Assembly (NCBI RefSeq): GCF_018613605.1
Contig: NZ_JAGGPU010000026.1
Coordinates: 1-64,000 of the forward strand
Source: Pedobacter sp. ISL-64
Lineage (GTDB): Bacteria; Bacteroidota; Bacteroidia; Sphingobacteriales; Sphingobacteriaceae
Direction of reading: 5' to 3'
Length of the DNA: 64,000 nucleotides
Positions 1 to 64,000 of this stretch are shown here, in pieces. A program made the translations under genes and the position numbers. Within the stretch, counting starts at the first letter, position 1. Every line of letters begins with the position of its first letter. The notes under the pieces were generated by a model. It was given only the letters and a program-made list of their open reading frames with translations. It searched no databases and had not been told where the DNA came from.

Positions 1-271
1 CTGGAACGGGTTGTCGGATTAGAAATGTTAACTCTTAATGTTCATGGGAGACTTGAAAATGAGGCATGAGGCGTTCCTCTGGAACGGGTTGTCGGATTAG
101 AAATGTTAACTCTTAATGTTCATGGGAGACTTGAAAATGAGGCATGAGGCGTTCCTCTGGAACGGGTTGTCGGATTAGAAATGTTAACTCTTAATGTTCA
201 TGGGAGACTTGAAAATGAGGTATGAGGCGTTCCTCTGGAACGGGTTGTCGGATTAGAAATGTTAACTCTTA
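1..271. repeat. 78-bp tandem repeat array (3 full copies plus 37 bp)
   Basis: Three consecutive near-identical 78-bp units begin at 1, 79 and 157 and a fourth breaks off after 37 bp at 271. The third unit differs by one base (gaggtatgag instead of gaggcatgag). Each junction carries a short hairpin, GTTCCTCTGGAAC, followed by GGGTTGTCGGATTAG. The array runs off the left edge of the window, so the copy number is a minimum. There are no unique spacers, so it is not a CRISPR. No convincing open frame runs through it. Confidence 0.95.
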
Positions 272-350
272 GCGTCCCCTTAGGGACGTTTCGTGGGTAG
301 CCAATTGAATAATTGGCGTTTTCGTTCCGTCGGAACGTTTGGTGGGCTGG
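272..350. repeat. Cluster of three short palindromes (REP-like)
   Basis: Three back-to-back inverted repeats follow the tandem array: CGTCCC/GGGACG (273-288), CCAATT/AATTGG (301-316) and CGTTCC/GGAACG (323-337). Two are followed by similar linkers (TTTCGTGGGTAG and TTTGGTGGGCTG), and the linker after the hairpin in the tandem array is comparable. A hairpin plus conserved linker is the layout of REP elements, but no RAYT transposase gene is present in the window, so the family assignment is inference. Confidence 0.7.
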
Positions 351-381
351 TGCGATAATCCTATAATATTTGCAGGTTGTG

Positions 382-482
382 GCCACCTAAACCCGATTGA
401 AATGGAAAGCTCCCGCTTCTTCTACGGGACTTATAATGGAAAGCGGGAAGAGGCATGGATTGGAATGCTGGTTTTGCTTTCC
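382..482 (+). repeat. Dispersed element, copy 1 (GCCACCTAAACCCGA ... GCTTTCC)
   Basis: About 100-bp element with sharply conserved ends and a variable, hairpin-prone middle. It starts GCCACCTAAACCCGA, has GGAAAGC soon after, and ends TTTGCTTTCC. Other copies lie at 11038-11133 (inverted), 33770-33873 and 41909-42000 (inverted). It sits upstream of gyrB and ends about 95 bp before the gyrB promoter. Confidence 0.8.
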
Positions 483-576
483 AAAACCTGATTTAAACCT
501 GTTTTAATCGCTTTAACTGTAATCTCTTAACAGCTCAAAATTTATCCACATATTAGTTTAAATGCCAAAATTTCCG

Positions 577-584
577 TATTTTTG
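577..584 (+). promoter_or_regulatory. gyrB promoter, -7 box TATTTTTG
   Basis: TATTTTTG matches the Bacteroidota -7 consensus TAnnTTTG exactly. A weak -33 candidate (TTAG, 553-556) lies 20 nt upstream. The box is 24 nt before the gyrB ATG, which gives a short leader. Confidence 0.7.
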
Positions 585-605
585 ATACTTATTGTTTTTA
601 ATTAA

Positions 606-2567
<1,962 letters not shown>

Positions 2568-2610
2568 TTGAGCTGAAAGCTCAAAGAAAAAGCTGATAGC
2601 GAAATAAATG

Positions 2611-2647
2611 AACCCTTTTCAAGATTAAACTTGGAGAGGGTTTTTTG
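2611..2647 (+). terminator. Rho-independent terminator after gyrB
   Basis: An 11-bp stem with two G-U pairs (ACCCTTTTCAAG / CTTGGAGAGGGT) is followed by TTTTTTG, 44 bp after the gyrB stop codon. Confidence 0.85.
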
Positions 2648-2834
2648 TTGGATCGTGGTGTAAAATGTTACCATTTTACACCATATTGAATTTTTCTAAT
2701 TTGGATGAATTTAATAGTCATAAATCAGATGAAAACAGCTGACCTCGCCCGAAAATACGTTATTAATTTATTGCTATATTATGAATGTGTCGCTTTTTAT
2801 TTTGTAAATTTATTTACACACAAATAAAATCAAA

Positions 2835-3320
2835 ATGAAAAAAACAGTAATTATTTTACTGCTATTATCGGGCTCGATAATAGTTAGTGCGCAATCACAG
2901 CGTAAAAGTCAAAAGATGCGTCCAGCGACTCAATTGTTGAAATTGAAGGTTATCCCTAAGCTAAAATCTTCAATGGATTGTAAGACCTCAATAGCAATGC
3001 ATCCCTATGTTACACATTCAGCTTTTAGTAGCCCAGGACATATTTCTACCATTGTTAATGCCAATGGAACTCATTCAACTGTGGTGAATAACTGGAACAT
3101 GGCAACAATAGTTAATCCGGATGGCACGCATTCAACGGTCATCAAAAACGGCAACACATCTACTATTGTTAATCCAAACGGTTCACATTCTACTGTGATC
3201 AATAATGGGAGTACATCTGTTATTGTAAATCCTAACGGAACACATTCTACTGTAATTAATAATGGAAGCACATCAATAATTGTTAATCCAGATGGAACAC
3301 ACACTGTAGTTGTAAATTAA
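2835..3320 (+). CDS. Secreted small protein with five 19-residue repeats
   Basis: 161 residues, family not recognised. A cleavable signal peptide is clear (MKK, hydrophobic core, VSAQ at 17-20). After a basic linker the C-terminal 90 residues are five tandem 19-residue units from 72, of the form TIVNPNGTHSTVINNGSTS, the last one truncated at 14 residues. Each unit alternates beta-branched stretches with an N-P-N/D-G turn, suggesting stacked beta-hairpins or a solenoid (inference). A single Cys (49) lies outside the repeats. The gene is monocistronic, with its own terminator 17 bp downstream. The reverse-strand frame through the repeats is only a shadow. An adhesive or surface role is possible but unproven. 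Confidence 0.85.
   Translation: MKKTVIILLLLSGSIIVSAQSQRKSQKMRPATQLLKLKVIPKLKSSMDCKTSIAMHPYVTHSAFSSPGHISTIVNANGTHSTVVNNWNMATIVNPDGTHSTVIKNGNTSTIVNPNGSHSTVINNGSTSVIVNPNGTHSTVINNGSTSIIVNPDGTHTVVVN
3048..3317 (+). repeat. 57-bp coding tandem repeat (4.7 units)
   Basis: In-frame 57-bp units inside the secreted repeat protein. Units 3 and 4 are the most alike at both DNA and protein level, which points to recent duplication. Unit 1 is the most diverged (NWNMA in place of NGSTS). Confidence 0.9.
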
Positions 3321-3336
3321 TTTAGGAATATAAATA

Positions 3337-3369
3337 CAAAGCCATTCTGTTTACGAATGGCTTTGTTTT
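3337..3369 (+). terminator. Terminator after the repeat protein
   Basis: Perfect 11-bp stem CAAAGCCATTC / GAATGGCTTTG with a 7-nt loop, followed by a T-rich run. Confidence 0.9.
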
Positions 3370-3465
3370 ACTATAAACCTTTCAAAACGATTGTGCTATC
3401 CAGTACAAGTACATTTTGATTAACTAACCATCTCAATGGATGAGATTATTTTATGGCAATGATGA

Positions 3466-4392
3466 TTACAGAATGTAATATGACCCTACAGGTGCCAATT
3501 CGGTTTGAGGTTTGTCCTCGTATATTTTATTGTCATCCAGCATTTGGCACAAATCTCTTTCGATAGTTCGGCAAATTGTTGTTGTCGGGGTATCCGTAGG
3601 TTTATTTTCAAAAGGATCCTGAAGATGCACCGCCATTTTTTCTACCAATAGGAAGAAGGCAGCTATGGCAACCACTAATGGAACTTCCATGTAACCAAAG
3701 TATTCGATTAAGCCAAAAGGCAGTAACACGATGAATAGATGGATAGACATGTTAATGTATTTGCTATAAGTAACCGGAAAAACGGTGTTTTTTATTCTTT
3801 CCGATCCGCCCATGTGGTTGCATAAAGCTGTAATGGTTTTATCGATTTCTATTTGCTGATATTTATTGATCCAGCCTTCTTGCAACGCCTTTTTTAAGTC
3901 CATGGCGTGTAACTCCAATATCGTTGTAGTTACATTTTTACGTTTTTTAATAAAAGCGATTTCCTCTGCACATAAGTATTCTTCCAAACCTTTGCGTGGG
4001 TTAAAACCTCTTAGCGATTGACTTAAGGCATAACACCAGGCAATCTGCCTTTTTATAAAACGTTCTTTAAATGCCTCAACCTCATCTAAACCATAAGGAT
4101 TTTCTACAAAAGATAATATTTGGCGCGACAGGGTTCTGGAATCGTTAACAATAGCACCCCAAAGAATTCTGGCTTCCCACCATCTATCGTAAGCCTGGTT
4201 AGACCGGAACGCCAATAGAAGTGAAATGATTGTTCCCAGTAGCGCTGGTACAGCTACAGGAATGGAAATGCGTGTAACATGAAAGTTTTCATACAATACC
4301 ACAATACCTATGGAGTAGCCAATAACAAACAGGAGTTCTTTTTTGATCTTTCCGAATATATAAGTGAGCGGAATATTATTTCGTAACAGCAT
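3466..4392 (-). CDS. Bestrophin-family anion channel
   Basis: 308-residue inner-membrane protein of the bestrophin/YneE family, whose members form pentameric anion (or in some bacteria cation) channels. Seen: two N-terminal hydrophobic segments (about 20-36 and 44-62), the family signature FRSNQAYDRWWEAR (about 62-75) followed by LWGAIVNDSR, a second hydrophobic pair (about 215-250), and the acidic DPFENKPTDTP motif near the C-terminus, typical of the bestrophin Ca-clasp-like region. Length is normal for bacterial members. It lies 24 bp downstream of a universal-stress-like gene on the same strand, so the two are probably co-transcribed. Ion selectivity cannot be read from the sequence. Confidence 0.9.
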   Translation of the reverse strand: MLLRNNIPLTYIFGKIKKELLFVIGYSIGIVVLYENFHVTRISIPVAVPALLGTIISLLLAFRSNQAYDRWWEARILWGAIVNDSRTLSRQILSFVENPYGLDEVEAFKERFIKRQIAWCYALSQSLRGFNPRKGLEEYLCAEEIAFIKKRKNVTTTILELHAMDLKKALQEGWINKYQQIEIDKTITALCNHMGGSERIKNTVFPVTYSKYINMSIHLFIVLLPFGLIEYFGYMEVPLVVAIAAFFLLVEKMAVHLQDPFENKPTDTPTTTICRTIERDLCQMLDDNKIYEDKPQTELAPVGSYYIL

Positions 4393-4416
4393 AGTATAAA
4401 GTTTAAAATGTGATAA

Positions 4417-4914
4417 TTAAGCGTTTGCTTCTTGCAACTGTGTTTCGTGTATTTTTGTGTCAATTAAATTTTCGCTAGCATGAACAGTTAATGTATTTAA
4501 TTGGATTACTTCGCAGCCTGCGCGTTCTGTTAATATTTTAGGGTCGATGCTATACTTGTTGATCGGCGTAAAATCGTATTCTTTCAAGTAGGCAATGCGT
4601 TCTACGTCAAAAGCTTCGATAAAGTTTTTGAAAGCGGCTACTGTACTTCCGTAAAAATATTCGATTCCAATGGCATTGATCTGACTAGGGTATTTTGCCT
4701 TGGCCTGATTTATCTGCTGATAAAATTCGTCGCTAACATTTTCGTAATCGCGGCTGCGGCGACTCAACATTAACATATCGGTTATAGAATCCGATAATTT
4801 AAAGGCATGTACAAAAATGATGTTTAAGGTTTCATTTTTTTGATGTTGAATAAGTGCATCAATAATTTTAATGCTTTCTAATTTAAAGTCGGTTGGTACT
4901 AATACTGTTTTCAT
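4417..4914 (-). CDS. Universal stress protein-like protein
   Basis: 165 residues. The start MKTVLVPTDFKLESIKIIDAL matches the first strand and helix of the UspA alpha/beta fold, and FVHAF follows as the second strand. The C-terminal half lacks the G-x2-G-x9-G-[ST] ATP-binding motif of canonical UspA proteins, so this is a diverged or non-ATP-binding relative. No signal peptide; cytoplasmic. It is the promoter-proximal gene of a two-gene unit with the bestrophin channel. A stress-linked role in ion flux is inference from that pairing only. Confidence 0.65.
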   Translation of the reverse strand: MKTVLVPTDFKLESIKIIDALIQHQKNETLNIIFVHAFKLSDSITDMLMLSRRSRDYENVSDEFYQQINQAKAKYPSQINAIGIEYFYGSTVAAFKNFIEAFDVERIAYLKEYDFTPINKYSIDPKILTERAGCEVIQLNTLTVHASENLIDTKIHETQLQEANA

Positions 4915-5040
4915 CGCTATATCTTGTTTAAATGAATTGAAAAATTATTTATACAAGTTTAGCATGATGTTATTATAGCGAAATAAGAGTAAGATTAGAA
5001 TGAGATTAGAGTGTACTCCCTTTTGGAGTGACAGTAAATT

Positions 5041-5137
5041 TGGTTAACTGTATGAACTGGTTAATCGGTTAATTGTACCATTAGACTAGTAACAGTTAAC
5101 CAGTTTAACGATTTAAACAATTAACCATTAAAACGGA
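5041..5137. repeat. GGTTAA-rich intergenic repeat
   Basis: A stretch of imperfect direct and inverted copies of GGTTAACTG / GGTTAATCGGTTAATTG / CAGTTAACCAG. Similar stretches occur at 24588-24622 and 46738-46770. It lies downstream of the histidine kinase gene. Confidence 0.7.
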
Positions 5138-6490
5138 TTAACTTTTCGTCGGCAATAAAACCTTAATCTCAGTGCCAACCCCTTCCTGCGATTTAATAGC
5201 AATACTACCTCGGTGTAAACGGATAATATTTAATGAAAGTGGTAAGCCAACGCCATATCCCTTAAAATCATTGGTGTTAGATGCACGATAAAAAGGTTCG
5301 AATATATGCTGTATATCTGTTTGCGGTATTCCGATTCCCCTATCTGTTACAGCAATTGAGAGCATATTGGCATTGCTTTCGATACTAATGCTTACCAGAT
5401 TCTCATTTGAGTATTTACAGGCATTGTTTACAATATTGCTGATGGCAAGCTTAATCAGGTTTTTGTTTACCCGCAGGGTTAGTAATTCCTCATCATCGGG
5501 AAGTTTGGTAAAGTCGATTTCTATTTTACTGTTGGGATGTACCTGGTTAACTGATTCTTTAATTTCCCATAACAATTCGTCCATCCGTACCTCTTCCCAG
5601 GGTTGGTTTTTTCCATTAAAGCCAGATTGTGCCAGACCCAGTAAACTGGTTAAGATATGCTCTAATCTTTCTGCCTCGTCTTTAATTTTAGATAAGGCTT
5701 TGTGTTGTTTAGGGTTATCCTCAACAGTTTTCATCGCTAGTTCAACCTCGCCACTAATAATAGTTAAGGGTGTTCTTAATTCGTGCGAAGCATTGCTGAT
5801 AAAATTATTTTGTGTTTCGAAAGCCGTTTCTAAACGGTTAAGCATATTGTTAAAGGTTTGGGCCAACTGCGACATTTCATCGTTGCTTTCTTTTACATCC
5901 AGTCTTAAGTGCAAATTTTCTGCTTTTATCTTTTTTACGCTCTTAATTATATTTCTTAGGGGCATTAACATGTAATTAGAAAATTTCCAGCCAACTACAA
6001 AAGATAAAACAACAGAAAGGAAAAAACCAATAATCAGGATTCTTTGCAGGTCTTTTAGCTCCCGAAAGCCGAAAGGATCATTTGCAGAAACAATCACTAT
6101 ATATCCTTTATGTGGATTTTTAAAGAATTTTCCAGCGTAAAAGTGATTCTCAACACGATAGCGTGCTACATATCCGGCATTTATGCGGTTATAAAAACTA
6201 GCTGGTAGCTCTCGGTCCAATTTATTGGTTGGTTTTCCAGCTTCAATGATATACTCTTTTTCTGAAGGCAGTCGCTCAAGGTATTGGTTACGCATTTTAG
6301 CGTAAACCTTATTGTTTTCGTCTTCGTACAATTTAATCTGGGCAGCAATATTAACCCTAGCCTCTAAACGTTTATAAAAATCTTCAAAGGCGAAGTCGTT
6401 AGAAAAATACCAAACAAAACCACTTAATAAGGAGATAATAATTGCCGATAAAATGGCGAAAAGTAAAGTGATTTTCTTGGCTATCTCCAT
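5138..6490 (-). CDS. Two-component sensor histidine kinase (HAMP, HisKA)
   Basis: 450-residue membrane histidine kinase. Domains in order: TM1 (about 7-29), periplasmic sensor region (30-149), TM2 (about 150-170), HAMP (170-225), HisKA with the phospho-accepting H236 in SHELRTPLT, then HATPase_c with the N box (NIVNNACKYS), G1 (VTDRGIGIP), F box (IFEPFYRAS) and G2 (GYGVGLPLSL). The gene starts immediately after the response-regulator stop codon (no spacer), so the two are translationally coupled. The periplasmic domain gives no recognisable ligand. The pair resembles CusRS/ArlRS-type systems in layout, but the signal is unknown. Confidence 0.93.
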   Translation of the reverse strand: MEIAKKITLLFAILSAIIISLLSGFVWYFSNDFAFEDFYKRLEARVNIAAQIKLYEDENNKVYAKMRNQYLERLPSEKEYIIEAGKPTNKLDRELPASFYNRINAGYVARYRVENHFYAGKFFKNPHKGYIVIVSANDPFGFRELKDLQRILIIGFFLSVVLSFVVGWKFSNYMLMPLRNIIKSVKKIKAENLHLRLDVKESNDEMSQLAQTFNNMLNRLETAFETQNNFISNASHELRTPLTIISGEVELAMKTVEDNPKQHKALSKIKDEAERLEHILTSLLGLAQSGFNGKNQPWEEVRMDELLWEIKESVNQVHPNSKIEIDFTKLPDDEELLTLRVNKNLIKLAISNIVNNACKYSNENLVSISIESNANMLSIAVTDRGIGIPQTDIQHIFEPFYRASNTNDFKGYGVGLPLSLNIIRLHRGSIAIKSQEGVGTEIKVLLPTKS

Positions 6491-7168
6491 TTATTTTTCT
6501 TTTAATATGTAACCCAAGCCTACCACAGTGTGAATGAGTTTCTGATCGGAATTTTTATCTATTTTTTTGCGAAGATAATTAACATAAACATCAACCACAT
6601 TGGTGCCAAGGTTAAAATCGATATCCCAAACGTTTTCTAAAATGTCTATTCGCGATAAAATTTTTGATTTGTTTTTGGCCATATACTCGATCAGCCGATA
6701 TTCTGTTGCCGTAAGTATAATTTCCTGTTGGTTTCGTTTTACCGTTTTTGCACTTAAATTAATCTGGAGGTCTGCTATGGAGATAATCTGATCTTGCGAA
6801 ACCACACCATGATATCGCCTCAACAGCATTCTGATCCTGGCAAAAAGTTCAGCAAATTTAAATGGCTTTATTAAATAATCATCTGCACCATTATCCAGTC
6901 CGTTTACCACATTTTCGGTAGTACCTAAAGCCGTAAGCATAATAATAGGCGTGTTTGGTTTTTGTTCTTTAATGATTTTACAGAGTTCCAAACCATTTAT
7001 TCCAGGTAGCATAATATCGAGGATAATCAGATCGAACTGATTTTCTATAGCCATCTGTTTCCCGATTAAACCATCAGGAGCTATACTCACGGTAAATCCC
7101 TCATCGGTTAAACCCCTCGAAATTACAGATACAACGCTCGGTTCATCTTCTACAAGTAATAAATTCAT
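6491..7168 (-). CDS. OmpR-family response regulator
   Basis: 225-residue DNA-binding response regulator. The receiver domain has the acidic pair (VEDEP), the phosphorylation site D51 in LIILDIMLPG, T/A and K positions (MLTALG, IKPF), then a winged-helix OmpR/PhoB output domain (about 125-223: LTATEYRLIEYMAKN, VVDVYVNYLRKKID, HTVVGLGYILK). First gene of the pair with the adjoining kinase. The regulated target is not apparent from neighbours; the bestrophin/Usp pair downstream is on the same strand but separated by over 200 bp of repeats. Confidence 0.95.
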   Translation of the reverse strand: MNLLLVEDEPSVVSVISRGLTDEGFTVSIAPDGLIGKQMAIENQFDLIILDIMLPGINGLELCKIIKEQKPNTPIIMLTALGTTENVVNGLDNGADDYLIKPFKFAELFARIRMLLRRYHGVVSQDQIISIADLQINLSAKTVKRNQQEIILTATEYRLIEYMAKNKSKILSRIDILENVWDIDFNLGTNVVDVYVNYLRKKIDKNSDQKLIHTVVGLGYILKEK

Positions 7169-7290
7169 TTTGCTGGCAAGTAATCTAAAAAATAGGGAAT
7201 TACAAAATATTAATGACCGGTTAGCTGATTTTTAATGCTTTTTTAACGCAGAGCCGACACAATTGTTTGAATTATCGGAAATTGAATCAT

Positions 7291-7314
7291 AAAAAAGCCT
7301 CTCAAATGAGAGGC
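7291..7314 (-). terminator. Terminator after the SRPBCC gene
   Basis: Reading on the minus strand, an 8-bp stem GCCTCTCA / TGAGAGGC is followed by TTTTTT. It ends the minus-strand operon that begins at 8794. Confidence 0.9.
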
Positions 7315-7365
7315 AATAAATAATTTTTAAGTGGTCTTCGACTACGCTCAGACTGATACAGTGAT

Positions 7366-7902
7366 TTAGATTCCTTTTTCTGATTTTTCTTTCAGGGATT
7401 TAAGTCCGTTTTCAAAATCTTTGCCGATCATTTTATCCATGCTCACAAACACACACATCCATTTACTGATCAGATTATTTTCTCCACTCATACTCCAGGT
7501 TACCTTATTGCTACTTCCCTCAGGTTGAATGTCGAATTTTGTATCTGCTAAACTTTCAAAAGGCTCAATAAATTTTAATTCGATATCTACCTGTTTGTTA
7601 GGTGCTACACTTTTTATCTTCATATAGCCGCTTCCTGTTTCCTTACCTTTCCATTCATACAAATGACCAGGCTCGCCCGCAATGCCAGCGTATGTGGTTT
7701 TTGCTGAAGGTTCCATTTTTGCCCATGGATTCCATTTGTAGAATTCTTTAAAGTCGGCCACATTCTTGTAAATTACGCTGTCTGGAGCATTAATTACAGT
7801 AGACCTGCTCACTGTATAACTTTTAGGCAAAAAGAAGCCACCCACAATAATGATTATTGCCAATACGACAATAATACCAAGTAAGATTTTGAGGAATTTC
7901 AT
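7366..7902 (-). CDS. SRPBCC (START-like) family protein, membrane-anchored
   Basis: 178 residues. An N-terminal hydrophobic helix (about 4-26, rich in I and V) is followed by a polyketide cyclase/dehydrase-like SRPBCC fold: SRSTVINAPDSVIYKNVADF, FYKWNPWAKMEPS, YEWKGKETGSGYMKI and VTWSMSGEN are typical positions of this family. These proteins bind hydrophobic ligands; the ligand here is unknown. It follows the truncated haemoglobin gene by 63 bp on the same strand and precedes a strong terminator, so it is likely the last gene of that transcript. Confidence 0.82.
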   Translation of the reverse strand: MKFLKILLGIIVVLAIIIIVGGFFLPKSYTVSRSTVINAPDSVIYKNVADFKEFYKWNPWAKMEPSAKTTYAGIAGEPGHLYEWKGKETGSGYMKIKSVAPNKQVDIELKFIEPFESLADTKFDIQPEGSSNKVTWSMSGENNLISKWMCVFVSMDKMIGKDFENGLKSLKEKSEKGI

Positions 7903-7965
7903 AATTTGATTTAGTTTGGTTAACTAAATTTATAAAGAAAGCGGTTTAAATCAAAGTAAAATTCA

Positions 7966-8361
7966 CTAAACAATTTTGATCTTCGATTGAGGTGAATTTA
8001 TTTTAAAATGCATTAAATCAGCAATAGATTGTGCTTTTTGTTTAATCAGATCTGCATTTTCTCCTACAAAAAGATCGTCGACAGTTTGGAAAAAGAGGTT
8101 TTTCCAGGTTTCAAATGCTTCAGTTTGCAGGGGTGTTTGTTCATTCAAAGCAAAATGGGTAAGCATGGGGTTGCCTTTGTAAATTGCTTTTCCGAAAAGT
8201 ATACTTTCCCAGAAATCGTACATTTTTGGCAAATGGTGCGACCAGTCTACTTTTGCAACATCGGTAAATATTGGACCTATCTGTTTGTTAAGCGCAACAT
8301 TTTTATAAAACGTATCCACTAAAACGATAATATCTTCTCTATTATGAATATCTTTTTTCAT
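7966..8361 (-). CDS. Group III truncated haemoglobin
   Basis: 131-residue haem protein of the trHb3 class, cytoplasmic. Seen: FYKNVALNKQIGPIF in helix A/B, HLPKMYDFWESILFG in the C-E region, and LTHFALNEQTPLQTEAF in the F region, where the His of LTHF is the probable proximal haem ligand, followed by W (FETWKNLF). Known roles of the class include O2, NO or redox sensing and detoxification; the role here is not determined. It overlaps the upstream membrane-protein gene by 20 bp, which suggests translational coupling. Confidence 0.88.
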   Translation of the reverse strand: MKKDIHNREDIIVLVDTFYKNVALNKQIGPIFTDVAKVDWSHHLPKMYDFWESILFGKAIYKGNPMLTHFALNEQTPLQTEAFETWKNLFFQTVDDLFVGENADLIKQKAQSIADLMHFKINSPQSKIKIV

Positions 8362-8794
8362 GGTGAAGTGATTTTAAACTTACAAAACCCAGAACAATTA
8401 ACGATAGGAATTTGATGATGTCGGCAATGATGTACACAATATGATGATAACTTTTAGCTGGTGCGTTGCCTGCCAAAACCAGTTTTGCCCTCTCATCGAG
8501 TATTGGCAATAGCCAAAAAGTATCAAGCATTAAAAGAATGGTAACTGAGAAAAGTAAAATACTCTGAAAGTTTTTTAAAGGTGCGGGTAGGGAGCAGGCT
8601 AAAATAATAATCAGCAATACGATCTCTATTTTATTGAGGGCCTGAAAAACCAATTGGCCTATACCTAAGCCTAGTGGAATTGTAATTCCTGGGGCCTGGA
8701 ATTTTAATGGAGCTTCCAAAAAACTAATTCCACCGATTAAACCTGCCCAGAAAATGACACAAAAGATTGTAATTAACTTTTTCATCAGGTTCAA
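8342..8794 (-). CDS. Small integral membrane protein
   Basis: 150 residues with four hydrophobic segments (about 5-25, 52-70, 75-95, 118-140). The pattern SFLEAPLKFQAPGITIPLGLG then VFQALNKIE resembles small bacterial membrane proteins of the DUF4149/TMEM205-like kind, but I am not certain of the family. It is the first gene of the operon with the truncated haemoglobin, and its 3' end overlaps that gene by 20 bp. A haem- or gas-linked role would be a guess from context. Confidence 0.8.
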   Translation of the reverse strand: MNLMKKLITIFCVIFWAGLIGGISFLEAPLKFQAPGITIPLGLGIGQLVFQALNKIEIVLLIIILACSLPAPLKNFQSILLFSVTILLMLDTFWLLPILDERAKLVLAGNAPAKSYHHIVYIIADIIKFLSLIVLGFVSLKSLHHEKRYS

Positions 8795-8849
8795 ATATCA
8801 TTTAAAAAAGTTTAATAAAAATGATTAAAGTCATAAAGTAAAATTACAT

Positions 8850-9275
8850 TTATCTATAAAGCCTAAGGATCATCTTTTTGTAATCAATAACGGCTTTATA
8901 TTCCATTAAGATATCTCCGCCAATAATACTCATAATAGGCGGGTGACCAAACTGTTGGTAGGTTTCGCTAACCGATTGCAGGTCAAAAGCCACGGTTTCG
9001 TAGTTTTTGACCTTTAACGGGCCGATTTTTAGTTCAGGAATGGTAGCCTGGATGGTAGTGGTGGTGGTAAAAAGAGTAGCTGCATTAATTTCGTCAGATA
9101 CCTGCAGGGTTTCTGATAGGTGTTGCTCAATCAACGATTTATCAAATACACTCCGTGAGGCACCAGTATCTAAAACTGCAAAATGTTTTTCTTTAAAAAC
9201 AATAACTTCCACTAAAAGGTGGAAGCCGTCGTCCTGTAAGTTTATCAGTTTTAGTGGGATTGAAATTGATTTCAT
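8850..9275 (-). CDS. Retropepsin-like aspartic protease family protein
   Basis: 141 residues. The clan AA aspartyl motif D36-T-G-A is present in FAVLDTGASRSVF, followed at the usual distance by a second conserved region (SIIGGDILMEYKAVIDYKK, about 113-131) with the I-I-G-G-D pattern of retropepsin-like single-domain proteins. Such proteins act as homodimers. No signal peptide is visible, so it is probably cytoplasmic. Substrate unknown. It stands 55 bp upstream of the membrane-protein/haemoglobin operon on the same strand and may be co-transcribed with it. Confidence 0.8.
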   Translation of the reverse strand: MKSISIPLKLINLQDDGFHLLVEVIVFKEKHFAVLDTGASRSVFDKSLIEQHLSETLQVSDEINAATLFTTTTTIQATIPELKIGPLKVKNYETVAFDLQSVSETYQQFGHPPIMSIIGGDILMEYKAVIDYKKMILRLYR

Positions 9276-9385
9276 TGTTTATTGATGTTGTACTGAGGAA
9301 GAAAGCAGCTTGTAGTTGTCAATTACTGAATGGTTCTGTTAAAATTGCCAACAGGTAGTTAAAAATAGGTGGATGTAAAGAACGG

Positions 9386-9457
9386 TCGTCATTCTCGCGT
9401 AGGCGGGAACCTTAAAGCCTATTGCATTAAGATTCCCAATCGAGTTGGGAATGACGA
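9386..9457. repeat. CGTCAT..ATGACG dispersed hairpin element
   Basis: Ends CGTCATTC and GAATGACG are inverted repeats. Inside are GGCGGGAACCTT and a hairpin ATTCCCAATC/GTTGGGAAT. It is a member of the family also present at 15914, 23300, 27715, 31580 and 33922. Confidence 0.8.
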
Positions 9458-9518
9458 ACCGAGGAAACCTATCTTAGTAATTTAATGCTTTCGTTAAAGA
9501 TTAATCTTCAGAATGGTC

Positions 9519-10457
9519 TTAAACCAACTTCATTTCTACCAGTACATTATTCATGTTCCTTACGGCATCGGCACTTTTGTTAAATGCCGCTTGCTCATCT
9601 TCGGTTAATTTAAAATCGATGATTTTTTCCCAGCCGCTGCGGCCAATAATTACGGGTACACCTAAACATATATCTTCCTGTCCGTATTCTCCTTCAAGAG
9701 AAACGCAGCAGGTAAACAGTTTCTTCTCATCACGTAAAATTGCTTCAACCAATGCAGCGCCCGCGGCACCTGGTGCATACCAGGCCGAAGTACCGATTAA
9801 GCCTGTTAAAGTAGCACCACCAACCATGGTATCGGCTGCAACTTTATCAAGCGTAGCTTTATCCAATAAATTACTAACCGGTAAACTTTGGTAGGTAGCT
9901 AAACGGGTTAAAGGAATCATAGTAGTATCGCCATGGCCGCCAATTACAAAGCCCTGTAAATCGTTAGGGTTGCAATTTAAAGCTTGCGATAAATAAAATT
10001 TGAAACGGGCGCTATCTAACGTTCCACCCATGCCGATAATGCGGTTTTTAGGTAGACCCAAAGATTTTAAGGCCAGGTAAGTCATCGTATCCATTGGGTT
10101 ACTGATCACGATGAAGATGGCTTCTGGAGAGTATTTTAAAATATTTTCGGCAACACCTTTAACAATACCGGCATTAATGCCAATCAGTTCTTCGCGTGTC
10201 ATCCCTGGTTTGCGGGGCAAGCCTGAGGTAATTACCACCACATCAGAACCAGCAGTTTTACTGTAATCGCCGGTTACGCCGGTAATTTTAGTGTCGAAAC
10301 CCAAAAGGGTTGCGGTTTGCATCATGTCGATCGCTTTGCCTTCGGCAAAACCCTCTTTAATATCTAACAGGACAAGTTCGTTCGCTAATTCTTTGCGGGC
10401 AATATTATCTGCACAAGTAGCACCAACTGCACCTGCGCCAACAACCGTTACTTTCAT
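9519..10457 (-). CDS. mdh: Malate dehydrogenase
   Basis: NAD-dependent malate/oxaloacetate interconversion in the TCA cycle. 312 residues when started at the ATG at 10457 (MKVTVVGAGAVGATCAD), the usual start of LDH-like malate dehydrogenases; a longer in-frame extension upstream is Lys/Tyr/Phe-rich, unlike the family, and was not used. Seen: Rossmann GAGAVG, acidic residue in LLDIKEG, TSGLPRKPGMTREEL substrate loop with the Arg of MTR, ISNPMDTMTYLA, and the catalytic GGHGDTTMIPL. A divergent small gene starts 95 bp away. Confidence 0.97.
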   Translation of the reverse strand: MKVTVVGAGAVGATCADNIARKELANELVLLDIKEGFAEGKAIDMMQTATLLGFDTKITGVTGDYSKTAGSDVVVITSGLPRKPGMTREELIGINAGIVKGVAENILKYSPEAIFIVISNPMDTMTYLALKSLGLPKNRIIGMGGTLDSARFKFYLSQALNCNPNDLQGFVIGGHGDTTMIPLTRLATYQSLPVSNLLDKATLDKVAADTMVGGATLTGLIGTSAWYAPGAAGAALVEAILRDEKKLFTCCVSLEGEYGQEDICLGVPVIIGRSGWEKIIDFKLTEDEQAAFNKSADAVRNMNNVLVEMKLV

Positions 10458-10552
10458 ATATTTTATTTTAATGGTTTGCGTATCGTTAAATATTAATCGA
10501 AGGTAGAAATAAATATAAGGTTTAAAAATCCTTTTCAAAACTTTATAATTTG

Positions 10553-10783
10553 ATGATGGTTTACTTAATATGTTCCAAAGCAGAAGCATTAAAGCAATTG
10601 GATTATCGAACTGACCAATGCGATGATTATAGTTATGTAGCTGTAGGTCATCCTGATGAGAAATGCCTGTTTATTATGGTCTGCGAATCCAAAATGGAGG
10701 CAGATTTATTGGTGCATATTATAGAAATGTACAGGCAGAAAAGATATAATGTGACTGAATTGGTAAGTTTGGAACATTTTTAG
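10553..10783 (+). CDS. Small hypothetical protein
   Basis: 76 residues from the ATG at 10553 (a TTG lies directly before it, and a second ATG directly after). No family recognised. It has mixed alpha/beta character, three Cys residues and a balanced charged composition, which looks like a real small cytoplasmic protein rather than noise. It is divergent from mdh with about 95 bp between the starts. No signal peptide or membrane segment. Confidence 0.6.
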   Translation: MMVYLICSKAEALKQLDYRTDQCDDYSYVAVGHPDEKCLFIMVCESKMEADLLVHIIEMYRQKRYNVTELVSLEHF

Positions 10784-10843
10784 CAGTTTTCAATTGGCGG
10801 TTTTCAGCTTAAGGTGATGCGATGATTTTTACCGTTATTTTAA

Positions 10844-10993
10844 GAGGTTGTATCATAAATATAGATTTGTCATCCTGAGCCTGTCGAAGGACTTATTAAA
10901 TATTCTTTAAGGTGTTTCGACAGGCTCTCCGTAGGAGTCCTTTGGACAACATGATAGCATGTGGCTAAATTGTCTTTATGATACAATATCCTC
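10844..10993. mobile_element. MITE-like element with GAGGTTGTATCATAAA ends
   Basis: 150-bp element whose left end GAGGTTGTATCATAAA is an imperfect inverted repeat of the right end TTTATGATACAA..CCTC (the right end has three extra bases). It encloses a hairpin GAGCCTGTCGAAGG .. TTTCGACAGGCTC. The same terminal repeats bound 50673-51196. No transposase and no obvious target duplication were seen. The ends resemble those of some DDE insertion sequences, so a non-autonomous derivative is inferred. Confidence 0.65.
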
Positions 10994-11037
10994 AAAAGTA
11001 CTTTATTTACAATCGATCAACCAATATGTTTTAGTTT

Positions 11038-11133
11038 GGAAAGCAATTGCAGCAGCATTGATGTTAATTCAATCCCGCCCCGCTTCTGCCGATGAAAAAA
11101 ATCGGCATCTCGCTATGGTCGGGTTTAGGTGGC
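11038..11133 (-). repeat. Dispersed element, copy 2 (inverted)
   Basis: On the minus strand it reads GCCACCTAAACCCGA at one end and TTGCTTTCC at the other, 96 bp apart, with an ATCGGCA-type hairpin inside. A partial second copy with AAACCCGATTG and GGAAAGCG follows at about 11163-11220. The 10784-11459 gap otherwise shows no credible gene: the short frames there lie inside repeats. Confidence 0.8.
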
Positions 11134-11406
11134 AGCCATTGTGCTATGATCTTTGGTAAATAAACCCGATTGCAGTGGTAGCTGCCGGCTTCACGCCGGC
11201 ACTACAAACGGAAAGCGTGGCTGAAAAGCCCGATGAAAAACCGAACCACTCATTTCAAAAAAAAATAAAACGGTCAAAAAAGAACAGACTTGATAATGAG
11301 TTCGGGATTAATACTTTAAAAAAACCTATCAGGTTTTTAAAATCTGATAGGTTTGATCGTCATATTTTTGTTGATAAAATCTGACAAAACCACCTGTCAA
11401 AATTCT

Positions 11407-11414
11407 TATTTTTG
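11407..11414 (+). promoter_or_regulatory. dnaE promoter, -7 box TATTTTTG
   Basis: An exact TAnnTTTG match, identical to the boxes of gyrB and dnaN. It overlaps an in-frame TTG at 11412 that could otherwise be taken as the dnaE start, which is why the ATG at 11460 is preferred. Confidence 0.7.
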
Positions 11415-11459
11415 AAGAACCGTTATTATTCTCAAACGGTTAATTCTTTACCGCACAAT

Positions 11460-14400
11460 ATGTACTTAATTTTTGATACTGAAACCACTGGTTTGCCACG
11501 TAATTATAACGCACCTATTACCGATACGGATAATTGGCCGCGTTGTATACAAATTGCATGGCAATTGCATGATGAGATGGGGAGATTGGTTGAACATCAG
11601 GACTATCTGGTTAAACCAGAGGGATTTAATATTCCGTACGATGCAGAAAGGATTCACGGGATTTCTACTGAACTGGCTGCCGAACAAGGTATTGGGTTTG
11701 AGGAAATGCTGGCCAAGTTTAATGAAGTATTAAACAAAGCTAAGTTTGTTGTAGGCCAGAATGTCGGCTTCGATGTGAACATTATGGGTTGTGAGTTTCA
11801 CCGTTTTGGTGTGGCTAACCGTTTGGCAGAAATACCTGTATTAGATACCTGTACCGAAGTTACCGCCCAGCTTTTACAATTACCCGGCGGTAGGGGCGGA
11901 AGGTTTAAACTGCCAACCTTAACCGAGTTACATGCTTATTTGTTTGGTGTTCCTTTTAACGAGGCCCACAATGCAACTGCTGATGTGGAAGCAACCACGC
12001 GTTGTTTCTTAGAACTGGTAAAAAGAGAGGTTTTTAAAAAGGAAGAATTACAGGTTGACGTTGAATATTTTCCTCGTTTTAGAGAGGTAAACCCAGCTAC
12101 GATTGAAGGAGTTGGTTTAAAACACATCAATTTAAAAGCTGCTTCTGATGAAATCCGCAAGCGTTTACAAAAAGCCGAAGGCGGAGGAATTTCCAAACAG
12201 GAACTTGCGGGGAATAAACAAGAGCTTGCAGCAGCAACTTTTGTGCATTTGCATAACCATACCCAGTTTTCGGTACTTCAAAGTACCATTAGTATTCCAG
12301 ATTTGATAAAAGCTGCGGCAGCACAAAAAATGCAGGCGGTAGCCATGACCGATCATGCAAATATGATGGGGGCTTTCCATTTTGTAAACCATGTTTTAAA
12401 TCATAACAAAGCTGCCGAAGCAAAAAATGCTGTCGCAATTGAGGCAGGCGAGCGCCCAACGGAAGTGGTAATGACACCGATTGTTGGGGTAGAATTTTTT
12501 GTTTGTGGCAATCATCTCGATCGGACAGCAAAAGATAATGGTTACCAGATGGTGTTGCTGGCGAAGAACAAAAAAGGCTATCACAATTTAGCTAAAATGT
12601 CTTCTATCGCTTATACCAAAGGTTTTTACTATGTGCCACGTATCGATAGGCAGGTGATTGAACAGTATAAAGATGATATTATCGTTTTATCCGGTAACCT
12701 TTCGGGGGAGATTTCTAATAAACTCTTAAACATGGGTGAGAGCCAGGCCGAAGAAGCTTTGATCTGGTGGAAAAACATGTTTGGCGATGATTTCTATGTA
12801 GAGGTAATGCGCCACAATCAAGAAGATGAAGACCGTGTAAACGAATCGTTGATTGCTTTGGCGCGCAAACACGAGGTTAAATTGGTAGCCACCAATAATA
12901 CCTATTACATTAACAAAAAGGATGCGAATGCGCACGATATTTTGCTTTGTGTAAAAGATGGCGAAAAACAGGCGACACCAATTGGCCGTGGCCGCGGTTA
13001 CCGTTATGGTTTGCCCAATCAAGAATATTATTTCAAATCTGGTGATGAAATGAAATCGCTTTTTGCCGATTTGCCTGAGGCGATTGTAAATATTAAAGAA
13101 ATTGTAGATAAGATCGAAATCTACAAACTTGCCCGCGAAGTACTCTTACCTAAATTCGACATTCCTAACGAATTTTTGGTTGCTGAGGATGAAGCCGACG
13201 GTGGAAAACGCGGTGAGAATAAATTTTTACGGCACCTTACCTACGAGGGCGCCAAGAAACGTTATGGCGTATTAACCCCTGAAATTACTGAGCGATTAGA
13301 TTTCGAATTGCAAACCATCGAGAAAACAGGTTATCCGGGTTATTTCCTAATTGTACAGGATTTTATTGCAGAAGCCCGCCGAAGAGATGTTTCTGTAGGC
13401 CCTGGCCGTGGTTCTGCAGCCGGATCGGTGGTTGCTTATTGTTTGTGGATCACGAATATAGATCCTATTAAGTACGATCTCCTTTTCGAGCGTTTCTTAA
13501 ATCCCGATCGTGTATCCATGCCCGATATTGATATCGATTTTGATGATGAGGGCCGTGGCCGTGTAATGGAATACGTAATTAATAAATACGGTTCCAGCCA
13601 GGTGGCGCAGATTATCACTTACGGAACCATGGCTGCCAAATCTTCTATCCGCGATACAGCAAGGGTATTGGATTTACCACTTTTTGAAGCAGATAAGATT
13701 GCCAAGCTGATTCCAAACATGAAGCTCGCCAAAATCTTCACGCTGGATGAAAAAACCTTGAAAGAATCTTTGCGCCCTGATGAATATGAACGCGTTGTTG
13801 AATTGAAAAACCTTGGCGCATTAAAAGATTTGAGTGCCGAGACCATTCAACAGGCACAGATTTTAGAAGGCTCTTTACGGAACACCGGTATCCATGCTTG
13901 CGGGGTAATTATTACGCCAAGCGATATTACCAATTTCGTTCCTGTTTCTACTGCAAAAGATTCTGATTTATATGTTACCCAATTTGATAACTCGGTTGTA
14001 GAAAGCGCGGGTTTATTAAAGATGGACTTTTTGGGCTTAAAAACCCTTACCCTGATAAAAGATACTGTAAAACTGGTTAAAAAACGGTTTGGTATCGATC
14101 TCGATCCGGATACTTTTCCAATCGACGATGTATTAACCTATGAGCTTTTCCAGCGTGGTGAAACCATTGGGATTTTCCAATACGAGAGTCCTGGGATGCA
14201 GAAATACATGAAGGAACTAAAACCAACGGTTTTTGACGATTTAATTGCGATGAACGCATTATATCGCCCGGGACCAATGGAGTACATCCCGAGTTTCGTT
14301 CGTCGTAAAAATGGCGAAGAAGAAATTAAATACGATTTAGATGCCTGCGAAGAATATTTAAAGGAAACCTACGGAATTACCGTTTATCAGGAGCAGGTAA

Positions 14401-15893
14401 TGCTTTTATCGCAGAAACTGGCTGGATTTACCAAAGGTGAGGCCGACGTACTGCGTAAGGCGATGGGTAAGAAACAGAAAGACGTTCTGGATAAAATGAA
14501 ACCAAAGTTTGTGAAACAAGCGGCCGAGAAAGGTCATGATGCCACAACTCTGGAAAAAATATGGAAAGATTGGGAAGCATTTGCATCTTACGCTTTTAAT
14601 AAATCGCACTCTACCTGTTATGCATGGATTGCCTATCAAACAGCCTACTTAAAGGCACATTATCCTGCTGAATATATGGCTGCTGTACTATCCAATAACA
14701 TGAGCGATATTAAACAGGTAGCTTTCTTTATGGAAGAATGTCGCCAGATGAGTGTTACAGTATTAGGTCCAGATGTGAACGAATCCGATCTCAAATTCTC
14801 GGTAAATGCCAAAGGCGAAGTCCGTTTTGGAATGTCGGCAGTAAAAGGTGTGGGCGAAAAGGCGGTAGAAAGCATTATTGAAGAAAGATTAACTAACGGG
14901 CATTATAATAGTGTTTACGATTTTGCCAAAAGATCTAACACCCGTATCGTAAATAAAAAAGCTTACGAGAGTTTTGTATACAGTGGTGCTTTCGATGCTT
15001 TTGGAGGACACAGAGCACAGTATTTTTATATCGGCCCGAACGACAAAATGAATGGCATTGAAAAGATTATTAAATATGCCAACGATTTTCAGAATAATGA
15101 AAGTACGTCGCAAGCTTCCTTATTCGGAGGCTCTAAAGCCGATCTTATTTTAGAACCAAGTTTGCCAGTTTCGCCAGAATGGGCATTAATGGATAGGTTA
15201 AAATACGAGAAAGATGCTATTGGGATTTTCCTTTCTGGCCACCCTTTAGATAATTATAAACTCGAACTCGATAAATTCTGTACCCATGGCGTTAAACAGT
15301 TGAGTATCATCAATAAGGTACGTATGGGCGATAACAACGAAGAGGTTTTGGCTGAATTCGAAAAGCTGAAAAACCGTGAGCTCTGCGTAGGCGGACTTGT
15401 GGTAACCGCATCACAGCGGATTACCAAAACGGGTAAGCCATTTGGTACTTTTGTTTTTGAAGATTATGACGATGCAAGTGAAATGGCCTTGTTCGGAGAA
15501 GATTTTTTAAAATTTAAATCGTTTTTAACTGAAGGATATTTCTTGCAGATTAGAGGCAGGGTTGGTGAACGTTTCGGTAAAGCTGGAGATTGGGAGTTTA
15601 AAATCACCGCAATTAACTTGATGTCTGAATTGAGAGATAAATTAGCTAAAAGTTTAACTATCCAGGTGCCGATTGAGCGGGTTAACGACCAGCTGATGCG
15701 CGAGATTGAAGCCATATTAGCAGACAATAAGGCAAACTCCGAGCAACAAAACTGCCAACTTAACTTCGCTATTTTTGATCGGGAAAAGGAGATTATGTTG
15801 GATATGCCATCCAAAAATCTTAAAATAAATCCAAACAATAAGTTTTTAGAACAATTACTCGGGCTTAATGTTGTAAATTACAAGTTAAACTAA
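11460..15893 (+). CDS. dnaE: DNA polymerase III alpha subunit with N-terminal exonuclease
   Basis: Replicative polymerase, 1477 residues from the ATG at 11460. Order of domains: DEDDh 3'-5' exonuclease (about 1-190; D6-x-E8 in FDTETTG, D105 in GFDVNIM, H170 and D175 in HNATADVE); a linker; PHP domain (from about 260, HLHNH 263-267); polymerase core with PDIDIDF (688-694); helix-hairpin-helix; C-terminal OB fold. The proofreader is normally a separate DnaQ, so this is a fused replicase. The PHP domain has lost several expected metal ligands (SVLQS for SLLDG, YQMVLL for YHLVLL, ATNNTYY for ATNDVHY), consistent with proofreading by the fused exonuclease. The next gene, trxA, has its own promoter. 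Confidence 0.96.
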   Translation: MYLIFDTETTGLPRNYNAPITDTDNWPRCIQIAWQLHDEMGRLVEHQDYLVKPEGFNIPYDAERIHGISTELAAEQGIGFEEMLAKFNEVLNKAKFVVGQNVGFDVNIMGCEFHRFGVANRLAEIPVLDTCTEVTAQLLQLPGGRGGRFKLPTLTELHAYLFGVPFNEAHNATADVEATTRCFLELVKREVFKKEELQVDVEYFPRFREVNPATIEGVGLKHINLKAASDEIRKRLQKAEGGGISKQELAGNKQELAAATFVHLHNHTQFSVLQSTISIPDLIKAAAAQKMQAVAMTDHANMMGAFHFVNHVLNHNKAAEAKNAVAIEAGERPTEVVMTPIVGVEFFVCGNHLDRTAKDNGYQMVLLAKNKKGYHNLAKMSSIAYTKGFYYVPRIDRQVIEQYKDDIIVLSGNLSGEISNKLLNMGESQAEEALIWWKNMFGDDFYVEVMRHNQEDEDRVNESLIALARKHEVKLVATNNTYYINKKDANAHDILLCVKDGEKQATPIGRGRGYRYGLPNQEYYFKSGDEMKSLFADLPEAIVNIKEIVDKIEIYKLAREVLLPKFDIPNEFLVAEDEADGGKRGENKFLRHLTYEGAKKRYGVLTPEITERLDFELQTIEKTGYPGYFLIVQDFIAEARRRDVSVGPGRGSAAGSVVAYCLWITNIDPIKYDLLFERFLNPDRVSMPDIDIDFDDEGRGRVMEYVINKYGSSQVAQIITYGTMAAKSSIRDTARVLDLPLFEADKIAKLIPNMKLAKIFTLDEKTLKESLRPDEYERVVELKNLGALKDLSAETIQQAQILEGSLRNTGIHACGVIITPSDITNFVPVSTAKDSDLYVTQFDNSVVESAGLLKMDFLGLKTLTLIKDTVKLVKKRFGIDLDPDTFPIDDVLTYELFQRGETIGIFQYESPGMQKYMKELKPTVFDDLIAMNALYRPGPMEYIPSFVRRKNGEEEIKYDLDACEEYLKETYGITVYQEQVMLLSQKLAGFTKGEADVLRKAMGKKQKDVLDKMKPKFVKQAAEKGHDATTLEKIWKDWEAFASYAFNKSHSTCYAWIAYQTAYLKAHYPAEYMAAVLSNNMSDIKQVAFFMEECRQMSVTVLGPDVNESDLKFSVNAKGEVRFGMSAVKGVGEKAVESIIEERLTNGHYNSVYDFAKRSNTRIVNKKAYESFVYSGAFDAFGGHRAQYFYIGPNDKMNGIEKIIKYANDFQNNESTSQASLFGGSKADLILEPSLPVSPEWALMDRLKYEKDAIGIFLSGHPLDNYKLELDKFCTHGVKQLSIINKVRMGDNNEEVLAEFEKLKNRELCVGGLVVTASQRITKTGKPFGTFVFEDYDDASEMALFGEDFLKFKSFLTEGYFLQIRGRVGERFGKAGDWEFKITAINLMSELRDKLAKSLTIQVPIERVNDQLMREIEAILADNKANSEQQNCQLNFAIFDREKEIMLDMPSKNLKINPNNKFLEQLLGLNVVNYKLN

Positions 15894-15913
15894 GGTGTAA
15901 GGCGGTCTTGAGG

Positions 15914-15976
15914 CGTCATACTGAATTTAATTTCAGCATCTTAAATGGTAGACCCTGAAACAAGTTCAGGGTGACG
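15914..15976. repeat. CGTCAT..GTGACG dispersed hairpin element
   Basis: Begins CGTCATACTGAA, contains TTTCAGCATCTT and ends CCTGAA..TTCAGGGTGACG. It occupies most of the dnaE-trxA gap. Confidence 0.8.
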
Positions 15977-16023
15977 TGCGGATAAAAGAGTTTACCTAAT
16001 GTCAAATTGACACTACAGATGGG

Positions 16024-16052
16024 TTGGCATTACAATTGAATACATATATTTG
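16024..16052 (+). promoter_or_regulatory. trxA promoter (TTG, N18, TATATTTG)
   Basis: A -33 TTG at 16024-16026 is separated by 18 nt from an exact TAnnTTTG box at 16045-16052. The ATG of trxA follows 19 nt later. An in-frame TTG at 16050 lies inside the -7 box and cannot be the start if this promoter is used. Confidence 0.75.
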
Positions 16053-16070
16053 AACATAAAAAAAATAATT

Positions 16071-16391
16071 ATGGCATTAGAAATCACAGATGCAAACTTC
16101 GAGGAGCTTGTATTAAAATCAGATAAACCCGTATTAGTAGATTTTTGGGCAGAATGGTGTGGCCCTTGTCGCATGGTTGGTCCAGTAGTAGAAGAAATCG
16201 CTAAAGAATATGATGGAAAAGCGGTAGTTGGAAAAGTAAACGTTGATAACAACCCTCAAATTTCAATGCAGTTTGGTATCCGTAACATCCCGGCTTTATT
16301 ATACTTTAAAGATGGTCAGGTTGTTGACAAACAAGTTGGTGCTGTTCCAAAATCAGTATTAGCAGAAAAATTAAACAAGCAATTAGCCTAG
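16071..16391 (+). CDS. trxA: Thioredoxin
   Basis: 106-residue cytoplasmic thioredoxin that reduces protein disulfides, recharged by thioredoxin reductase. The active site WCGPC is at C30/C33, the conserved cis-proline lies in RNIPALLYF, and the length is typical. The ATG at 16071 gives the standard [13 protein letters not shown] start. It is a single-gene transcript with its own promoter and terminator. Confidence 0.97.
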
Positions 16392-16440
16392 TTTAAGCTT
16401 AAAGCAGAAAAACCAAAGCCTAAAGGCTTGTAACATATTT

Positions 16441-16477
16441 AAAACCCAAGTTCATTTGATGGATTTGGGTTTTTTAT
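16441..16477 (+). terminator. Terminator after trxA
   Basis: Stem AAACCCAA / TTGGGTTT followed by a run of T. The loop contains the spurious ATG at 16456 that would extend the next gene. Confidence 0.88.
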
Positions 16478-16518
16478 TGCAAACTTATTTTTGTTTCTTT
16501 AATAAAAAACTAACAATC

Positions 16519-17757
16519 ATGTCTATTAACCTATTTAACAATAAAACTTTAGGTATTTTATTGGCAGGTTTAGCCCTAAACTGTGCAAATATTGCATGTG
16601 TATCGGCGCAGAACCCTGTTGAAACCAACGAACCATCAGCAGATTATAAGCCAGCATTTGCCGGGCAGACCCGAATTGGAGGAGTAAAAACCAAAACGCC
16701 TCTGGATATCACGATTATTAATGAAAAGTTAGAAAATCCTTGGGCCATTTCAGTTCTTCCAAACGGTGGTTTTTTAATTACACAAAAACAGGGTACAATG
16801 GTGATCCTTACTCCTGATGGGAAATTAAGCAAAAAGATAACCGGTTTACCTAAGGTAGATCCATCTGGCCAGGGAGGTTTATTAGATGTAACTTTAGATC
16901 CAAACTTTGCTAAAAACAGAATGATTTATTGGGCTTATTCAGAGCCACAGGATAAAGGTGTGTTACTGGCTATTGCCAAAGGTAAATTAGCAGCTAATGA
17001 AACTACAATAGAAAACCAAACCATTATTTACCGCGCTACGCCAGCTTACGGCGGTAAACTTCAATACGGTTCGAGAATTGTCTTCGATAAGAATGGTAAT
17101 TTATTTGTAAGCACTGGCGAACGTTCTGGTAACGATATCAGAATTCAGGCACAATATTTAAATTCTTCTTTGGGTAAAATCTTACACCTTACCACTAATG
17201 GTAAAGCTGTGGCGAACGGACCATTTGCTGGCAAAGCAGATGCAAAACCAGAAATTTATGCCTATGGATTGCGAAATCCAGATGGTTTAGCCATTAATCC
17301 TTTAACCGGTGATTTATGGGAAGCCGAATTTGGTCCTAAAGGTGGCGATGAGGTGAATATTATTAAACCAGGCAAAAATTATGGCTGGCCAATTATTACC
17401 TACGGAACAGAATACAGTGGTAAAAAGGTAGGTGATGGTATTCAACAGAAAGATGGCATGGAGCAACCTATTTATTATTGGAACCCAAGTATTTCGCCTG
17501 GCTGTATTGCGTTTTATAACAGCAATAGTATCGCCGAATGGAAAGGAAATTTGTTTGTAGGTGGCTTGGGTGGTTCGCATATTATCAGATTGGTAATAAA
17601 AGATGATAAAATTGTTGGTGAAGAGCGATTACTGGAAGGTAAAGGCGAACGTTTCCGTGATATGGTAGAAGGTAAAGACGGGGCGCTTTATTCTGTAACC
17701 GATAATGGTCATTTGTTTAGAATAGCTAGAAGTAAGTTAAGTAATTATAAAATATAG
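16519..17757 (+). CDS. PQQ-type sugar dehydrogenase (Asd/YliI family), exported
   Basis: 412 residues from the ATG at 16519. Signal peptide with cleavage around VSA-Q, then a six-bladed beta-propeller of the soluble glucose/aldose dehydrogenase family: ENPWAISVLPNGGFLITQKQG, GGLLDVTLDPNFAKNRMIYWAYSEP, GSRIVFDKNGNLFVSTGER, YGLRNPDGLAINPLTGDLWEAEFGPKGGDEVN, NYGWP and SPGCIAFY match the family at its conserved blades. Members oxidise aldoses using PQQ in the periplasm, but no PQQ biosynthesis genes are in the window. The upstream in-frame ATG at 16456 lies in the trxA terminator and was rejected. Confidence 0.9.
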   Translation: MSINLFNNKTLGILLAGLALNCANIACVSAQNPVETNEPSADYKPAFAGQTRIGGVKTKTPLDITIINEKLENPWAISVLPNGGFLITQKQGTMVILTPDGKLSKKITGLPKVDPSGQGGLLDVTLDPNFAKNRMIYWAYSEPQDKGVLLAIAKGKLAANETTIENQTIIYRATPAYGGKLQYGSRIVFDKNGNLFVSTGERSGNDIRIQAQYLNSSLGKILHLTTNGKAVANGPFAGKADAKPEIYAYGLRNPDGLAINPLTGDLWEAEFGPKGGDEVNIIKPGKNYGWPIITYGTEYSGKKVGDGIQQKDGMEQPIYYWNPSISPGCIAFYNSNSIAEWKGNLFVGGLGGSHIIRLVIKDDKIVGEERLLEGKGERFRDMVEGKDGALYSVTDNGHLFRIARSKLSNYKI

Positions 17758-17791
17758 ATCCCGGATTCATTTATTGAGCTCGGGATTTTTT
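17758..17791 (+). terminator. Terminator after the sugar dehydrogenase
   Basis: Stem ATCCCG / CGGGAT followed by TTTTTTG, directly at the TAG stop codon. Confidence 0.82.
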
Positions 17792-18293
17792 GTTTAGTCG
17801 GATTATTAGTGTTTTGGAAATGTGGGGTTTTGCTTTTCATCGGGGTTTTAAGGGCGGGGCGGTTAAAATTATATGAACTTATTCGGAAAGGTGCTTTAGT
17901 AGTGCTTGGGTTTGTTCAGTCCTGCTGTTCACTGTAGCCCTCATACTTCGGGGCTGCCGCTGCCATCAGGTTTAAATTACTTAGGTTTAGTGGTACTTGG
18001 GCTGGGTTGCTTTCTGGCGTTGATTACTCCCCTCCTTGTTTTAAGGAGGAGTGCCCGCAGGGCGGGGTGGTTAGCGTTAGGGATTGTAAGGGTTCAGTAC
18101 CGATCCTTCATCGGTACCGGAGCGTAGCGCAGCCCTGGAAAGCCCGCCCCTTGCGTAGCTTGGGGAACGCCCATATCAATTTGCAGTCTGCAATTCACAG
18201 TTTGTAGTTAGCCGGCGCTTAGGCCTTTGAAACTTCGAAAGTCTTGGGTAGTTTTTTAATTTTTTTTAATAAATCTTTTATTAGCTTTACCAT
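17792..18293. repeat. Repeat-rich intergenic region, no gene seen
   Basis: 500 bp with no credible gene. It contains GC-rich stretches unlike the neighbours and several hairpins: CTCCTTGTTTTAAGGAG (18028-18044), GGTACCGATC..ATCGGTACC (18098-18119) and GCCCTCATACTTCGGGGC (17937-17954). The phrase CAGGTTTAAATTACTTAGG recurs near 27872, and related TTAAGTACTTAGGGC is at 33723. Two overlapping frames here have repetitive, low-quality translations and were not called. Confidence 0.7.
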
Positions 18294-19211
18294 ATGCAGG
18301 CTGTAAACTACGAAAACGAAACAAGCTATGGTAATTTAGAATTGCTTGCACAGCAAGTGGTAGAAGGTTTTATCACCGGGCTGCATAAAAGCCCATTTCA
18401 TGGCTTTTCGGTCGAATTTGCAGAGCACCGCCAGTATAATAATGGTGATAATGTTAAAAATATCGACTGGAAGTTATATGCCAAAACCGATAAACTTTAC
18501 AGCAAACGTTTCGAAGAAGAAACCAATTTGCGCTGCCAGTTTGTGATTGATGTGTCCTCATCAATGTACTTTCCTGAACCTAAAAATAACAAACTGATTT
18601 TCTCGATACAGGCTGCTGCATCTTTGATGTACCTGTTGAAGAAACAGCGTGATGCTTTCGGATTAAGCTTATTTACAGATGAAATACTGTTGAATTCGCC
18701 AGCAAAGTCGACTACCTTACATCAGAAATATCTGTTTACACAATTGGAAGAGCTGTTACATAAACCCAAGGTAAATGCACAGACTAATTTAAGCGAAGCT
18801 TTGCACCAGGTGGCCGAATTGATTCATAAACGCTCATTGGTAATTGTTTTTAGCGATCTTTTTAATACACAAACAAGCATAGATAAAACGGACGAGTTTT
18901 TTGATGCTTTGCAGCATTTAAAATTCAACAAACATGAAGTGGTGGTTTTTAACGTGGTAGATAAATCAAAAGAAGTCGATTTCAATTTTGAAAACCGCCC
19001 ATACCAGTTTATTGATATGGAAACCGGCGAAACGATTAAAGTACATACCAATCAGGTAAAGGAAAATTATACAGCGGCGGTTTCCTCGTATCGACAGCAG
19101 ATTGCGCTAAAATGCGCCCAATATAAAATCGACTTAATTGATGCAGATATGAACGATGGGTTTTACCCTGTCCTTCAGTCTTACTTAATCAAAAGGCAAA
19201 AATTAGGCTAA
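18294..19211 (+). CDS. DUF58 domain protein
   Basis: 305 residues, cytoplasmic. The DUF58 hallmark GFSVEFAEHRQYNNGDNVKN followed by IDWKLYAKTDKLYSKRFEEE is present at about 45-80, then a VWA-like fold with a MIDAS-type start (FVIDVSSSM, about 85) and VIVFSDLF. DUF58 proteins usually accompany MoxR AAA+ ATPases in chaperone-like modules, but no MoxR is adjacent here. The start is the ATG at 18294. The peroxiredoxin gene begins 66 bp downstream and may be on the same transcript. Confidence 0.9.
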   Translation: MQAVNYENETSYGNLELLAQQVVEGFITGLHKSPFHGFSVEFAEHRQYNNGDNVKNIDWKLYAKTDKLYSKRFEEETNLRCQFVIDVSSSMYFPEPKNNKLIFSIQAAASLMYLLKKQRDAFGLSLFTDEILLNSPAKSTTLHQKYLFTQLEELLHKPKVNAQTNLSEALHQVAELIHKRSLVIVFSDLFNTQTSIDKTDEFFDALQHLKFNKHEVVVFNVVDKSKEVDFNFENRPYQFIDMETGETIKVHTNQVKENYTAAVSSYRQQIALKCAQYKIDLIDADMNDGFYPVLQSYLIKRQKLG

Positions 19212-19277
19212 AATTTGTTGCAAACAACACAGATTCAGCGTTGTTTATTAAATGATTTAAATTTTAAACTCCTTAAT

Positions 19278-19739
19278 ATGTTAGAAAAAGGCGCTATAGC
19301 ACCAGATTTCGAATTGAATGCTACTCCCGATCAGAAAATAAAACTTAAAGATTTTAAAGGTAAAAATGTTATCCTGGCTTTTTATCCTGCCGATTGGAGC
19401 CCCGTATGCAGCGACCAAATGGCACTTTATAACGAAATGCTAAAATATTTTAACAAGTATGATGCACAGATTTTTGGTGTTTCTGTTGATAGTGTTTGGT
19501 GCCACCTCGCTTTTGAAGAAAATAGAAAACTGCATTTTCCACTTTTGGCCGATTTTGAACCAAAAGGCGCAGTGTCAAAAGCTTATGGTGTATACCATGA
19601 AGAACTTGGCGAAAGCAAAAGGGCACTTTTTGTTATAGATAAAGAAGGGAAAATTGCCTGGAGTTATTTGTCGCCAATAGCTGTTAACCCTGGCGCTGAC
19701 GGAATTTTAGACGCATTAGAAGAATTAAGCAAGAAATAA
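19278..19739 (+). CDS. Peroxiredoxin (AhpE-like)
   Basis: Thiol peroxidase of 153 residues from the ATG at 19278; the in-frame sequence upstream (TTG start at 19215) is not peroxiredoxin-like. The peroxidatic site is C44 in FYPADWSPVCSDQM, matching P-x3-[TS]-x2-C. C75 in SVDSVWCHLAF is a possible second reactive Cys. The motif set resembles AhpE/BCP-type atypical enzymes. It is followed after 3 nt by a DsbA-like gene, forming a tight redox pair. Confidence 0.92.
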   Translation: MLEKGAIAPDFELNATPDQKIKLKDFKGKNVILAFYPADWSPVCSDQMALYNEMLKYFNKYDAQIFGVSVDSVWCHLAFEENRKLHFPLLADFEPKGAVSKAYGVYHEELGESKRALFVIDKEGKIAWSYLSPIAVNPGADGILDALEELSKK

Positions 19740-19742
19740 GTT

Positions 19743-20261
19743 ATGAGTACATTAAAACCCGAAGTAAGTAATCAAGACCATATTCAAGGCAACGATTCAG
19801 CTAGTATAACCATTGTCGAATATGGCGATTATCAATGTCCGTATTGTGGTGATGCCTACCCAATTGTAAAAGAAATTGAAGAAACATTTGGACATCAGAT
19901 TAAATTTATATTTCGTCATTTTCCTTTGGCAAATGCCCATGAGTTTGCTTTTCCAGCTGCCATTGCTGCAGAAGCTGCAGATTTACAAGGTAAGTTTTGG
20001 GAAATGCACGATGCACTCTACGAAAATCAATACCGCTTAAACGCTGACCTATTTGATGAACTGGCAGAAACAATCGGTTTAGACCTGGAGCAGTTTCAAA
20101 AAGATAGCACTTCAGCAGGTATCAAAACTAAAATAGAAGACGATTTTGATAGTGGAGTGCGCAGTGGCGTAAACGGAACGCCTTCGTTTTATGTAAACGG
20201 AACTAAATTTGATGGAGGCGCAACAGACCTTTACCAGATGCTTAAAGAAAGTACCGGGTAA
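19743..20261 (+). CDS. DsbA-family thiol oxidoreductase, cytoplasmic
   Basis: 172 residues with a thioredoxin fold and helical insertion: active site C32-P-Y-C35 in EYGDYQCPYCGDAY, then FIFRHFPL, HEFAFPAAIAAEAADLQGKFW and the cis-Pro region GVNGTPSFYVNG. These are typical of the DsbA/FrnE-like group. There is no signal peptide, so it probably works in the cytoplasm rather than in periplasmic disulfide formation. It is co-transcribed with the peroxiredoxin (3-nt gap) and could be its reductant or act on other thiols (inference). Confidence 0.9.
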   Translation: MSTLKPEVSNQDHIQGNDSASITIVEYGDYQCPYCGDAYPIVKEIEETFGHQIKFIFRHFPLANAHEFAFPAAIAAEAADLQGKFWEMHDALYENQYRLNADLFDELAETIGLDLEQFQKDSTSAGIKTKIEDDFDSGVRSGVNGTPSFYVNGTKFDGGATDLYQMLKESTG

Positions 20262-20388
20262 CCGCATTTAACCAATTACTAATTTAGCAGGGCTCTTGTG
20301 CCGGAAGATTCTTTTGAATTTTAAGAGAAGCCTGAGCATGACGTCCGATTTTTGATTTTGCTTAAATAGGCAATTTTCAATAATGCCC

Positions 20389-20835
20389 CTAATCGAGCGT
20401 AAAATTAACATTTATAGTGTATTTTATTCTAAGGTCTTTTATAACATGTTTTTCACAATCGCCCTTAATTAAACGTTGGGGAATGGTAATTGATTGATTC
20501 GGTTTAAGTACAGCCTTCTGCGCTATCTCGTAAGCCTTTTTACAGCCTTGGGTTACATCACCGTCCAAACGAAAAGAAATAATAGTTATTTCCGTTTTCA
20601 TGGTGTTTTTTATAGTGATTTTAGCAAAGGTGGTTAAGTTACTGTCGTGTTTGTCTTTCACATATACAATTTTGATATGATTGAGCATATCATTTGATGC
20701 CTGCTTAAAAGATTTAGCGTCCTGAGCGGCTGTCACCTTAACAGGCTTTTGCGGATTGTCTTGATTTTTAATTTCCACCAAGGGTATTTTCAAAAATCCA
20801 CAACAAAGTATCATTAATATTCCTTTAGCGAGCAT
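20389..20835 (-). CDS. Hypothetical exported protein
   Basis: 148 residues, no family recognised. The N-terminus (MLAKGILMILCCGFLKIPL) is hydrophobic and may be a signal peptide or anchor. The rest alternates short beta-strand-like stretches (TTFAKITIKNTMKTEITIIS, LRIKYTINVNFTLD), suggesting a beta-sandwich, with three Cys residues (about 98, 127 and in the N-terminal segment). It stands alone between convergent neighbours. The 320-bp gap between this gene and the next holds only a terminator at 20994-21026 and AT-rich sequence. Confidence 0.7.
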   Translation of the reverse strand: MLAKGILMILCCGFLKIPLVEIKNQDNPQKPVKVTAAQDAKSFKQASNDMLNHIKIVYVKDKHDSNLTTFAKITIKNTMKTEITIISFRLDGDVTQGCKKAYEIAQKAVLKPNQSITIPQRLIKGDCEKHVIKDLRIKYTINVNFTLD

Positions 20836-20993
20836 AATTTTGAGCGATAATGTTTAAAATGGTATTTGGTAAGCCAACTCTTAGCCTTATTGGCTTCAGT
20901 TAACATTCTGGTAATTTTTATTCCTAAGTTATTGGTTTTTTTAGAATAAACCTATCCCTTGGTTTGTAAGGACAAAAATCAAAATCTTATAAC

Positions 20994-21026
20994 AAAAAAC
21001 CTCATGTATTTTGCAATACATGAGGT
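20994..21026 (-). terminator. Terminator of the quinone oxidoreductase gene
   Basis: Perfect 12-bp stem ACCTCATGTATT / AATACATGAGGT with a 4-nt loop. On the minus strand it is followed by TTTTTT, so it ends transcription of the gene at 21157-22161. Confidence 0.92.
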
Positions 21027-21156
21027 ATCAGATAAGGGTAACCGGAAAACTAAAAAACTAATTATGAGTTTTTAGAATTTAACAAAATTGAAATCGCTTC
21101 GTGTTTTGTTATTTCAAAGGTGCACTTCAATTATGAAGTTTTAGTGAAGAATTAAA

Positions 21157-22161
21157 TTAATAATCTATCGTCATCACTAGCTTCTTTCCTCTGCTTAAAT
21201 TGTTTTCCATAATGTTATGCGCATGTTGTACCGTTTTTAAAGAAAACCTGCCTAAAATATTTATTGATGGCGCAACTAATTTTTCAGCTTCAATCAAGCC
21301 GGTGATTTTCCTCAAGGTGTTTCCATACCAGTTCAGGTTGTTATCGAGTGTGAAAGCATAATTTGAAATATTGAGCACTGAAGCTCCCTTATCAAATAAG
21401 GTTTCCCGGGTCTTTTGTGTGCCTAGAAATGTTATATCTGCATATACGCCATTTACTTTAAGCGTATTTGCTGCAATTTCTGCTGATTTATCACCAACTA
21501 TATCCACTGTAAAATCGAAATAATGATTGTGATTTGCATTTAATATGATGCTTTCGAGATCTGGATTGCGATAATCTATTATTTGTGATTCTTTTAATCC
21601 AATGGCTTTAATCGCATCTATACTTTCTAAGCTTCCTGCAATGGTTATAATTTGATCAAGATGCTTGGGTTTTAATAGCCTGATAAGAAAAGATCCTACA
21701 GCACCGCTTCCTCCGGTGATGAAAATACGGTCTTTTTTTTTAATATGAAGTCGGCTAAAGGTTTGCCACGCCGTTAAACCAGCAGAAGGAATCGCTGCGG
21801 CTTCCTCAAAAGTTATATTTTTTGGTTTCAGCGCAACTCGTTTTTCTGTCAACGTCATGTATTGCGCATAACTACCATTTGATCCGCCACTGCCTGAGGC
21901 AGCGTAAATTTCATCTCCTAACTTAAAGTTTTTAACGTTCTCGCCAATTTCTTCCACTATTCCTGCAAGTTCACGTCCTAAAATAGGAGAATTCATCATG
22001 TGGCTTTCCCTTCTTCCTAAACGCATTTGGTAGTCAATAGGATTAAAAGCAGTTGCTTTTAATTTGATTAATACCTCATCATTTTTAGGTTTTGGAACGG
22101 GATAGTTCTCCAATTTAAAATTTTCTGTATTACCGAATTCTTTTAATGTTATTGCTTTCAT
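21157..22161 (-). CDS. Zinc-free medium-chain (quinone) oxidoreductase
   Basis: 334-residue MDR-superfamily enzyme, probably NADPH-dependent. Seen: GroES-like N-domain (MKAITLKEFG, KLKATAFNPIDYQMR, PILGRELAGIVEEIG), then a Rossmann domain with ITGGSGAVGSFLIRLLKP around 150-165. The structural zinc Cys cluster and catalytic zinc ligands of alcohol dehydrogenases are absent, so quinone/enone reductase activity is expected. The gene is divergent from an HxlR regulator 141 bp away, which probably controls it in response to electrophiles or quinones (inference from common arrangement). Confidence 0.9.
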   Translation of the reverse strand: MKAITLKEFGNTENFKLENYPVPKPKNDEVLIKLKATAFNPIDYQMRLGRRESHMMNSPILGRELAGIVEEIGENVKNFKLGDEIYAASGSGGSNGSYAQYMTLTEKRVALKPKNITFEEAAAIPSAGLTAWQTFSRLHIKKKDRIFITGGSGAVGSFLIRLLKPKHLDQIITIAGSLESIDAIKAIGLKESQIIDYRNPDLESIILNANHNHYFDFTVDIVGDKSAEIAANTLKVNGVYADITFLGTQKTRETLFDKGASVLNISNYAFTLDNNLNWYGNTLRKITGLIEAEKLVAPSINILGRFSLKTVQHAHNIMENNLSRGKKLVMTIDY

Positions 22162-22302
22162 AAATATTGTAATTAACTAACGGTTATGATTTAGTCATGA
22201 AAAAACTCAGTCCTCTTTTTCTTAACTTGGTCAAAGTTGAATTTAAAAAACACAGCATGCAATGGCTTGTTTTATTTGGAGTTACTCAAAAAAAAGTGAG
22301 TT

Positions 22303-22638
22303 ATGATTAAAGAAAGTTCCTCGAATGCATTAAATAAGGCTTTTTTGCTTAATTCATGCCGTATAAATGGTGCGTTAGATATTATTTCAGGCAGATGGAA
22401 AGCATTGATCCTGATCCATATTTTTGAAGGAGTGAACCGCTTCAGCTTATTAAAAAATGTACTTCCTACTATATCTGATCAGGCTTTAGGCAAACAACTA
22501 AAAGAACTGGAAGCAAATAAATTGCTGACCAAAGAAATTATTGCTGAGGTTCCGGTTAGGGTAGATTACCATTTAACGAAAAAGGGACTGGCATTAATGC
22601 CTATTTTGACCAACCTTTCGGAGTGGTATGATTTATAA
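22303..22638 (+). CDS. HxlR-family transcriptional regulator
   Basis: 111-residue winged-helix regulator. The family pattern CRINGALDIISGRWKALILI then FSLLKNVLPTISDQALGKQL and VPVRVDYHLTKKGLAL is clear. The Cys at about 18, next to the helix, is the position used as a redox or electrophile sensor in several HxlR members (for example YodB/HypR types). It is divergent from the quinone oxidoreductase, so a local repressor/activator of that gene is likely. Confidence 0.92.
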   Translation: MIKESSSNALNKAFLLNSCRINGALDIISGRWKALILIHIFEGVNRFSLLKNVLPTISDQALGKQLKELEANKLLTKEIIAEVPVRVDYHLTKKGLALMPILTNLSEWYDL

Positions 22639-22676
22639 CTTGATTGCTGGATTTAAAACGGCAAATAAATAAAAAC

Positions 22677-22704
22677 AAAAGCCAGGAATTAATTCCCAGC
22701 TTTT
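22677..22704. terminator. Bidirectional terminator
   Basis: Palindromic GCCAGGAATT/AATTCCCAGC flanked by AAAA and TTTT, placed between hxlR (+) and the interrupted gene (-) ending at 22721. Its position just past 22721 supports that point as the original end of the minus-strand gene. Confidence 0.8.
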
Positions 22705-22720
22705 ATAATGGTTAAGTTAA

Positions 22721-23191
22721 TTACTTTTTCGAATAAAGATTTTGCAGATGCAGGAAGGCCGCTATCAATTTTTCTTCATCACCAGCTAAACAATAATATT
22801 TAATTCCATTTTTATCGTTATCAGGTTCATCTTCACGTTTGTCAAAAATGGGATAGATGGATTTAATTTTTGTGCTGGTCTGTTCCGGACTCACCCTGAA
22901 TCCTTTCCAGGTGTTTATTTGCTATTTGTTGGTGGTTTCTTCTTTGGCATTATCCGCGCTGGCAAAGGTTTTTCCAACGGTAAAAACCCCGTAATTCATT
23001 TCCTCATCAATAGAAAACGAATTGGCAGTAATTGTAAATGTGGTTTCCGTTCCCTTGCGTAAAATGTGATCGGTTCCGCCGATAGCTTTTGCCAATAGTT
23101 GGTTGATGGTTTTAACAGTTTCGATCTTTGTTTGGGCGAAACCATTAATGGATGCCGCCAGCAATAAGACCAGCATTAATTTTCTTCTCAT
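22721..23191 (-). pseudogene. Exported protein gene interrupted by an in-frame TAG
   Basis: The frame from 23191 encodes an 89-residue product with a signal peptide (MRRKLMLVLLLAASINGFAQ) and stops at TAG (22922-22924). Reading straight through, the same frame stays open for 66 further codons to TAA at 22721-22723. The readthrough is charged and protein-like: it begins QINTWKGFRVSPEQTSTKIK, includes IYPIFDKREDEPDND and KYYCLAGDEEK, and ends LQNLYSKK. A terminator follows directly. A gene of about 156 codons broken by one nonsense change fits best; a sequencing error, a functional short form or readthrough are alternatives. TAG is the normal stop of other genes here (trxA, sugar dehydrogenase), so recoding is unlikely. 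No family recognised. Confidence 0.75.
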
Positions 23192-23240
23192 AATTTTTAA
23201 GGTTTAAATATTTGTGTGTATTTAAATTTAAAGAATTTGA

Positions 23241-23288
23241 TTAAGCGTAAAAAAGAGCAGGTTTAAACCTGCTCTTTTTTACGCTTAA
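23241..23288. terminator. 48-bp perfect palindrome, bidirectional terminator
   Basis: A 24-bp arm beginning TTAAGCGTAAAAAAGAGCAG is repeated exactly in inverted order with no loop. A-runs and T-runs in the arms provide U-tracts in both directions. It lies between the interrupted gene's start and the hpd stop. Confidence 0.8.
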
Positions 23289-23299
23289 TTTTGGATTGT

Positions 23300-23361
23300 C
23301 GTCATGCTGAACTCGTTTCAGTATCTTTTGTCTGAGACCCTGAAATAAATTCAGGGTGACG
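23300..23361. repeat. CGTCAT..GTGACG dispersed hairpin element
   Basis: Starts CGTCATGCTGAACTCGTTTC and ends CCTGAAATAAATTCAGGGTG ACG. Its right arm is nearly identical to those of the copies at 15914 and 31580. Confidence 0.85.
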
Positions 23362-23398
23362 TCTTGAATTAAATCACTTAATTCGCTATGAATGGATA

Positions 23399-24529
23399 CT
23401 ACAAATTTCCCCTCAATTCCTGCTCACGTTCCAATGATTCAAATAGCGCTTTAAAGTTGCCCGCACCAAAACTCTGTGCACCTTTACGCTGAATAATTTC
23501 GAAGAATAGGGTAGGGCGGTCTTCAACTGGTTTAGTGAAAATCTGTAGTAAATAGCCTTCTTCATCACAATCGACCAAAATACCCAGACTTTCTAGCAAT
23601 GCTATTTCTTCATCAATTTTGCCTACGCGTTGCGGCATCATGTTGTAATAGGCCTCTGGTGGCGCACTTAAAAACTCCACCCCACGTGCTTTCAGTTCTT
23701 TAACTGTTTTAACAATATCTTTAGTGGCCACAGCAATGTGCTGAACGCCTTCGCCCTCATAATATTCAAGGTATTCTTCAATTTGCGATTTCTTTTTCCC
23801 CTCAGCAGGTTCGTTAATCGGGAATTTCGAATAGCCATTTCCATTACTCATTACCTTACTCATCAAAGCCGAGTATTCAGTATTGATCTGCTTATCATCA
23901 AAAGATAAGATATTTACGAAGCCCATTACATCTTCGTACCATTGTACAGCTTCATTCATGCGGTTCCAACCTACATTACCCACACAATGATCGATATATA
24001 AAAGACCAGCATCGGCAGGTTGATAATCGCTTTCCCATACACGATAACCTGGCATAAAGGTTCCATTATAATTTTTACGCTCAATAAACATGTGTACAGT
24101 TTCGCCATAAGTATAAATACCGCTCATCCGAACTTCACCATTTTCATCAGTTAAAGTTTGAGGAGCCAAATAGGGTTTCGCACCACGTTTTGTGGTTTCT
24201 TCAAAGGCGCTATAGGCATCGTCTACCCAAAGGGCTAATACTTTTACCCCATCGCCATGTTTTTTTACATGCTCTGCTATTGGATGATCTGATTTTAATG
24301 CTGTGGTTAAGATCAATCTGATTTTACCCTGTTGCAATACATATGATGAACGGTCACGTACACCAGTTTCTGGTCCGGCATAAGCCAGGCTTTGAAACCC
24401 AAATGCAGTTTTGTAGTAGTGAGCCGCTTGTTTAGCATTGCCTACATAAAATTCGATATAATCTGTTCCGTTAATAGGCAGAAAATCTGGTGCTTTTGAT
24501 ATTTTTTCTGCGAATGTTTGTGTTTTCAT
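23399..24529 (-). CDS. hpd: 4-hydroxyphenylpyruvate dioxygenase
   Basis: Fe(II) enzyme converting 4-hydroxyphenylpyruvate to homogentisate in tyrosine degradation. 376 residues with two VOC-type halves; the metal triad is visible as H181 (LLYIDHCVGNV), H264 (GVQHIAVAT) and E344 (LFFEIIQRKG), and the C-terminal helix (GNFKALFESLEREQ) is typical. It lies 154 bp downstream of hmgA on the same strand, so the two consecutive pathway steps are probably co-expressed. The gap between them holds short repeats rather than a gene. Confidence 0.97.
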   Translation of the reverse strand: MKTQTFAEKISKAPDFLPINGTDYIEFYVGNAKQAAHYYKTAFGFQSLAYAGPETGVRDRSSYVLQQGKIRLILTTALKSDHPIAEHVKKHGDGVKVLALWVDDAYSAFEETTKRGAKPYLAPQTLTDENGEVRMSGIYTYGETVHMFIERKNYNGTFMPGYRVWESDYQPADAGLLYIDHCVGNVGWNRMNEAVQWYEDVMGFVNILSFDDKQINTEYSALMSKVMSNGNGYSKFPINEPAEGKKKSQIEEYLEYYEGEGVQHIAVATKDIVKTVKELKARGVEFLSAPPEAYYNMMPQRVGKIDEEIALLESLGILVDCDEEGYLLQIFTKPVEDRPTLFFEIIQRKGAQSFGAGNFKALFESLEREQELRGNL

Positions 24530-24543
24530 TGTTGTTGTTATTA

Positions 24544-24622
24544 AGTCCGAGGTCGGGGCGGCCGAAGTCGGATGTGTTGTTATTTTTAAATGGTTAACCG
24601 CTTAATTGTTTAAATCGGTTAA
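24544..24622. repeat. Short repeats between hmgA and hpd
   Basis: An inverted pair AGTCCGAGGTCGG / GCCGAAGTCGGATGT (24544-24575) is followed by GGTTAACCGCTTAATTG and ATCGGTTAACTG (24591-24622), the latter of the same type as 5041-5137. Confidence 0.65.
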
Positions 24623-24683
24623 CTGTGCATGTTACTTTAAAGAGCTTAAATCCTATAATCCCGAAATCTTAATCATCCTAACT

Positions 24684-25850
24684 TTACTCTATGTTAATCT
24701 GCCAACTTTTGTGGTAATTTTCGTCCTCAATATCCAGGGCATCCTGTGTAAGCATTAAAGGTTTAAAAGGATCGATCATTACCGCCAGTTCATCTGTTTT
24801 TTCTTTTCCGATCGATTTTTCTACGGTACCCGGGTGTGGCCCATGTGGAATACCTCCAGGGTGTAAGGTAATCTGCCCTTTAACCACACTTTTGCGGCTC
24901 ATAAAATCACCATCTACATAATAAAGCACTTCATCGCTATCTACATTGCTATGGTTGTAAGGCGCAGGAATAGAATCAGGGTGATAATCGTATTTGCGGG
25001 GAACAAAAGAACAAACTACAAAGTTGTGTCCTTCGAAAGTTTGATGAACCGGGGGTGGTTGGTGTAAACGGCCTGTTATCGGCTCAAAATCGTGGATAGA
25101 GAAAGCGTATGGGTAATGATAACCGTCCCAGCCTACATAATCAAAAGGATGTGTACCGTAGGTATATGGATAAATTAACCCTTGTTTTTTAATCAGTACT
25201 TTAAAATCGCCGTATTCATCAAAGGTTTGCAGGTTTTGGGGTAATCTTAAATCACGCTCACAGTAAGGTGCGTGTTCCATTAGCTGTCCAAACTGATTTA
25301 AATATCTTTTTGGCGGTCTTAACGGACTAAAACTTTCCACAATGAACAACCTGTTTTGTTCATTATCAAACTCCATCTGGTAAATGGTTCCTCTCGGGAT
25401 GATCAGATAATCGCCATAAGCAAACTTAATTTCTCCAAATCCTGTTTTCAGCTTTCCAGAACCTTCATGTATGAAGATCATCTCGTCAGCCTGGCTGTTT
25501 TTGTAGAAATAATCGGTCATCGATTTTCTCGGCGCTGCCAAAACGATGTGTAAATCGCTATTTACCAGAACGGCTTTTCTGCTTTTTAGAAAATCATCTT
25601 CAGGTTTAATATTGAAACCGATTAAACTCGTGTGTTTCAGGTGTTTTTCGCGTGCAATTTTTGGCTCAACACTGTATGCTTCGCCCAAATGTTTAACAAT
25701 GGTTGGCGGGTGACAATGATAAACCAATGAATATAAACTCGAAAAACCTTCGGTTGATACCAATTCTTCGGCATAAAGATTTCCATCGGGTTTACGAAAA
25801 ACCGTGTGACGTTTAGCTGGAATCTGCCCCAATTTATGATAAATAGGCAT
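24684..25850 (-). CDS. hmgA: Homogentisate 1,2-dioxygenase
   Basis: Ring-cleaving Fe(II) dioxygenase converting homogentisate to maleylacetoacetate. 388 residues, the shorter cupin form common in bacteria. The Fe-site region is seen as YNHSNVDSDEV (H300, E307) and LHPGGIPHGPH (H330, H336), with upstream FIHEGSGKLKTGFGEIKFAY as the first cupin barrel. First gene of the pair with hpd. A 33-codon frame lies upstream on the same strand. Confidence 0.96.
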   Translation of the reverse strand: MPIYHKLGQIPAKRHTVFRKPDGNLYAEELVSTEGFSSLYSLVYHCHPPTIVKHLGEAYSVEPKIAREKHLKHTSLIGFNIKPEDDFLKSRKAVLVNSDLHIVLAAPRKSMTDYFYKNSQADEMIFIHEGSGKLKTGFGEIKFAYGDYLIIPRGTIYQMEFDNEQNRLFIVESFSPLRPPKRYLNQFGQLMEHAPYCERDLRLPQNLQTFDEYGDFKVLIKKQGLIYPYTYGTHPFDYVGWDGYHYPYAFSIHDFEPITGRLHQPPPVHQTFEGHNFVVCSFVPRKYDYHPDSIPAPYNHSNVDSDEVLYYVDGDFMSRKSVVKGQITLHPGGIPHGPHPGTVEKSIGKEKTDELAVMIDPFKPLMLTQDALDIEDENYHKSWQINIE

Positions 25851-25946
25851 AATAAAATGTTGTTATGGTTAGAAAAGAAAAAATCCTAATGAATTAACAA
25901 TCAAAACGGTAATGCGTTTCAATTAAAAAGAAAGGGTAAGTAAAAA

Positions 25947-26048
25947 TTACAGAGAATATTGAGCCATGATCAGTTTGGATAGCATCTTATAGCGACGGGC
26001 CGCAATAGCGTCGTTTACTAGATTAATATGTAATGCTTTTAAGATCAT
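25947..26048 (-). CDS. Possible 33-residue small protein or leader upstream of hmgA
   Basis: A short ATG..TAA frame on the hmgA strand, ending about 96 nt before the hmgA start. The product starts MILKALHINLVNDAIAARRY and ends LIMAQYSL: amphipathic, basic, two Tyr. A TACCTTGG box (one mismatch to TAnnTTTG) lies just upstream at about 26056-26063. It could be a real small protein, a translated leader, or chance. No homologue recognised. Confidence 0.35.
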   Translation of the reverse strand: MILKALHINLVNDAIAARRYKMLSKLIMAQYSL

Positions 26049-26131
26049 GGTTTTAATGGTGCCAAGGTAAGTATTTTATTTAAAAGTTGAAATTTTAATT
26101 ACCTTTAATTACTTACTATATGATCATCCCG

Positions 26132-26587
26132 ATGAAATTTATTTTTACATGCTTATTTTTTTTAGCCTTGAGCTATGCCACTTTTGCGCAACAAAATGCC
26201 AAGTACACCATTAGGGTTATAGACCGAAGTGGAAAAGCCACAAGAGGTTCTTTTTACGCTGCAGCCGATGATGGTTTAACAATTATCAGAAACCGGAAGG
26301 ATACCATAAAATTAAGTGCCGACAGTATCAGTGCATTGTATATTCACCGTAAAGGGATAGCTGCACCGCTGGCTATTGCCGGAGGTTTAACATTTTTTGT
26401 ACTGGCCGCAAAAAGTGATAAATTGGTCGAGTCGGTAGTGCTTATTGCTGCGGGTGTACCTGTTGGCGTATCGGGTGGAATGTTAATTGGTGGTTTACTC
26501 TCTAACAAAAAACATTATAAAGCACTTCAGGCAAAAGATTTTCCTTTAATTAAATCAAACCTTCAGAAATATACTGTGTTAAAATAA
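26132..26587 (+). CDS. Hypothetical exported protein with a central hydrophobic region
   Basis: 151 residues from the second ATG (26132), which gives a standard signal peptide (MKFIFTCLFFLALSYATFAQ); the ATG at 26120 would only add four residues. The mature part begins with a beta-rich segment (YTIRVIDRSGKATRG, KDTIKLSADSISALYIHRKG), then a Gly/Ala/Val-rich hydrophobic stretch (about 80-130) that may be two membrane helices, and a basic tail. Family not recognised. It precedes the FAA-hydrolase gene by 67 bp on the same strand. Confidence 0.75.
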   Translation: MKFIFTCLFFLALSYATFAQQNAKYTIRVIDRSGKATRGSFYAAADDGLTIIRNRKDTIKLSADSISALYIHRKGIAAPLAIAGGLTFFVLAAKSDKLVESVVLIAAGVPVGVSGGMLIGGLLSNKKHYKALQAKDFPLIKSNLQKYTVLK

Positions 26588-26654
26588 TAACGTTTAAGTT
26601 TTATTTTGAATGGCCTAATTTCTTAGCTTTACCGCATATTTAACCAAATCATAT

Positions 26655-27650
26655 ATGAAACTAGTATCTTATAAAACCGAAGACAGGGAGCATCTTGGTA
26701 TATTTATCAACGGACATATTTATAATTTAAATAGTTGCGATAAATTGCTTCCAGATAATATGAGTACGTTTTTGCAAGGTGGTGAAGTGTTAATGGAAAG
26801 AGCAAAAAGGATAGACGATCAAATAAAAGATGGTAGTTTAGCTGCTAAAGAAGAAATTTTTTACGAGATTTTAGCTCCTGTTCCGCATCCTACGAGTTGT
26901 CGTGATGGATACGCTTTCAGACAGCATGTTGCTGCGGCACGTAGAAATAGAAAGGTTGATATGATCCCTCAATTCGATGAGTACCCGATCTTTTATTTCA
27001 CCAATCACAACGCTATTCAAGGTACTGGAGAAATTGAATGTATGCCAGATCATTTTGATAAACTCGATTTCGAATTAGAGGTTGCGATTGTTATTGGTAA
27101 AAAAGGTAGAAATATTAAAGCTGCTGAAGCTGACGAATACATTGCCGGTTATATGGTAATGAACGATATGAGTGCCCGTACCTTGCAGATGGAGGAGATG
27201 TTGTTGAATTTAGGCCCTGCAAAAGGAAAAGATTTTTCTACGGTAATTGGCCCATGGTTGGTAACGCCTGATGAATTATTGCAATATAAAGTTGCGCCTA
27301 AAGAAGGGCATGTCGGTAATGTTTACGACCTTAAAATGACCTGCCGGGTAAATGGCATCGAAGTTTCGAAAGGAAATGCTGCCGATATGGACTGGACTTT
27401 TGCTGAAATTATAGAACGTTGTGCTTATGGTGTAGATATTCTTCCAGGGGATGTAATTGGTTCAGGAACAGTAGGTACGGGTTGTTTCTTGGAATTAAAC
27501 GGGACTGGTTTGCTTAACGATCCAAATTATAAAGTACAGTGGTTACAGCCAGGTGATGTTGTGGAAATGGAAATAACAGGGCTTGGTGCTTTAACCAATA
27601 CAATCACTAAAGCAGATACCGATTTTTCGATTTTGGCATTGAAGAAATAG
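26655..27650 (+). CDS. Fumarylacetoacetate hydrolase family protein
   Basis: 331 residues. The FAH-fold metal site is seen as E140 and E142 (LDFELEVAIVIGKKG) and D171 (YMVMNDMSART), with CRDGYAFRQHV earlier and the GSGTVGTGCFLELN segment near the C-terminus. In this setting (hpd and hmgA next door) the likely reaction is hydrolysis of fumarylacetoacetate, or of maleylacetoacetate, to acetoacetate and a C4 acid. The family also includes decarboxylases and pyruvate hydrolases, so the exact substrate is inferred from context. It is on the opposite strand to hmgA/hpd. Confidence 0.88.
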   Translation: MKLVSYKTEDREHLGIFINGHIYNLNSCDKLLPDNMSTFLQGGEVLMERAKRIDDQIKDGSLAAKEEIFYEILAPVPHPTSCRDGYAFRQHVAAARRNRKVDMIPQFDEYPIFYFTNHNAIQGTGEIECMPDHFDKLDFELEVAIVIGKKGRNIKAAEADEYIAGYMVMNDMSARTLQMEEMLLNLGPAKGKDFSTVIGPWLVTPDELLQYKVAPKEGHVGNVYDLKMTCRVNGIEVSKGNAADMDWTFAEIIERCAYGVDILPGDVIGSGTVGTGCFLELNGTGLLNDPNYKVQWLQPGDVVEMEITGLGALTNTITKADTDFSILALKK

Positions 27651-27714
27651 AAAGGTTCTTCAAATTGATTATACTTATTTAGAAATTAATTTATTTAATG
27701 CCAGATTATTAAAG

Positions 27715-27831
27715 CGGTCGTCATCCTGAATTCAGTTCAGGATCTATCTGATTAGATGCTGACCACGTAGTAGCTACAAGACAATTGAAAATGCTACTTC
27801 TACTTGTAAAACAAGTTCAGCATGACGACCG
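27715..27831. repeat. CGGTCGTCAT..ATGACGACCG inverted-repeat element
   Basis: 117-bp element with perfect 10-bp inverted ends CGGTCGTCAT / ATGACGACCG and inner CCTGAATTCAGTTCAGG. It is the largest and cleanest member of the CGTCAT family and fills much of the 382-bp gap before the flavin-reductase-like gene. Confidence 0.85.
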
Positions 27832-27869
27832 TTGCGAAAAAACTAAATCAATAATATCATCAAAAGTAA

Positions 27870-27976
27870 TTCAGGTTTAAATTACTTAGGTTAACCTTGT
27901 TAACTAAACCCGATAGTAGCGTTATCTCCCGATTTTTCATCGGGAATATAGCGTATAGCGGGACTGCTGTTTCCCA
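27870..27976 (+). repeat. Diverged dispersed element
   Basis: CAGGTTTAAATTACTTAGG is followed by a degenerate copy of the GCCACC element: AACTAAACCCGATAGTAGCG, a CCCGATTTTTCATCGGG hairpin, AGCGGGACTGCTGTTTCCC. It shows that the element family has variable, hairpin-forming interiors. Confidence 0.6.
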
Positions 27977-28033
27977 ATAAGCACTGCATTTGTTTTCCAA
28001 AAAAAATAATTATAAAATTTAATCATTAAAGTT

Positions 28034-28921
28034 TTGGTATCACTTAAAACCGAAGATTTAACTCCCGTAGATCTGCAAAATTATTTGCAATACGCCATCG
28101 CTCCGCGACCGATCTGCTTTGCTTCAACTATTAATGCCGAAGGGAATATTAATTTAAGCCCCTTCAGTTTCTTTAATATGTTTAGTACAAATCCGCCGAT
28201 CTGTATTTTTTCCCCGTCAAGAAGAGTGCGTGATAATACCACCAAACATAGCTTAGAAAATGTATTGCAGGTTAAAGAATGCGTCATTAATATTGTAAAC
28301 TACGATATGGTGCAGCAAATGAGTTTGGCTAGTACCGAATACGCTAAAGGCGTAAACGAGTTCGAGAAAGCGGGATTTACCATGTTGAAATCTGATCTGG
28401 TCAGGCCACCAAGGGTAGCAGAAGCTCCGGTACAGTTTGAATGTGTTGTAAATGAGGTGATTTCATTAGGCGATCATCATGGTGCAGGGAACCTGGTTCT
28501 GGCCGAAATAAAAGTGATTCATATTAATGAAGCTATTTTAGACGAAAATGGTAGGATTGATCAGCATAAAATCGATCTTGTAGCGCGTTTAGGTGGCGAT
28601 TGGTACTGTAGGGTTACAAACGACAATTTATTTAAAGTAGCTAAACCCCTTGCTAAATTGGGCATCGGTGTAGACCGTTTACCACATTCTGTCCGTTTTT
28701 CTAAAGTATTATCCGGAAATGACCTGGGAATGCTTGGAAATGTTGAACATTTGCCGAGCGACGAAGAAATCGACCTGATCAGTACCCATCCAGAAGTAAA
28801 AGAAGTGCTCGATGCTACTATAGGTGATACAACCAACCGCGAAAGAGAGCTGCACGAACTGGCAAAAAAGTTTCTTCATAACGGAGCGGTAGAACTTGCT
28901 TTAAAGGTAGTTTTACTTTAA
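28034..28921 (+). CDS. Flavin reductase-like (FMN-binding split barrel) protein
   Basis: 295 residues. N-terminal FMN-binding split-barrel domain: LQYAIAPRPICFASTINAEG, NLSPFSFFNMFSTNPPI, ECVINIVNYD and FECVVNEVISLGDHH follow the flavin-reductase pattern; the last 100 residues form an extra segment (RVTNDNLFKVAKP, HPEVKEVLDATIGDT). The start is a TTG at 28034, giving MVSLKTEDLTPVDLQ, a normal beginning for the family, with no better ATG nearby. It lies between the FAA hydrolase and the phenylalanine hydroxylase, so a role in aromatic degradation is plausible but unproven. Confidence 0.85.
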   Translation: MVSLKTEDLTPVDLQNYLQYAIAPRPICFASTINAEGNINLSPFSFFNMFSTNPPICIFSPSRRVRDNTTKHSLENVLQVKECVINIVNYDMVQQMSLASTEYAKGVNEFEKAGFTMLKSDLVRPPRVAEAPVQFECVVNEVISLGDHHGAGNLVLAEIKVIHINEAILDENGRIDQHKIDLVARLGGDWYCRVTNDNLFKVAKPLAKLGIGVDRLPHSVRFSKVLSGNDLGMLGNVEHLPSDEEIDLISTHPEVKEVLDATIGDTTNRERELHELAKKFLHNGAVELALKVVLL

Positions 28922-28946
28922 ATTTAGTAAGGTAATTTTTAAGGCT

Positions 28947-29552
28947 ATGCATACAATTGTTCAGGTAGATCAGTACATCATTAATTCGGCAGAATTTGCG
29001 ATCCCCATTTTAGATCATTTAAGGAATCTGGTACATAAAGCCGATGGACGGATTGAAGAAAAAATGAAGTGGAGTATGCCATTCTTCGATTTCAAAGGCA
29101 CAGTTTGTCATATGGCGTCCTTTAAACACCATTGTGCATTTGGTTTTTGGAAGGGATCGTTAATGCAAGATGAGTACGGCATTTTTAAAGAACGTTCTGA
29201 AGCGATGGGTTTGTTAGGGAAAATAACATCTTTGGAAGATTTACCTTCAGATGAGATCCTGATTGCTTACATACAACAGGCAATTAAATTAAATGAGGAT
29301 AATGTAAAGTTGCCGGCAAAGCCAAAATCTACAGCACAGAAAGAACTCATTATTCCCGAATATTTTATTGAAGCATTAAAAGATGATCCTAAGGCCTTAG
29401 CTGTATTTCAGAACTTTAGCTTATCCAATAAAAAGGATTATGTAATGTGGCTTGAGGAAGCAAAAACAGAGGCAACTAAACAAAAACGATTGGATACCAC
29501 ACTGGAGTGGCTCGCAGAGGGTAAAACAAGAATGTGGAAATATAAAAAGTAA
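28947..29552 (+). CDS. YdeI/OmdA family protein with DUF1801 domain
   Basis: 201 residues. The N-terminal half is DUF1801-like (LRNLVHKADGRIEEKMKWSM, PFFDFKGTVCHMASFKHHCA, FGFWKG) and the C-terminal half is the YdeI/OmdA segment (PEYFIEALKDDPKALAVFQN, LSNKKDYVMWLEEAKTEATK, RLDTTLEWLAEG). This two-part arrangement is common. The biochemical function is not known; cytoplasmic. It starts 25 bp after the flavin-reductase-like gene and is probably in its operon. Confidence 0.88.
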   Translation: MHTIVQVDQYIINSAEFAIPILDHLRNLVHKADGRIEEKMKWSMPFFDFKGTVCHMASFKHHCAFGFWKGSLMQDEYGIFKERSEAMGLLGKITSLEDLPSDEILIAYIQQAIKLNEDNVKLPAKPKSTAQKELIIPEYFIEALKDDPKALAVFQNFSLSNKKDYVMWLEEAKTEATKQKRLDTTLEWLAEGKTRMWKYKK

Positions 29553-29553
29553 G

Positions 29554-30099
29554 TTATATAATACTTACAATTTTCATGAAACGGGCCTTATAATGGCCAT
29601 CAAAATCTGTAATGGTTACCTGATGTACTTTACCCGAAGAGGCATGGATAAACTTGATACCGTTTTCATCAATTGAATAAACAATCCCAACATGACCGAT
29701 TCTTCTTATTCTTGAATTACTGCCTGTAAAAATCAATACATCGCCTACTTTTGCGTTTTCCAAGCTGGTTTCTTTACCCGCGTAGCTAAACTCGCGTGAA
29801 GAACGTGGAACCTTAAAACCAAAATTGCTGAATACATAACTTACAAAGCCAGAGCAATCGAAACCAACCTTAGGGTTACTTGTAGCATAACGATACGGGA
29901 TACCTAACATGCTTTTGGCAAAGTCGATTAAACTTTCAGATTGTTTAGCCGACGAATTGTTTGATGGTTTATCCTCTTTAGGGAGGCTGGCAACGAGCTT
30001 TTTAACTAACTCCTGGTACTGAGCCGGGATAATGGTTTGGGATTTTCCTGCCGTGGCAGACAAAATGAAAAACGCAATCGGGACTATTATTTTCTTCAT
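29554..30099 (-). CDS. NlpC/P60 (C40) peptidoglycan peptidase, exported
   Basis: 181 residues with a signal peptide (MKKIIVPIAFFILSATAGKS-Q) and one NlpC/P60 domain from about 55. Catalytic C82 in GFDCSGFVSYVF and H136 in RRIGHVGIVY are visible; the third polar residue is likely the H in FIHASSG. Such enzymes cleave gamma-D-glutamyl-diamino acid bonds of wall peptides. Convergent with the YdeI-family gene, 1 bp between the stops. Confidence 0.92.
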   Translation of the reverse strand: MKKIIVPIAFFILSATAGKSQTIIPAQYQELVKKLVASLPKEDKPSNNSSAKQSESLIDFAKSMLGIPYRYATSNPKVGFDCSGFVSYVFSNFGFKVPRSSREFSYAGKETSLENAKVGDVLIFTGSNSRIRRIGHVGIVYSIDENGIKFIHASSGKVHQVTITDFDGHYKARFMKIVSII

Positions 30100-30163
30100 A
30101 TGTAGGAACCAAAGATATAAAAAATATCCAAAGTCGCTTAAAATGTTGAAAATGAGTGCAAAT

Positions 30164-30192
30164 AAAAAAGTCCAAACAACTTGCCTGGACTT
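30164..30192 (-). terminator. Terminator after the DUF4870 gene
   Basis: On the minus strand AAGTCCA / TGGACTT forms a 7-bp stem followed by TTTTTT. Confidence 0.8.
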
Positions 30193-30215
30193 CTGATTAA
30201 AATATTTGTTTTCGA

Positions 30216-30590
30216 TTAAATACTTGGGAACATGGATTGTGCTCTTTCACCAATTAATGGAATAGGTTTTTTCTCTCCCTGGATTGCAGCAATTAATCCG
30301 ATAATCCACAATACGAATAATCCAATTTGAACAATCCGGAGTATATAAACTGCATCTAAAAAGCCGGTTGCAAAAATTAAAGGGATTAAAAATAAGCTTA
30401 AACCCCAGCTCAAAACGGTCGATGCCAGATGGAAAAGAAGCGTTTGTTTTAAATGATATCTACTCAATTCTGTTTGATTATCTTTATACATGGCGAAATA
30501 GGCAATTAACCATCCAATAAACCAAAAGTAGCTTACTATTGCGGCATTTTTTCCATTGTCGGCTGTTTTAAAAGGTGAGTTTGTTTCCAT
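30216..30590 (-). CDS. DUF4870 (Tic20-like) membrane protein
   Basis: 124 residues with three to four hydrophobic helices (about 15-33, 50-75, 80-105). NAAIVSYFWFIGWLIAYFA then SRYHLKQTLLFHLAS is the signature of the small DUF4870/Tic20-like family. Function in bacteria unknown. The last of its own short transcript, with a terminator 24 bp downstream. Confidence 0.85.
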   Translation of the reverse strand: METNSPFKTADNGKNAAIVSYFWFIGWLIAYFAMYKDNQTELSRYHLKQTLLFHLASTVLSWGLSLFLIPLIFATGFLDAVYILRIVQIGLFVLWIIGLIAAIQGEKKPIPLIGERAQSMFPSI

Positions 30591-30640
30591 AGGTTTTTTA
30601 GTTTTCGATTTAGCACGTAAATTACTAAATAATATGGATA

Positions 30641-31342
30641 TTATGGTGTGGTAACAGCAACAGGTAAAATCTTTCCATTAAAGAATTTGTGTCCGGTTTT
30701 AGCAAAGTCGGTAACATATTTCCCCATTTCGAAGGCCATAACCGGGCTTTGGTAACCAGGGAAAGCAGCCTCAAGCATTTCCGTTTGTGCCGATCCTAAT
30801 GCAAGACAATTGATTTTGATTCCTGTTTCAGCCAATTCGAACGCCAAACATTCAGTTAAGGTGTGCAGCGCTGCTTTACTTGCCGAATAAGCTGAAAGTC
30901 CTGGGAATTTAACGCTCCCTTGAAAACCACCCATACTACCGATGTTTACAATGTGGCTTCCGCTTTGCATTAGAGGCAAAATATGCTGAATCATCCTGAA
31001 GTGTGAAATCACATTGCTTTGTAACATTTCACCCAGATCAATTTCTGTGGTTTCTAAAAAAGGTTTATTGATTAAGGCCCCTGCATTGTTAATTAAGATA
31101 TCAACAGATCCTAATCGTTCCTTTAAAAATGGAACTAATGCGGCATAGTCATCATTTACAATGTCAAATTCTACTGGTAAAAGTGTACAGTCTGGATTAA
31201 TGCCTTTAGCAATTTCTAAGAGTTTACGCAGTTTATCTGCCGATCGGGCAATGGCTACAATTTTGTTCTCTTTCTGTAAGCTAAACTCTAAAGCAGTTTC
31301 GAAACCGATTCCACTACTTGCACCTGTAATTATAATGTTCAT
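30641..31342 (-). CDS. Short-chain dehydrogenase/reductase
   Basis: 233-residue classical SDR. Cofactor site TGASSGIGFETA at the N-terminus, NNAGAL near 90, catalytic Ser (VNIGSMGG) and YSASK. The substrate cannot be read. The C-terminal tail (FFNGKILPV) replaces the usual substrate-binding loop and is short. On the minus strand 50 bp upstream of the DUF4870 gene. Confidence 0.9.
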   Translation of the reverse strand: MNIIITGASSGIGFETALEFSLQKENKIVAIARSADKLRKLLEIAKGINPDCTLLPVEFDIVNDDYAALVPFLKERLGSVDILINNAGALINKPFLETTEIDLGEMLQSNVISHFRMIQHILPLMQSGSHIVNIGSMGGFQGSVKFPGLSAYSASKAALHTLTECLAFELAETGIKINCLALGSAQTEMLEAAFPGYQSPVMAFEMGKYVTDFAKTGHKFFNGKILPVAVTTP

Positions 31343-31579
31343 TAAAAAAAGTTAAAAATTGTTGTAAAGTTAAAAGGTTCTGGACCTGATGAAATCAAAG
31401 TTAGGAAAAAAAGAGTAAGTCGACTAGAACCTTGTTTGGCGACAAGGATTAGCGAATAGTGATTACATCACTTGATTTACGCATTATGTTGCAAATGTGG
31501 TTGTCAGTCGTCCTCGTTATAAATAAGGGTGATTGGAATTAATAATTAATAAGAAATTTAAGGTATTTGAACGATAAGT

Positions 31580-31698
31580 TCGTCATGCTGACCTGAAGCG
31601 AAGCGGAAAGCTACGAAGTAAACCGAGCTCACCGCAGGTAATTTATTTCAGCATCTATTTTGCATTAAGACCCTGAAATAAATTCAGGGTGACGACCG
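31580..31698. repeat. CGTCAT..ATGACGACCG-type composite element
   Basis: Starts CGTCATGCTGACCTGAAGCG and ends CCTGAAATAAATTCAGGGTG ACGACCG, with an inner TTATTTCAGCATC. In the same 374-bp gap an additional hairpin CCTTGTTTGGCGACAAGG (31431-31448) was noted; no gene is visible there. Confidence 0.8.
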
Positions 31699-31716
31699 AC
31701 TTATTAAAGAGATAAA

Positions 31717-33498
31717 TCAATCCTCTGTAATCAACTGGCTTACCGGGTTTTTAATTACATGTAAGCCATCGCTGATCAATTTTGTGTGATCAAGCTCCCT
31801 GCCAGCTTTTATTTCCAGATAGACCTGAATTTCCTTTTCCAGCTGATGATAAATCTTTTTATGGTAAATAATCTCCAGGATTTCCAATGCACAAAGCCAA
31901 TCCTGCCTATGGTTCGATTTTAGCTGTGCGAAAATTTCGGCAAGCTTATCCAGACCTTCGCCACTTTCCCTAATTTCTCTAACCATTTGGTATAAACCGT
32001 GCAGTTTTAAAATCTTATCATCATAAGTAAGCTGATGTGTTTTTTCATTACTAATTAATGTAATTTCTTCGTAGGCGTCTTTATCGGCAGCTCCATTAAA
32101 AACTGAAACAATGGTTTCGCCTATCGCCATATCATAAATGCCCCATTCAGGTTTAAACAAGATATTTCCATTGCTTTCAGTAACCGTACAGTCTTTAAGG
32201 GCAATTAAAAGGAGCTTGTTGCTTTCGGTAATAATGTCCTTAATCACACCAATTACTTTAATGCCGCTTTCAAATAAAAGTTCAGTTTTTTCACCTGTAA
32301 TTATCCCTAAAGCCTGTAATTCAGCTGTGCTATAATCTTCCAGTGCTTTTGCTGCATCTTTTAACCGACCAACGGGAGATGAAAAACCATCAGCGTGGTA
32401 ATCTTTCCCATGGCCGTTCAATTGTTTTCCTTTAAATGCCAATGCCGAAGGACCGGTTGTTTTAATAAAGGTTACCTCATCTTTTGTACCCACACCAATA
32501 TCGGTAAATACACCGCTTACCTGTAAGCCCGAACTACAAACCGCTGTGGCCACATTTTTACAGGCAATTGCTTTCATAATGCTTTCTGTGCCGCCTTTTC
32601 TAAAGGCCATGGTATTGGCAAAGGTTTCCAAAACATCAATAAGATTTTGGAAAGTTTCGGTTACAAAAAGCTGCGGTTGTGGTTTGGTAATATCGTAAGC
32701 GTAGTTAATCGTATCGATGTTGTACCAAAGTTTCTCCACATCATTTTGCATGCAGGTTGCACTTTCACCGATAGAAGAGAGCAAACCAGCGCCATAAATT
32801 TTAGGGTTTTCTAAAGTACCAATCAAACCATACTCAACCGTCCACCAGTGTAAGCGACCAAGTAAAGCCATTTCAGAAGGTTCGCCCATGTTTTCGCTGA
32901 TGTAGCGCAGCTCTTTTTCTGCCTTGGCAATCTGAAATTCATCTGCATCTATGGCTTCCTTCAAAATGGATAATTTCCTAATGGCCTCGTAAAGTTCAAA
33001 ATCTTTCGCCGAAAACATGGCTTTTGCGCCAATTGAACCAAAATAACTTAAATAATTATTGTAATCCGTATCGGCAATAATAGGCGCGTGACCAGCACTT
33101 TCATGTATAATATCCGGTGCAGGTGTATATTCAATGTGATTAATCTGGCGGATATCGGCAGCAATTACCAGTACACGGTAGGCCTGATATTCCATAAAAG
33201 CAGCTGGCGGAATAAAGCCATCAACAGTTACGGCGCCCCAACCAATCTTGCCCAGATTGTCGTTCATCGTTTGCAGGTCGGGAATGTGTTCGATACTTAA
33301 ACCCGCTCGTTGTAAGCCTTTTATGTAAGGGTAGTAAGCAACATTTTTAAGATAGCTATAATTCTGACGCATTACGTAACGCCACACCGCTTGATCGATC
33401 GGCGTGTATTTTTCGTAATTCTGGGCAACAATAAATTGCTTTAAATGATTGGGCAATTTTGTTACCTGCGCATTATTAAAATCATTAAAATGGCTCAT
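31717..33498 (-). CDS. phhA: Aromatic amino acid (phenylalanine 4-) hydroxylase, long form
   Basis: 593 residues, about twice the usual 260-300 of bacterial PhhA. The N-terminal 300 residues form the pterin-dependent hydroxylase domain: YTPIDQAVWRYVMRQNY, the Fe ligands H132 and H137 (IIHESAGHAPI) and E222 (WTVEYGLIG). The C-terminal 290 residues (from about LDVLETFANTMAF) have no family I recognise; they include GEKTELLFESGIKVIGVI and a helical end. The expected reaction is phenylalanine to tyrosine with tetrahydrobiopterin and O2, feeding hpd and hmgA nearby. Whether Phe, Tyr or Trp is preferred cannot be read with confidence. Monocistronic. Confidence 0.9.
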   Translation of the reverse strand: MSHFNDFNNAQVTKLPNHLKQFIVAQNYEKYTPIDQAVWRYVMRQNYSYLKNVAYYPYIKGLQRAGLSIEHIPDLQTMNDNLGKIGWGAVTVDGFIPPAAFMEYQAYRVLVIAADIRQINHIEYTPAPDIIHESAGHAPIIADTDYNNYLSYFGSIGAKAMFSAKDFELYEAIRKLSILKEAIDADEFQIAKAEKELRYISENMGEPSEMALLGRLHWWTVEYGLIGTLENPKIYGAGLLSSIGESATCMQNDVEKLWYNIDTINYAYDITKPQPQLFVTETFQNLIDVLETFANTMAFRKGGTESIMKAIACKNVATAVCSSGLQVSGVFTDIGVGTKDEVTFIKTTGPSALAFKGKQLNGHGKDYHADGFSSPVGRLKDAAKALEDYSTAELQALGIITGEKTELLFESGIKVIGVIKDIITESNKLLLIALKDCTVTESNGNILFKPEWGIYDMAIGETIVSVFNGAADKDAYEEITLISNEKTHQLTYDDKILKLHGLYQMVREIRESGEGLDKLAEIFAQLKSNHRQDWLCALEILEIIYHKKIYHQLEKEIQVYLEIKAGRELDHTKLISDGLHVIKNPVSQLITED

Positions 33499-33639
33499 GG
33501 TTAATCTAAAAATAAGTTGGTCGGCAGCTAAGTTAGGATGTTGTTTTTATCTTATCAAGAAAGTGCTTGGATAAATTAACAGCTTAGCGTAATAAAGGTT
33601 TCTGGCAGTAAAAAGATAAGTTGATGATTAGAAAAGGTG

Positions 33640-33873
33640 CTGTCGTATTTCATCGGCGAGGTTCGGTCGGGCTGTGCGCTATATCCCCGATGAAGAATCG
33701 GGGGATGCCGCTTCCATCCCGTTTAAGTACTTAGGGCAGTTTAAAAACTAAAATAGAGGTACTGTTTTGGCCACCTAAACCCGACTGGAACGTAAAGCCC
33801 GGAACGAGATACGAGTGAGGACTTGATTGAAGGCGGGATTGTAGAAACCGAAATGCTTGTGCCACTGCTTTCC
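33640..33873 (+). repeat. Composite dispersed element with copy 3 of the GCCACC unit
   Basis: A hairpin-rich left part (TATATCCCCGATGAAGAATC GGGG, CATCCCGTTTAAGTACTTAG GGC) is followed by a clean GCCACC unit from 33770 to 33873 (GCCACCTAAACCCGACTGGA .. CACTGCTTTCC). The 589-bp gap 33499-34087 is filled by this and the next element; no gene seen. Confidence 0.75.
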
Positions 33874-33921
33874 AAAAATAGATAAGATTAAAAGCAATTT
33901 ATAACAGATCCAGTAGAAAGT

Positions 33922-34037
33922 CGTCATCTCGACCGAAGCATCGCGGAGTGGAGAGATCTTTAAACTATGTTATTGAAATCAAGTTAAAGATTTCTCCTCC
34001 AAAGGAGTTCCTTTGGAGCACTACGGTCGAAATGACG
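33922..34037. repeat. CGTCATCTCGACCG..CGGTCGAAATGACG inverted-repeat element
   Basis: Ends are a 14-bp imperfect inverted repeat, with inner AGATCTTTAAAC/TTAAAGATTTCTCC and a CTCCAAAGGAGTTCC hairpin. A frame at 33948-34154 through it was not called. Confidence 0.8.
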
Positions 34038-34087
34038 ATACTTCTAATCGACCCAACTCTTTTTATCAGTGCCTCCATGACAAACAA

Positions 34088-34609
34088 TTACTTAGGATTA
34101 TTAATGTTTTTTCCCTTTTTATCACCTATTTTCTTTACGCTAAACGTAAAGTAGTGTTGATATAGGTAACTGAAAAGCGCCATTAAAACCGAAACCAGTA
34201 TTCTAGAAAGCATTGCCAAAGTTGGATAATCTCTCAAAAGTTCCAGCAAAAACTTCAATAAAACATAATTGGCCAGTATATTAATGAATTGAAGATTTAA
34301 AAACCTAAAAAGCTGAACCCGGCCTTTTAATTCGCTATGTGTAAATATCACATACTTATTGAGTAAAAAACTGGTTGGAATGGCAATTGTATAATCGACC
34401 AATAGCGATGCAGTTTCTCTCTGAAGTACAATTATCCCAAAATCTACTTCTTCGGTTTTAAAAATGAAAAAATAAGCAAAATAATAACTTAAAATTCCCA
34501 ATAGCAAAGTACCGCCACCAGTAGCCATGTACCTAAAATTGTGTAAGGAAATAAATTTTTTAAAAGGAGGGTGAAAAAAATCTATCACGGCTAAAATTGC
34601 TGTACGCAT
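34088..34609 (-). CDS. GtrA-family membrane protein
   Basis: 173 residues with four hydrophobic segments. FRYMATGGGTLLLGILSYYF, SFLLNKYVIF and RFLNLQFINILANYVLLKFL are characteristic of GtrA/DPMS-like flippase-type proteins associated with undecaprenyl-linked sugar transfer. No glycosyltransferase is adjacent, so the partner is unknown. Confidence 0.88.
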   Translation of the reverse strand: MRTAILAVIDFFHPPFKKFISLHNFRYMATGGGTLLLGILSYYFAYFFIFKTEEVDFGIIVLQRETASLLVDYTIAIPTSFLLNKYVIFTHSELKGRVQLFRFLNLQFINILANYVLLKFLLELLRDYPTLAMLSRILVSVLMALFSYLYQHYFTFSVKKIGDKKGKNINNPK

Positions 34610-34758
34610 TGACGATAAAATATTAAAAGTTTCTAGGCCGAAATATTAACAATCGGTTTATCTCATATAAGTTTAAGGCGCAAAGGTAATTTTTTATATA
34701 GATTTTTGTAGAAACAAAAAATATCCGAGAATTAATTGCTGTGGAGAAATCATATATT

Positions 34759-35448
34759 TTACTCGTTATTGGAGTAATATGTAGGTTGTGCAACAAAATC
34801 AATTACTGCGCACCAGGTATAAGAAGGGTGGGGCTGTATGCTTACGCCAACGGTATTAAGCTTGTATTTTTGATCGAGTAAATTAAAGCGGTGGCCAAGA
34901 GAAGGTACACCACAATCTAACAACAGGTGGCAAACAATATCTAAACTGTTCGAGTAACCGAAATCGATATTTTCGCTCATGGCCTTGTTGGGAAAGTATC
35001 TGGATAATCGTTTAGAAAATTTATCCCCGTTACTGCTTTCGTGTGTATCGAGATTATTCCTGTTTAAATCCTGTGCATGGCTTCGGCTTAATGAAGTTAA
35101 TTTATCATCAGGATAAAACATCTGTAGGTTTTTTACACCACGTAAATGTTTAAGTAAAGAAGTGTAGTAGGAATTGTTTCTGGTAATTCTGAGTTCATTG
35201 TAATTTCTATACTTCCGCACTTTAGCATTATAGTTATTGATGTAGTCTTCTAAAAACGTATAATAAAACTTTTCGCCATCTAGGCGGATCAGGTTCATAT
35301 ACATCACAATGTTTTTTTCTTCGTTATTTAAATAAGAAGCATTTGCTGCGGTATTGGCTTTGCGGAATTCGGCATCAGTCCATTTTTGAGCATTAACCTG
35401 GCTGGAAAAAAATAAGAGCAAAAGGGCAGGTAGAAGTATTTTAAACAT
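34759..35448 (-). CDS. CAP-domain (SCP/PR1-like) exported protein
   Basis: 229 residues with a signal peptide (MFKILLPALLLLFFSSQVNA-Q) and a CAP domain over about 100-225: LTSLSRSHAQDLNRNN, HESSNGDKFSKRL, SENIDFGYSNS and GHRFNLLDQKY are the usual blocks, with the conserved His and Glu of the CAP cavity in HAQD/HESS and SEN. Members bind sterols, lipids or proteins in other organisms; the bacterial function is not established. Confidence 0.88.
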   Translation of the reverse strand: MFKILLPALLLLFFSSQVNAQKWTDAEFRKANTAANASYLNNEEKNIVMYMNLIRLDGEKFYYTFLEDYINNYNAKVRKYRNYNELRITRNNSYYTSLLKHLRGVKNLQMFYPDDKLTSLSRSHAQDLNRNNLDTHESSNGDKFSKRLSRYFPNKAMSENIDFGYSNSLDIVCHLLLDCGVPSLGHRFNLLDQKYKLNTVGVSIQPHPSYTWCAVIDFVAQPTYYSNNE

Positions 35449-35583
35449 AGGATGATTTTCATGGATAACGTCTTTTATTTTTTTTTATTTCTCGTTTTTT
35501 AAAATAATATCGCGTAAGCAATTAGTTACAGCCTTTACCTGATAAGGCAATGTGAATATGCGTATTTTTAGTTTTAGAAAACG

Positions 35584-36792
35584 ATGATGAAAGGAATATT
35601 AATATTAGGCTGTTTATTAAATTTTGTGGTTTCCTTAAAGGCGCAGGTTGATACGGCAGCAATTAGAACAGTTTCGAATCAGATAAAGAAAGAATTTGCC
35701 TCAGATAAACGGTCTGTTTATTTTAATATTCAGTTTAAAGGAGATACTGTTTTTGCAGAAAGTACCTCGGCGCAAGTGCTCGAGGCACTAAATAACCAAA
35801 GCAAAGATTTTAAGGGTTTCGTTAAAATAAATACACTCCTTCCTTCAAACAATTTAGCTGGGATGGAATATGGATTAGCCAACCTTTCGGTCTGTAACAA
35901 TAGAGCAGCCCCTCAAAATGCAGCAGAAATGATGACGCAGATGATTTTGGGCACACCTGTGCAAGTATTAAAGAAACAAGGCGGTTACTATTTGGTGCGT
36001 ACACCCGATGGTTACCTGTCATGGACTGATGCTACTGCTGTAAGTATAATGGATAAAACGGCTTTTGAGGAGTGGAAAAAATCAAAACGGATTATTTTTA
36101 CTTCCGATTTTGGGCATGCTTTTAGCAAAGCAGATATGAACTCCTCACGTGTTTCCGATTTAGTAAATGGCAATATCTTAGTATTAACTGGCGAAGAAAA
36201 AGCTTATTATCAAGTTGTTTTTCCCGATAAACGGACGGGCTACATTAAAAAAACTGATGCCAAATTGTTTTCGGATTGGCTGAAAAAACCTAATCCGAAT
36301 GCGGAAGCTATTTTGACAACTGCAAAAACATTAATTGGCGTGCCCTATCTTTGGGGTGGCACATCTATCAAAGGGGTAGATTGTAGTGGTTTTACCAAAA
36401 CGAGCTATTTCCTGAATGGAATCATTATTCCGAGAGACGCCTCGCAACAAGCTTTGGTTGGAGAAGATATACCTGTTTTAGAAGGAGATTCGATTAGCCT
36501 CACCAAGTGTCTTAAAAATTTAAAAGCTGGCGATCTATTGTTTTTTGCCGCGGCGAAATTGAAAGGAACATCTGGAGGAAGAATAACACATACTGCTATT
36601 TATATTGGCGATGGCGAGTTTATTCAATCAGCTGGGATGGTTAGGATTAACAGTTTGAAACCAGATGCAGTTAACTTTGATGAACGTGAAAGCAAAACCC
36701 TGGTTAGTGCTAAACGTTTTCTAAACCAGATTGGTAAGCCCGAAATTACGCGGGTAGATCAGCATGATTGGTACGGAACCTCGTCCTATTAA
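35584..36792 (+). CDS. NlpC/P60 endopeptidase with SH3-like domains, exported
   Basis: 402 residues. Signal peptide (MMKGILILGCLLNFVVSLKA-Q), then a helical N-terminal part, two bacterial SH3-like modules (GTPVQVLKKQGGYYLVRTPD near 123-142; second near 190-225) and a C-terminal NlpC/P60 domain with C267 (GVDCSGF) and H335 (RITHTAIYIG). The order resembles YkfC-type gamma-D-glutamyl-L-diamino acid endopeptidases used for murein peptide turnover. Start of the gene: the first ATG is at 35584, the second directly after. It is followed by a short hairpin at 36821-36844. Confidence 0.93.
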   Translation: MMKGILILGCLLNFVVSLKAQVDTAAIRTVSNQIKKEFASDKRSVYFNIQFKGDTVFAESTSAQVLEALNNQSKDFKGFVKINTLLPSNNLAGMEYGLANLSVCNNRAAPQNAAEMMTQMILGTPVQVLKKQGGYYLVRTPDGYLSWTDATAVSIMDKTAFEEWKKSKRIIFTSDFGHAFSKADMNSSRVSDLVNGNILVLTGEEKAYYQVVFPDKRTGYIKKTDAKLFSDWLKKPNPNAEAILTTAKTLIGVPYLWGGTSIKGVDCSGFTKTSYFLNGIIIPRDASQQALVGEDIPVLEGDSISLTKCLKNLKAGDLLFFAAAKLKGTSGGRITHTAIYIGDGEFIQSAGMVRINSLKPDAVNFDERESKTLVSAKRFLNQIGKPEITRVDQHDWYGTSSY

Positions 36793-36820
36793 TGTTTGGA
36801 CTTAAAGCAGTGTCTGTTCA

Positions 36821-36844
36821 ATCCCTCTCCTTGAGGAGAGGGAA
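36821..36844 (+). terminator. Hairpin after the NlpC/P60 gene (possible terminator)
   Basis: Perfect 8-bp stem CCCTCTCC / GGAGAGGG, 4-nt loop, but no T-run follows, so it may be a dispersed repeat rather than a terminator. Confidence 0.45.
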
Positions 36845-36887
36845 TTTGAGACAGTAGTTATAGCTACAAACTTAGATAGGGTAAGGT

Positions 36888-37652
36888 TTACAAAAACATA
36901 CCACCCGATGCTTCAATTCGCTGCGCATTAATCCATCTCGAATCTTCAGTACATAAAAAGGCCACCACGCCACCAATATCATCTGGCAAACCTACGCGGC
37001 CTAAGGCAGTATTTGAGGCAATTCCTGCATTTATTTGCTCGTTATCGCGCACTACACCACCTCCAAAATCAGTTTCAATGGCACCTGGAGCAACAACGTT
37101 AACTCTGATTCCTCTTACACCTAGTTCTTTAGCCTCATACCTTGTTAAGGTTTCCACAGCACCTTTCATCGATGCATAAGCTGCGTAGCCAGGGGTAGCA
37201 AAACGCGCCAAACCAGTAGAAAGATTAATAATCCCACTGCCATCATTTAATAACGTTAAAGCCTTTTGGGTTAAAAAGAAAGTCCCTTTAAAGTGGATGT
37301 TTATCAAAGTATCAAATTGTTCTTCGGTAGTTTCGGCAAAAGATGCATGAATGCCGATTCCTGCATTATTGATTAGAAAATCGAATTTTTCGGCATTAAA
37401 AACAGATTTTAGTACAGCTCTAACTGTTACGAAAAAAGCATCGAAAGTTTTGGTGTCGGCTACATTTAACTGTATCGCGGCAGCCCGTACCCCTAGCTGT
37501 TTTATTTCGTTAACAGTAGCTTCTGCTTCTTCCTTTTTAGATTGGTAGGTAACAATTACACCAATTCCTTTTGCTGCAATTTTTAAAGCAGCATTTTTTC
37601 CTAATCCGCGGCTGCCACCGGTTACCAGGGCGATTTTATTTTGTGTTTCCAT
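36888..37652 (-). CDS. SDR family oxidoreductase (FabG-like)
   Basis: 254-residue classical SDR with TGGSRGLGKNAA, NNAGIG, the catalytic INLSTG/YASMK pair and the typical PGAIETDF loop. The long form with 20-residue C-terminal GGMFL motif is typical of three-oxoacyl-ACP-reductase-like SDRs. Substrate unknown. It is on the same strand as an AraC regulator 86 bp upstream, suggesting regulation by it. Confidence 0.92.
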   Translation of the reverse strand: METQNKIALVTGGSRGLGKNAALKIAAKGIGVIVTYQSKKEEAEATVNEIKQLGVRAAAIQLNVADTKTFDAFFVTVRAVLKSVFNAEKFDFLINNAGIGIHASFAETTEEQFDTLINIHFKGTFFLTQKALTLLNDGSGIINLSTGLARFATPGYAAYASMKGAVETLTRYEAKELGVRGIRVNVVAPGAIETDFGGGVVRDNEQINAGIASNTALGRVGLPDDIGGVVAFLCTEDSRWINAQRIEASGGMFL

Positions 37653-37738
37653 TTTCTTTTAATTTGTTAAACAAAGTTAGATGGAAACCAGCTATAAAAA
37701 TGGTGACAGCTTAAGTAAAAATGGTGACTGTTTAAGTT

Positions 37739-38146
37739 TTATATGGTGACAATTTCCTTATTTGCGGCCAAAGACTGGAAATAAGCTTCTCTGTACTGTT
37801 TTGGTGTTTGGCCAGAGAAATGTTTAAAAAACTTGGTAAAGTTAGATGGATCATAGGTTAGTGTCCTTGCAATTTCGGCAATAGGCATACTTACATTCTG
37901 TAACATCGATTTCGAAATTTCCATTAAACGTTCTTCAAAGAAATAACAAGGTGAGTGGCCTGTAGCCGATTTAATGGTATTGCTTAAGTGTGTGGGGTGA
38001 ACGTGAATAAGCTCGGCAAAATCCCTTACTTCGAACATCTCAGTTGCCTTGCCCGATACCACATCATCTAAATGTTTATCCAGCTCTTTTAAAAAATCTG
38101 CTGCAATTTCGTGTTGACGGGCAAAAAATTTCTGTGGGATTTTCAT
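37739..38146 (-). CDS. AraC-family regulator (DNA-binding domain only)
   Basis: 135 residues comprising two HTH motifs of the AraC domain (FAELIHVHPTHLSNTIKSAT and IAEIARTLTYDPSNFTKFFK then FSGQTPKQYRE), preceded by a 30-residue helix. There is no ligand or receiver domain, so its signal is unknown; a regulator of the neighbouring SDR is the natural inference. Confidence 0.9.
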   Translation of the reverse strand: MKIPQKFFARQHEIAADFLKELDKHLDDVVSGKATEMFEVRDFAELIHVHPTHLSNTIKSATGHSPCYFFEERLMEISKSMLQNVSMPIAEIARTLTYDPSNFTKFFKHFSGQTPKQYREAYFQSLAANKEIVTI

Positions 38147-38237
38147 ATCAAAGCGATTCTGGCTTAAACAAATATAATATTCGGATAAATGAATATGAAA
38201 TCTGAAAGTTATTTGTGACCAATAGATTATTAAATGT

Positions 38238-38268
38238 AAAAACCGCTGATTTTTAGACCAACGGTTTT
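38238..38268 (-). terminator. Terminator after the lipoprotein gene
   Basis: On the minus strand AAAACCG .. CGGTTTTT with a 7-bp stem and U-run. Confidence 0.75.
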
Positions 38269-38288
38269 ATATTTTAAAAAGTTAATAC

Positions 38289-39167
38289 TTATTTTTTGCT
38301 AAAGGGTAGGTCAAAAATACCATCTGTTACCGTTACTGATGTATTAATCGTCGTATTTTCATTTGGTGCTTTAAATGAAAATGTTCCTTTTAATTTACCA
38401 CTAGCTTCACTTGTAATCACCAATGTACCACTTGTAGCAGTAAATGAGCCTGTAGGTGTTTGGTCTTTCATGTAAGATCCAATTCCATCGGTTACGAGAT
38501 CGTAGGTACCTACGCCTTTATAATCTATTACAGAAAGAATCATTCGTTTATCACCATTTATAGTTACAATGGTAAGTAAATTCCCAATAATTGGAGTGTT
38601 GATTGATGTTGCTTCACCGGTAAAACCAATTGTGGTACCATCTACTTTTGCACTTAAATTATTCGTGCTGTTATTGGTTTCGGGTAGTTTAACCGGAACC
38701 AAACTGATCATAAACTGTCCATCGCTGATGGTTTTGCTTGTTGCAGTAGATTGATTTTCGCCTTTAAACTCAAAAGTGCCCTTAATGTATTTGTCTGCTA
38801 AGTAACTGGTTATCTTTATTTTTCCTGATGTATTGCCTATGTAAGCATCTTGTAATCCGGATGTACTCAAAAGGTAAATTGCCATATTGTTATCCGATAA
38901 ATTATAGGTGCCAACACCTTTAAAACCGCTGATCAGTAAACTAAAGCCAGTATTAATTCCTTTGTTACCCGAGATTTGGACACTTATTTCTCCACCTACA
39001 TCATAAACCTGGGCAGTAGCTAACGTACATTGCACTAAAGCACCATCAACTTTTGCGCTCATTGTAGATAAAGCCCATTCCTGATGGTAATCGATTTCTT
39101 TTTTGCAGGATGACGTAATTAAAAGGCATATGAGTGCCAGTAGCGATAATTTGAAAGGTACTTTCAC
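38289..39167 (-). CDS. Lipoprotein with two similar beta-rich domains
   Basis: 292 residues. Lipobox in LLITSSCKK (Cys about 21), so surface- or periplasm-anchored. Two similar halves follow, each starting SAKVDG and containing a FKGVGTYNL / YKGVGTYDL turn and SGKIKITSY / SGTLVITSE, then KGTFEFKGEN / KGTFSFKAPN: an internal duplication. The pattern resembles DUF6252-type lipoproteins of Bacteroidota. Function unknown. Confidence 0.85.
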   Translation of the reverse strand: MKVPFKLSLLALICLLITSSCKKEIDYHQEWALSTMSAKVDGALVQCTLATAQVYDVGGEISVQISGNKGINTGFSLLISGFKGVGTYNLSDNNMAIYLLSTSGLQDAYIGNTSGKIKITSYLADKYIKGTFEFKGENQSTATSKTISDGQFMISLVPVKLPETNNSTNNLSAKVDGTTIGFTGEATSINTPIIGNLLTIVTINGDKRMILSVIDYKGVGTYDLVTDGIGSYMKDQTPTGSFTATSGTLVITSEASGKLKGTFSFKAPNENTTINTSVTVTDGIFDLPFSKK

Positions 39168-39199
39168 GAGCGTTAATTGTTTGGTTAATTAATAATATG

Positions 39200-39880
39200 C
39201 TAAGATAAAGAAAACTGATACAATTTTTTAACAAATTTCGCGCGCTGGTACCAATCGTTATAAACCAATTCTACTTGCCTCACCTCGAAAGTGCCAAAAT
39301 CAAAATCCCTGTACTTTTCGATAAGACTAAGCAAAGCGTTTATATGGATTAACTCCGATCTGAAACGGATTACGGTAGCGTGGGCGGTTTGGATGGCATA
39401 ACGTTTATCGATACTCTGTTGCAGATCTGAATTTTTAAAGCCAGCTCGCAAATCATCTCTGATTTCGTTTAAGGTATCGGTTAAAAAACCTTGAATTAAA
39501 ATGCAGGATGCCGATGCCGTAAGTCCTTTAAACTGAATCTTGAAACGCTTATGTCTGGCTAAAACCTGTTGGATGAGTTGAATGTAATCCTCAACATCGA
39601 TATCCTTTAAGCCGAAGCCCTCATAACAGGAAATGATAGACATTAGGGTAATGTGTATGTCGGTATTCTGATAATAATATTGATCAGGTTCAATTGCTTT
39701 TGCTTCAGTTAAAAACTGTTGGATTTTACCTTTAGTTTCAGTGTCTGGCCTGATTACCAGTGTGATTCCAAAACGCTGATCGGTATCTGAATCGATTAAA
39801 TGATCTGTTTCATAATTTCCGGCAGATATCTTTGCGATTGATTCGGTATAAAGTTTATGGTAATGCTCGGTTAAATTCAT
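39200..39880 (-). CDS. 2H phosphoesterase (2'-5' RNA ligase-like)
   Basis: 226 residues with the two H-x-T motifs that define the 2H superfamily: H76-I-T in DIHITLMSI and H167-A-T in TAHATVIRF, spaced about 90 residues apart as expected. Related enzymes hydrolyse or ligate 2'-5' or cyclic phosphodiester bonds in RNA or nucleotides. Cytoplasmic, monocistronic. The exact substrate cannot be inferred. Confidence 0.88.
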   Translation of the reverse strand: MNLTEHYHKLYTESIAKISAGNYETDHLIDSDTDQRFGITLVIRPDTETKGKIQQFLTEAKAIEPDQYYYQNTDIHITLMSIISCYEGFGLKDIDVEDYIQLIQQVLARHKRFKIQFKGLTASASCILIQGFLTDTLNEIRDDLRAGFKNSDLQQSIDKRYAIQTAHATVIRFRSELIHINALLSLIEKYRDFDFGTFEVRQVELVYNDWYQRAKFVKKLYQFSLS

Positions 39881-39921
39881 TTTTTGTACACAAAAAGAAA
39901 GCGTATCACCGATACAGGATT

Positions 39922-39989
39922 GTCATACTGAGCCTGTCGAAGGACCTACTTAGATTTGTAGTAAAGCGTTTCGACAGGCTCAACGTGAC
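39922..39989. repeat. GTCATACTGAGCCTGTCGAA..TTCGACAGGCTC hairpin element
   Basis: Member of the GAGCCTGTCGAAGG family also found at 10869-10927 and 50710-50777; ends GTCATACTGAG .. CTCAACGTGAC are inverted repeats. Confidence 0.85.
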
Positions 39990-40072
39990 AGATTGAGGGA
40001 AAATTAACTTTATGATCTCTCAAATATTATAAATCTACCTTGGACGCCCTCAGGTGTCTAAGGTGGTTAAAA

Positions 40073-41716
40073 TTAGGCCAACAAAGTTTTCCAACTCACT
40101 GCTGATCCTATTATGTTTCCTAAATCGGCTATGGCTACACGTTCTTGCGCCATGCTATCGCGATGGCGGATAGTAACCGTATTGTCTTCTAAACTCTGGT
40201 GATCAACCGTAATACAGAAAGGCGTACCAACAGCATCCTGACGGCGATAACGTTTACCGATAGCATCTTTCTCTTCATAAATACAGTTAAAATCAAATTT
40301 CAAGGTATCCATAATCTCACGGGCCTTTTCAGGTAAACCATCTTTTTTGGTCAATGGGAAAACAGCCACTTTGTACGGCGCCAAAGCTGGGTGTAAACGC
40401 AATAACGTACGGCTATCCTGTTTATCATCGGTGCTTAAATCCTGCTCTTCAAAAGCATTAATCATGGTTAACAAGAACATACGGTCTAAACCAATAGATG
40501 TTTCGATTACATAAGGAATGTAATTGCCATAAGGTTTACCTTCTTCGTTTAAGTCGTTATCGAAATACTGCATTTTTTTGCCTGAAAACTTCTCATGCTG
40601 CTTTAAATCGAAATCGGTACGGCTATGGATCCCTTCAACTTCTTTAAATCCGAATGGGAATTCGAACTCAATGTCAGTAGCCGCATTGGCATAGTGGGCT
40701 AATTTTACGTGGTCGTGGTAACGGTATTTTTCGGGCGGAGTTCCTAAAGCTTTATGCCATTTTAAACGAGCTTCTTTCCAGTATTCGAACCATTTTTTAT
40801 CTTCACCCGGTCGTACAAAAAATTGCATTTCCATTTGCTCAAATTCGCGCATACGCATAATAAACTGGCGGGCAATTACTTCATTTCTGAAAGCCTTACC
40901 AATCTGCGCAATACCGAAAGGAATTTTCATCCTTCCCGATTTTTGAACATTTAAAAAGTTTACGAAAATGCCCTGTGCTGTTTCCGGACGAAGATAAACT
41001 TCATCGCTGCCTTCAGCCATTGCACCGAATTGAGTGCTAAACATCAGGTTAAACTGGCGTACATCAGTCCAGTTAGAAGTTTTAGAAATAGGGCAGATTA
41101 CTTTATAATCAACAATTAAATCTTTTAGCTGTGCTAAATTTTCAGATTTAAGCGCAAGGTTCATTTCTACCTCAAGTGTTAAACCCTTTTTAACGAATCT
41201 CCAGCTCGCTTCCTCAACAAAAGGATATTTACTGTGATCTAAAATCGTTTTCTCATCTTTAAATGTTGGCACCCAGCTCGCCTGACCTTCATCACTTAAG
41301 CCCAATATTTCTTGTTGAAATTCTTCAAATTTTGCTTTGTTTTCTGCACTGAAATTGGCCAGTTCCGAATATAGCTCATCAATTTTATTCTCTAATAACT
41401 GATCGGCACGGTAACGTTTTTTAGAATCCTTGTTATCGATCATTGGGTCGTTAAAACCATCAACGTGTCCGCTGGCTTTCCAAACCTTAGGGTGCATAAA
41501 AATTGCAGAATCAATCCCAACAATGTTTTCATGCATTTGTACCATGGCTTTCCACCAGTAGGTTTTAATGTTGTTTTTTAACTCGGCACCCAATTGGCCG
41601 TAATCGTAAACGGCACTTAAGCCATCATATATTTCGCTGCTCTGAAATACAAAACCGTATTCTTTAGCGTGTGATATTACATTTTTAAATTGTTCGTCGT
41701 TATTCTTTTGAGCCAT
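40073..41716 (-). CDS. glyQS: Glycyl-tRNA synthetase (dimer type)
   Basis: 547-residue class II synthetase of the alpha2 (eukaryote/archaeal-like) type, not the alpha2beta2 GlyQ+GlyS form. Seen: YGFVFQSSEIYDG start, motif 2 region (AFRNEVIARQFIMRMREFEQ) and motif 3 (IETSIGLDRMFLL), plus RPETAQGIFVNF and an anticodon-binding C-terminal domain. Attaches glycine to tRNA-Gly. No neighbour is co-directional and close enough to be an operon partner. Confidence 0.97.
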   Translation of the reverse strand: MAQKNNDEQFKNVISHAKEYGFVFQSSEIYDGLSAVYDYGQLGAELKNNIKTYWWKAMVQMHENIVGIDSAIFMHPKVWKASGHVDGFNDPMIDNKDSKKRYRADQLLENKIDELYSELANFSAENKAKFEEFQQEILGLSDEGQASWVPTFKDEKTILDHSKYPFVEEASWRFVKKGLTLEVEMNLALKSENLAQLKDLIVDYKVICPISKTSNWTDVRQFNLMFSTQFGAMAEGSDEVYLRPETAQGIFVNFLNVQKSGRMKIPFGIAQIGKAFRNEVIARQFIMRMREFEQMEMQFFVRPGEDKKWFEYWKEARLKWHKALGTPPEKYRYHDHVKLAHYANAATDIEFEFPFGFKEVEGIHSRTDFDLKQHEKFSGKKMQYFDNDLNEEGKPYGNYIPYVIETSIGLDRMFLLTMINAFEEQDLSTDDKQDSRTLLRLHPALAPYKVAVFPLTKKDGLPEKAREIMDTLKFDFNCIYEEKDAIGKRYRRQDAVGTPFCITVDHQSLEDNTVTIRHRDSMAQERVAIADLGNIIGSAVSWKTLLA

Positions 41717-41908
41717 AATGCAGCAAAGATAATAAAAAGGCGGAGGGTTTAAAGGTATAAGGCTGAAGGTTTTTGATCAATGGTAAAGGAACTGCAGATT
41801 TTAGAATTTCTGCACATAACTTAGGTGTTATAAGGTGTCTTAGGTGGTCTGAAACAGACGAAAGGTGTCTTATCCGTCCTTAAATTCTTATATGGTTCAA
41901 AATAATTA

Positions 41909-42000
41909 GGAAAGCAATAGTCGCGCTAATCGGTTTCGGAGCTCCTGCTTTCCGCTTTAATCGTTACACTCGTGCTCGCTTCAATACAGGTTTAGGTGGC
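41909..42000 (-). repeat. Dispersed element, copy 4 (inverted)
   Basis: On the minus strand it reads GCCACCTAAACCTG .. AGCACGAGTGT .. ATTGCTTTCC over 92 bp, with GGAAAGC inside. The 393-bp gap 41717-42109 contains this, the terminator below and AT-rich sequence; no gene. Confidence 0.75.
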
Positions 42001-42038
42001 AGGAAATGTGAAACTATTAATGTTTAAATATAGGGTGC

Positions 42039-42077
42039 AAAAAAAAATCGATGTAACTAAATGTCACACCGATTTTT
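42039..42077 (-). terminator. Terminator of the protease/inhibitor operon
   Basis: On the minus strand AAAAATCGGTGTGAC .. ACATCGATTTTT with a long T-run follows the 67-residue gene by about 30 bp. Confidence 0.8.
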
Positions 42078-42109
42078 AAAATTAAGAAAGTGATTAGGTT
42101 TTTGTTGGC

Positions 42110-42313
42110 TTAAATGCTGATGTCCCTTTCCTCTTCAACACTTAATACGCCTTCAATTTTTTTGATATCTGCAATTTTATGATTGCCCGGAACAATTACG
42201 ATTACACCAATTGAATCTAAAGCTTCTGTATCTTTGATACCTATTTTGCTTAACTCGTTAACTACTTGGTTTATAGTCCCATCCTGTACAGATATTAACC
42301 ATTTTGTTTTCAT
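42110..42313 (-). CDS. Free-standing propeptide/I9-like small protein
   Basis: 67 residues. The pattern beta (KWLISVQD), helix (TINQVVNELSKIG), beta (EALDSIGVIVIV), helix (KIADIKKIEG) and last beta (VLSVEEERDISI) matches the subtilisin-propeptide/inhibitor I9 fold; the final VEEERDISI resembles the usual VExDxxV end. Canonical I9 domains are fused to the protease; here the protein is separate and starts within the protease stop codon (ATGA overlap, 42310-42313). Likely role: inhibitor or folding chaperone of the adjacent protease (inference). Not a propeptide of the protease itself, which has its own N-terminal domain. No signal peptide. Confidence 0.65.
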   Translation of the reverse strand: MKTKWLISVQDGTINQVVNELSKIGIKDTEALDSIGVIVIVPGNHKIADIKKIEGVLSVEEERDISI

Positions 42314-43731
42314 CTTATAATTTTTTCAATTGGGCCAATTGGATCGATAGGGAATTTCGGATTAACTAAAATAGGGAATTTATCAATTGGGAATCTATCA
42401 ATTGGGTATTTTATCAATCTTGTTTTTGTAGGCGCTTGTACTAATCCTGCACCTACATCTCTGCCTGGTAAAGGTAAAGTTTTCGCGGTTGAGGTTAATT
42501 TTCTCCACAAATTAATCCCTCTCAGACCCGATGCCTGTGCCCATAGTGCGGCAATACCGGCAACATGTGGGGTAGCCATACTGGTTCCATTCCAGCTTGC
42601 GTATTTAGTCGGTAATTTTGTAGAAGAGTACACATTAACACCCGGAGCAGCAATATCTACAGCACCATAAGTTGGGTAAAGGCCTCCGTTAGAAAAAGCC
42701 GCTACGTTCATATTTACATCTACAGCACCTACAGCCATTATTGATGGACAATTTGCAGGGTGCATTACCTGTCTAACAGTGCCTGGTCGTGCCGAATCAT
42801 TTCCTGCAGCAGCAATAATTAAAGTACCTTGTGCTAAAGCACGGGCGGCAGCGGTTTCAAAAACAGCAGAATAGCCTGCTCCGGTTACAAAGCCTCTTAA
42901 CGACATGCTTACCACATCACAACGGTTGGCAATTGCCCAGTTAATGCCGGCAAGAATGCCTCCATCTCCACCAGAACCACCATTGCTTAAAACTTTTCCG
43001 ATATAAATACTGGCGGCATAAGCAATACCGTATCTTTCTGTTGCCGATGGCGAACTAGAAGGACCACAGGCAGTACCAGTACAGTGTGTACCGTGGCCAT
43101 GTCCATCCTGTGTACTTTCTCCGCTAATAAAACTTTGATGAACAACAGGACGGCCAGCAAAATCAGGGTGGCTAAAGTCGAAACCAGTATCCAATATGGC
43201 TACTTTAATGCCTGCACCATTGTAAGGGTTGTACCTTAAAAAGCTGGTTGGCACAACATTGGTTGCTTTTAATCCCCAGGTAGCACCAACAGATTCTACT
43301 TCCGATTCTTGCTCTTCATAATTGTAATCTTCTGTTTCGCTTCCAACCAACACGTTGGTCATTTGGTTTACCGCGTCTCTGTAACCCTCTACATAATTTT
43401 GGGTACTTTCATCCAGCATTCCAATAGCATAAACTACTCTTTCCTTTTCTACAATCATTTCACTTTCGCCTAAACTGCTGATTGAATTTTCAATTTTCGG
43501 TTTTTCGTTTACGATAGCAATTCCCAGCTTGTCTAGTATGATACCATCAGTTTTAGCGAGGTCTTTATCTGTGAAAAATTCGTTTTCAAATTCTAAAGAG
43601 CTTTTTAGGTTCAGTCCGCTAATAGAATTGATCTGGTTAATAGAATCGGAGGTGTTGGATCCTTCTGGTAGTAGTACAAGGTATCTTCCTGTGTACTCTA
43701 CTTTTTCTTCTTTTTTCAAGGTTTTTGACAT
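42310..43731 (-). CDS. Subtilisin-like (S8) serine protease without signal peptide
   Basis: 473 residues. The catalytic triad is complete: D181 (AILDTGFDFSHPDF), H213 (GHGHGTHCTG), S384 (NGTSMATPH), with N311 in AAAGNDS as oxyanion residue. The first 110 residues resemble a propeptide (GRYLVLLPEG, IAIVNEKPKIEN, EMIVEKERVVYAIG). There is no N-terminal signal peptide, so it is likely cytoplasmic or exported by an unusual route. The C-terminus (about 438-473) ends with repeats of YPID/FPID and a Pro-rich tail. It is coupled to the small I9-like gene downstream and diverges from the operon at 43997. Confidence 0.9.
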   Translation of the reverse strand: MSKTLKKEEKVEYTGRYLVLLPEGSNTSDSINQINSISGLNLKSSLEFENEFFTDKDLAKTDGIILDKLGIAIVNEKPKIENSISSLGESEMIVEKERVVYAIGMLDESTQNYVEGYRDAVNQMTNVLVGSETEDYNYEEQESEVESVGATWGLKATNVVPTSFLRYNPYNGAGIKVAILDTGFDFSHPDFAGRPVVHQSFISGESTQDGHGHGTHCTGTACGPSSSPSATERYGIAYAASIYIGKVLSNGGSGGDGGILAGINWAIANRCDVVSMSLRGFVTGAGYSAVFETAAARALAQGTLIIAAAGNDSARPGTVRQVMHPANCPSIMAVGAVDVNMNVAAFSNGGLYPTYGAVDIAAPGVNVYSSTKLPTKYASWNGTSMATPHVAGIAALWAQASGLRGINLWRKLTSTAKTLPLPGRDVGAGLVQAPTKTRLIKYPIDRFPIDKFPILVNPKFPIDPIGPIEKIIR

Positions 43732-43996
43732 GGTTTAAGTTTTTTAAGTTTTGCCTACTCTATTCAGGATTTTCGGCTTATTCCCATTGGTGTTTTTTGT
43801 TGTTAAACACTAATCCAAAGTTGAAACAGTTGGCGCAGAAAAACCTTAGGTAAACCACTAGAAATCAATGGTGAAAGCAACAAAATAAAAAGCGGTAAAA
43901 ACAACAATAAAATATGGGGAAAACCCCATCTGTTATCTATAAAAGTTTTATCACATTTGGGAATAAAAGTTAACTTTAATTAAAACTCAAAAAATT

Positions 43997-44638
43997 ATGG
44001 AAATGCAACATCTACCTAGCTATGCTATCGTATTTTTATGTGGAGCACTAGTATGTTATCTGTTACTAAAACTAATCGATCTTATGAAAACAAATGAAAG
44101 GCGGGGACGTCCAAATACCATGGATCCGGCAATAATCCAACAAATGGTAGATAATTACCGCAACAACCATTTAGCAGCAATTAATAAAGTATTGGGAATA
44201 AACGATGCCCATTCTGTTTCTTTCGGTTTAAAAACCCTAAAAAAATTCATCGCTGATATCGAATTTTTTAGTAAAAAAGCAGACCCGCGCATTGCTGATG
44301 GTGCACTGGGTATCCGTTTCTATTACGCTGCTTATCCAAAAGACAACGAATGGAATGGTTTTGAGGATGAGAAATCGATAGGAAAAAATTATGCCCAAAA
44401 ACATACACTTGTTATGATTCCTACTTTAAAGAAAAAGAGCAGCGATGGAAGCTACCAGGATTACGACTTTAACCCTTTAGACCGTGCTACTTTCCCTCTA
44501 AAAGAAAGAGAAAAAGAGCAACCCATTACCTTAATGGCCATAAGTTCGGATAGTAGTGACAGTCAATCGCGTGAGGTAATGGCTCAAAACCATGGACAAA
44601 CCATTCCACCAGCCGATTCAGCAATAGAAACCTATTAA
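43997..44638 (+). CDS. Membrane-anchored protein of unknown family
   Basis: 213 residues. One N-terminal TM helix (about 9-28, IVFLCGALVCYLLLKLIDLM), then a soluble domain with the blocks DAHSVSFGLKTLKKFIADIE, ADGALGIRFYYAAYPKD and KHTLVMIPTLKKK. I have a sense that this pattern recurs in Bacteroidota but I cannot name the family. The C-terminal tail is Ser/Gln-rich, low complexity. First gene of the four-gene signalling operon. Confidence 0.75.
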   Translation: MEMQHLPSYAIVFLCGALVCYLLLKLIDLMKTNERRGRPNTMDPAIIQQMVDNYRNNHLAAINKVLGINDAHSVSFGLKTLKKFIADIEFFSKKADPRIADGALGIRFYYAAYPKDNEWNGFEDEKSIGKNYAQKHTLVMIPTLKKKSSDGSYQDYDFNPLDRATFPLKEREKEQPITLMAISSDSSDSQSREVMAQNHGQTIPPADSAIETY

Positions 44639-44650
44639 TATCTTGATGAA

Positions 44651-45298
44651 ATGAACGACTTCCAGAAATTTTTGAGCGACATTTTTCTCTGGATTGAAGG
44701 AGGGGCTGCATTGATTGCGTTTTGCTACTTTAAACGGTTAAAGGGACAACATTGGAGGTATTTTATCTATTATCTGACCACTATTTTTATCTGTGAAGTA
44801 ATTGGGAAATGGGGAGGGGAATATATCAGCTTTTCAAAAACTAAATATTATAACTATATCGTTATCCCTTTCCAGTTTATCTTTTTTTACTGGCTTTATG
44901 CCGTAAAATCATTTAAGGATAAAAGATTATTTTGGATACTCTCTTTGTTGTACATAATTTCATTTATACTCAGCAGATTATTCTTTAAGGAAAGTAAAGT
45001 ATATTTTTCCTTTAGCTATACTTTTGGATGTTTACTCCTAATGTTTTTGGTTATCAAAGAATATTATAATCAGGTAAACTCAATCAACATTCTCAACTTT
45101 CAAGAAAATAGAATGTTTTATATTAATTTAGGCGTAACCTTATTCTATATCGGTACATTACCTTTTCTTACGTTTTATTCGTTATTGCGGGCTTATATCC
45201 AGATCTGGAATATTTATTTCGATTATTTTCTGGTATCAGGGATTGTAATGTATGTATTATTCTCAATTTCATTTATATGGGGAAAACAGAGCTCTTAA
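44651..45298 (+). CDS. Polytopic membrane protein of unknown family
   Basis: 215 residues with about six to seven TM helices and very Phe/Tyr-rich loops. No recognisable domain. It ends 22 bp inside the histidine kinase gene (overlap 45277-45298), so it is translationally coupled to the kinase and may be its sensory partner (inference). 12 bp downstream of the first gene. Confidence 0.75.
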   Translation: MNDFQKFLSDIFLWIEGGAALIAFCYFKRLKGQHWRYFIYYLTTIFICEVIGKWGGEYISFSKTKYYNYIVIPFQFIFFYWLYAVKSFKDKRLFWILSLLYIISFILSRLFFKESKVYFSFSYTFGCLLLMFLVIKEYYNQVNSINILNFQENRMFYINLGVTLFYIGTLPFLTFYSLLRAYIQIWNIYFDYFLVSGIVMYVLFSISFIWGKQSS

Positions 45299-46062
45299 TT
45301 ACCATCATCCTTTTTAACCTGTTTTTCGTGCTCTTTGTAGTCGCCATTATGGTCTATATTAAAAAATATAAAGAACGGAAAAGGGAATATCTGAATGAAA
45401 TCAAAATCACCAACGAAATACATCAGAAGGAACTTTTAACTACCCAGTTAGAAATACAACAGGCCACCATGCAGCAGATTGGCCGTGAATTACACGATAA
45501 TATCGGGCAAAAATTAACATTGGTGAGTCTTTATACCCAGCAATTGGTGCACGAAAACAAAGTGCCTCAAGCGAGTAAAAGAATTGAGCAGATTTATCAG
45601 ATCATTAATTCATCGTTGCAGGACTTAAGGAGTTTGTCGAAAAACTTAACGAACGATAATATAAGTGAAAATGAAATTGTAACTTTAATACAGGAAGAAG
45701 TGAACAACCTCAATGCTTTGAAAAAATGTAAGGTAACCTTTCAACACAATTTCGAAAGTATAGATCTGGAGTTTGTAAAAAAGAATGTATTATTAAGGAT
45801 AACACAAGAATTTCTTCAAAATAGCTTAAAACATGCACATTGCAGCAATATCAAAATTCAGTTAAACTCTTCTCCTGAAGTTTTTTTAGCATTAAAAATA
45901 CAGGATGATGGTGTAGGCTTTGATTATGGTAAAATCACTTCTGATGGTATAGGATTAAAAAACATGAAAAAAAGAGCCGAAATTATCGGTGGACAATTTA
46001 ATTTAGAAAGCAAATCCGATTTAGGCACTACACTTACTATTATTTTAAATGGCCCGGCATGA
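45277..46062 (+). CDS. NarX-type sensor histidine kinase (HisKA_3)
   Basis: 261 residues. Short: one N-terminal TM helix (about 6-28), coiled-coil linker, HisKA_3 with H73 in GRELHDNIGQKLTL, then HATPase_c with the N box (LRITQEFLQNSLKHAHCSNI), G1 box DDGVGFD and G2 box DGIGLKNMKKRAE. No extracytoplasmic sensor of its own, so sensing probably relies on the coupled polytopic protein. Overlaps the regulator gene by 4 nt (ATGA). Confidence 0.93.
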   Translation: MGKTELLITIILFNLFFVLFVVAIMVYIKKYKERKREYLNEIKITNEIHQKELLTTQLEIQQATMQQIGRELHDNIGQKLTLVSLYTQQLVHENKVPQASKRIEQIYQIINSSLQDLRSLSKNLTNDNISENEIVTLIQEEVNNLNALKKCKVTFQHNFESIDLEFVKKNVLLRITQEFLQNSLKHAHCSNIKIQLNSSPEVFLALKIQDDGVGFDYGKITSDGIGLKNMKKRAEIIGGQFNLESKSDLGTTLTIILNGPA

Positions 46063-46691
46063 AAAAAACTATAGTTATTGTTGATGATCATATCCTGATT
46101 GCAAAAGCACTTCAGGGCATTATAGATAATTTTGCAGCCTTTGAGGTGATGTATGTTTGTGAAAACGGGAAAGAGTTGATTAAAAACTTCGAAAACAGCA
46201 ATAAAATCCCCGATATTTTACTTTTAGATATTAGCATGCCCATTATGGATGGTTTTGAAACCGTAACCTGGGTAACTGCACACCATCCAGAGGTAAAAGT
46301 AATGGCCCTGAGTATGCAGGGTGAAGAAAAAAGTGTGATTAAAATGGTTAGCAACGGTGCTAAAGGCTACCTCTTAAAAAATGCGCATCCGGTAGAACTC
46401 GAAAACGCGCTTACAAAGTTGAATATCAACGGATTTTTTTATCCTGATTGGGCATCAAAAATCATTTTCTCCAGCCTGAATAAAACCAAAGATGCTGAGA
46501 TCAAAATTTCAGATCGGGAGAAAGAGTTCTTAAAATATACTGTTACTGAGCTTAATTATAAGGAAATAGCCGATAAAATGTTCTGTAGCCCACGTACAGT
46601 TGAAAGCTATCGCGATCAGTTATGTGAAAAACTCGAACTTAAAACAAGGGTAGGTTTGGCTGTTTTTGCCATCAAAAATGGCTTTGCGTAA
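46059..46691 (+). CDS. NarL/LuxR-family response regulator
   Basis: 210 residues. Receiver with D57 (PDILLLDISMP), acidic pair VDDH and K in LLKNAHP; LuxR-type HTH at the C-terminus (SDREKEFLKYTVTELNYKEI, KMFCSPRTVESYRDQLCEKL). Paired with the kinase by a 4-nt overlap. Last gene of the operon. Target genes are not apparent; the divergent protease operon next to it is a candidate (inference only). Confidence 0.94.
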   Translation: MKKTIVIVDDHILIAKALQGIIDNFAAFEVMYVCENGKELIKNFENSNKIPDILLLDISMPIMDGFETVTWVTAHHPEVKVMALSMQGEEKSVIKMVSNGAKGYLLKNAHPVELENALTKLNINGFFYPDWASKIIFSSLNKTKDAEIKISDREKEFLKYTVTELNYKEIADKMFCSPRTVESYRDQLCEKLELKTRVGLAVFAIKNGFA

Positions 46692-46771
46692 AGGTTAATT
46701 ATTTAAAAGTATGAATGGTAAACTGATATGATAGTGCGATTAACCGATTTCAACAATTAACCAATTAACCT

Positions 46772-46779
46772 TACTTTTG
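46772..46779 (+). promoter_or_regulatory. -7 box TACTTTTG before the GDPD gene
   Basis: An exact TAnnTTTG match only 5 nt before the ATG. If it is used, transcription would start at or very near the start codon and the mRNA would be leaderless. It is preceded by a GGTTAA-type repeat (46738-46770). No -33 seen. Confidence 0.45.
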
Positions 46780-46783
46780 AAGC

Positions 46784-47704
46784 ATGAAATTCCATCATTT
46801 GCTGTTTTTGGTTATGGTTGCAGTTTTTACCTCATGCAAACCAGAAGAAAAAAGCCATCAATATATTAAGTTTAATACACCAACGGAGTTATATCAATTC
46901 TTAAAATGGTCGCCAGAAAACCGTTTTCCATTAATCAGTGCCCATCGTGGTGGTCCCATGCCTGGTTTTCCTGAAAACTGCATCGAAACATTTAATAATG
47001 CCACTACTTATAATCCAGTAATTATCGAATTCGACATTGCTTACAGTAAAGATTCGGTAATGGTGATTATGCACGATGATAAGCTTGATCGTACGTCGAC
47101 AGGAAAAGGACCGATTGGCAATTATACTTATGAGGAACTGAAGGCTTTTAATCTTAAAGACGATGAGAGCAAAGAAACAAAATTTAAAATCCCGACTTTA
47201 GATAGTGTATTAAGCTGGAGCAAAGGAAAAGTTTTATTAACCATCGATTTGAAAAAGGGTGTTTCTTATGCCAAAGTGATTGAAAAGGTAAGACAATATA
47301 AAGTAGAAGGTAATTCAATAATCATTACCTATACTGCCAATCAGGCCAAGGAGGTGCATCAATTGGCACCCGAACTCATGATTTCAGCCTCTGTGCAGAA
47401 GAAAGCTGAGTTGAAACGTTTAAATAGCTTGGGTATACCCAATAACCGTATTGTAGCTTTTGTTGGTGTTTCTGCTCCGGATAAAGAATTGTACCAATAC
47501 CTGCACAACAAAGGCATTACCACTATTTTAGGCACAATGGGGAATATCGATAAAAGCGCCATTGCCAGTCCGGTAAAAAATGTTTATTATCATTTGGTTA
47601 ACAATGGTGCAGATATTTTATCTAGCGATAATTTACCACAGGCATCAGAAGAACTGGATAAGTTTAGGTATAATAAAAAATTAAGTTCAGCGCATATAAA
47701 CTAA
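46784..47704 (+). CDS. Glycerophosphodiester phosphodiesterase family lipoprotein
   Basis: 306 residues. Lipobox at VFTSC (Cys18), then the GDPD TIM barrel: H54-R in SAHRGG, ENCIETF, E82/D84 in IIEFDIAYS, H97 in MHDDKLDR. Hydrolyses glycerophosphodiesters to glycerol-3-phosphate and alcohol; lipid-anchored, so on the outer or inner membrane. It lies between the signalling operon and gldA. Confidence 0.93.
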   Translation: MKFHHLLFLVMVAVFTSCKPEEKSHQYIKFNTPTELYQFLKWSPENRFPLISAHRGGPMPGFPENCIETFNNATTYNPVIIEFDIAYSKDSVMVIMHDDKLDRTSTGKGPIGNYTYEELKAFNLKDDESKETKFKIPTLDSVLSWSKGKVLLTIDLKKGVSYAKVIEKVRQYKVEGNSIIITYTANQAKEVHQLAPELMISASVQKKAELKRLNSLGIPNNRIVAFVGVSAPDKELYQYLHNKGITTILGTMGNIDKSAIASPVKNVYYHLVNNGADILSSDNLPQASEELDKFRYNKKLSSAHIN

Positions 47705-47779
47705 CCACAGATGGAAAGGATGAACACAGATCGGTTTAACCAATTATGAAATCTGTGTTTATCTGTGCAAATCTGTGGT
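47704..47779. repeat. ACCACAGAT..ATCTGTGGT dispersed repeat
   Basis: Inverted ends ACCACAGAT / ATCTGTGGT with inner GAACACAGATCGG and AATCTGTGTTTATCTGTGC. A similar element sits at 62905-62980. The short upstream start of gldA would fall within it. Confidence 0.8.
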
Positions 47780-47791
47780 AAAAAACATAAA

Positions 47792-48499
47792 ATGAGTATT
47801 TCAGTTAAAAATCTTTCTAAACATTACGATAAGCAAAAGGCGGTCGATTCGATTAGCTTTGAAGCCAGTCCAGGTCGTATTTTGGGTTTTCTTGGCCCTA
47901 ATGGAGCTGGTAAATCTACAACCATGCGTATGCTTACCGGTTATTTAGAACCTACCTCAGGCGAGGCTGAAATTTCTGGTAAAAGCATTCTTTACGATGC
48001 CATTGAAGCTAAAAAGCATATTGGTTACCTGCCTGAAAATACACCGCTTTACGCTGATATGTACGTAAAGGAATTTTTAAATTTTGTTGGTCAAACGTAT
48101 AAACTTTCCAATTTACCTGCACGGATTGAAGAGGTCATCAAAATGGTAGGCTTAACACCAGAGCAGCATAAAAAAATCGGTACGTTATCCAAAGGGTATC
48201 GTCAAAGGGTAGGTTTGGCCCAGGCGATAATCCATAATCCTGCAGTTTTAATTTTAGATGAGCCCACTTCTGGTTTAGACCCAAACCAATTGGTTGATAT
48301 TAGGCAGCTGATCAAAACATTAGGTGCAGCTAAAACGGTTGTCATTTCTACGCACATTATGCAAGAGGTTGAAGCCATTTGCGATGACATCATCATTATT
48401 AGCAAAGGTAAAATCGTAGCTAACAACTCACTTGAAGGTTTGAAAAAAGCTCACCAACAGCAATCATTAGAAGATATTTTTAGAAAACTTACTGCTTAA
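47792..48499 (+). CDS. gldA: Gliding-motility ABC transporter ATPase GldA
   Basis: 235 residues from the ATG at 47792 (the earlier in-frame start at 47765 lies in the ACCACAGAT repeat). Walker A GPNGAGKS with K41, Q-loop, signature LSKGYRQRVGLAQA, Walker B AVLILDEPTSGLDP and H-loop STHIMQEVE. The sequence follows the GldA pattern, the ATPase that works with GldF and GldG in Bacteroidota gliding. gldF and gldG are 2.8 kb downstream, not adjacent. Confidence 0.9.
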   Translation: MSISVKNLSKHYDKQKAVDSISFEASPGRILGFLGPNGAGKSTTMRMLTGYLEPTSGEAEISGKSILYDAIEAKKHIGYLPENTPLYADMYVKEFLNFVGQTYKLSNLPARIEEVIKMVGLTPEQHKKIGTLSKGYRQRVGLAQAIIHNPAVLILDEPTSGLDPNQLVDIRQLIKTLGAAKTVVISTHIMQEVEAICDDIIIISKGKIVANNSLEGLKKAHQQQSLEDIFRKLTA

Positions 48500-48502
48500 T
48501 TA

Positions 48503-49045
48503 ATGCTTTGCCAAAAAATAAAAAACACCTTAATAGTCCTTCTATTTTTAACACCTGTTACATTGAAAGCCCAAAATACCCCTAATATTGGTATTGGTGC
48601 CGAAATAGGTTTGCCATCAGGTAACTTTTCCAATCTTTCAGGAATTGGCCTGGGCGCATCTGTAAAAGCTGATCTTCCTGTTGCAGAAAATTTTGCGTTG
48701 ACTTTAAATGTAGGTTTTATGAACTTTTTTGGTCGGCGGAATCAACTTTTCAATGTCCAGGATTTAACTTACGGACCCGCTAAAGCTGGCTTGAAATATC
48801 AGCTGGGAGAAAGCTTTTACGCTGAAGGGCAGTTAGGCGCAGCATTGCCTTTAAATAAAAATCAGAAAACCTTATTTGCCTGGTCGCCCGGCATAGGCAA
48901 TCAATTCAAACTTTCAGGAGGAAATAAACTCGATTTAGGCATCCGCTATGAAGCATGGACAGGAAAGAATAATACGATCGGCTTGAACAGATCCGATACA
49001 AAAGGATTTGCGGGGATCAGATTTGCTTATGTGTTTGGGCTGTGA
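48503..49045 (+). CDS. Small outer-membrane beta-barrel protein
   Basis: 180 residues with a signal peptide ending LKAQ and alternating amphipathic strands (GIGAEIGLPSGNFSN, FALTLNVGFMNFF, FYAEGQLGAALP, LDLGIRYEAW), ending in GIRFAYVFGL, the usual barrel C-terminus. Similar in outline to the barrel at 49269. Starts only 3 nt after gldA, so possibly in its operon. Confidence 0.82.
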   Translation: MLCQKIKNTLIVLLFLTPVTLKAQNTPNIGIGAEIGLPSGNFSNLSGIGLGASVKADLPVAENFALTLNVGFMNFFGRRNQLFNVQDLTYGPAKAGLKYQLGESFYAEGQLGAALPLNKNQKTLFAWSPGIGNQFKLSGGNKLDLGIRYEAWTGKNNTIGLNRSDTKGFAGIRFAYVFGL

Positions 49046-49268
49046 AACAATTGTTGTGTTTAATTGTTTGATTTAGTGGTCAAAAAATACAATGCTCCTA
49101 AATCTTATAACTTAATACAACGTTTTAGAATAAATTATTTTTTGTTTAACATTCAGTTAATCAGTGTGTTGTGTTTTAAAGTTTCTTTTTCAGGTTTTAT
49201 TTGTAACGTTTTTGGCATCATGATTGTCTAAAATCCGAAATAATTAACGAACAATAAATAAAAATCAC

Positions 49269-49799
49269 ATGAAAAAAGTATTACTTTCTTTATTAATGGT
49301 TGCAGGCCTGGGCTTTGCAGCTTCAGCTCAAACAGAAGGAGCGGTTCAAAAACTAAGCATTGGTGCTGAATTTGGTTTACCGACAGAAAAAAATTCAAAT
49401 ACCTTAATCGTAGGCGGTTCATTGCAGTACGAGCATCCAGTGGCTAAAGATTTAAATTTAACTGGTTCTGCTGGTTATTTATCATTAATGGCTACAGGAG
49501 ATGCAAAAGATTTTCTGAAAGCTCTTGGGCAAAAAACCAGTTATGGTGTTATTCCATTAAAAGCTGGTGCCAAATATTATTTTGGTGGTAATTTTTATGG
49601 TGCCGGTGAACTAGGTGCAGCAATTAGCACTGAAACAGGTGGTAGCACTTTATTTGCAGTTGCACCAACTTTAGGCGCATCATTTTCTGTTGCCGATAAA
49701 TCTAGTTTAGATTTCGGTTTACGTTACGAAAATTGGTCAGGAAATGGCGGTTCTACAGGCTTTATTGGCTTACGCGCTGCATTTGCCTTCGGTTTATAA
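49269..49799 (+). CDS. Small outer-membrane beta-barrel protein (paralogue)
   Basis: 176 residues. Signal peptide MKKVLLSLLMVAGLGFAASA-Q, then barrel strands (GGSLQYEHPV, GYLSLMA, GAKYYFGGNFYGAGELGAAI, GLRYENWSG) ending FAFGL. The mature part resembles 48503 (same ending style and order), while the signal peptide is almost that of 49995. Confidence 0.83.
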   Translation: MKKVLLSLLMVAGLGFAASAQTEGAVQKLSIGAEFGLPTEKNSNTLIVGGSLQYEHPVAKDLNLTGSAGYLSLMATGDAKDFLKALGQKTSYGVIPLKAGAKYYFGGNFYGAGELGAAISTETGGSTLFAVAPTLGASFSVADKSSLDFGLRYENWSGNGGSTGFIGLRAAFAFGL

Positions 49800-49819
49800 T
49801 ATTAAACCATAATTTATTC

Positions 49820-49851
49820 CAAAGCCTCCAAGAAATTGGGGGCTTTGTTTG
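49820..49851 (+). terminator. Terminator after the second barrel gene
   Basis: Stem CAAAGCCTCCAA / TTGGGGGCTTTG (one G-U pair) followed by TTTG. Confidence 0.85.
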
Positions 49852-49994
49852 TTTATCAGCTATTTAAGGTTTCATCGTTTACAAAATAATTTTAACTATC
49901 AAATTAGTTTATTTATTATTGTACTGTTTAGCCGTATAGGCGAAAGCACGGAAACTAAAAAATAATTTTCAAAAACAACTCTCAAAAAAATCAG

Positions 49995-50651
49995 ATGAAA
50001 AAACTAGTATTATCTTTATTAACAGTTGCAGGTTTAGGCTTTGCAGCTTCAGCTCAAACAAACAAACCTGTAATTTTTGGCTTGAAAGCAGGGGTAGCCT
50101 TTCCAAACATGACCATCTCATCAGGAAATGCGTCGGTAAGTTTTGATGCAAAAACATCTTATTATGTTGGCGGTACGGCCGAATTTGTGCTGTCTGATGT
50201 AATTTCAATTCAACCGGGTTTAACTTTTATAAACAAAGGAACAAAACTGGCCAGCGGTGATATTGATTTCGAAGATAATGACATTGCAACTACTGAAGAG
50301 GCAACATTAAACTTTAAATATCTGGAGTTACCGGTAAACTTATTGGCAAATTTTAAAGTAGGAAGCGCTGGTAAGGTATTTCTGGGTGCAGGACCTTATT
50401 TTGCGTATGCATTAAGTGCAAATGGTAAATACGGGTCGATAAAAGAAGACATCAAATTTGGCGAGGCAGAATCAGAGTTTAAACGGACCGATTTTGGTCT
50501 AAACTTTTTAGCTGGTTACCAATTAAACAATGGTTTTAATATTCATGCAGGCTATGGATTGGGGCTAAGCAGTATAGCAGATACAGATCTCTCTGATGAG
50601 ATTACCTTTAAAAATAAAGTTTTCTCAGTGGGCGTAGGTTTTTCTTTCTAA
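49995..50651 (+). CDS. PorT-type outer-membrane beta-barrel protein
   Basis: 218 residues. Signal peptide MKKLVLSLLTVAGLGFAASA-Q, then the outer-membrane barrel pattern of the PorT family: FGLKAGVAFPNM, YYVGGTAEFVLSDVISIQPG, FKYLELPVNLLANF, FLGAGPYFAYALS and a GVGFSF end. Short extracytoplasmic loops. Function unknown; alone on its transcript. Confidence 0.87.
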   Translation: MKKLVLSLLTVAGLGFAASAQTNKPVIFGLKAGVAFPNMTISSGNASVSFDAKTSYYVGGTAEFVLSDVISIQPGLTFINKGTKLASGDIDFEDNDIATTEEATLNFKYLELPVNLLANFKVGSAGKVFLGAGPYFAYALSANGKYGSIKEDIKFGEAESEFKRTDFGLNFLAGYQLNNGFNIHAGYGLGLSSIADTDLSDEITFKNKVFSVGVGFSF

Positions 50652-50672
50652 ACCAAACCGGGAAATAAAGAG

Positions 50673-51196
50673 GAGGTTGTATCACAAAGATAATTTCTCC
50701 TCAGATTTTGTCATGGTGAGCCTGTCGAAACACATTAAATGTTATTTAATTAAGCCCTTCGACAGGCTATCATTGACGTTATTTTACAAATCATTATTTT
50801 AACTGCTTTTGTATTTCCATCCAGCTAGGCCATAGCACGGTACCCCCGTTCTACTTAAATCTGGCCTAACAAATTTTTCGGGCTGCACTGTTCTTGCCGC
50901 ACAACTGGCTTCAAAAGAAAACGGCGAAGCCCTCATGAATGCAGCTGAAAACTATAATACGAATGAATAAATTTTCAGCCGGCATTTTTTGTTTTTTCAT
51001 GGATCTTTATGTTTTCAGTGGCATTCAAGCTAGCTGTGCTGGTCTTTTTGATGCCAAAAAGAAAGAGCCCGACGACGGCGAGCCGAGGCAAGATCGTGGT
51101 GTATGGAAAAAGAAATCAATTACACGTCACTCATATCGATTTTTATAAAATAAATTATCCTTCAGGATGATAATTCGAAATTTATGATACAGCCTC
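50673..51196. mobile_element. MITE-like element with GAGGTTGTATCA ends (larger copy)
   Basis: 524 bp bounded by GAGGTTGTATCACAAA and TTTATGATACAGCCTC, an imperfect inverted repeat; same ends as 10844-10993. Inside: a GAGCCTGTCGAAAC..TTCGACAGGCT hairpin (50710-50777), a GCATTTTTTGTT region and a short frame at 50939-51148 with a poor translation. No transposase is present. It separates the porin genes from gldF. Confidence 0.6.
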
Positions 51197-51296
51197 TTTT
51201 TAAATTTAAATATTGCTGATTTACTAATACATTCATTTAATCAATTCCTTTTAAATTTGCAGGAATAAATGGTTAACTTCGGCGTTTTAATAGCAC

Positions 51297-52022
51297 ATGT
51301 ACGCAGTTTTTAAACGCGAGTTATTCAGTTTCTTAAGTTCGATGGTTGCTTATATTACCATTGGCATTTTTCTATTGGTTTCTGGCCTGTTACTCTGGTT
51401 TTTTCCTGATACCTCGGTACTTGATTATGGTTATGCCGAACTTGATGGTTTTTTCAGTTTAGTGCCTTATCTTTTCATGTTTCTTATTCCCGCTATTACC
51501 ATGCGTTCTTTTGCCGAAGAGCGGAGAGAGGGAACCTATGAGCTTTTGATTACCAAGCCTATTCAAATCTGGCAGATCATCGTAGCAAAGTATTTGGCGA
51601 GTTTGGTTTTGGTATTATTTGCCTTAATCCCAACATTAATTTATTACTACAGCATTTCAAAACTGGGTTTTCCTGAAGGAAATATCGATTCAGGATCGGT
51701 TATTGGCTCATATATCGGTTTATTTTTATTGGGTGCTGCCTTTACATGCATAGGCATTTTCTCATCGGCATTGACTAAAAATCAGGTGATTGCCTTTGTA
51801 ATCAGTGCAACTTTATGTGCATTCGCTTTTTTAGGTTTTGATTACAGCAGCCAGCTTGCTGCATTTCAAAGTATGGAGCATATCATTAGCAATTTAGGGA
51901 TTAATCAACATTATACATCGATAAGCCGTGGTGTTTTAGACACCAGAGATCTAATTTACTTTATTTCATTTTCTGTGCTGTTTTTATTGTTCGCCAAATT
52001 AATAATGGGAGGAAAACGATAA
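51297..52022 (+). CDS. gldF: Gliding-motility ABC permease GldF
   Basis: 241 residues with six TM helices. MYAVFKRELFSFLSSMVAYI, the AEERREGTYELLITKPI segment and IVAKYLASLVLVL follow the GldF/ABC-2 permease pattern. Works with GldA and GldG. Its stop codon overlaps the gldG start by 1 nt (TAATG). Confidence 0.92.
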   Translation: MYAVFKRELFSFLSSMVAYITIGIFLLVSGLLLWFFPDTSVLDYGYAELDGFFSLVPYLFMFLIPAITMRSFAEERREGTYELLITKPIQIWQIIVAKYLASLVLVLFALIPTLIYYYSISKLGFPEGNIDSGSVIGSYIGLFLLGAAFTCIGIFSSALTKNQVIAFVISATLCAFAFLGFDYSSQLAAFQSMEHIISNLGINQHYTSISRGVLDTRDLIYFISFSVLFLLFAKLIMGGKR

Positions 52023-53707
52023 TGAAGCTGAAGAATAAATGGCTTAATGCTATCATCGTTATAGCCGCGTTAATTATTTTAAATATCGTGGGTCAGTACG
52101 CTTTTCATCGTTTTGATTTTACAGCCGATAAACGTTTTACGCTGAGTGGAAAAACAAAAACATTACTACAGCAAAATGAAAAACCGGTAATCATTACTGT
52201 ATTTTTAGCGGGAGAGTTACCACCTGCTTTTAAAAGGTTGCAAGCTGCGGTGTCGGATATTTTATCTGATTATCAGGCTTATGCTAAAACAGAAGTTAAA
52301 GTGGTTTTTGTCGACCCGATAGCGGGACTTAATCAGGCCGATCAAGATACAGTGATCAATAATTTGTACGAAAGAGGAATAGAAGCAACCAATTTAAGTG
52401 TTAAAACTGAAAGTGGATTAACGCAGAAACTCGTATTTCCGATGGCGATGATGGAAAGCGAAGGGAAGGAATTTCCCATTAAACTCTTTCAAAATCTGGA
52501 TACCCGCGGAAATTACGAAGACAATATAAACCGCTCTATTGAAAACCTGGAGTATATTTTTACTTCGAGTTTAAAGAAAGTACTTTCGGGTGATAACCCT
52601 CGGATTGGCTTCTCGGAATCAAATGGTGAACTATCTGATTTACAATTGGCTGATGCCATTCACACCCTATCTAGCAGTTATCTGGTTGGCCGTATTGATT
52701 TAAATAGTATAGATAAAACAGGGCTTGATAAATTGAAAATGTTGATTATCGCCAAACCCAAAAAACCTTTTACAGAAACTGAGAAATACAAAATCAACTA
52801 TTTCGTAATGAACGGCGGGAGGGTACTTTGGAGTATTGATCAGGTAAGTGCCGAATTGGATAGCTTGCGGGGAAAAAGTGGGCAGATGGCAGTTAACAGT
52901 AATTTGAACCTTGATGATATGCTTTTTATGTATGGTGCAAGGATTAATTATAATATTATTGCCGATCCGGCAAACAGTGCCGAGATCCCGGTTTCTACGG
53001 GTGTTGTGGGTGGGCAGAACCAGATGCAATTGGTGCCCTGGATTTACTACCCGATTTTATTGCCCGATACTGTAGAAAGTGTTGTGAAAAAGCTGGATGG
53101 TGTGAAATCTGAATTTCCCAGTACAGTAGATACTATTGGTGTTAAAAGCGTAAAGAAATCGTATATTTTAGCTACATCTCCCTATAATAAAGTGTATAAT
53201 GTGCCGAAATTGTTTAGCTTGCAAATGGTGAGTGAACAGTTAGATCCACGGTCTTTCCAAAGTAAACCACAGCATGTTGGTTTAATGTTAGAAGGTAATT
53301 TTCCATCGGTTTTTGCCGGGCGCCCCTTACCAGCTACCATTACGCAACCTTACACCCTGGAAAGTATAAGTAAACCGGCTAAAATGATTGTGATAGGAGA
53401 TGGTGATATTTTTAAAAACCAGGTATCGGAGCAAAATGGAACGCCTTTCCCACTAGGTTTCGACCGTTATTCGCAGCGTACTTTTGGTAATAAGGCATTA
53501 TTGCTCAATATTGTTGATTATTTTACGGATAACGACAACTTAATTGCGCTACGAAATAAAGAAGTAAAAATCAGATTGTTGGATAAAGCCAAAATTAAGC
53601 TCGAAAAAACGAAATGGCAATTTATAAATGTGGTGGCACCCTTGCTATTGTTAATATTCTTTGCGATTTTTCAACATTATCACCGCAAATACAAGTACGC
53701 TAAATAA
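52022..53707 (+). CDS. gldG: Gliding-motility ABC transporter auxiliary protein GldG
   Basis: 561 residues. One N-terminal TM (about 7-26), then the GldG-like periplasmic domain (FDFTADKRFTLSGKTKTLLQ, VVFVDPIAG, NPRIGFSESNGELSDLQ), and a C-terminal TM (about 530-550, VAPLLLLIFFAIF). It is the gliding protein partner of gldF (1-nt overlap). Required for gliding in model Bacteroidota; whether this strain glides is not shown. Confidence 0.92.
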   Translation: MKLKNKWLNAIIVIAALIILNIVGQYAFHRFDFTADKRFTLSGKTKTLLQQNEKPVIITVFLAGELPPAFKRLQAAVSDILSDYQAYAKTEVKVVFVDPIAGLNQADQDTVINNLYERGIEATNLSVKTESGLTQKLVFPMAMMESEGKEFPIKLFQNLDTRGNYEDNINRSIENLEYIFTSSLKKVLSGDNPRIGFSESNGELSDLQLADAIHTLSSSYLVGRIDLNSIDKTGLDKLKMLIIAKPKKPFTETEKYKINYFVMNGGRVLWSIDQVSAELDSLRGKSGQMAVNSNLNLDDMLFMYGARINYNIIADPANSAEIPVSTGVVGGQNQMQLVPWIYYPILLPDTVESVVKKLDGVKSEFPSTVDTIGVKSVKKSYILATSPYNKVYNVPKLFSLQMVSEQLDPRSFQSKPQHVGLMLEGNFPSVFAGRPLPATITQPYTLESISKPAKMIVIGDGDIFKNQVSEQNGTPFPLGFDRYSQRTFGNKALLLNIVDYFTDNDNLIALRNKEVKIRLLDKAKIKLEKTKWQFINVVAPLLLLIFFAIFQHYHRKYKYAK

Positions 53708-53713
53708 TTTTTA

Positions 53714-53721
53714 TATTTTTG
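53714..53721 (+). promoter_or_regulatory. dnaN promoter, -7 box TATTTTTG
   Basis: An exact TAnnTTTG match, 20 nt before the dnaN ATG and downstream of the gldG stop, so dnaN can be transcribed independently. Confidence 0.65.
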
Positions 53722-53740
53722 AAGAAGACTAAATAATATC

Positions 53741-54865
53741 ATGAGATTTATTGTATCCACATCAACTCTATTAAAACACTTACAAACCGTAAATGGTGCA
53801 TCAAGCAGCAGTACGGTTTTGCCTATATTAGAAAATTTTCTCTTCGAAATTAAAGATGGAAACTTAACTATCTCTGCTACCGATCTGCAAACCAGCATGA
53901 CAACTGCTTTGGCTGTAGAATCAAAGGAAGAAGGTAAAGTAGCTGTTCCATCTAAAATTTTATTAGATACGCTTAAAACATTGCCAGATCAGCCCATCGC
54001 ATTTAATATCGATGATAGTACTTTTGCGATCGAGATCAGTGCCGGAGATGGTAAGTATAAATTAAGTGGTGAAAATGGTGATGATTTCCCGAAGATTCCA
54101 GTAGTGGAAAACGCATCTTCTGTAAACTTACCTGCGTCTGTTTTAACTGAAGCCATTACAAAAACTATTTTTGCGGTAAGTAACGATGAGTTGCGCCCGG
54201 CTATGACGGGTGTATTCTGTCAATTATCCCCTCAGCACATTACCTTTGTAGCTACCGATGCACATAAATTGGTGAGATACCGCCGTATGGATAGCAAGGC
54301 AGATAAAGCAACCTCATTTATTCTCCCTAAAAAAGCTTTAACACTTTTGAAGGCTGCTTTACCTTCAACTGATATTAATGTATCAGTAGATTATAATGCA
54401 ACAAGCGCTTTCTTTAAGTTCGAAAATATCAATTTAGTGTGTCGTTTAATAGACGAGCGTTATCCAGATTATGAGGCGGTAATTCCAACCAATAACCCTA
54501 ACAAGCTAATTATCGACAGAAGTTTGTTTTTAAATACACTTCGTAGGGTTGTAATTTTTGCGAATAAAACGACACATCAGGTAAGACTGAAAATTAGCGG
54601 AAGCGAATTAAATATCTCTTCAGAGGATTTAGATTTTGCTAATGAAGCACACGAGCGTTTAAGCTGCCAATATGATGGTGAAGACCTCGAAATAGGCTTT
54701 AATGCACGCTTTTTAATCGAAATGTTGAGTAATTTAAGTGGTGATGAAGTTACTTTAGAACTTTCAACACCAAACAGAGCGGGGCTTTTAATTCCACAAA
54801 CCAATGATGAAAATGAGGATGTTTTAATGTTGGTGATGCCTGTGATGCTAAATAATAGTTATTAA
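53741..54865 (+). CDS. dnaN: DNA polymerase III beta subunit (sliding clamp)
   Basis: 374 residues, the normal length. Three clamp-fold domains; RFIVSTSTLLKHLQTVNGA, VLPILENFLFEIKDG, ATDLQTSM and the C-terminal LLIPQ..DENEDVLMLVMPVM match DnaN. It tethers DnaE to DNA in replication. dnaA and recF are not neighbours. Confidence 0.97.
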   Translation: MRFIVSTSTLLKHLQTVNGASSSSTVLPILENFLFEIKDGNLTISATDLQTSMTTALAVESKEEGKVAVPSKILLDTLKTLPDQPIAFNIDDSTFAIEISAGDGKYKLSGENGDDFPKIPVVENASSVNLPASVLTEAITKTIFAVSNDELRPAMTGVFCQLSPQHITFVATDAHKLVRYRRMDSKADKATSFILPKKALTLLKAALPSTDINVSVDYNATSAFFKFENINLVCRLIDERYPDYEAVIPTNNPNKLIIDRSLFLNTLRRVVIFANKTTHQVRLKISGSELNISSEDLDFANEAHERLSCQYDGEDLEIGFNARFLIEMLSNLSGDEVTLELSTPNRAGLLIPQTNDENEDVLMLVMPVMLNNSY

Positions 54866-54893
54866 AAAAAACTAATTTATTAGTTTTATCAAC

Positions 54894-54926
54894 AAAATGG
54901 CTTGGTTTTTGACCGAGCCATTTTTG
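54894..54926 (+). terminator. Terminator after dnaN
   Basis: Stem AAATGGCTTGGT / ACCGAGCCATTT (one mismatch) followed by TTTG; a second small hairpin AAAACTAA/TTAGTTTT is just upstream at 54869-54887. Confidence 0.8.
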
Positions 54927-54949
54927 TTTATAATCAACTAACACAACCA

Positions 54950-55627
54950 ATGAAAATCTATAACAATCTCTCGAAATCACTGATTTTGCTCGCTGTCTTA
55001 TGTAGTATAGGCCTATCATCCTGTAAAAAGGACAATCCAGATGAAGTAGTAAAAGGCCAGGCCAAGGTAAAAATGGTCAATGCGTCGCAGGCAGATGTGC
55101 ATCAGGATGTTTATTTAGATAATGAAAAACTAACCACTGTTGCTTTAGCCTTTGGCGAAACCAGCGATTATGTAAAAATACCTTCTGGTAATAGAAACGT
55201 TTCTTATGCCGGCACAAATAATACAACTACTGATACCTCTTTAAACTTTACACCATCTATTACTTACACTACTTTTTTGGTTACCAATAAAAAAGGAGAG
55301 ATGGAAATAGTGAGTTATGAAGATAATTTAAGTAATACAGAGTCAGATAAAGCTAAAATCAAACTAATTAATCTGACGCCAAATTTTGCCACTGGCATAA
55401 ATGTTATGGTACAGGGCGGTACCCAATTTGTTAATGGATTGGCTTTTAAAGAAGCATCTAACTATTTTGCAGTAGATACAGGATTTAATTTGAGATATAC
55501 AGTAGTGGGTTCTGGTAATGTTAAAACCATTCAAAGTACGGCTTTAGAAGGGGGAAAGATATATTCCATTTGGTTTAGTGGCACAACAGCAGCAACCTTA
55601 GAAGCACATATCATTACCGATAATTAA
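54950..55627 (+). CDS. DUF4397 lipoprotein
   Basis: 225 residues from the ATG at 54950 (the in-frame start at 54902 lies in the terminator). Lipobox GLSSC, then one DUF4397-type beta-sandwich: AKVKMVNASQADVHQDVYLD, PSGNRNVSYAG and AKIKLINLTPNFATGINVMV are its two repeated blocks. Exported and lipid-anchored. Paralogue of the next gene. Function unknown. Confidence 0.9.
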   Translation: MKIYNNLSKSLILLAVLCSIGLSSCKKDNPDEVVKGQAKVKMVNASQADVHQDVYLDNEKLTTVALAFGETSDYVKIPSGNRNVSYAGTNNTTTDTSLNFTPSITYTTFLVTNKKGEMEIVSYEDNLSNTESDKAKIKLINLTPNFATGINVMVQGGTQFVNGLAFKEASNYFAVDTGFNLRYTVVGSGNVKTIQSTALEGGKIYSIWFSGTTAATLEAHIITDN

Positions 55628-55686
55628 TTTCAAAGTTTAATATGCTTTCTGCTATCTTTACGTTTTATTAGCATCAGCGATTAATT

Positions 55687-56388
55687 ATGAAAAACAAAGT
55701 ATTGTTTCTTAAAATATTTCTTCTTCTTATACTTGCCGTTTTAATCAGCTCATGCATCAAAAATGATAATTTAATTGAAGGTGATGCTAAAGTTCGATTC
55801 TTTCAGGCTGCTTCAACTGATACTACACAAAGTTTCTATTTAAACGGAATACAAATAGGAACACCTGTTGCTTACAATACAAACACAAGTTATGTCGTCG
55901 TTGCAGGCGATGCTGCTTATAATATAACCACACGAAATATAAATACTGGTGTTGATGTAGCTTCACTAGGAGAGCAAACATTTAAAATCGGGCAGAATTA
56001 TTCTGTTTTCTATTATAAAGAAAAAACTGGCGATCCTGCAAAATTGAAAGTTTATACCGATGATGTAAAACCAGATCTTGATTCAGCTAAACTAACTTTT
56101 TTAAATCTTGGTTATACACTAGGCTCTAGTGTTGTAATTACCGATAGCACTAATACAGCCAAACCTGTAGAATCTACAATTGCGTATGGAGCGATTAAAA
56201 CTTTAAAGGTTAAAGTTAATAAAAACATGAAATTTGCCTTTAAATTAACTAGCCCTACTGCGACAAACCCACCGCCTGTGGTAACACGCTTAGATTCTCT
56301 TAATATTAATAATGGTAGAGTTTACCTTATATTATTTGATGGCGATAAAAAGGGAGAACTTAAAAATCGAATCATCTCTGCTAACTAA
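55687..56388 (+). CDS. DUF4397 lipoprotein (paralogue)
   Basis: 233 residues. Lipobox LISSC, then DUF4397 blocks: AKVRFFQAASTDTTQSFYLN, AAYNITTRNINTG and AKLTFLNLGYTLGSSVVI, in the same order as the preceding gene, 59 bp away. A TATCTTTA box at about 55655 may be its promoter. The pair is a tandem duplication. Confidence 0.9.
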   Translation: MKNKVLFLKIFLLLILAVLISSCIKNDNLIEGDAKVRFFQAASTDTTQSFYLNGIQIGTPVAYNTNTSYVVVAGDAAYNITTRNINTGVDVASLGEQTFKIGQNYSVFYYKEKTGDPAKLKVYTDDVKPDLDSAKLTFLNLGYTLGSSVVITDSTNTAKPVESTIAYGAIKTLKVKVNKNMKFAFKLTSPTATNPPPVVTRLDSLNINNGRVYLILFDGDKKGELKNRIISAN

Positions 56389-56429
56389 TTTTATTGCAAT
56401 ATACTAGCATTTAATCCCTTTGATATTCA

Positions 56430-56437
56430 TATTTTTG
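56430..56437 (+). promoter_or_regulatory. -7 box TATTTTTG before the DedA gene
   Basis: Exact TAnnTTTG match 15 nt before the ATG; no clear -33. Confidence 0.6.
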
Positions 56438-56452
56438 CCCAAAATTAGATAA

Positions 56453-57139
56453 ATGGAACTACTACAGCAGCTTATAGATTTTATTCTTCATATAGACGTA
56501 CATTTAGCTGAAATTGTTAACGAATACCGTACCTGGACTTACCTCATTTTATTCCTGATTATTTTTGCCGAAACTGGTTTTGTGGTAACACCGTTCCTTC
56601 CTGGCGATTCGTTGCTTTTTGCAATGGGCGCTTTAATTGCAGGCGAACATGAAACTGGTTTAAATATCTGGATCATGCTTGTTATTCTAATTGTAGCAGC
56701 AATTTTAGGGAATACAGTTAACTATAAACTTGGAAGTGTTTTAGGTGCAGGTGTATTTAAAGAAAAAAATAAGATTTTGAAGCTTAAATATTATCATCAA
56801 TCTCACGAATTTTTTGAGAAACATGGTGGTAAGGCCATTATGTTGAGTAGGTTTCTGCCAATTTTTAGGACTATTGCACCATTTGTAGCTGGAATAGCCA
56901 AAATGCCTTTCGGTCGTTTTACCTATTATAACATTATTGGTGGGGTAGCCTGGATATTTGCATTATTGTTAGGCGGTTATGTATTAGGGCAAATTCCGGC
57001 AATTAAAAATAACTTCGAACTGGTTATTATTTTTATTGCTGTGGTAACTTTTGTTCCCGCCATCTGGGCAGCCATCAGAAGCCGTTTTCAACCTAAAAAG
57101 ATTGAGGCAATTATTGAAGGAGAGGATACAAAGGCATAA
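56453..57139 (+). CDS. DedA-family membrane protein
   Basis: 228 residues with about five hydrophobic segments. FAETGFVVTPFLPGDSLLFA is the family's N-terminal motif and LSRFLPIFRTIAPFVAGIAK the second. DedA proteins are lipid flippases or proton-linked transporters needed for membrane homeostasis. Its 3' end abuts the next minus-strand gene (0 bp between). Confidence 0.93.
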   Translation: MELLQQLIDFILHIDVHLAEIVNEYRTWTYLILFLIIFAETGFVVTPFLPGDSLLFAMGALIAGEHETGLNIWIMLVILIVAAILGNTVNYKLGSVLGAGVFKEKNKILKLKYYHQSHEFFEKHGGKAIMLSRFLPIFRTIAPFVAGIAKMPFGRFTYYNIIGGVAWIFALLLGGYVLGQIPAIKNNFELVIIFIAVVTFVPAIWAAIRSRFQPKKIEAIIEGEDTKA

Positions 57140-58096
57140 TTATAGTTCCCTACCAATTAGGGAGCCATTTTGATATTTCCTTTCTACCGCTTCACTTTCT
57201 GTTTTCTCATCAGGTAATAACGCTATTTTAATCAGGTTTTTAAGCACTGGCTGACCTGCATCAACCCAGGCAGAATACCAGAATGATCCCGTTTTTAATA
57301 TAGCAGCACGCATTTGCTTTTCTACCATGTTATTCATTTTAGTATGGTAAGCTTTTGAATATGCTATAGCGTATTGTTTCAGTACAGTATTATTCCTCTC
57401 AGAAAAGCTATACTTTTTGTCGGAAGGAAATGATGCATTCAGTTCAGCTTCGAAATTTAATACCGTATCAACCAAACTGTGCGTGTGTTTAAGTATTCTC
57501 CAGATTTCTTGTAATGGGTTTTCAATATAATCTGCTTTGCCAACAACAAAATTGTAATGAGTTGAAAACAATTCGGGTAAACGGCTTTCCCAAAAGGCAT
57601 GTATACCTACCTGGTTGGTAAGTTGGCCATTATGGTTAGCAGTAGTGTGTAAAGGAACATGTGCATCGCCAATGTAATGGCCCAGGTCTGCAGAATATTT
57701 TAGGATTTTTATCGAATCGCGCGTTTTAAAGGCTTTAACTAAACCATAATAACTACGCTGTATATTCCAGGGGATAATACCATCAGTGTTTAGTTTTTTT
57801 TTGCCGTACTTAGCCAGGGCATCATCCCATTTTTCGGGAATACTATCAATATTTTTCTCATAATTCTCCACATCGAGGTAATGCCGTGGTGCTTCGAGCG
57901 TATCAGCATACCTGCGTTTATCCGGGTCGACGGCATGTTCGGTAATGTATTTGATATTCTTTTTATAGAAACCGATCATATCAGAAGGCAAAGTAAAAAC
58001 AGCAAGGTTGTTTATCCTTTGATGTGCAAAGAACCCCCAAGAGGTACAAAGAAATATAGGGATGATTAACGCGGTTAAAATCGTTAATCTTTTCAT
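57140..58096 (-). CDS. S1/P1 nuclease / zinc phospholipase C-like protein, exported
   Basis: 318 residues from the ATG at 58096 (the earlier in-frame start adds six unlikely residues). Signal peptide MKRLTILTALIIPIFLCTS, and mature W20-G in WGFFAHQRI, the N-terminal Trp/His pattern used for zinc in this fold. Further His/Asp sites: HYIGDAHVPLH, HAFWESRLPE, RHYLDVENY. Trinuclear zinc enzyme fold; nuclease versus phospholipase activity not decided. Confidence 0.85.
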   Translation of the reverse strand: MKRLTILTALIIPIFLCTSWGFFAHQRINNLAVFTLPSDMIGFYKKNIKYITEHAVDPDKRRYADTLEAPRHYLDVENYEKNIDSIPEKWDDALAKYGKKKLNTDGIIPWNIQRSYYGLVKAFKTRDSIKILKYSADLGHYIGDAHVPLHTTANHNGQLTNQVGIHAFWESRLPELFSTHYNFVVGKADYIENPLQEIWRILKHTHSLVDTVLNFEAELNASFPSDKKYSFSERNNTVLKQYAIAYSKAYHTKMNNMVEKQMRAAILKTGSFWYSAWVDAGQPVLKNLIKIALLPDEKTESEAVERKYQNGSLIGREL

Positions 58097-58150
58097 ATAA
58101 CCTAAGATATGCAATTTTCTTTGTAACTCAAAGGGTGTAGAAGTTAAAAA

Positions 58151-58576
58151 TTATGCCTCTTCCATTTTTTTCATATCAAGCTTTTTCATTTTCATAACGG
58201 CATCCATTACCCTTTTTGCTCTTTCGGGCGTTGCCATTAGCTCACCAATGTTTGATGGAACAATTTGCCATGAAAGTCCGAATTTATCCTTTAGCCATCC
58301 GCAAACGCTCTCTGTGCCGCCGTCATTTAGGAAAGTATTCCAATAATAGTCTATTTCTTCCTGACTGTCGCAGTTTACCATAAGAGAAATGGCCTCATCG
58401 AATTTAAACTGCGGACCGCCATTAAGGCCCATAAATTTATTTCCGTTTAATTCGAAAGTAACAACCATAGGAGTTACTTGTGTAGTTTTGGAATCTTTAA
58501 AAACTGTACAATAATATTTTGCTGCTGCTTCGGCTTGTCCGTCAAACCAAAGGCATGTTACAAGTGGTTTTGCCAT
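58151..58576 (-). CDS. VOC-family (PhnB-like) protein
   Basis: 141 residues. The PhnB-like pattern TCLWFDGQAEAAAKYYCTVF, FMGLNGGPQFKFDEAISLMV, YYWNTFLNDGGTESVCGWLK and DKFGLSWQIVP is clear. It is a small glyoxalase/dioxygenase-fold protein of unknown substrate. Confidence 0.92.
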   Translation of the reverse strand: MAKPLVTCLWFDGQAEAAAKYYCTVFKDSKTTQVTPMVVTFELNGNKFMGLNGGPQFKFDEAISLMVNCDSQEEIDYYWNTFLNDGGTESVCGWLKDKFGLSWQIVPSNIGELMATPERAKRVMDAVMKMKKLDMKKMEEA

Positions 58577-58692
58577 TTTATATAAATTTTTTGTGTTACC
58601 ACAAGTTAGGCAAGATTTTTAACCTGCGTAAGGTTTAAAAGTGACGATTTAAGGGGGCGATTTTGACAATAATTTGCTGTTATGGCCTGGAA

Positions 58693-59145
58693 TCAAGACC
58701 CAAATTGTACTAAATGGTGGTCCAGGTGTTTATAAAACATGTTGTTCCACTCCGTTTTTGCTAACGGGCCAAACGAATGTGATTCTTTCCCATCGAAATG
58801 ATTTTCGCCGAGTTGTTGGGTTTGATTAATATAATCGATTAAACGCATCTTTTCTTTTTCAAAATCTTTTTCACCCTTAATAATAAATTGAGGGGCTGTC
58901 TGATTATTTTTAGGATAAGGCTTTTCGCTTACTACTTTGCTTTTGACTAATTTTTTCAGGATAAACTTCATTATCGGCCCCGGTTTTGGATGAATATCAT
59001 CGTAAACCATTTCGTAAGTTACATTGCAATGTGCCAGCATCTGCGCAACGTTCATTTTACCCCAAAGTTGAGTGGTAGCTGGAGTAAGCTTGTTAATTCT
59101 TTCAATAATTTCGCTAGTTACTGCAGGTTGGAAAATGTTCTTCAT
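58693..59145 (-). CDS. DUF1569 (DinB-like) protein
   Basis: 150 residues. LTPATTQLWGKMNVAQMLAH with the His of MLAHCN and the C-terminal HSFGPLAKTEWNNMFYKHLD HH give the DinB-like metal-site pattern of DUF1569. Cytoplasmic; unknown function. Confidence 0.88.
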   Translation of the reverse strand: MKNIFQPAVTSEIIERINKLTPATTQLWGKMNVAQMLAHCNVTYEMVYDDIHPKPGPIMKFILKKLVKSKVVSEKPYPKNNQTAPQFIIKGEKDFEKEKMRLIDYINQTQQLGENHFDGKESHSFGPLAKTEWNNMFYKHLDHHLVQFGS

Positions 59146-59185
59146 GGTTTGTTTATAGCTTAATATTATTTGTAACCTTATGTGC

Positions 59186-60418
59186 TTAATTCTTCAACAT
59201 TTTAAATGAAAACCAGCCCAATAGTGCAATAATCACCGCCATTAATACCCAAAGCCATGCTTTGTTTTCAAATAATGGTTTTTCTGTTTTAATGGAATAG
59301 GCAGGGTTTAGCTGTTCTGTTCCAATGTTAACGCTGGTCAAATTTGTAGGGATCTTACTTTCGAATTTTTCAATTTCATAAACCGGACCTGTAGCTTTCT
59401 CATTGCCATAATATAAAGCATATTCATCTTTTGGTTCATCAAACCGGGCTATAATCTCATAGATGTTACCTTTTAACTGTAAGCCGCTTAAACGTAACGG
59501 CTTATTGTCGTTATTTTGGATAGTGATTTTTAATCTGGATGTAATGGTATTCGCGAAATTGAATGCGGGCTCTTCCAGAGAACTTATCGTGCCTTCATAG
59601 AGATTCGCATAATTGAACTGAATGCCTTTGTCGGTTTTAAAACTATCTGTTGCATATTCAATTTTGATGGAACGGTAGAAATCGAAATCACTTTGTGCAT
59701 TCAACTTTAAATAGGATAGGGGAACGGGATTGGTCAAGGTTACATCAATAACTGTTTCCTTTTTGGATACGTCGTTTTTAAGGTTGAAAGATCGATACTT
59801 AACCTCCTGATAGGTTCCCTTTATGGTATCTGTTTTCGAAATTTTTGATTCCAATAATTCGGGCTGTATGGGGCTTTTTACCGCAATCCTAAAATATTGA
59901 TATTTCGAATCAGGAAAATTCAATTTGGTAAAATGGTAATCTGTATCGTTGTTCCTGATCGAAAGAATTCGATAGTCGGTTAAGATCGAAAACCACTCTT
60001 TATTATCGTTACTGCCTTCGAGGGTAACTTTCCAATCGAAGTTTTCTTGTTTAAAAGCCAAATTAATCTGGTTGATTAAATTTATTCCAGGCGATTGAAA
60101 AGTATAATAATAACCATTTGGGTTGGCACTTTGGTTAATCTGTTTAAATGTAATATCATTTGTAGTTACCTTATCGGCAAGCTGTTTTAACAGGTAGGGA
60201 ACTTCTATGGTATCTCTTCCATTGATGCCAAAAATTCTTAAATCTCCGAAACCTAAATTTGCTTTTTTATATAAATCATCTGGAAGCACCATTTTATGCC
60301 AAACCGTATTAACGCCGGTTATACGCCGCTTAAATTTGTAAGTATTGGTTTGCGCATTTGCGATGGTGGCGCAAAGCAAAAGCAAGGTAAATAGGTTAAT
60401 TTTCAATTTTAGCATCAT
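59186..60418 (-). CDS. DUF3999 domain exported protein
   Basis: 410 residues with a signal peptide ending NAQT and one C-terminal TM (about 388-404). The DUF3999-type N-terminal RRITGVNTVWHKMVLPDDLY and LRIFGINGRDTIEVPYLL are visible. Its start lies 23 bp inside the DUF2339 gene; the two are usually neighbours. Unknown function in cell envelope. Confidence 0.88.
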   Translation of the reverse strand: MMLKLKINLFTLLLLCATIANAQTNTYKFKRRITGVNTVWHKMVLPDDLYKKANLGFGDLRIFGINGRDTIEVPYLLKQLADKVTTNDITFKQINQSANPNGYYYTFQSPGINLINQINLAFKQENFDWKVTLEGSNDNKEWFSILTDYRILSIRNNDTDYHFTKLNFPDSKYQYFRIAVKSPIQPELLESKISKTDTIKGTYQEVKYRSFNLKNDVSKKETVIDVTLTNPVPLSYLKLNAQSDFDFYRSIKIEYATDSFKTDKGIQFNYANLYEGTISSLEEPAFNFANTITSRLKITIQNNDNKPLRLSGLQLKGNIYEIIARFDEPKDEYALYYGNEKATGPVYEIEKFESKIPTNLTSVNIGTEQLNPAYSIKTEKPLFENKAWLWVLMAVIIALLGWFSFKMLKN

Positions 60419-62774
60419 CTATAATTAAATGTTTGTACTTATTGTAAAGAAATGAAATGATGAGCAATAACACACCCAACGACACAAAAACTATGGTTTT
60501 GGAGATTGTGCTTAAAGAATAGATATCGTAAAAGAAAAGTTTGATCAATGTTATCCCAAATAAAACCATAGCACCAATACGCAGGTGTTTTTTGTTTTTG
60601 GCCAGACCCATGCTAATTAAGAATAATGAAAATATGCCCCAAAGAATACTCAATCCCAGTTTATAACTTCCTTCTGAATGTGATAGTTCTAAAATATTGA
60701 TCAATTCGCTGCTGATGATCCACAAGAGGGAAAGATAAAGCAGGTAATCGAACATGGTTTTCAAATCTCTTTTCAATAGCCCTGAACGCTGCAACTGGTA
60801 GCATTGTACAATCAATAGAGCAAAAAAAGCTATTGCTACATACCTGATGCCGATATTAAATGAACCAATAATGAAATATTTACTTTCGGGAAGTAAATAG
60901 GCATCTCTAAGCTCACTTAATTTATAGAGTCCGAAAGTTAGAAATACGATGATAACCCAGATGTTAATAATAAGGTTAGTGATAGCGAGTTTGCTGTTTT
61001 TTAGCTTTTTAATGTTCAAATAACTTAATGCTGAAGCAAAAAATAGGGTGTAAATATAAATCCACGCTGTTTTTAAGGTCTTGTAATTATAGTTGTATTC
61101 ACTGATTGAATCGTAAAATCTGGTTTTTGGAGTAGTGTTGATCTTGCTCAGTTCGAAGAGGTTATTAAAGTATTTAGAAATCTCGATCCTAAAGGTAATG
61201 TAGATTACAAAAACCAAAATAGCGGGAATGGAATAACTGAGTACCTGTCTTATCCAGACCCATGCTACGGGTTCTTCACTTTCTTTTTTGCTGATGCTGA
61301 ACATCCAGAAGAAGCAGGCAATAAATATGCATGCGGTTAAAAAGCCAACGTTAAGGAATGGTGTGATTACTGTTGCATTTCCGTTATAGCTATCATAATA
61401 AGTTATCCAATCTTCCAGCAGACTAGAAAAAGCCAGAAATATTAATGGGAAGGAAAGTTTTTCATAAATAACAATCTTTTTTATCCGTGCTAAATAGAAT
61501 AATACAGCGGCCTCTACAACCCAGAAAATGGTTACCCAACCGCCATCTAACTGAACAGGAACAGCCATGGTAATAAAGGTGATCACCATTGCCAGGATGA
61601 GGTAAAAGAGATTTTTATCTGCAAGATTTTTCTTGTAAATAATTAAGCTCACCACAAAGTGGATCACGGCATTTGCCAACGTAAACAAGCCTAATAATTC
61701 AGTGCTGTTCTTATTGTCTGATAATATTAGATAACCTATTCCGTAGTATACAAATGAATTTAAAAGTAAGATGATTACGTCGCTAAAGCCAAAAACTTCT
61801 TTCTTGCTTACTTTGTAGGCCAGGTTGGTGATGTAAAAAATGAGGAAGAATAGGCTAGAAAATAATAGTGCGAGGCTAAAGTAATTGTTTGTGCTACTTA
61901 AATCTAAGCGCCAGGCAGAAAAGATGATCCATGTTAAACCAAAAGATGCATAGAATAAAGGCTTCCAGTATTTTTTGAAACTGAGCACGAGGATGCCAAT
62001 ATTGATAATGGCCATGTAGGTAAACAAAACGCCAACTTTGCCTGAACCATCGCTTAGTAAAAAAGGCACGGCATAAGCGCCAACTAAACCAATATGGGCA
62101 ATAACCTGTTTGTTATACTTAATTGCTGCAACAACGGTAAATGAGGTGAATACGACCATTAAGGCAAAGGCCAATCCCTGTGGAATTAAGGCGTAAAAAT
62201 CGTAAGCTGCATAAGTGATAAAATACATAATGGCAATCGCACCACTAACCAAAACTGCTGAAAAATTTTCGTATTTGGCTTTAAGCTTTATGGCAAAAGC
62301 CATTAAACCCGCTCCAACAGCATAACCCAATACAATCCTGGTAAGTGGACTAACCATATCATGATCAATGGCATATTTAGCGCCAATAGCCACACCAATG
62401 ATTAAGATCAGGATTCCAATCTTGCTAATCAGGTTTTCTCCAATAAATTTCTCGAAATCAGATTTAACCATGTTTTCACGCTTAAATCTCTCGGCGAAAT
62501 TAGGTTGCGTTTGGTTTGCCGGAGACGGAATAGGCGCAGGGGTAGGTTGAGATACAGCCGAATGTTGTACGACAAAGCCTGGAGGCGTATTTCTTGGCGG
62601 TGCCGTAATGATTGGCTCAGGATTTATTGTTGGAGGCGTAGACACTGGACCTGGTGATTGCAGCGCGCGAACCTCGTTTCTTAAAGCTTGAATTTCGGCT
62701 TCAAAGCCTTGTTGCCTGAGCAACAGGTTTTCCAGCTTAATTAATAGCAGGTTTAATTTTTCTGAATTATCCAT
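60396..62774 (-). CDS. DUF2339 polytopic membrane protein
   Basis: 792 residues. N-terminal coiled coil (about 5-40, LENLLLRQQGFEAEIQALRN), a Pro/Thr-rich linker (45-88), then ENLISKIGILILIIGVAIGA opening a 20+ TM membrane domain typical of DUF2339. Operon partner of the DUF3999 gene by 23-bp overlap. Function unknown; a broad envelope role is inferred from partner conservation. Confidence 0.9.
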   Translation of the reverse strand: MDNSEKLNLLLIKLENLLLRQQGFEAEIQALRNEVRALQSPGPVSTPPTINPEPIITAPPRNTPPGFVVQHSAVSQPTPAPIPSPANQTQPNFAERFKRENMVKSDFEKFIGENLISKIGILILIIGVAIGAKYAIDHDMVSPLTRIVLGYAVGAGLMAFAIKLKAKYENFSAVLVSGAIAIMYFITYAAYDFYALIPQGLAFALMVVFTSFTVVAAIKYNKQVIAHIGLVGAYAVPFLLSDGSGKVGVLFTYMAIINIGILVLSFKKYWKPLFYASFGLTWIIFSAWRLDLSSTNNYFSLALLFSSLFFLIFYITNLAYKVSKKEVFGFSDVIILLLNSFVYYGIGYLILSDNKNSTELLGLFTLANAVIHFVVSLIIYKKNLADKNLFYLILAMVITFITMAVPVQLDGGWVTIFWVVEAAVLFYLARIKKIVIYEKLSFPLIFLAFSSLLEDWITYYDSYNGNATVITPFLNVGFLTACIFIACFFWMFSISKKESEEPVAWVWIRQVLSYSIPAILVFVIYITFRIEISKYFNNLFELSKINTTPKTRFYDSISEYNYNYKTLKTAWIYIYTLFFASALSYLNIKKLKNSKLAITNLIINIWVIIVFLTFGLYKLSELRDAYLLPESKYFIIGSFNIGIRYVAIAFFALLIVQCYQLQRSGLLKRDLKTMFDYLLYLSLLWIISSELINILELSHSEGSYKLGLSILWGIFSLFLISMGLAKNKKHLRIGAMVLFGITLIKLFFYDIYSLSTISKTIVFVSLGVLLLIISFLYNKYKHLIIDDAKIEN

Positions 62775-62904
62775 TCGATATCTGGTAGTGCGTAATTTTA
62801 CTTTACTAAATATAGGAATGTATTTTAGAACGAGGTGAGAAATTTGAATAGATGAATTAAGGCAATGCTTTTACTACCCTAGTAGAATGTAGTTCGGCGT
62901 TTTC

Positions 62905-62980
62905 AACCACTGATACACACAGATAAACACAGGTTTTTGTATTTGAGTTTATCAGTGTGCATTCTTTTTATCTGTGGTTA
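62905..62980. repeat. AACCAC..GTGGTT dispersed repeat
   Basis: Ends AACCAC and ATCTGTGGTT, with ACACACAGATAAACACAGG inside; second copy of the ACCACAGAT family (see 47704). The 311-bp gap 62775-63085 otherwise shows no gene. Confidence 0.75.
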
Positions 62981-63085
62981 ACAATACGCTTTAAGCTTAG
63001 CTTCTAATTAAATGACATTATAGTGGGTAGCTTTTTGATTGGCTGGTTAAATTAATTCGCTAATTTTACGACAAAATTACCCCCT

Positions 63086-63529
63086 ATGGAATTATCTTGC
63101 CCGGTATCAGCAGAAAGAATAAATGAAAATGTAGTTAGGATTATTGCCTTTATAGTTGCTGTGATCGCAATTACTTGTGTTGTGTTTTCAAATTATTGGG
63201 CAATTGTTTTTCTGCTATTTGATTTTGCTTTAAGGGCATTTACAGCAGGTAAATTTAGTTTGTTGAAATTTATCGCCATCAAAATAGCTGACGGACTTTC
63301 GCTTTCGCCGAAAATGAAGGATCTGGCGCCAAAAAAGTTCGCGGCAACCCTGGGCTTCGGATTCTGCCTTTTGATTACCGCGGTATTTCTATTTGATTTT
63401 TATAATGCAGCGCTGATTTTTACCTCCATCATGATCGTTTTCGCTCTGTTAGAGAGCTTATTCGCCATCTGCGTTGGTTGTTATATCTATTCTTTTTTGC
63501 AGATCTTCACCAAAAAGAACGAGGATTAA
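63086..63529 (+). CDS. DUF4395 membrane protein
   Basis: 147 residues with three to four TM helices. The N-terminal CPVSAERINENVVRIIAFIV and FDFALRAFTAGKFSLLKFIA are the family signature. Unknown function. Convergent with the monooxygenase gene, 1 bp between the stops. Confidence 0.88.
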   Translation: MELSCPVSAERINENVVRIIAFIVAVIAITCVVFSNYWAIVFLLFDFALRAFTAGKFSLLKFIAIKIADGLSLSPKMKDLAPKKFAATLGFGFCLLITAVFLFDFYNAALIFTSIMIVFALLESLFAICVGCYIYSFLQIFTKKNED

Positions 63530-63530
63530 T

Positions 63531-64000
63531 TTATTTCTTTAAAGCCTCACGTACTTTTGGTGCAATTTTGCTTCCGAATAATTCAATTGATTTCATCAAA
63601 GCTGCGTGAGATGGGCCTCCTACATCCATATGTGCTGAGAAACGTGTTAAGCCAAAGGTTTCTTCCATGGCTAAAATCTTCTCTACCGATTCGTTTACAT
63701 CACCAATAATTAAAGCACCACTACTGTTTCGGCCAGCATCGAACTGATTGCGTTGATAAGGTGCCCAGCCGCGTGATTTACCAATCCTGTTCATCTGAGC
63801 AGAATAAAGTGGGTAGTAATAATCTGCAATTTCATTACTGTTTTCGCCAAATAAAGCGTGCATATGCACACCTACTTCAAATTTACTCTTGTCATGCCCA
63901 TGAGCTTCGTAAACTCTTTTATAATAATCGAAAAGTGGCTTAAACTGTACCGGCTGACCGCCAATGATGGCAAACATTACAGGTAAACCTAATCTGCCGG
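63531..64000 (-). CDS. Luciferase-like (LLM-class) flavin monooxygenase, partial
   Basis: C-terminal 155 or so residues; the frame continues past the window edge at 64000 (RLGLPVMFAIIGGQPVQFKP reads on from the edge), so the internal Met at 63977 is not the start. YYPLYSAQMNRIGKSRGWAP and the final block ALMKSIELFGSKIAPKVREA are typical of LLM monooxygenases, which use FMN and O2 on aldehydes, ketones or other substrates. The substrate is not deducible. Confidence 0.85.
   Translation of the reverse strand, partial: GRLGLPVMFAIIGGQPVQFKPLFDYYKRVYEAHGHDKSKFEVGVHMHALFGENSNEIADYYYPLYSAQMNRIGKSRGWAPYQRNQFDAGRNSSGALIIGDVNESVEKILAMEETFGLTRFSAHMDVGGPSHAALMKSIELFGSKIAPKVREALKK

Follow-up and report, generated by a model that had tools for sequence, protein, structure and literature searches.

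A signal-less subtilisin-like protease and its stand-alone propeptide-like partner as a candidate PopC/PopD-like operon in Pedobacter

Several subtilisin-like proteases are accompanied by a separate protein partner, and PopC/PopD of M. xanthus comes closest to the gene pair analyzed here. In the available text of PMC6434023 and PMC4320627, PopC is a 50.8-kDa subtilisin that lacks a signal peptide and in whose N-terminal part no domain is recognized; PopD holds it back in a complex as long as the cells are fed, and is degraded as a consequence of the stringent response. FtsH-D is named in this pathway (PMC4320627, available part), and PopC, despite having no signal peptide, is periplasmic before its secretion (PMC6434023, available part). 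The accessible portions of these two papers do not give a structural mechanism for the restraint, nor do they describe PopD as a prodomain mimic. In a subtilase tree, PopC forms a separate subgroup (PMC9549277, available part). A second bacterial case is ASP of Aeromonas sobria, whose S8 gene is followed by ORF2; the product serves ASP as an external chaperone and inhibits it as well (PMC5638518, available part). A third is Isp1 of Bacillus subtilis, an intracellular subtilisin with the protein inhibitor IPI (PMC3901451, available part). Among the titles and abstract beginnings listed in searches for a bacterial stand-alone prodomain beside a subtilisin, a body of text from which subscription papers are mostly missing, only these three, PopCD, ASP/ORF2 and Isp1/IPI, were described as bacterial pairs of this sort. 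Small separate products with a propeptide fold are also represented by the Pleurotus peptidase A inhibitor 1, the yeast peptidase B inhibitor, Arabidopsis SPI-1, TgMIC5 and Plasmodium SUB1-ProM. The last of these is encoded next to subtilase genes and is an inhibitor of SUB1 (PMC6993865, available part). The stand-alone propeptide-like inhibitors named in the available text of that paper are eukaryotic, whereas the genes described below form a putative bacterial operon in which protease and partner are paired one to one.

The pair lies on the minus strand of the window, a 64,000-nucleotide stretch of DNA from the soil bacterium Pedobacter sp. ISL-64. An S8 subtilisin-like protease gene (P0002, 42310..43731; 473 aa, 50.3 kDa) is followed by a 67-codon open reading frame for a candidate stand-alone prodomain-like partner (P0001, 42110..42313). 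As the earlier note had described, the two genes share an ATGA in which the S8 stop and the partner start overlap by 4 nt (42310..42313, minus strand). Their starts are 1418 nt apart. The only Pfam domain in the protease is PF00082 (residues 172–400, E=6.7e-44), and subtilisin Carlsberg matches it at E=1.4e-43. The catalytic domain comprises residues about 151–436 (42424..43281, minus strand) and holds D181, H213, S384 and N311. We take D181/H213/S384 to be the catalytic triad, which had been reported as complete and is so, and N311 to be the oxyanion residue. The lack of a signal peptide was likewise borne out, as judged from hydropathy: no signal-like hydrophobic stretch is found at the N-terminus, the maximum 19-residue Kyte-Doolittle mean over the first 40 windows being 0.1. 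After its synthesis, the protease may be located either in the cytoplasm or beyond it.

Upstream of the catalytic domain, the structural model of the protease predicts an N-terminal prodomain of its own. The ten best VIA matches of the model were all subtilisin pro-forms, with alignments starting at residue 15; they included pro-subtilisin E (Z 40.7, 3.0 A, 331 residues), ProN-Tk-SP and pro-Tk-subtilisin, and mature subtilisins came next in the ranking, at most 1 Z from ranks 3–10. Because these matches are pro-forms aligned from residue 15, residues about 13–103 (43423..43695, minus strand), which end in VEKERVVYAI, were assigned as a cis prodomain. This agrees with the propeptide-like region that had been read from the sequence. 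No Pfam domain covers the segment, I9 was recognized in none of ten S8 N-termini, and the S8 prodomain profile, run against the PDB, found no match at E below 0.1. A linker of residues about 104–150 (43282..43422, minus strand) follows; it is helical in the model, with pLDDT below 50 over residues 106–149, and carries a YxxGYRDAVN-type motif that is resembled in several, though not all, relatives from other phyla. The protein ends in a proline-rich tail with PIDRF/PIDKF repeats (residues 437–473; 42313..42423, minus strand), also below pLDDT 50 in a model of moderate overall confidence (mean 69.4). Among 19 close genus members the S8 protein ranges from 463 to 483 aa and the tail varies in length; outside the genus, Rhizobium sp. 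WL3 was the one relative compared whose tail is similar.

For the small protein, AlphaFold2 gave a model (mean pLDDT 84.7) with the order E-H-E-E-H-E, the beta-alpha-beta-beta-alpha-beta pattern anticipated in the earlier note. Among the 50 Foldseek matches listed, none reached E 0.001; NapD ranked first (E=0.0093), and the Tk-subtilisin propeptide had the highest query TM-score (0.76, 2.1 A). By VIA, the best subtilase propeptides (Z 8.1–8.3, 1.8–2.6 A) tied with a RAM module and NapD (Z 8.6), and the N-terminal part of a clostridial Csp chain (residues 2–63) likewise ranked with the nearest matches (Z 8.3, 1.8 A over 61 residues). The predicted fold is a common one and by itself does not separate a propeptide from NapD or RAM. 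A PDB search with the small family returned 33 matches, headed by three designed proteins, after which came the subtilase propeptides of 9rk9, 8c4x and Tk-subtilisin (E 0.06–0.41).

Profile comparison was more discriminating. A profile of 22 divergent small-family members aligned with the cis-prodomain profile over 67 columns with an hhalign probability of 47.7 (P=0.00019). In the control run this comparison scored 28.2, against 13.8 for the best of 200 column shuffles and 11.7 for the reversed profile, a control that is compatible with convergence on a shared fold and in which the chosen coordinates cut into 4 of 13 prodomain rows. Since Pfam recognized no I9 domain in 61 genomes of the family or in the ten S8 N-termini, the classical I9 profile was built on three propeptides only. 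Against these, the small family scored 15.95 (maximum of 200 shuffles, 13.69), which is below the 16.36 of the reversed profile and was therefore counted as no evidence. Pfam assigned the window protein to no family, Inhibitor I9 (PF05922) included. The best I9 score among its relatives was 13.8 bits (E=0.098) against a gathering score of 21.2. In scans of the 22 members, NapD appeared in 5 (best 0.0012) and I9 in 3 (best 0.098), and further unrelated families also outscored I9. Assignment of the small protein to Pfam I9 was accordingly rejected, as the gathering cut-off is reached neither by it nor by its relatives. Of the original proposal of a stand-alone I9 protein, the family name thus falls, and a propeptide-like partner is supported by the predicted fold, the profile similarity to cis prodomains, the helix-cap acids and C-terminal tail considered next, and constant adjacency. 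Each protease of the family would thus appear to possess two prodomains, the first in cis and the other in trans.

Two features near the C-terminus of the small protein bear on how it might bind. In the propeptide of BPN', Glu69 and Asp71 cap helices of subtilisin (PMC6993865, available part). By hand alignment these correspond to E60 and E62 of the acidic motif E60-E61-E62 (42128..42136, minus strand), and columns 60 and 62 hold acidic residues more often than any other column of the family alignment (16/22 and 19/22 members, compared with a mean of 0.16 over 68 columns). The chain then ends in the tail DISI (42113..42124, minus strand), for which, by analogy with propeptide geometry, we propose a place in the active-site cleft. 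The stretch from E60 to the C-terminus measures 8–9 residues in 12 of 22 members, 10–11 in 2 and 16–17 in 8; six of these eight long-tailed members have a proline no more than two residues past position 8, so that in 18/22 the C-terminus ends near the propeptide end or continues into proline. Three Deinococcus members and G259 end in VVAM, VKAI, VNAI and VRAF, and cis prodomains end in VYAI, VYAM or VYAL in several cases and differently in others.

Within the genus, the S8 gene was present in 20/145 genomes (E<=1e-40), and each of the 20 carries a small gene behind it. The 4-nt overlap is kept at 18 of these loci, with gaps of 4 nt in G218 and 46 nt in G259. By its own sequence the small protein gave a strong match in 19 of the 20 genomes and a weak one (E=0.1) in G259, where it has 76 aa and 31% identity and where the pair sits elsewhere in the genome. 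Several weak hits were discarded on reading the sequences: a match at E=0.0097 within a 362-aa frame of G246 is a short-chain dehydrogenase, G000 and G013 each have a second weak match to a DUF2520-like protein, and six of the ten genomes reported in the search with the genus-based profile were chance matches (five dipeptidase-like, one other). Both genes are under purifying selection, with median dN/dS across nine species of 0.029 for S8 and 0.262 for the small gene. Pairs without a usable dS were left out of such medians (3/9 for p226 and 1/9 for p213). The S8 gene thus evolves as slowly as glyS (0.026), and the small gene nine times faster. That the small gene is a chance reading frame was ruled out by its conservation, dN/dS and pairing.

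The order glyS–small gene–S8–p213–p215–kinase–regulator–GDPD–ABC is conserved in 18/18 close relatives. Of the window neighbors, glyS, a 2'-5' RNA ligase-like protein, DUF6252 and p213 were scanned with Pfam, the last giving no family. A run of four genes, p213–p215–histidine kinase–response regulator (window 43997–46691), lies divergent from the pair. A functional link to this operon is made less likely by the distant genus loci opened, 7/7 of which have the four genes but lack the pair; p213 has a match in 32/145 genus genomes (E<=0.001) compared with 20 for S8. Pair-less genomes show other arrangements at the same place. GDPD is the next window gene beside glyS in four of the fifteen looked at (G203, G221, G246 and G208). 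In G173 and G145, for which the genus searches reported neither an S8 nor a small gene, a different two-gene unit stands between glyS and p213 (L189:4467-5927 and L190:7265-8725, respectively), one product of which measures 235 or 231 aa while the other, 243 aa long, is glycine-rich and collagen-like. In G242 (L188), where the genus searches reported neither gene of the pair, the contig stops at the decayed beginning of an S8 gene, in the same place beside the p213 operon.

With the genus included, a small gene was found behind the S8 gene at 38/38 of the family loci that were opened; these represent four phyla (Bacteroidota, Pseudomonadota, Actinomycetota and Deinococcota). These comprise 20 genus genomes, 5 other Bacteroidota genomes, 12 distinct plasmid loci and one contig of a viral collection, L076. 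Across the phylum, 7/395 genomes have the S8 gene at E<=1e-70, five of them outside the genus, and in all five it is trailed by a small gene of 66–79 aa (for G552, with a start chosen by us within a longer frame). A plasmid search with the Methylobacterium protein matched 166 records; among the best 40, a score gap separates 14 records at 202 bits or more from 26 at 161 or less. The 14 were opened and, as two Vibrio records duplicate the protein accessions of a third, yielded 12 loci, from Methylobacterium, Rhizobium (2), Streptomyces (2), Palleronia, Hymenobacter, Vibrio and Deinococcus (4). All 12 have a small gene of 74–105 aa, placed from a 4-nt overlap to 300 nt apart. The small genes of G341, G552, L076 and L160–L162 were found by profile before their inclusion; those of nine plasmid loci were first recognized by position, as were those of G320, G514 and G610, which the genus-based profile missed at E<=0.01. 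Beside other S8 genes the small-protein profile found nothing in 44 loci with downstream sequence, namely 42 from the viral collection, several on near-identical contigs, and two from the genome of the window itself (a 45th, L108, ends inside its S8 gene). It also found nothing in about 3.5 kb downstream of six plasmid S8 genes, picked by us out of strict order from rows below the score gap. With the S8 profile, members of the family score 374 bits or more, and the plasmid controls 211–239. A neighborhood survey had been suggested as a check; at 38/38 family loci versus 0/44 and 0/6 controls, the pairing is more than chance.

Some of these loci carry further genes. In G552 the order is S8–small gene–second S8 (L065:1018-2421; also L156:8127-9530); the second copy keeps the His, but the catalytic Asp and Ser are both replaced by A and the oxyanion Asn by S, so that it looks like a pseudoprotease. 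An active protease beside a pseudoprotease is also found in clostridial CspA/CspB/CspC, which, unlike this family, are germination proteins; we know of no stand-alone prodomain gene in that system. In G320 and G610 (L157, L159) the pair is preceded by three genes, with products of 289, 239 and 192 aa, the latter two with no Pfam match in L063, and p213 relatives lie about 5 kb from it. On the Vibrio plasmids (L137, L204, L205), genes for DndB and for a DNA cytosine methyltransferase lie close to the pair.

Taken together, these observations are best explained by a PopC/PopD-like protease-inhibitor operon, a reading to which we give a probability of roughly 0.65. As with PopC (UniProt Q1DFT5) and PopD (MXAN_0207), a signal-less subtilisin of about 50 kDa is followed directly by the gene of its partner, and a C-terminal subtilisin domain follows an N-terminal part without a recognized domain, the likeness (50.3 against 50.8 kDa) being one of published layout, not of compared sequences. 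The start-to-start distances are also close, 1418 nt here and 1437 nt for popC-popD, as derived from positions in the available part of PMC4320627 (1210+227; 1031+406) with TSC taken as the start codon. PopC differs in serving fruiting-body signaling through CsgA cleavage, a role not known in Pedobacter. It retains its N-terminus. The report of PopC homologs with no PopD found in some myxobacterial bins (PMC11821767, available part) would, if true, break the constant pairing, but a small gene may have been missed there.

By analogy with PopCD, the protease would be made as a single polypeptide with its own N-terminal prodomain and without a signal peptide, and the ATGA-coupled next gene would supply a stand-alone second prodomain. 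The small protein would dock on the face of the catalytic domain used by propeptides; its E-x-E/D would cap catalytic-domain helices and its C-terminal residues would occupy the substrate cleft, keeping the protease folded and inactive. Its removal, for example by a regulated protease such as FtsH-D in M. xanthus, would then free the activity, and the protease could cut a specific target, possibly once exported by a route that needs no signal peptide. The small protein would thus be a removable trans-inhibitor, and possibly a folding aid as well. We infer binding, inhibition, release and export from this likeness, and in the same way that the pair works as PopCD does and may share descent and sequence kinship with it. 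Against this explanation, two prodomains would compete for one site.

The partner could instead serve chiefly as an external chaperone for folding, the part played by ORF2 for ASP, with inhibition a by-product and no regulated release. Here too an S8 protease gene is followed by the gene of a separate partner, and propeptides act as chaperones and inhibitors together (PMC6993865, available part). ASP, however, is extracellular and termed propeptide-deficient (PMC5638518, available part), whereas the protease here has no signal-like N-terminus and has its own prodomain in the model, so that a second folding helper is less needed; we regard this reading as unlikely. Isp1/IPI offers an intracellular precedent for inhibition, though IPI differs in having an Ig-like fold. 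That the small protein is a NapD-like chaperone, binding the N-terminus or linker of the protease and controlling export with the active site untouched, would fit the first Foldseek rank of NapD and its place as the best Pfam match among relatives in the 22 scans. The fold, however, is common to NapD and propeptides, NapD was absent when ten divergent members were scanned singly, and the cis-prodomain similarity, acidic motif and tail favor an active-site mode, which makes this the least probable of the readings considered.

A toxin-antitoxin-like action, raised in the earlier note, or a defense pair in which an intracellular protease is silenced by a labile inhibitor and freed on phage attack, also appears very improbable. 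The patchy presence of the pair in the genus and the phylum is in its favor, and so are the surroundings of some plasmid copies, which have DndB nearby in Vibrio, a zeta toxin gene in Rhizobium and a TIR protein gene in Methylobacterium. In a PADLOC run on the two pair proteins only, the 'subtilase' model matched the protease (E=1.2e-24), but over residues 166–397, which is the catalytic domain. The unchanged chromosomal place in all 18 close relatives and the glyS-like constraint on S8 argue against this reading, and the toxin-antitoxin claim is left unsupported. To our knowledge, glyS, the 2'-5' RNA ligase-like protein, DUF6252 and p213 are not defense genes.

A broader proposal can also be made, which we put forward tentatively and at somewhat less than even odds: in at least four phyla, a class of subtilisins that includes PopC would combine a cis prodomain with a next-door stand-alone copy serving as a removable trans-inhibitor, PopD among them, with a pseudoprotease added in G552. 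Why one protease should have two prodomains would then be a testable question. Should the family include PopCD, the restraint of PopC would gain a mechanism, in which a copy of its prodomain acts on it in trans, and signal-less subtilisins under regulation would extend beyond the myxobacteria to Bacteroidota, Pseudomonadota, Actinomycetota and Deinococcota, making conditional signaling by such proteases widespread.
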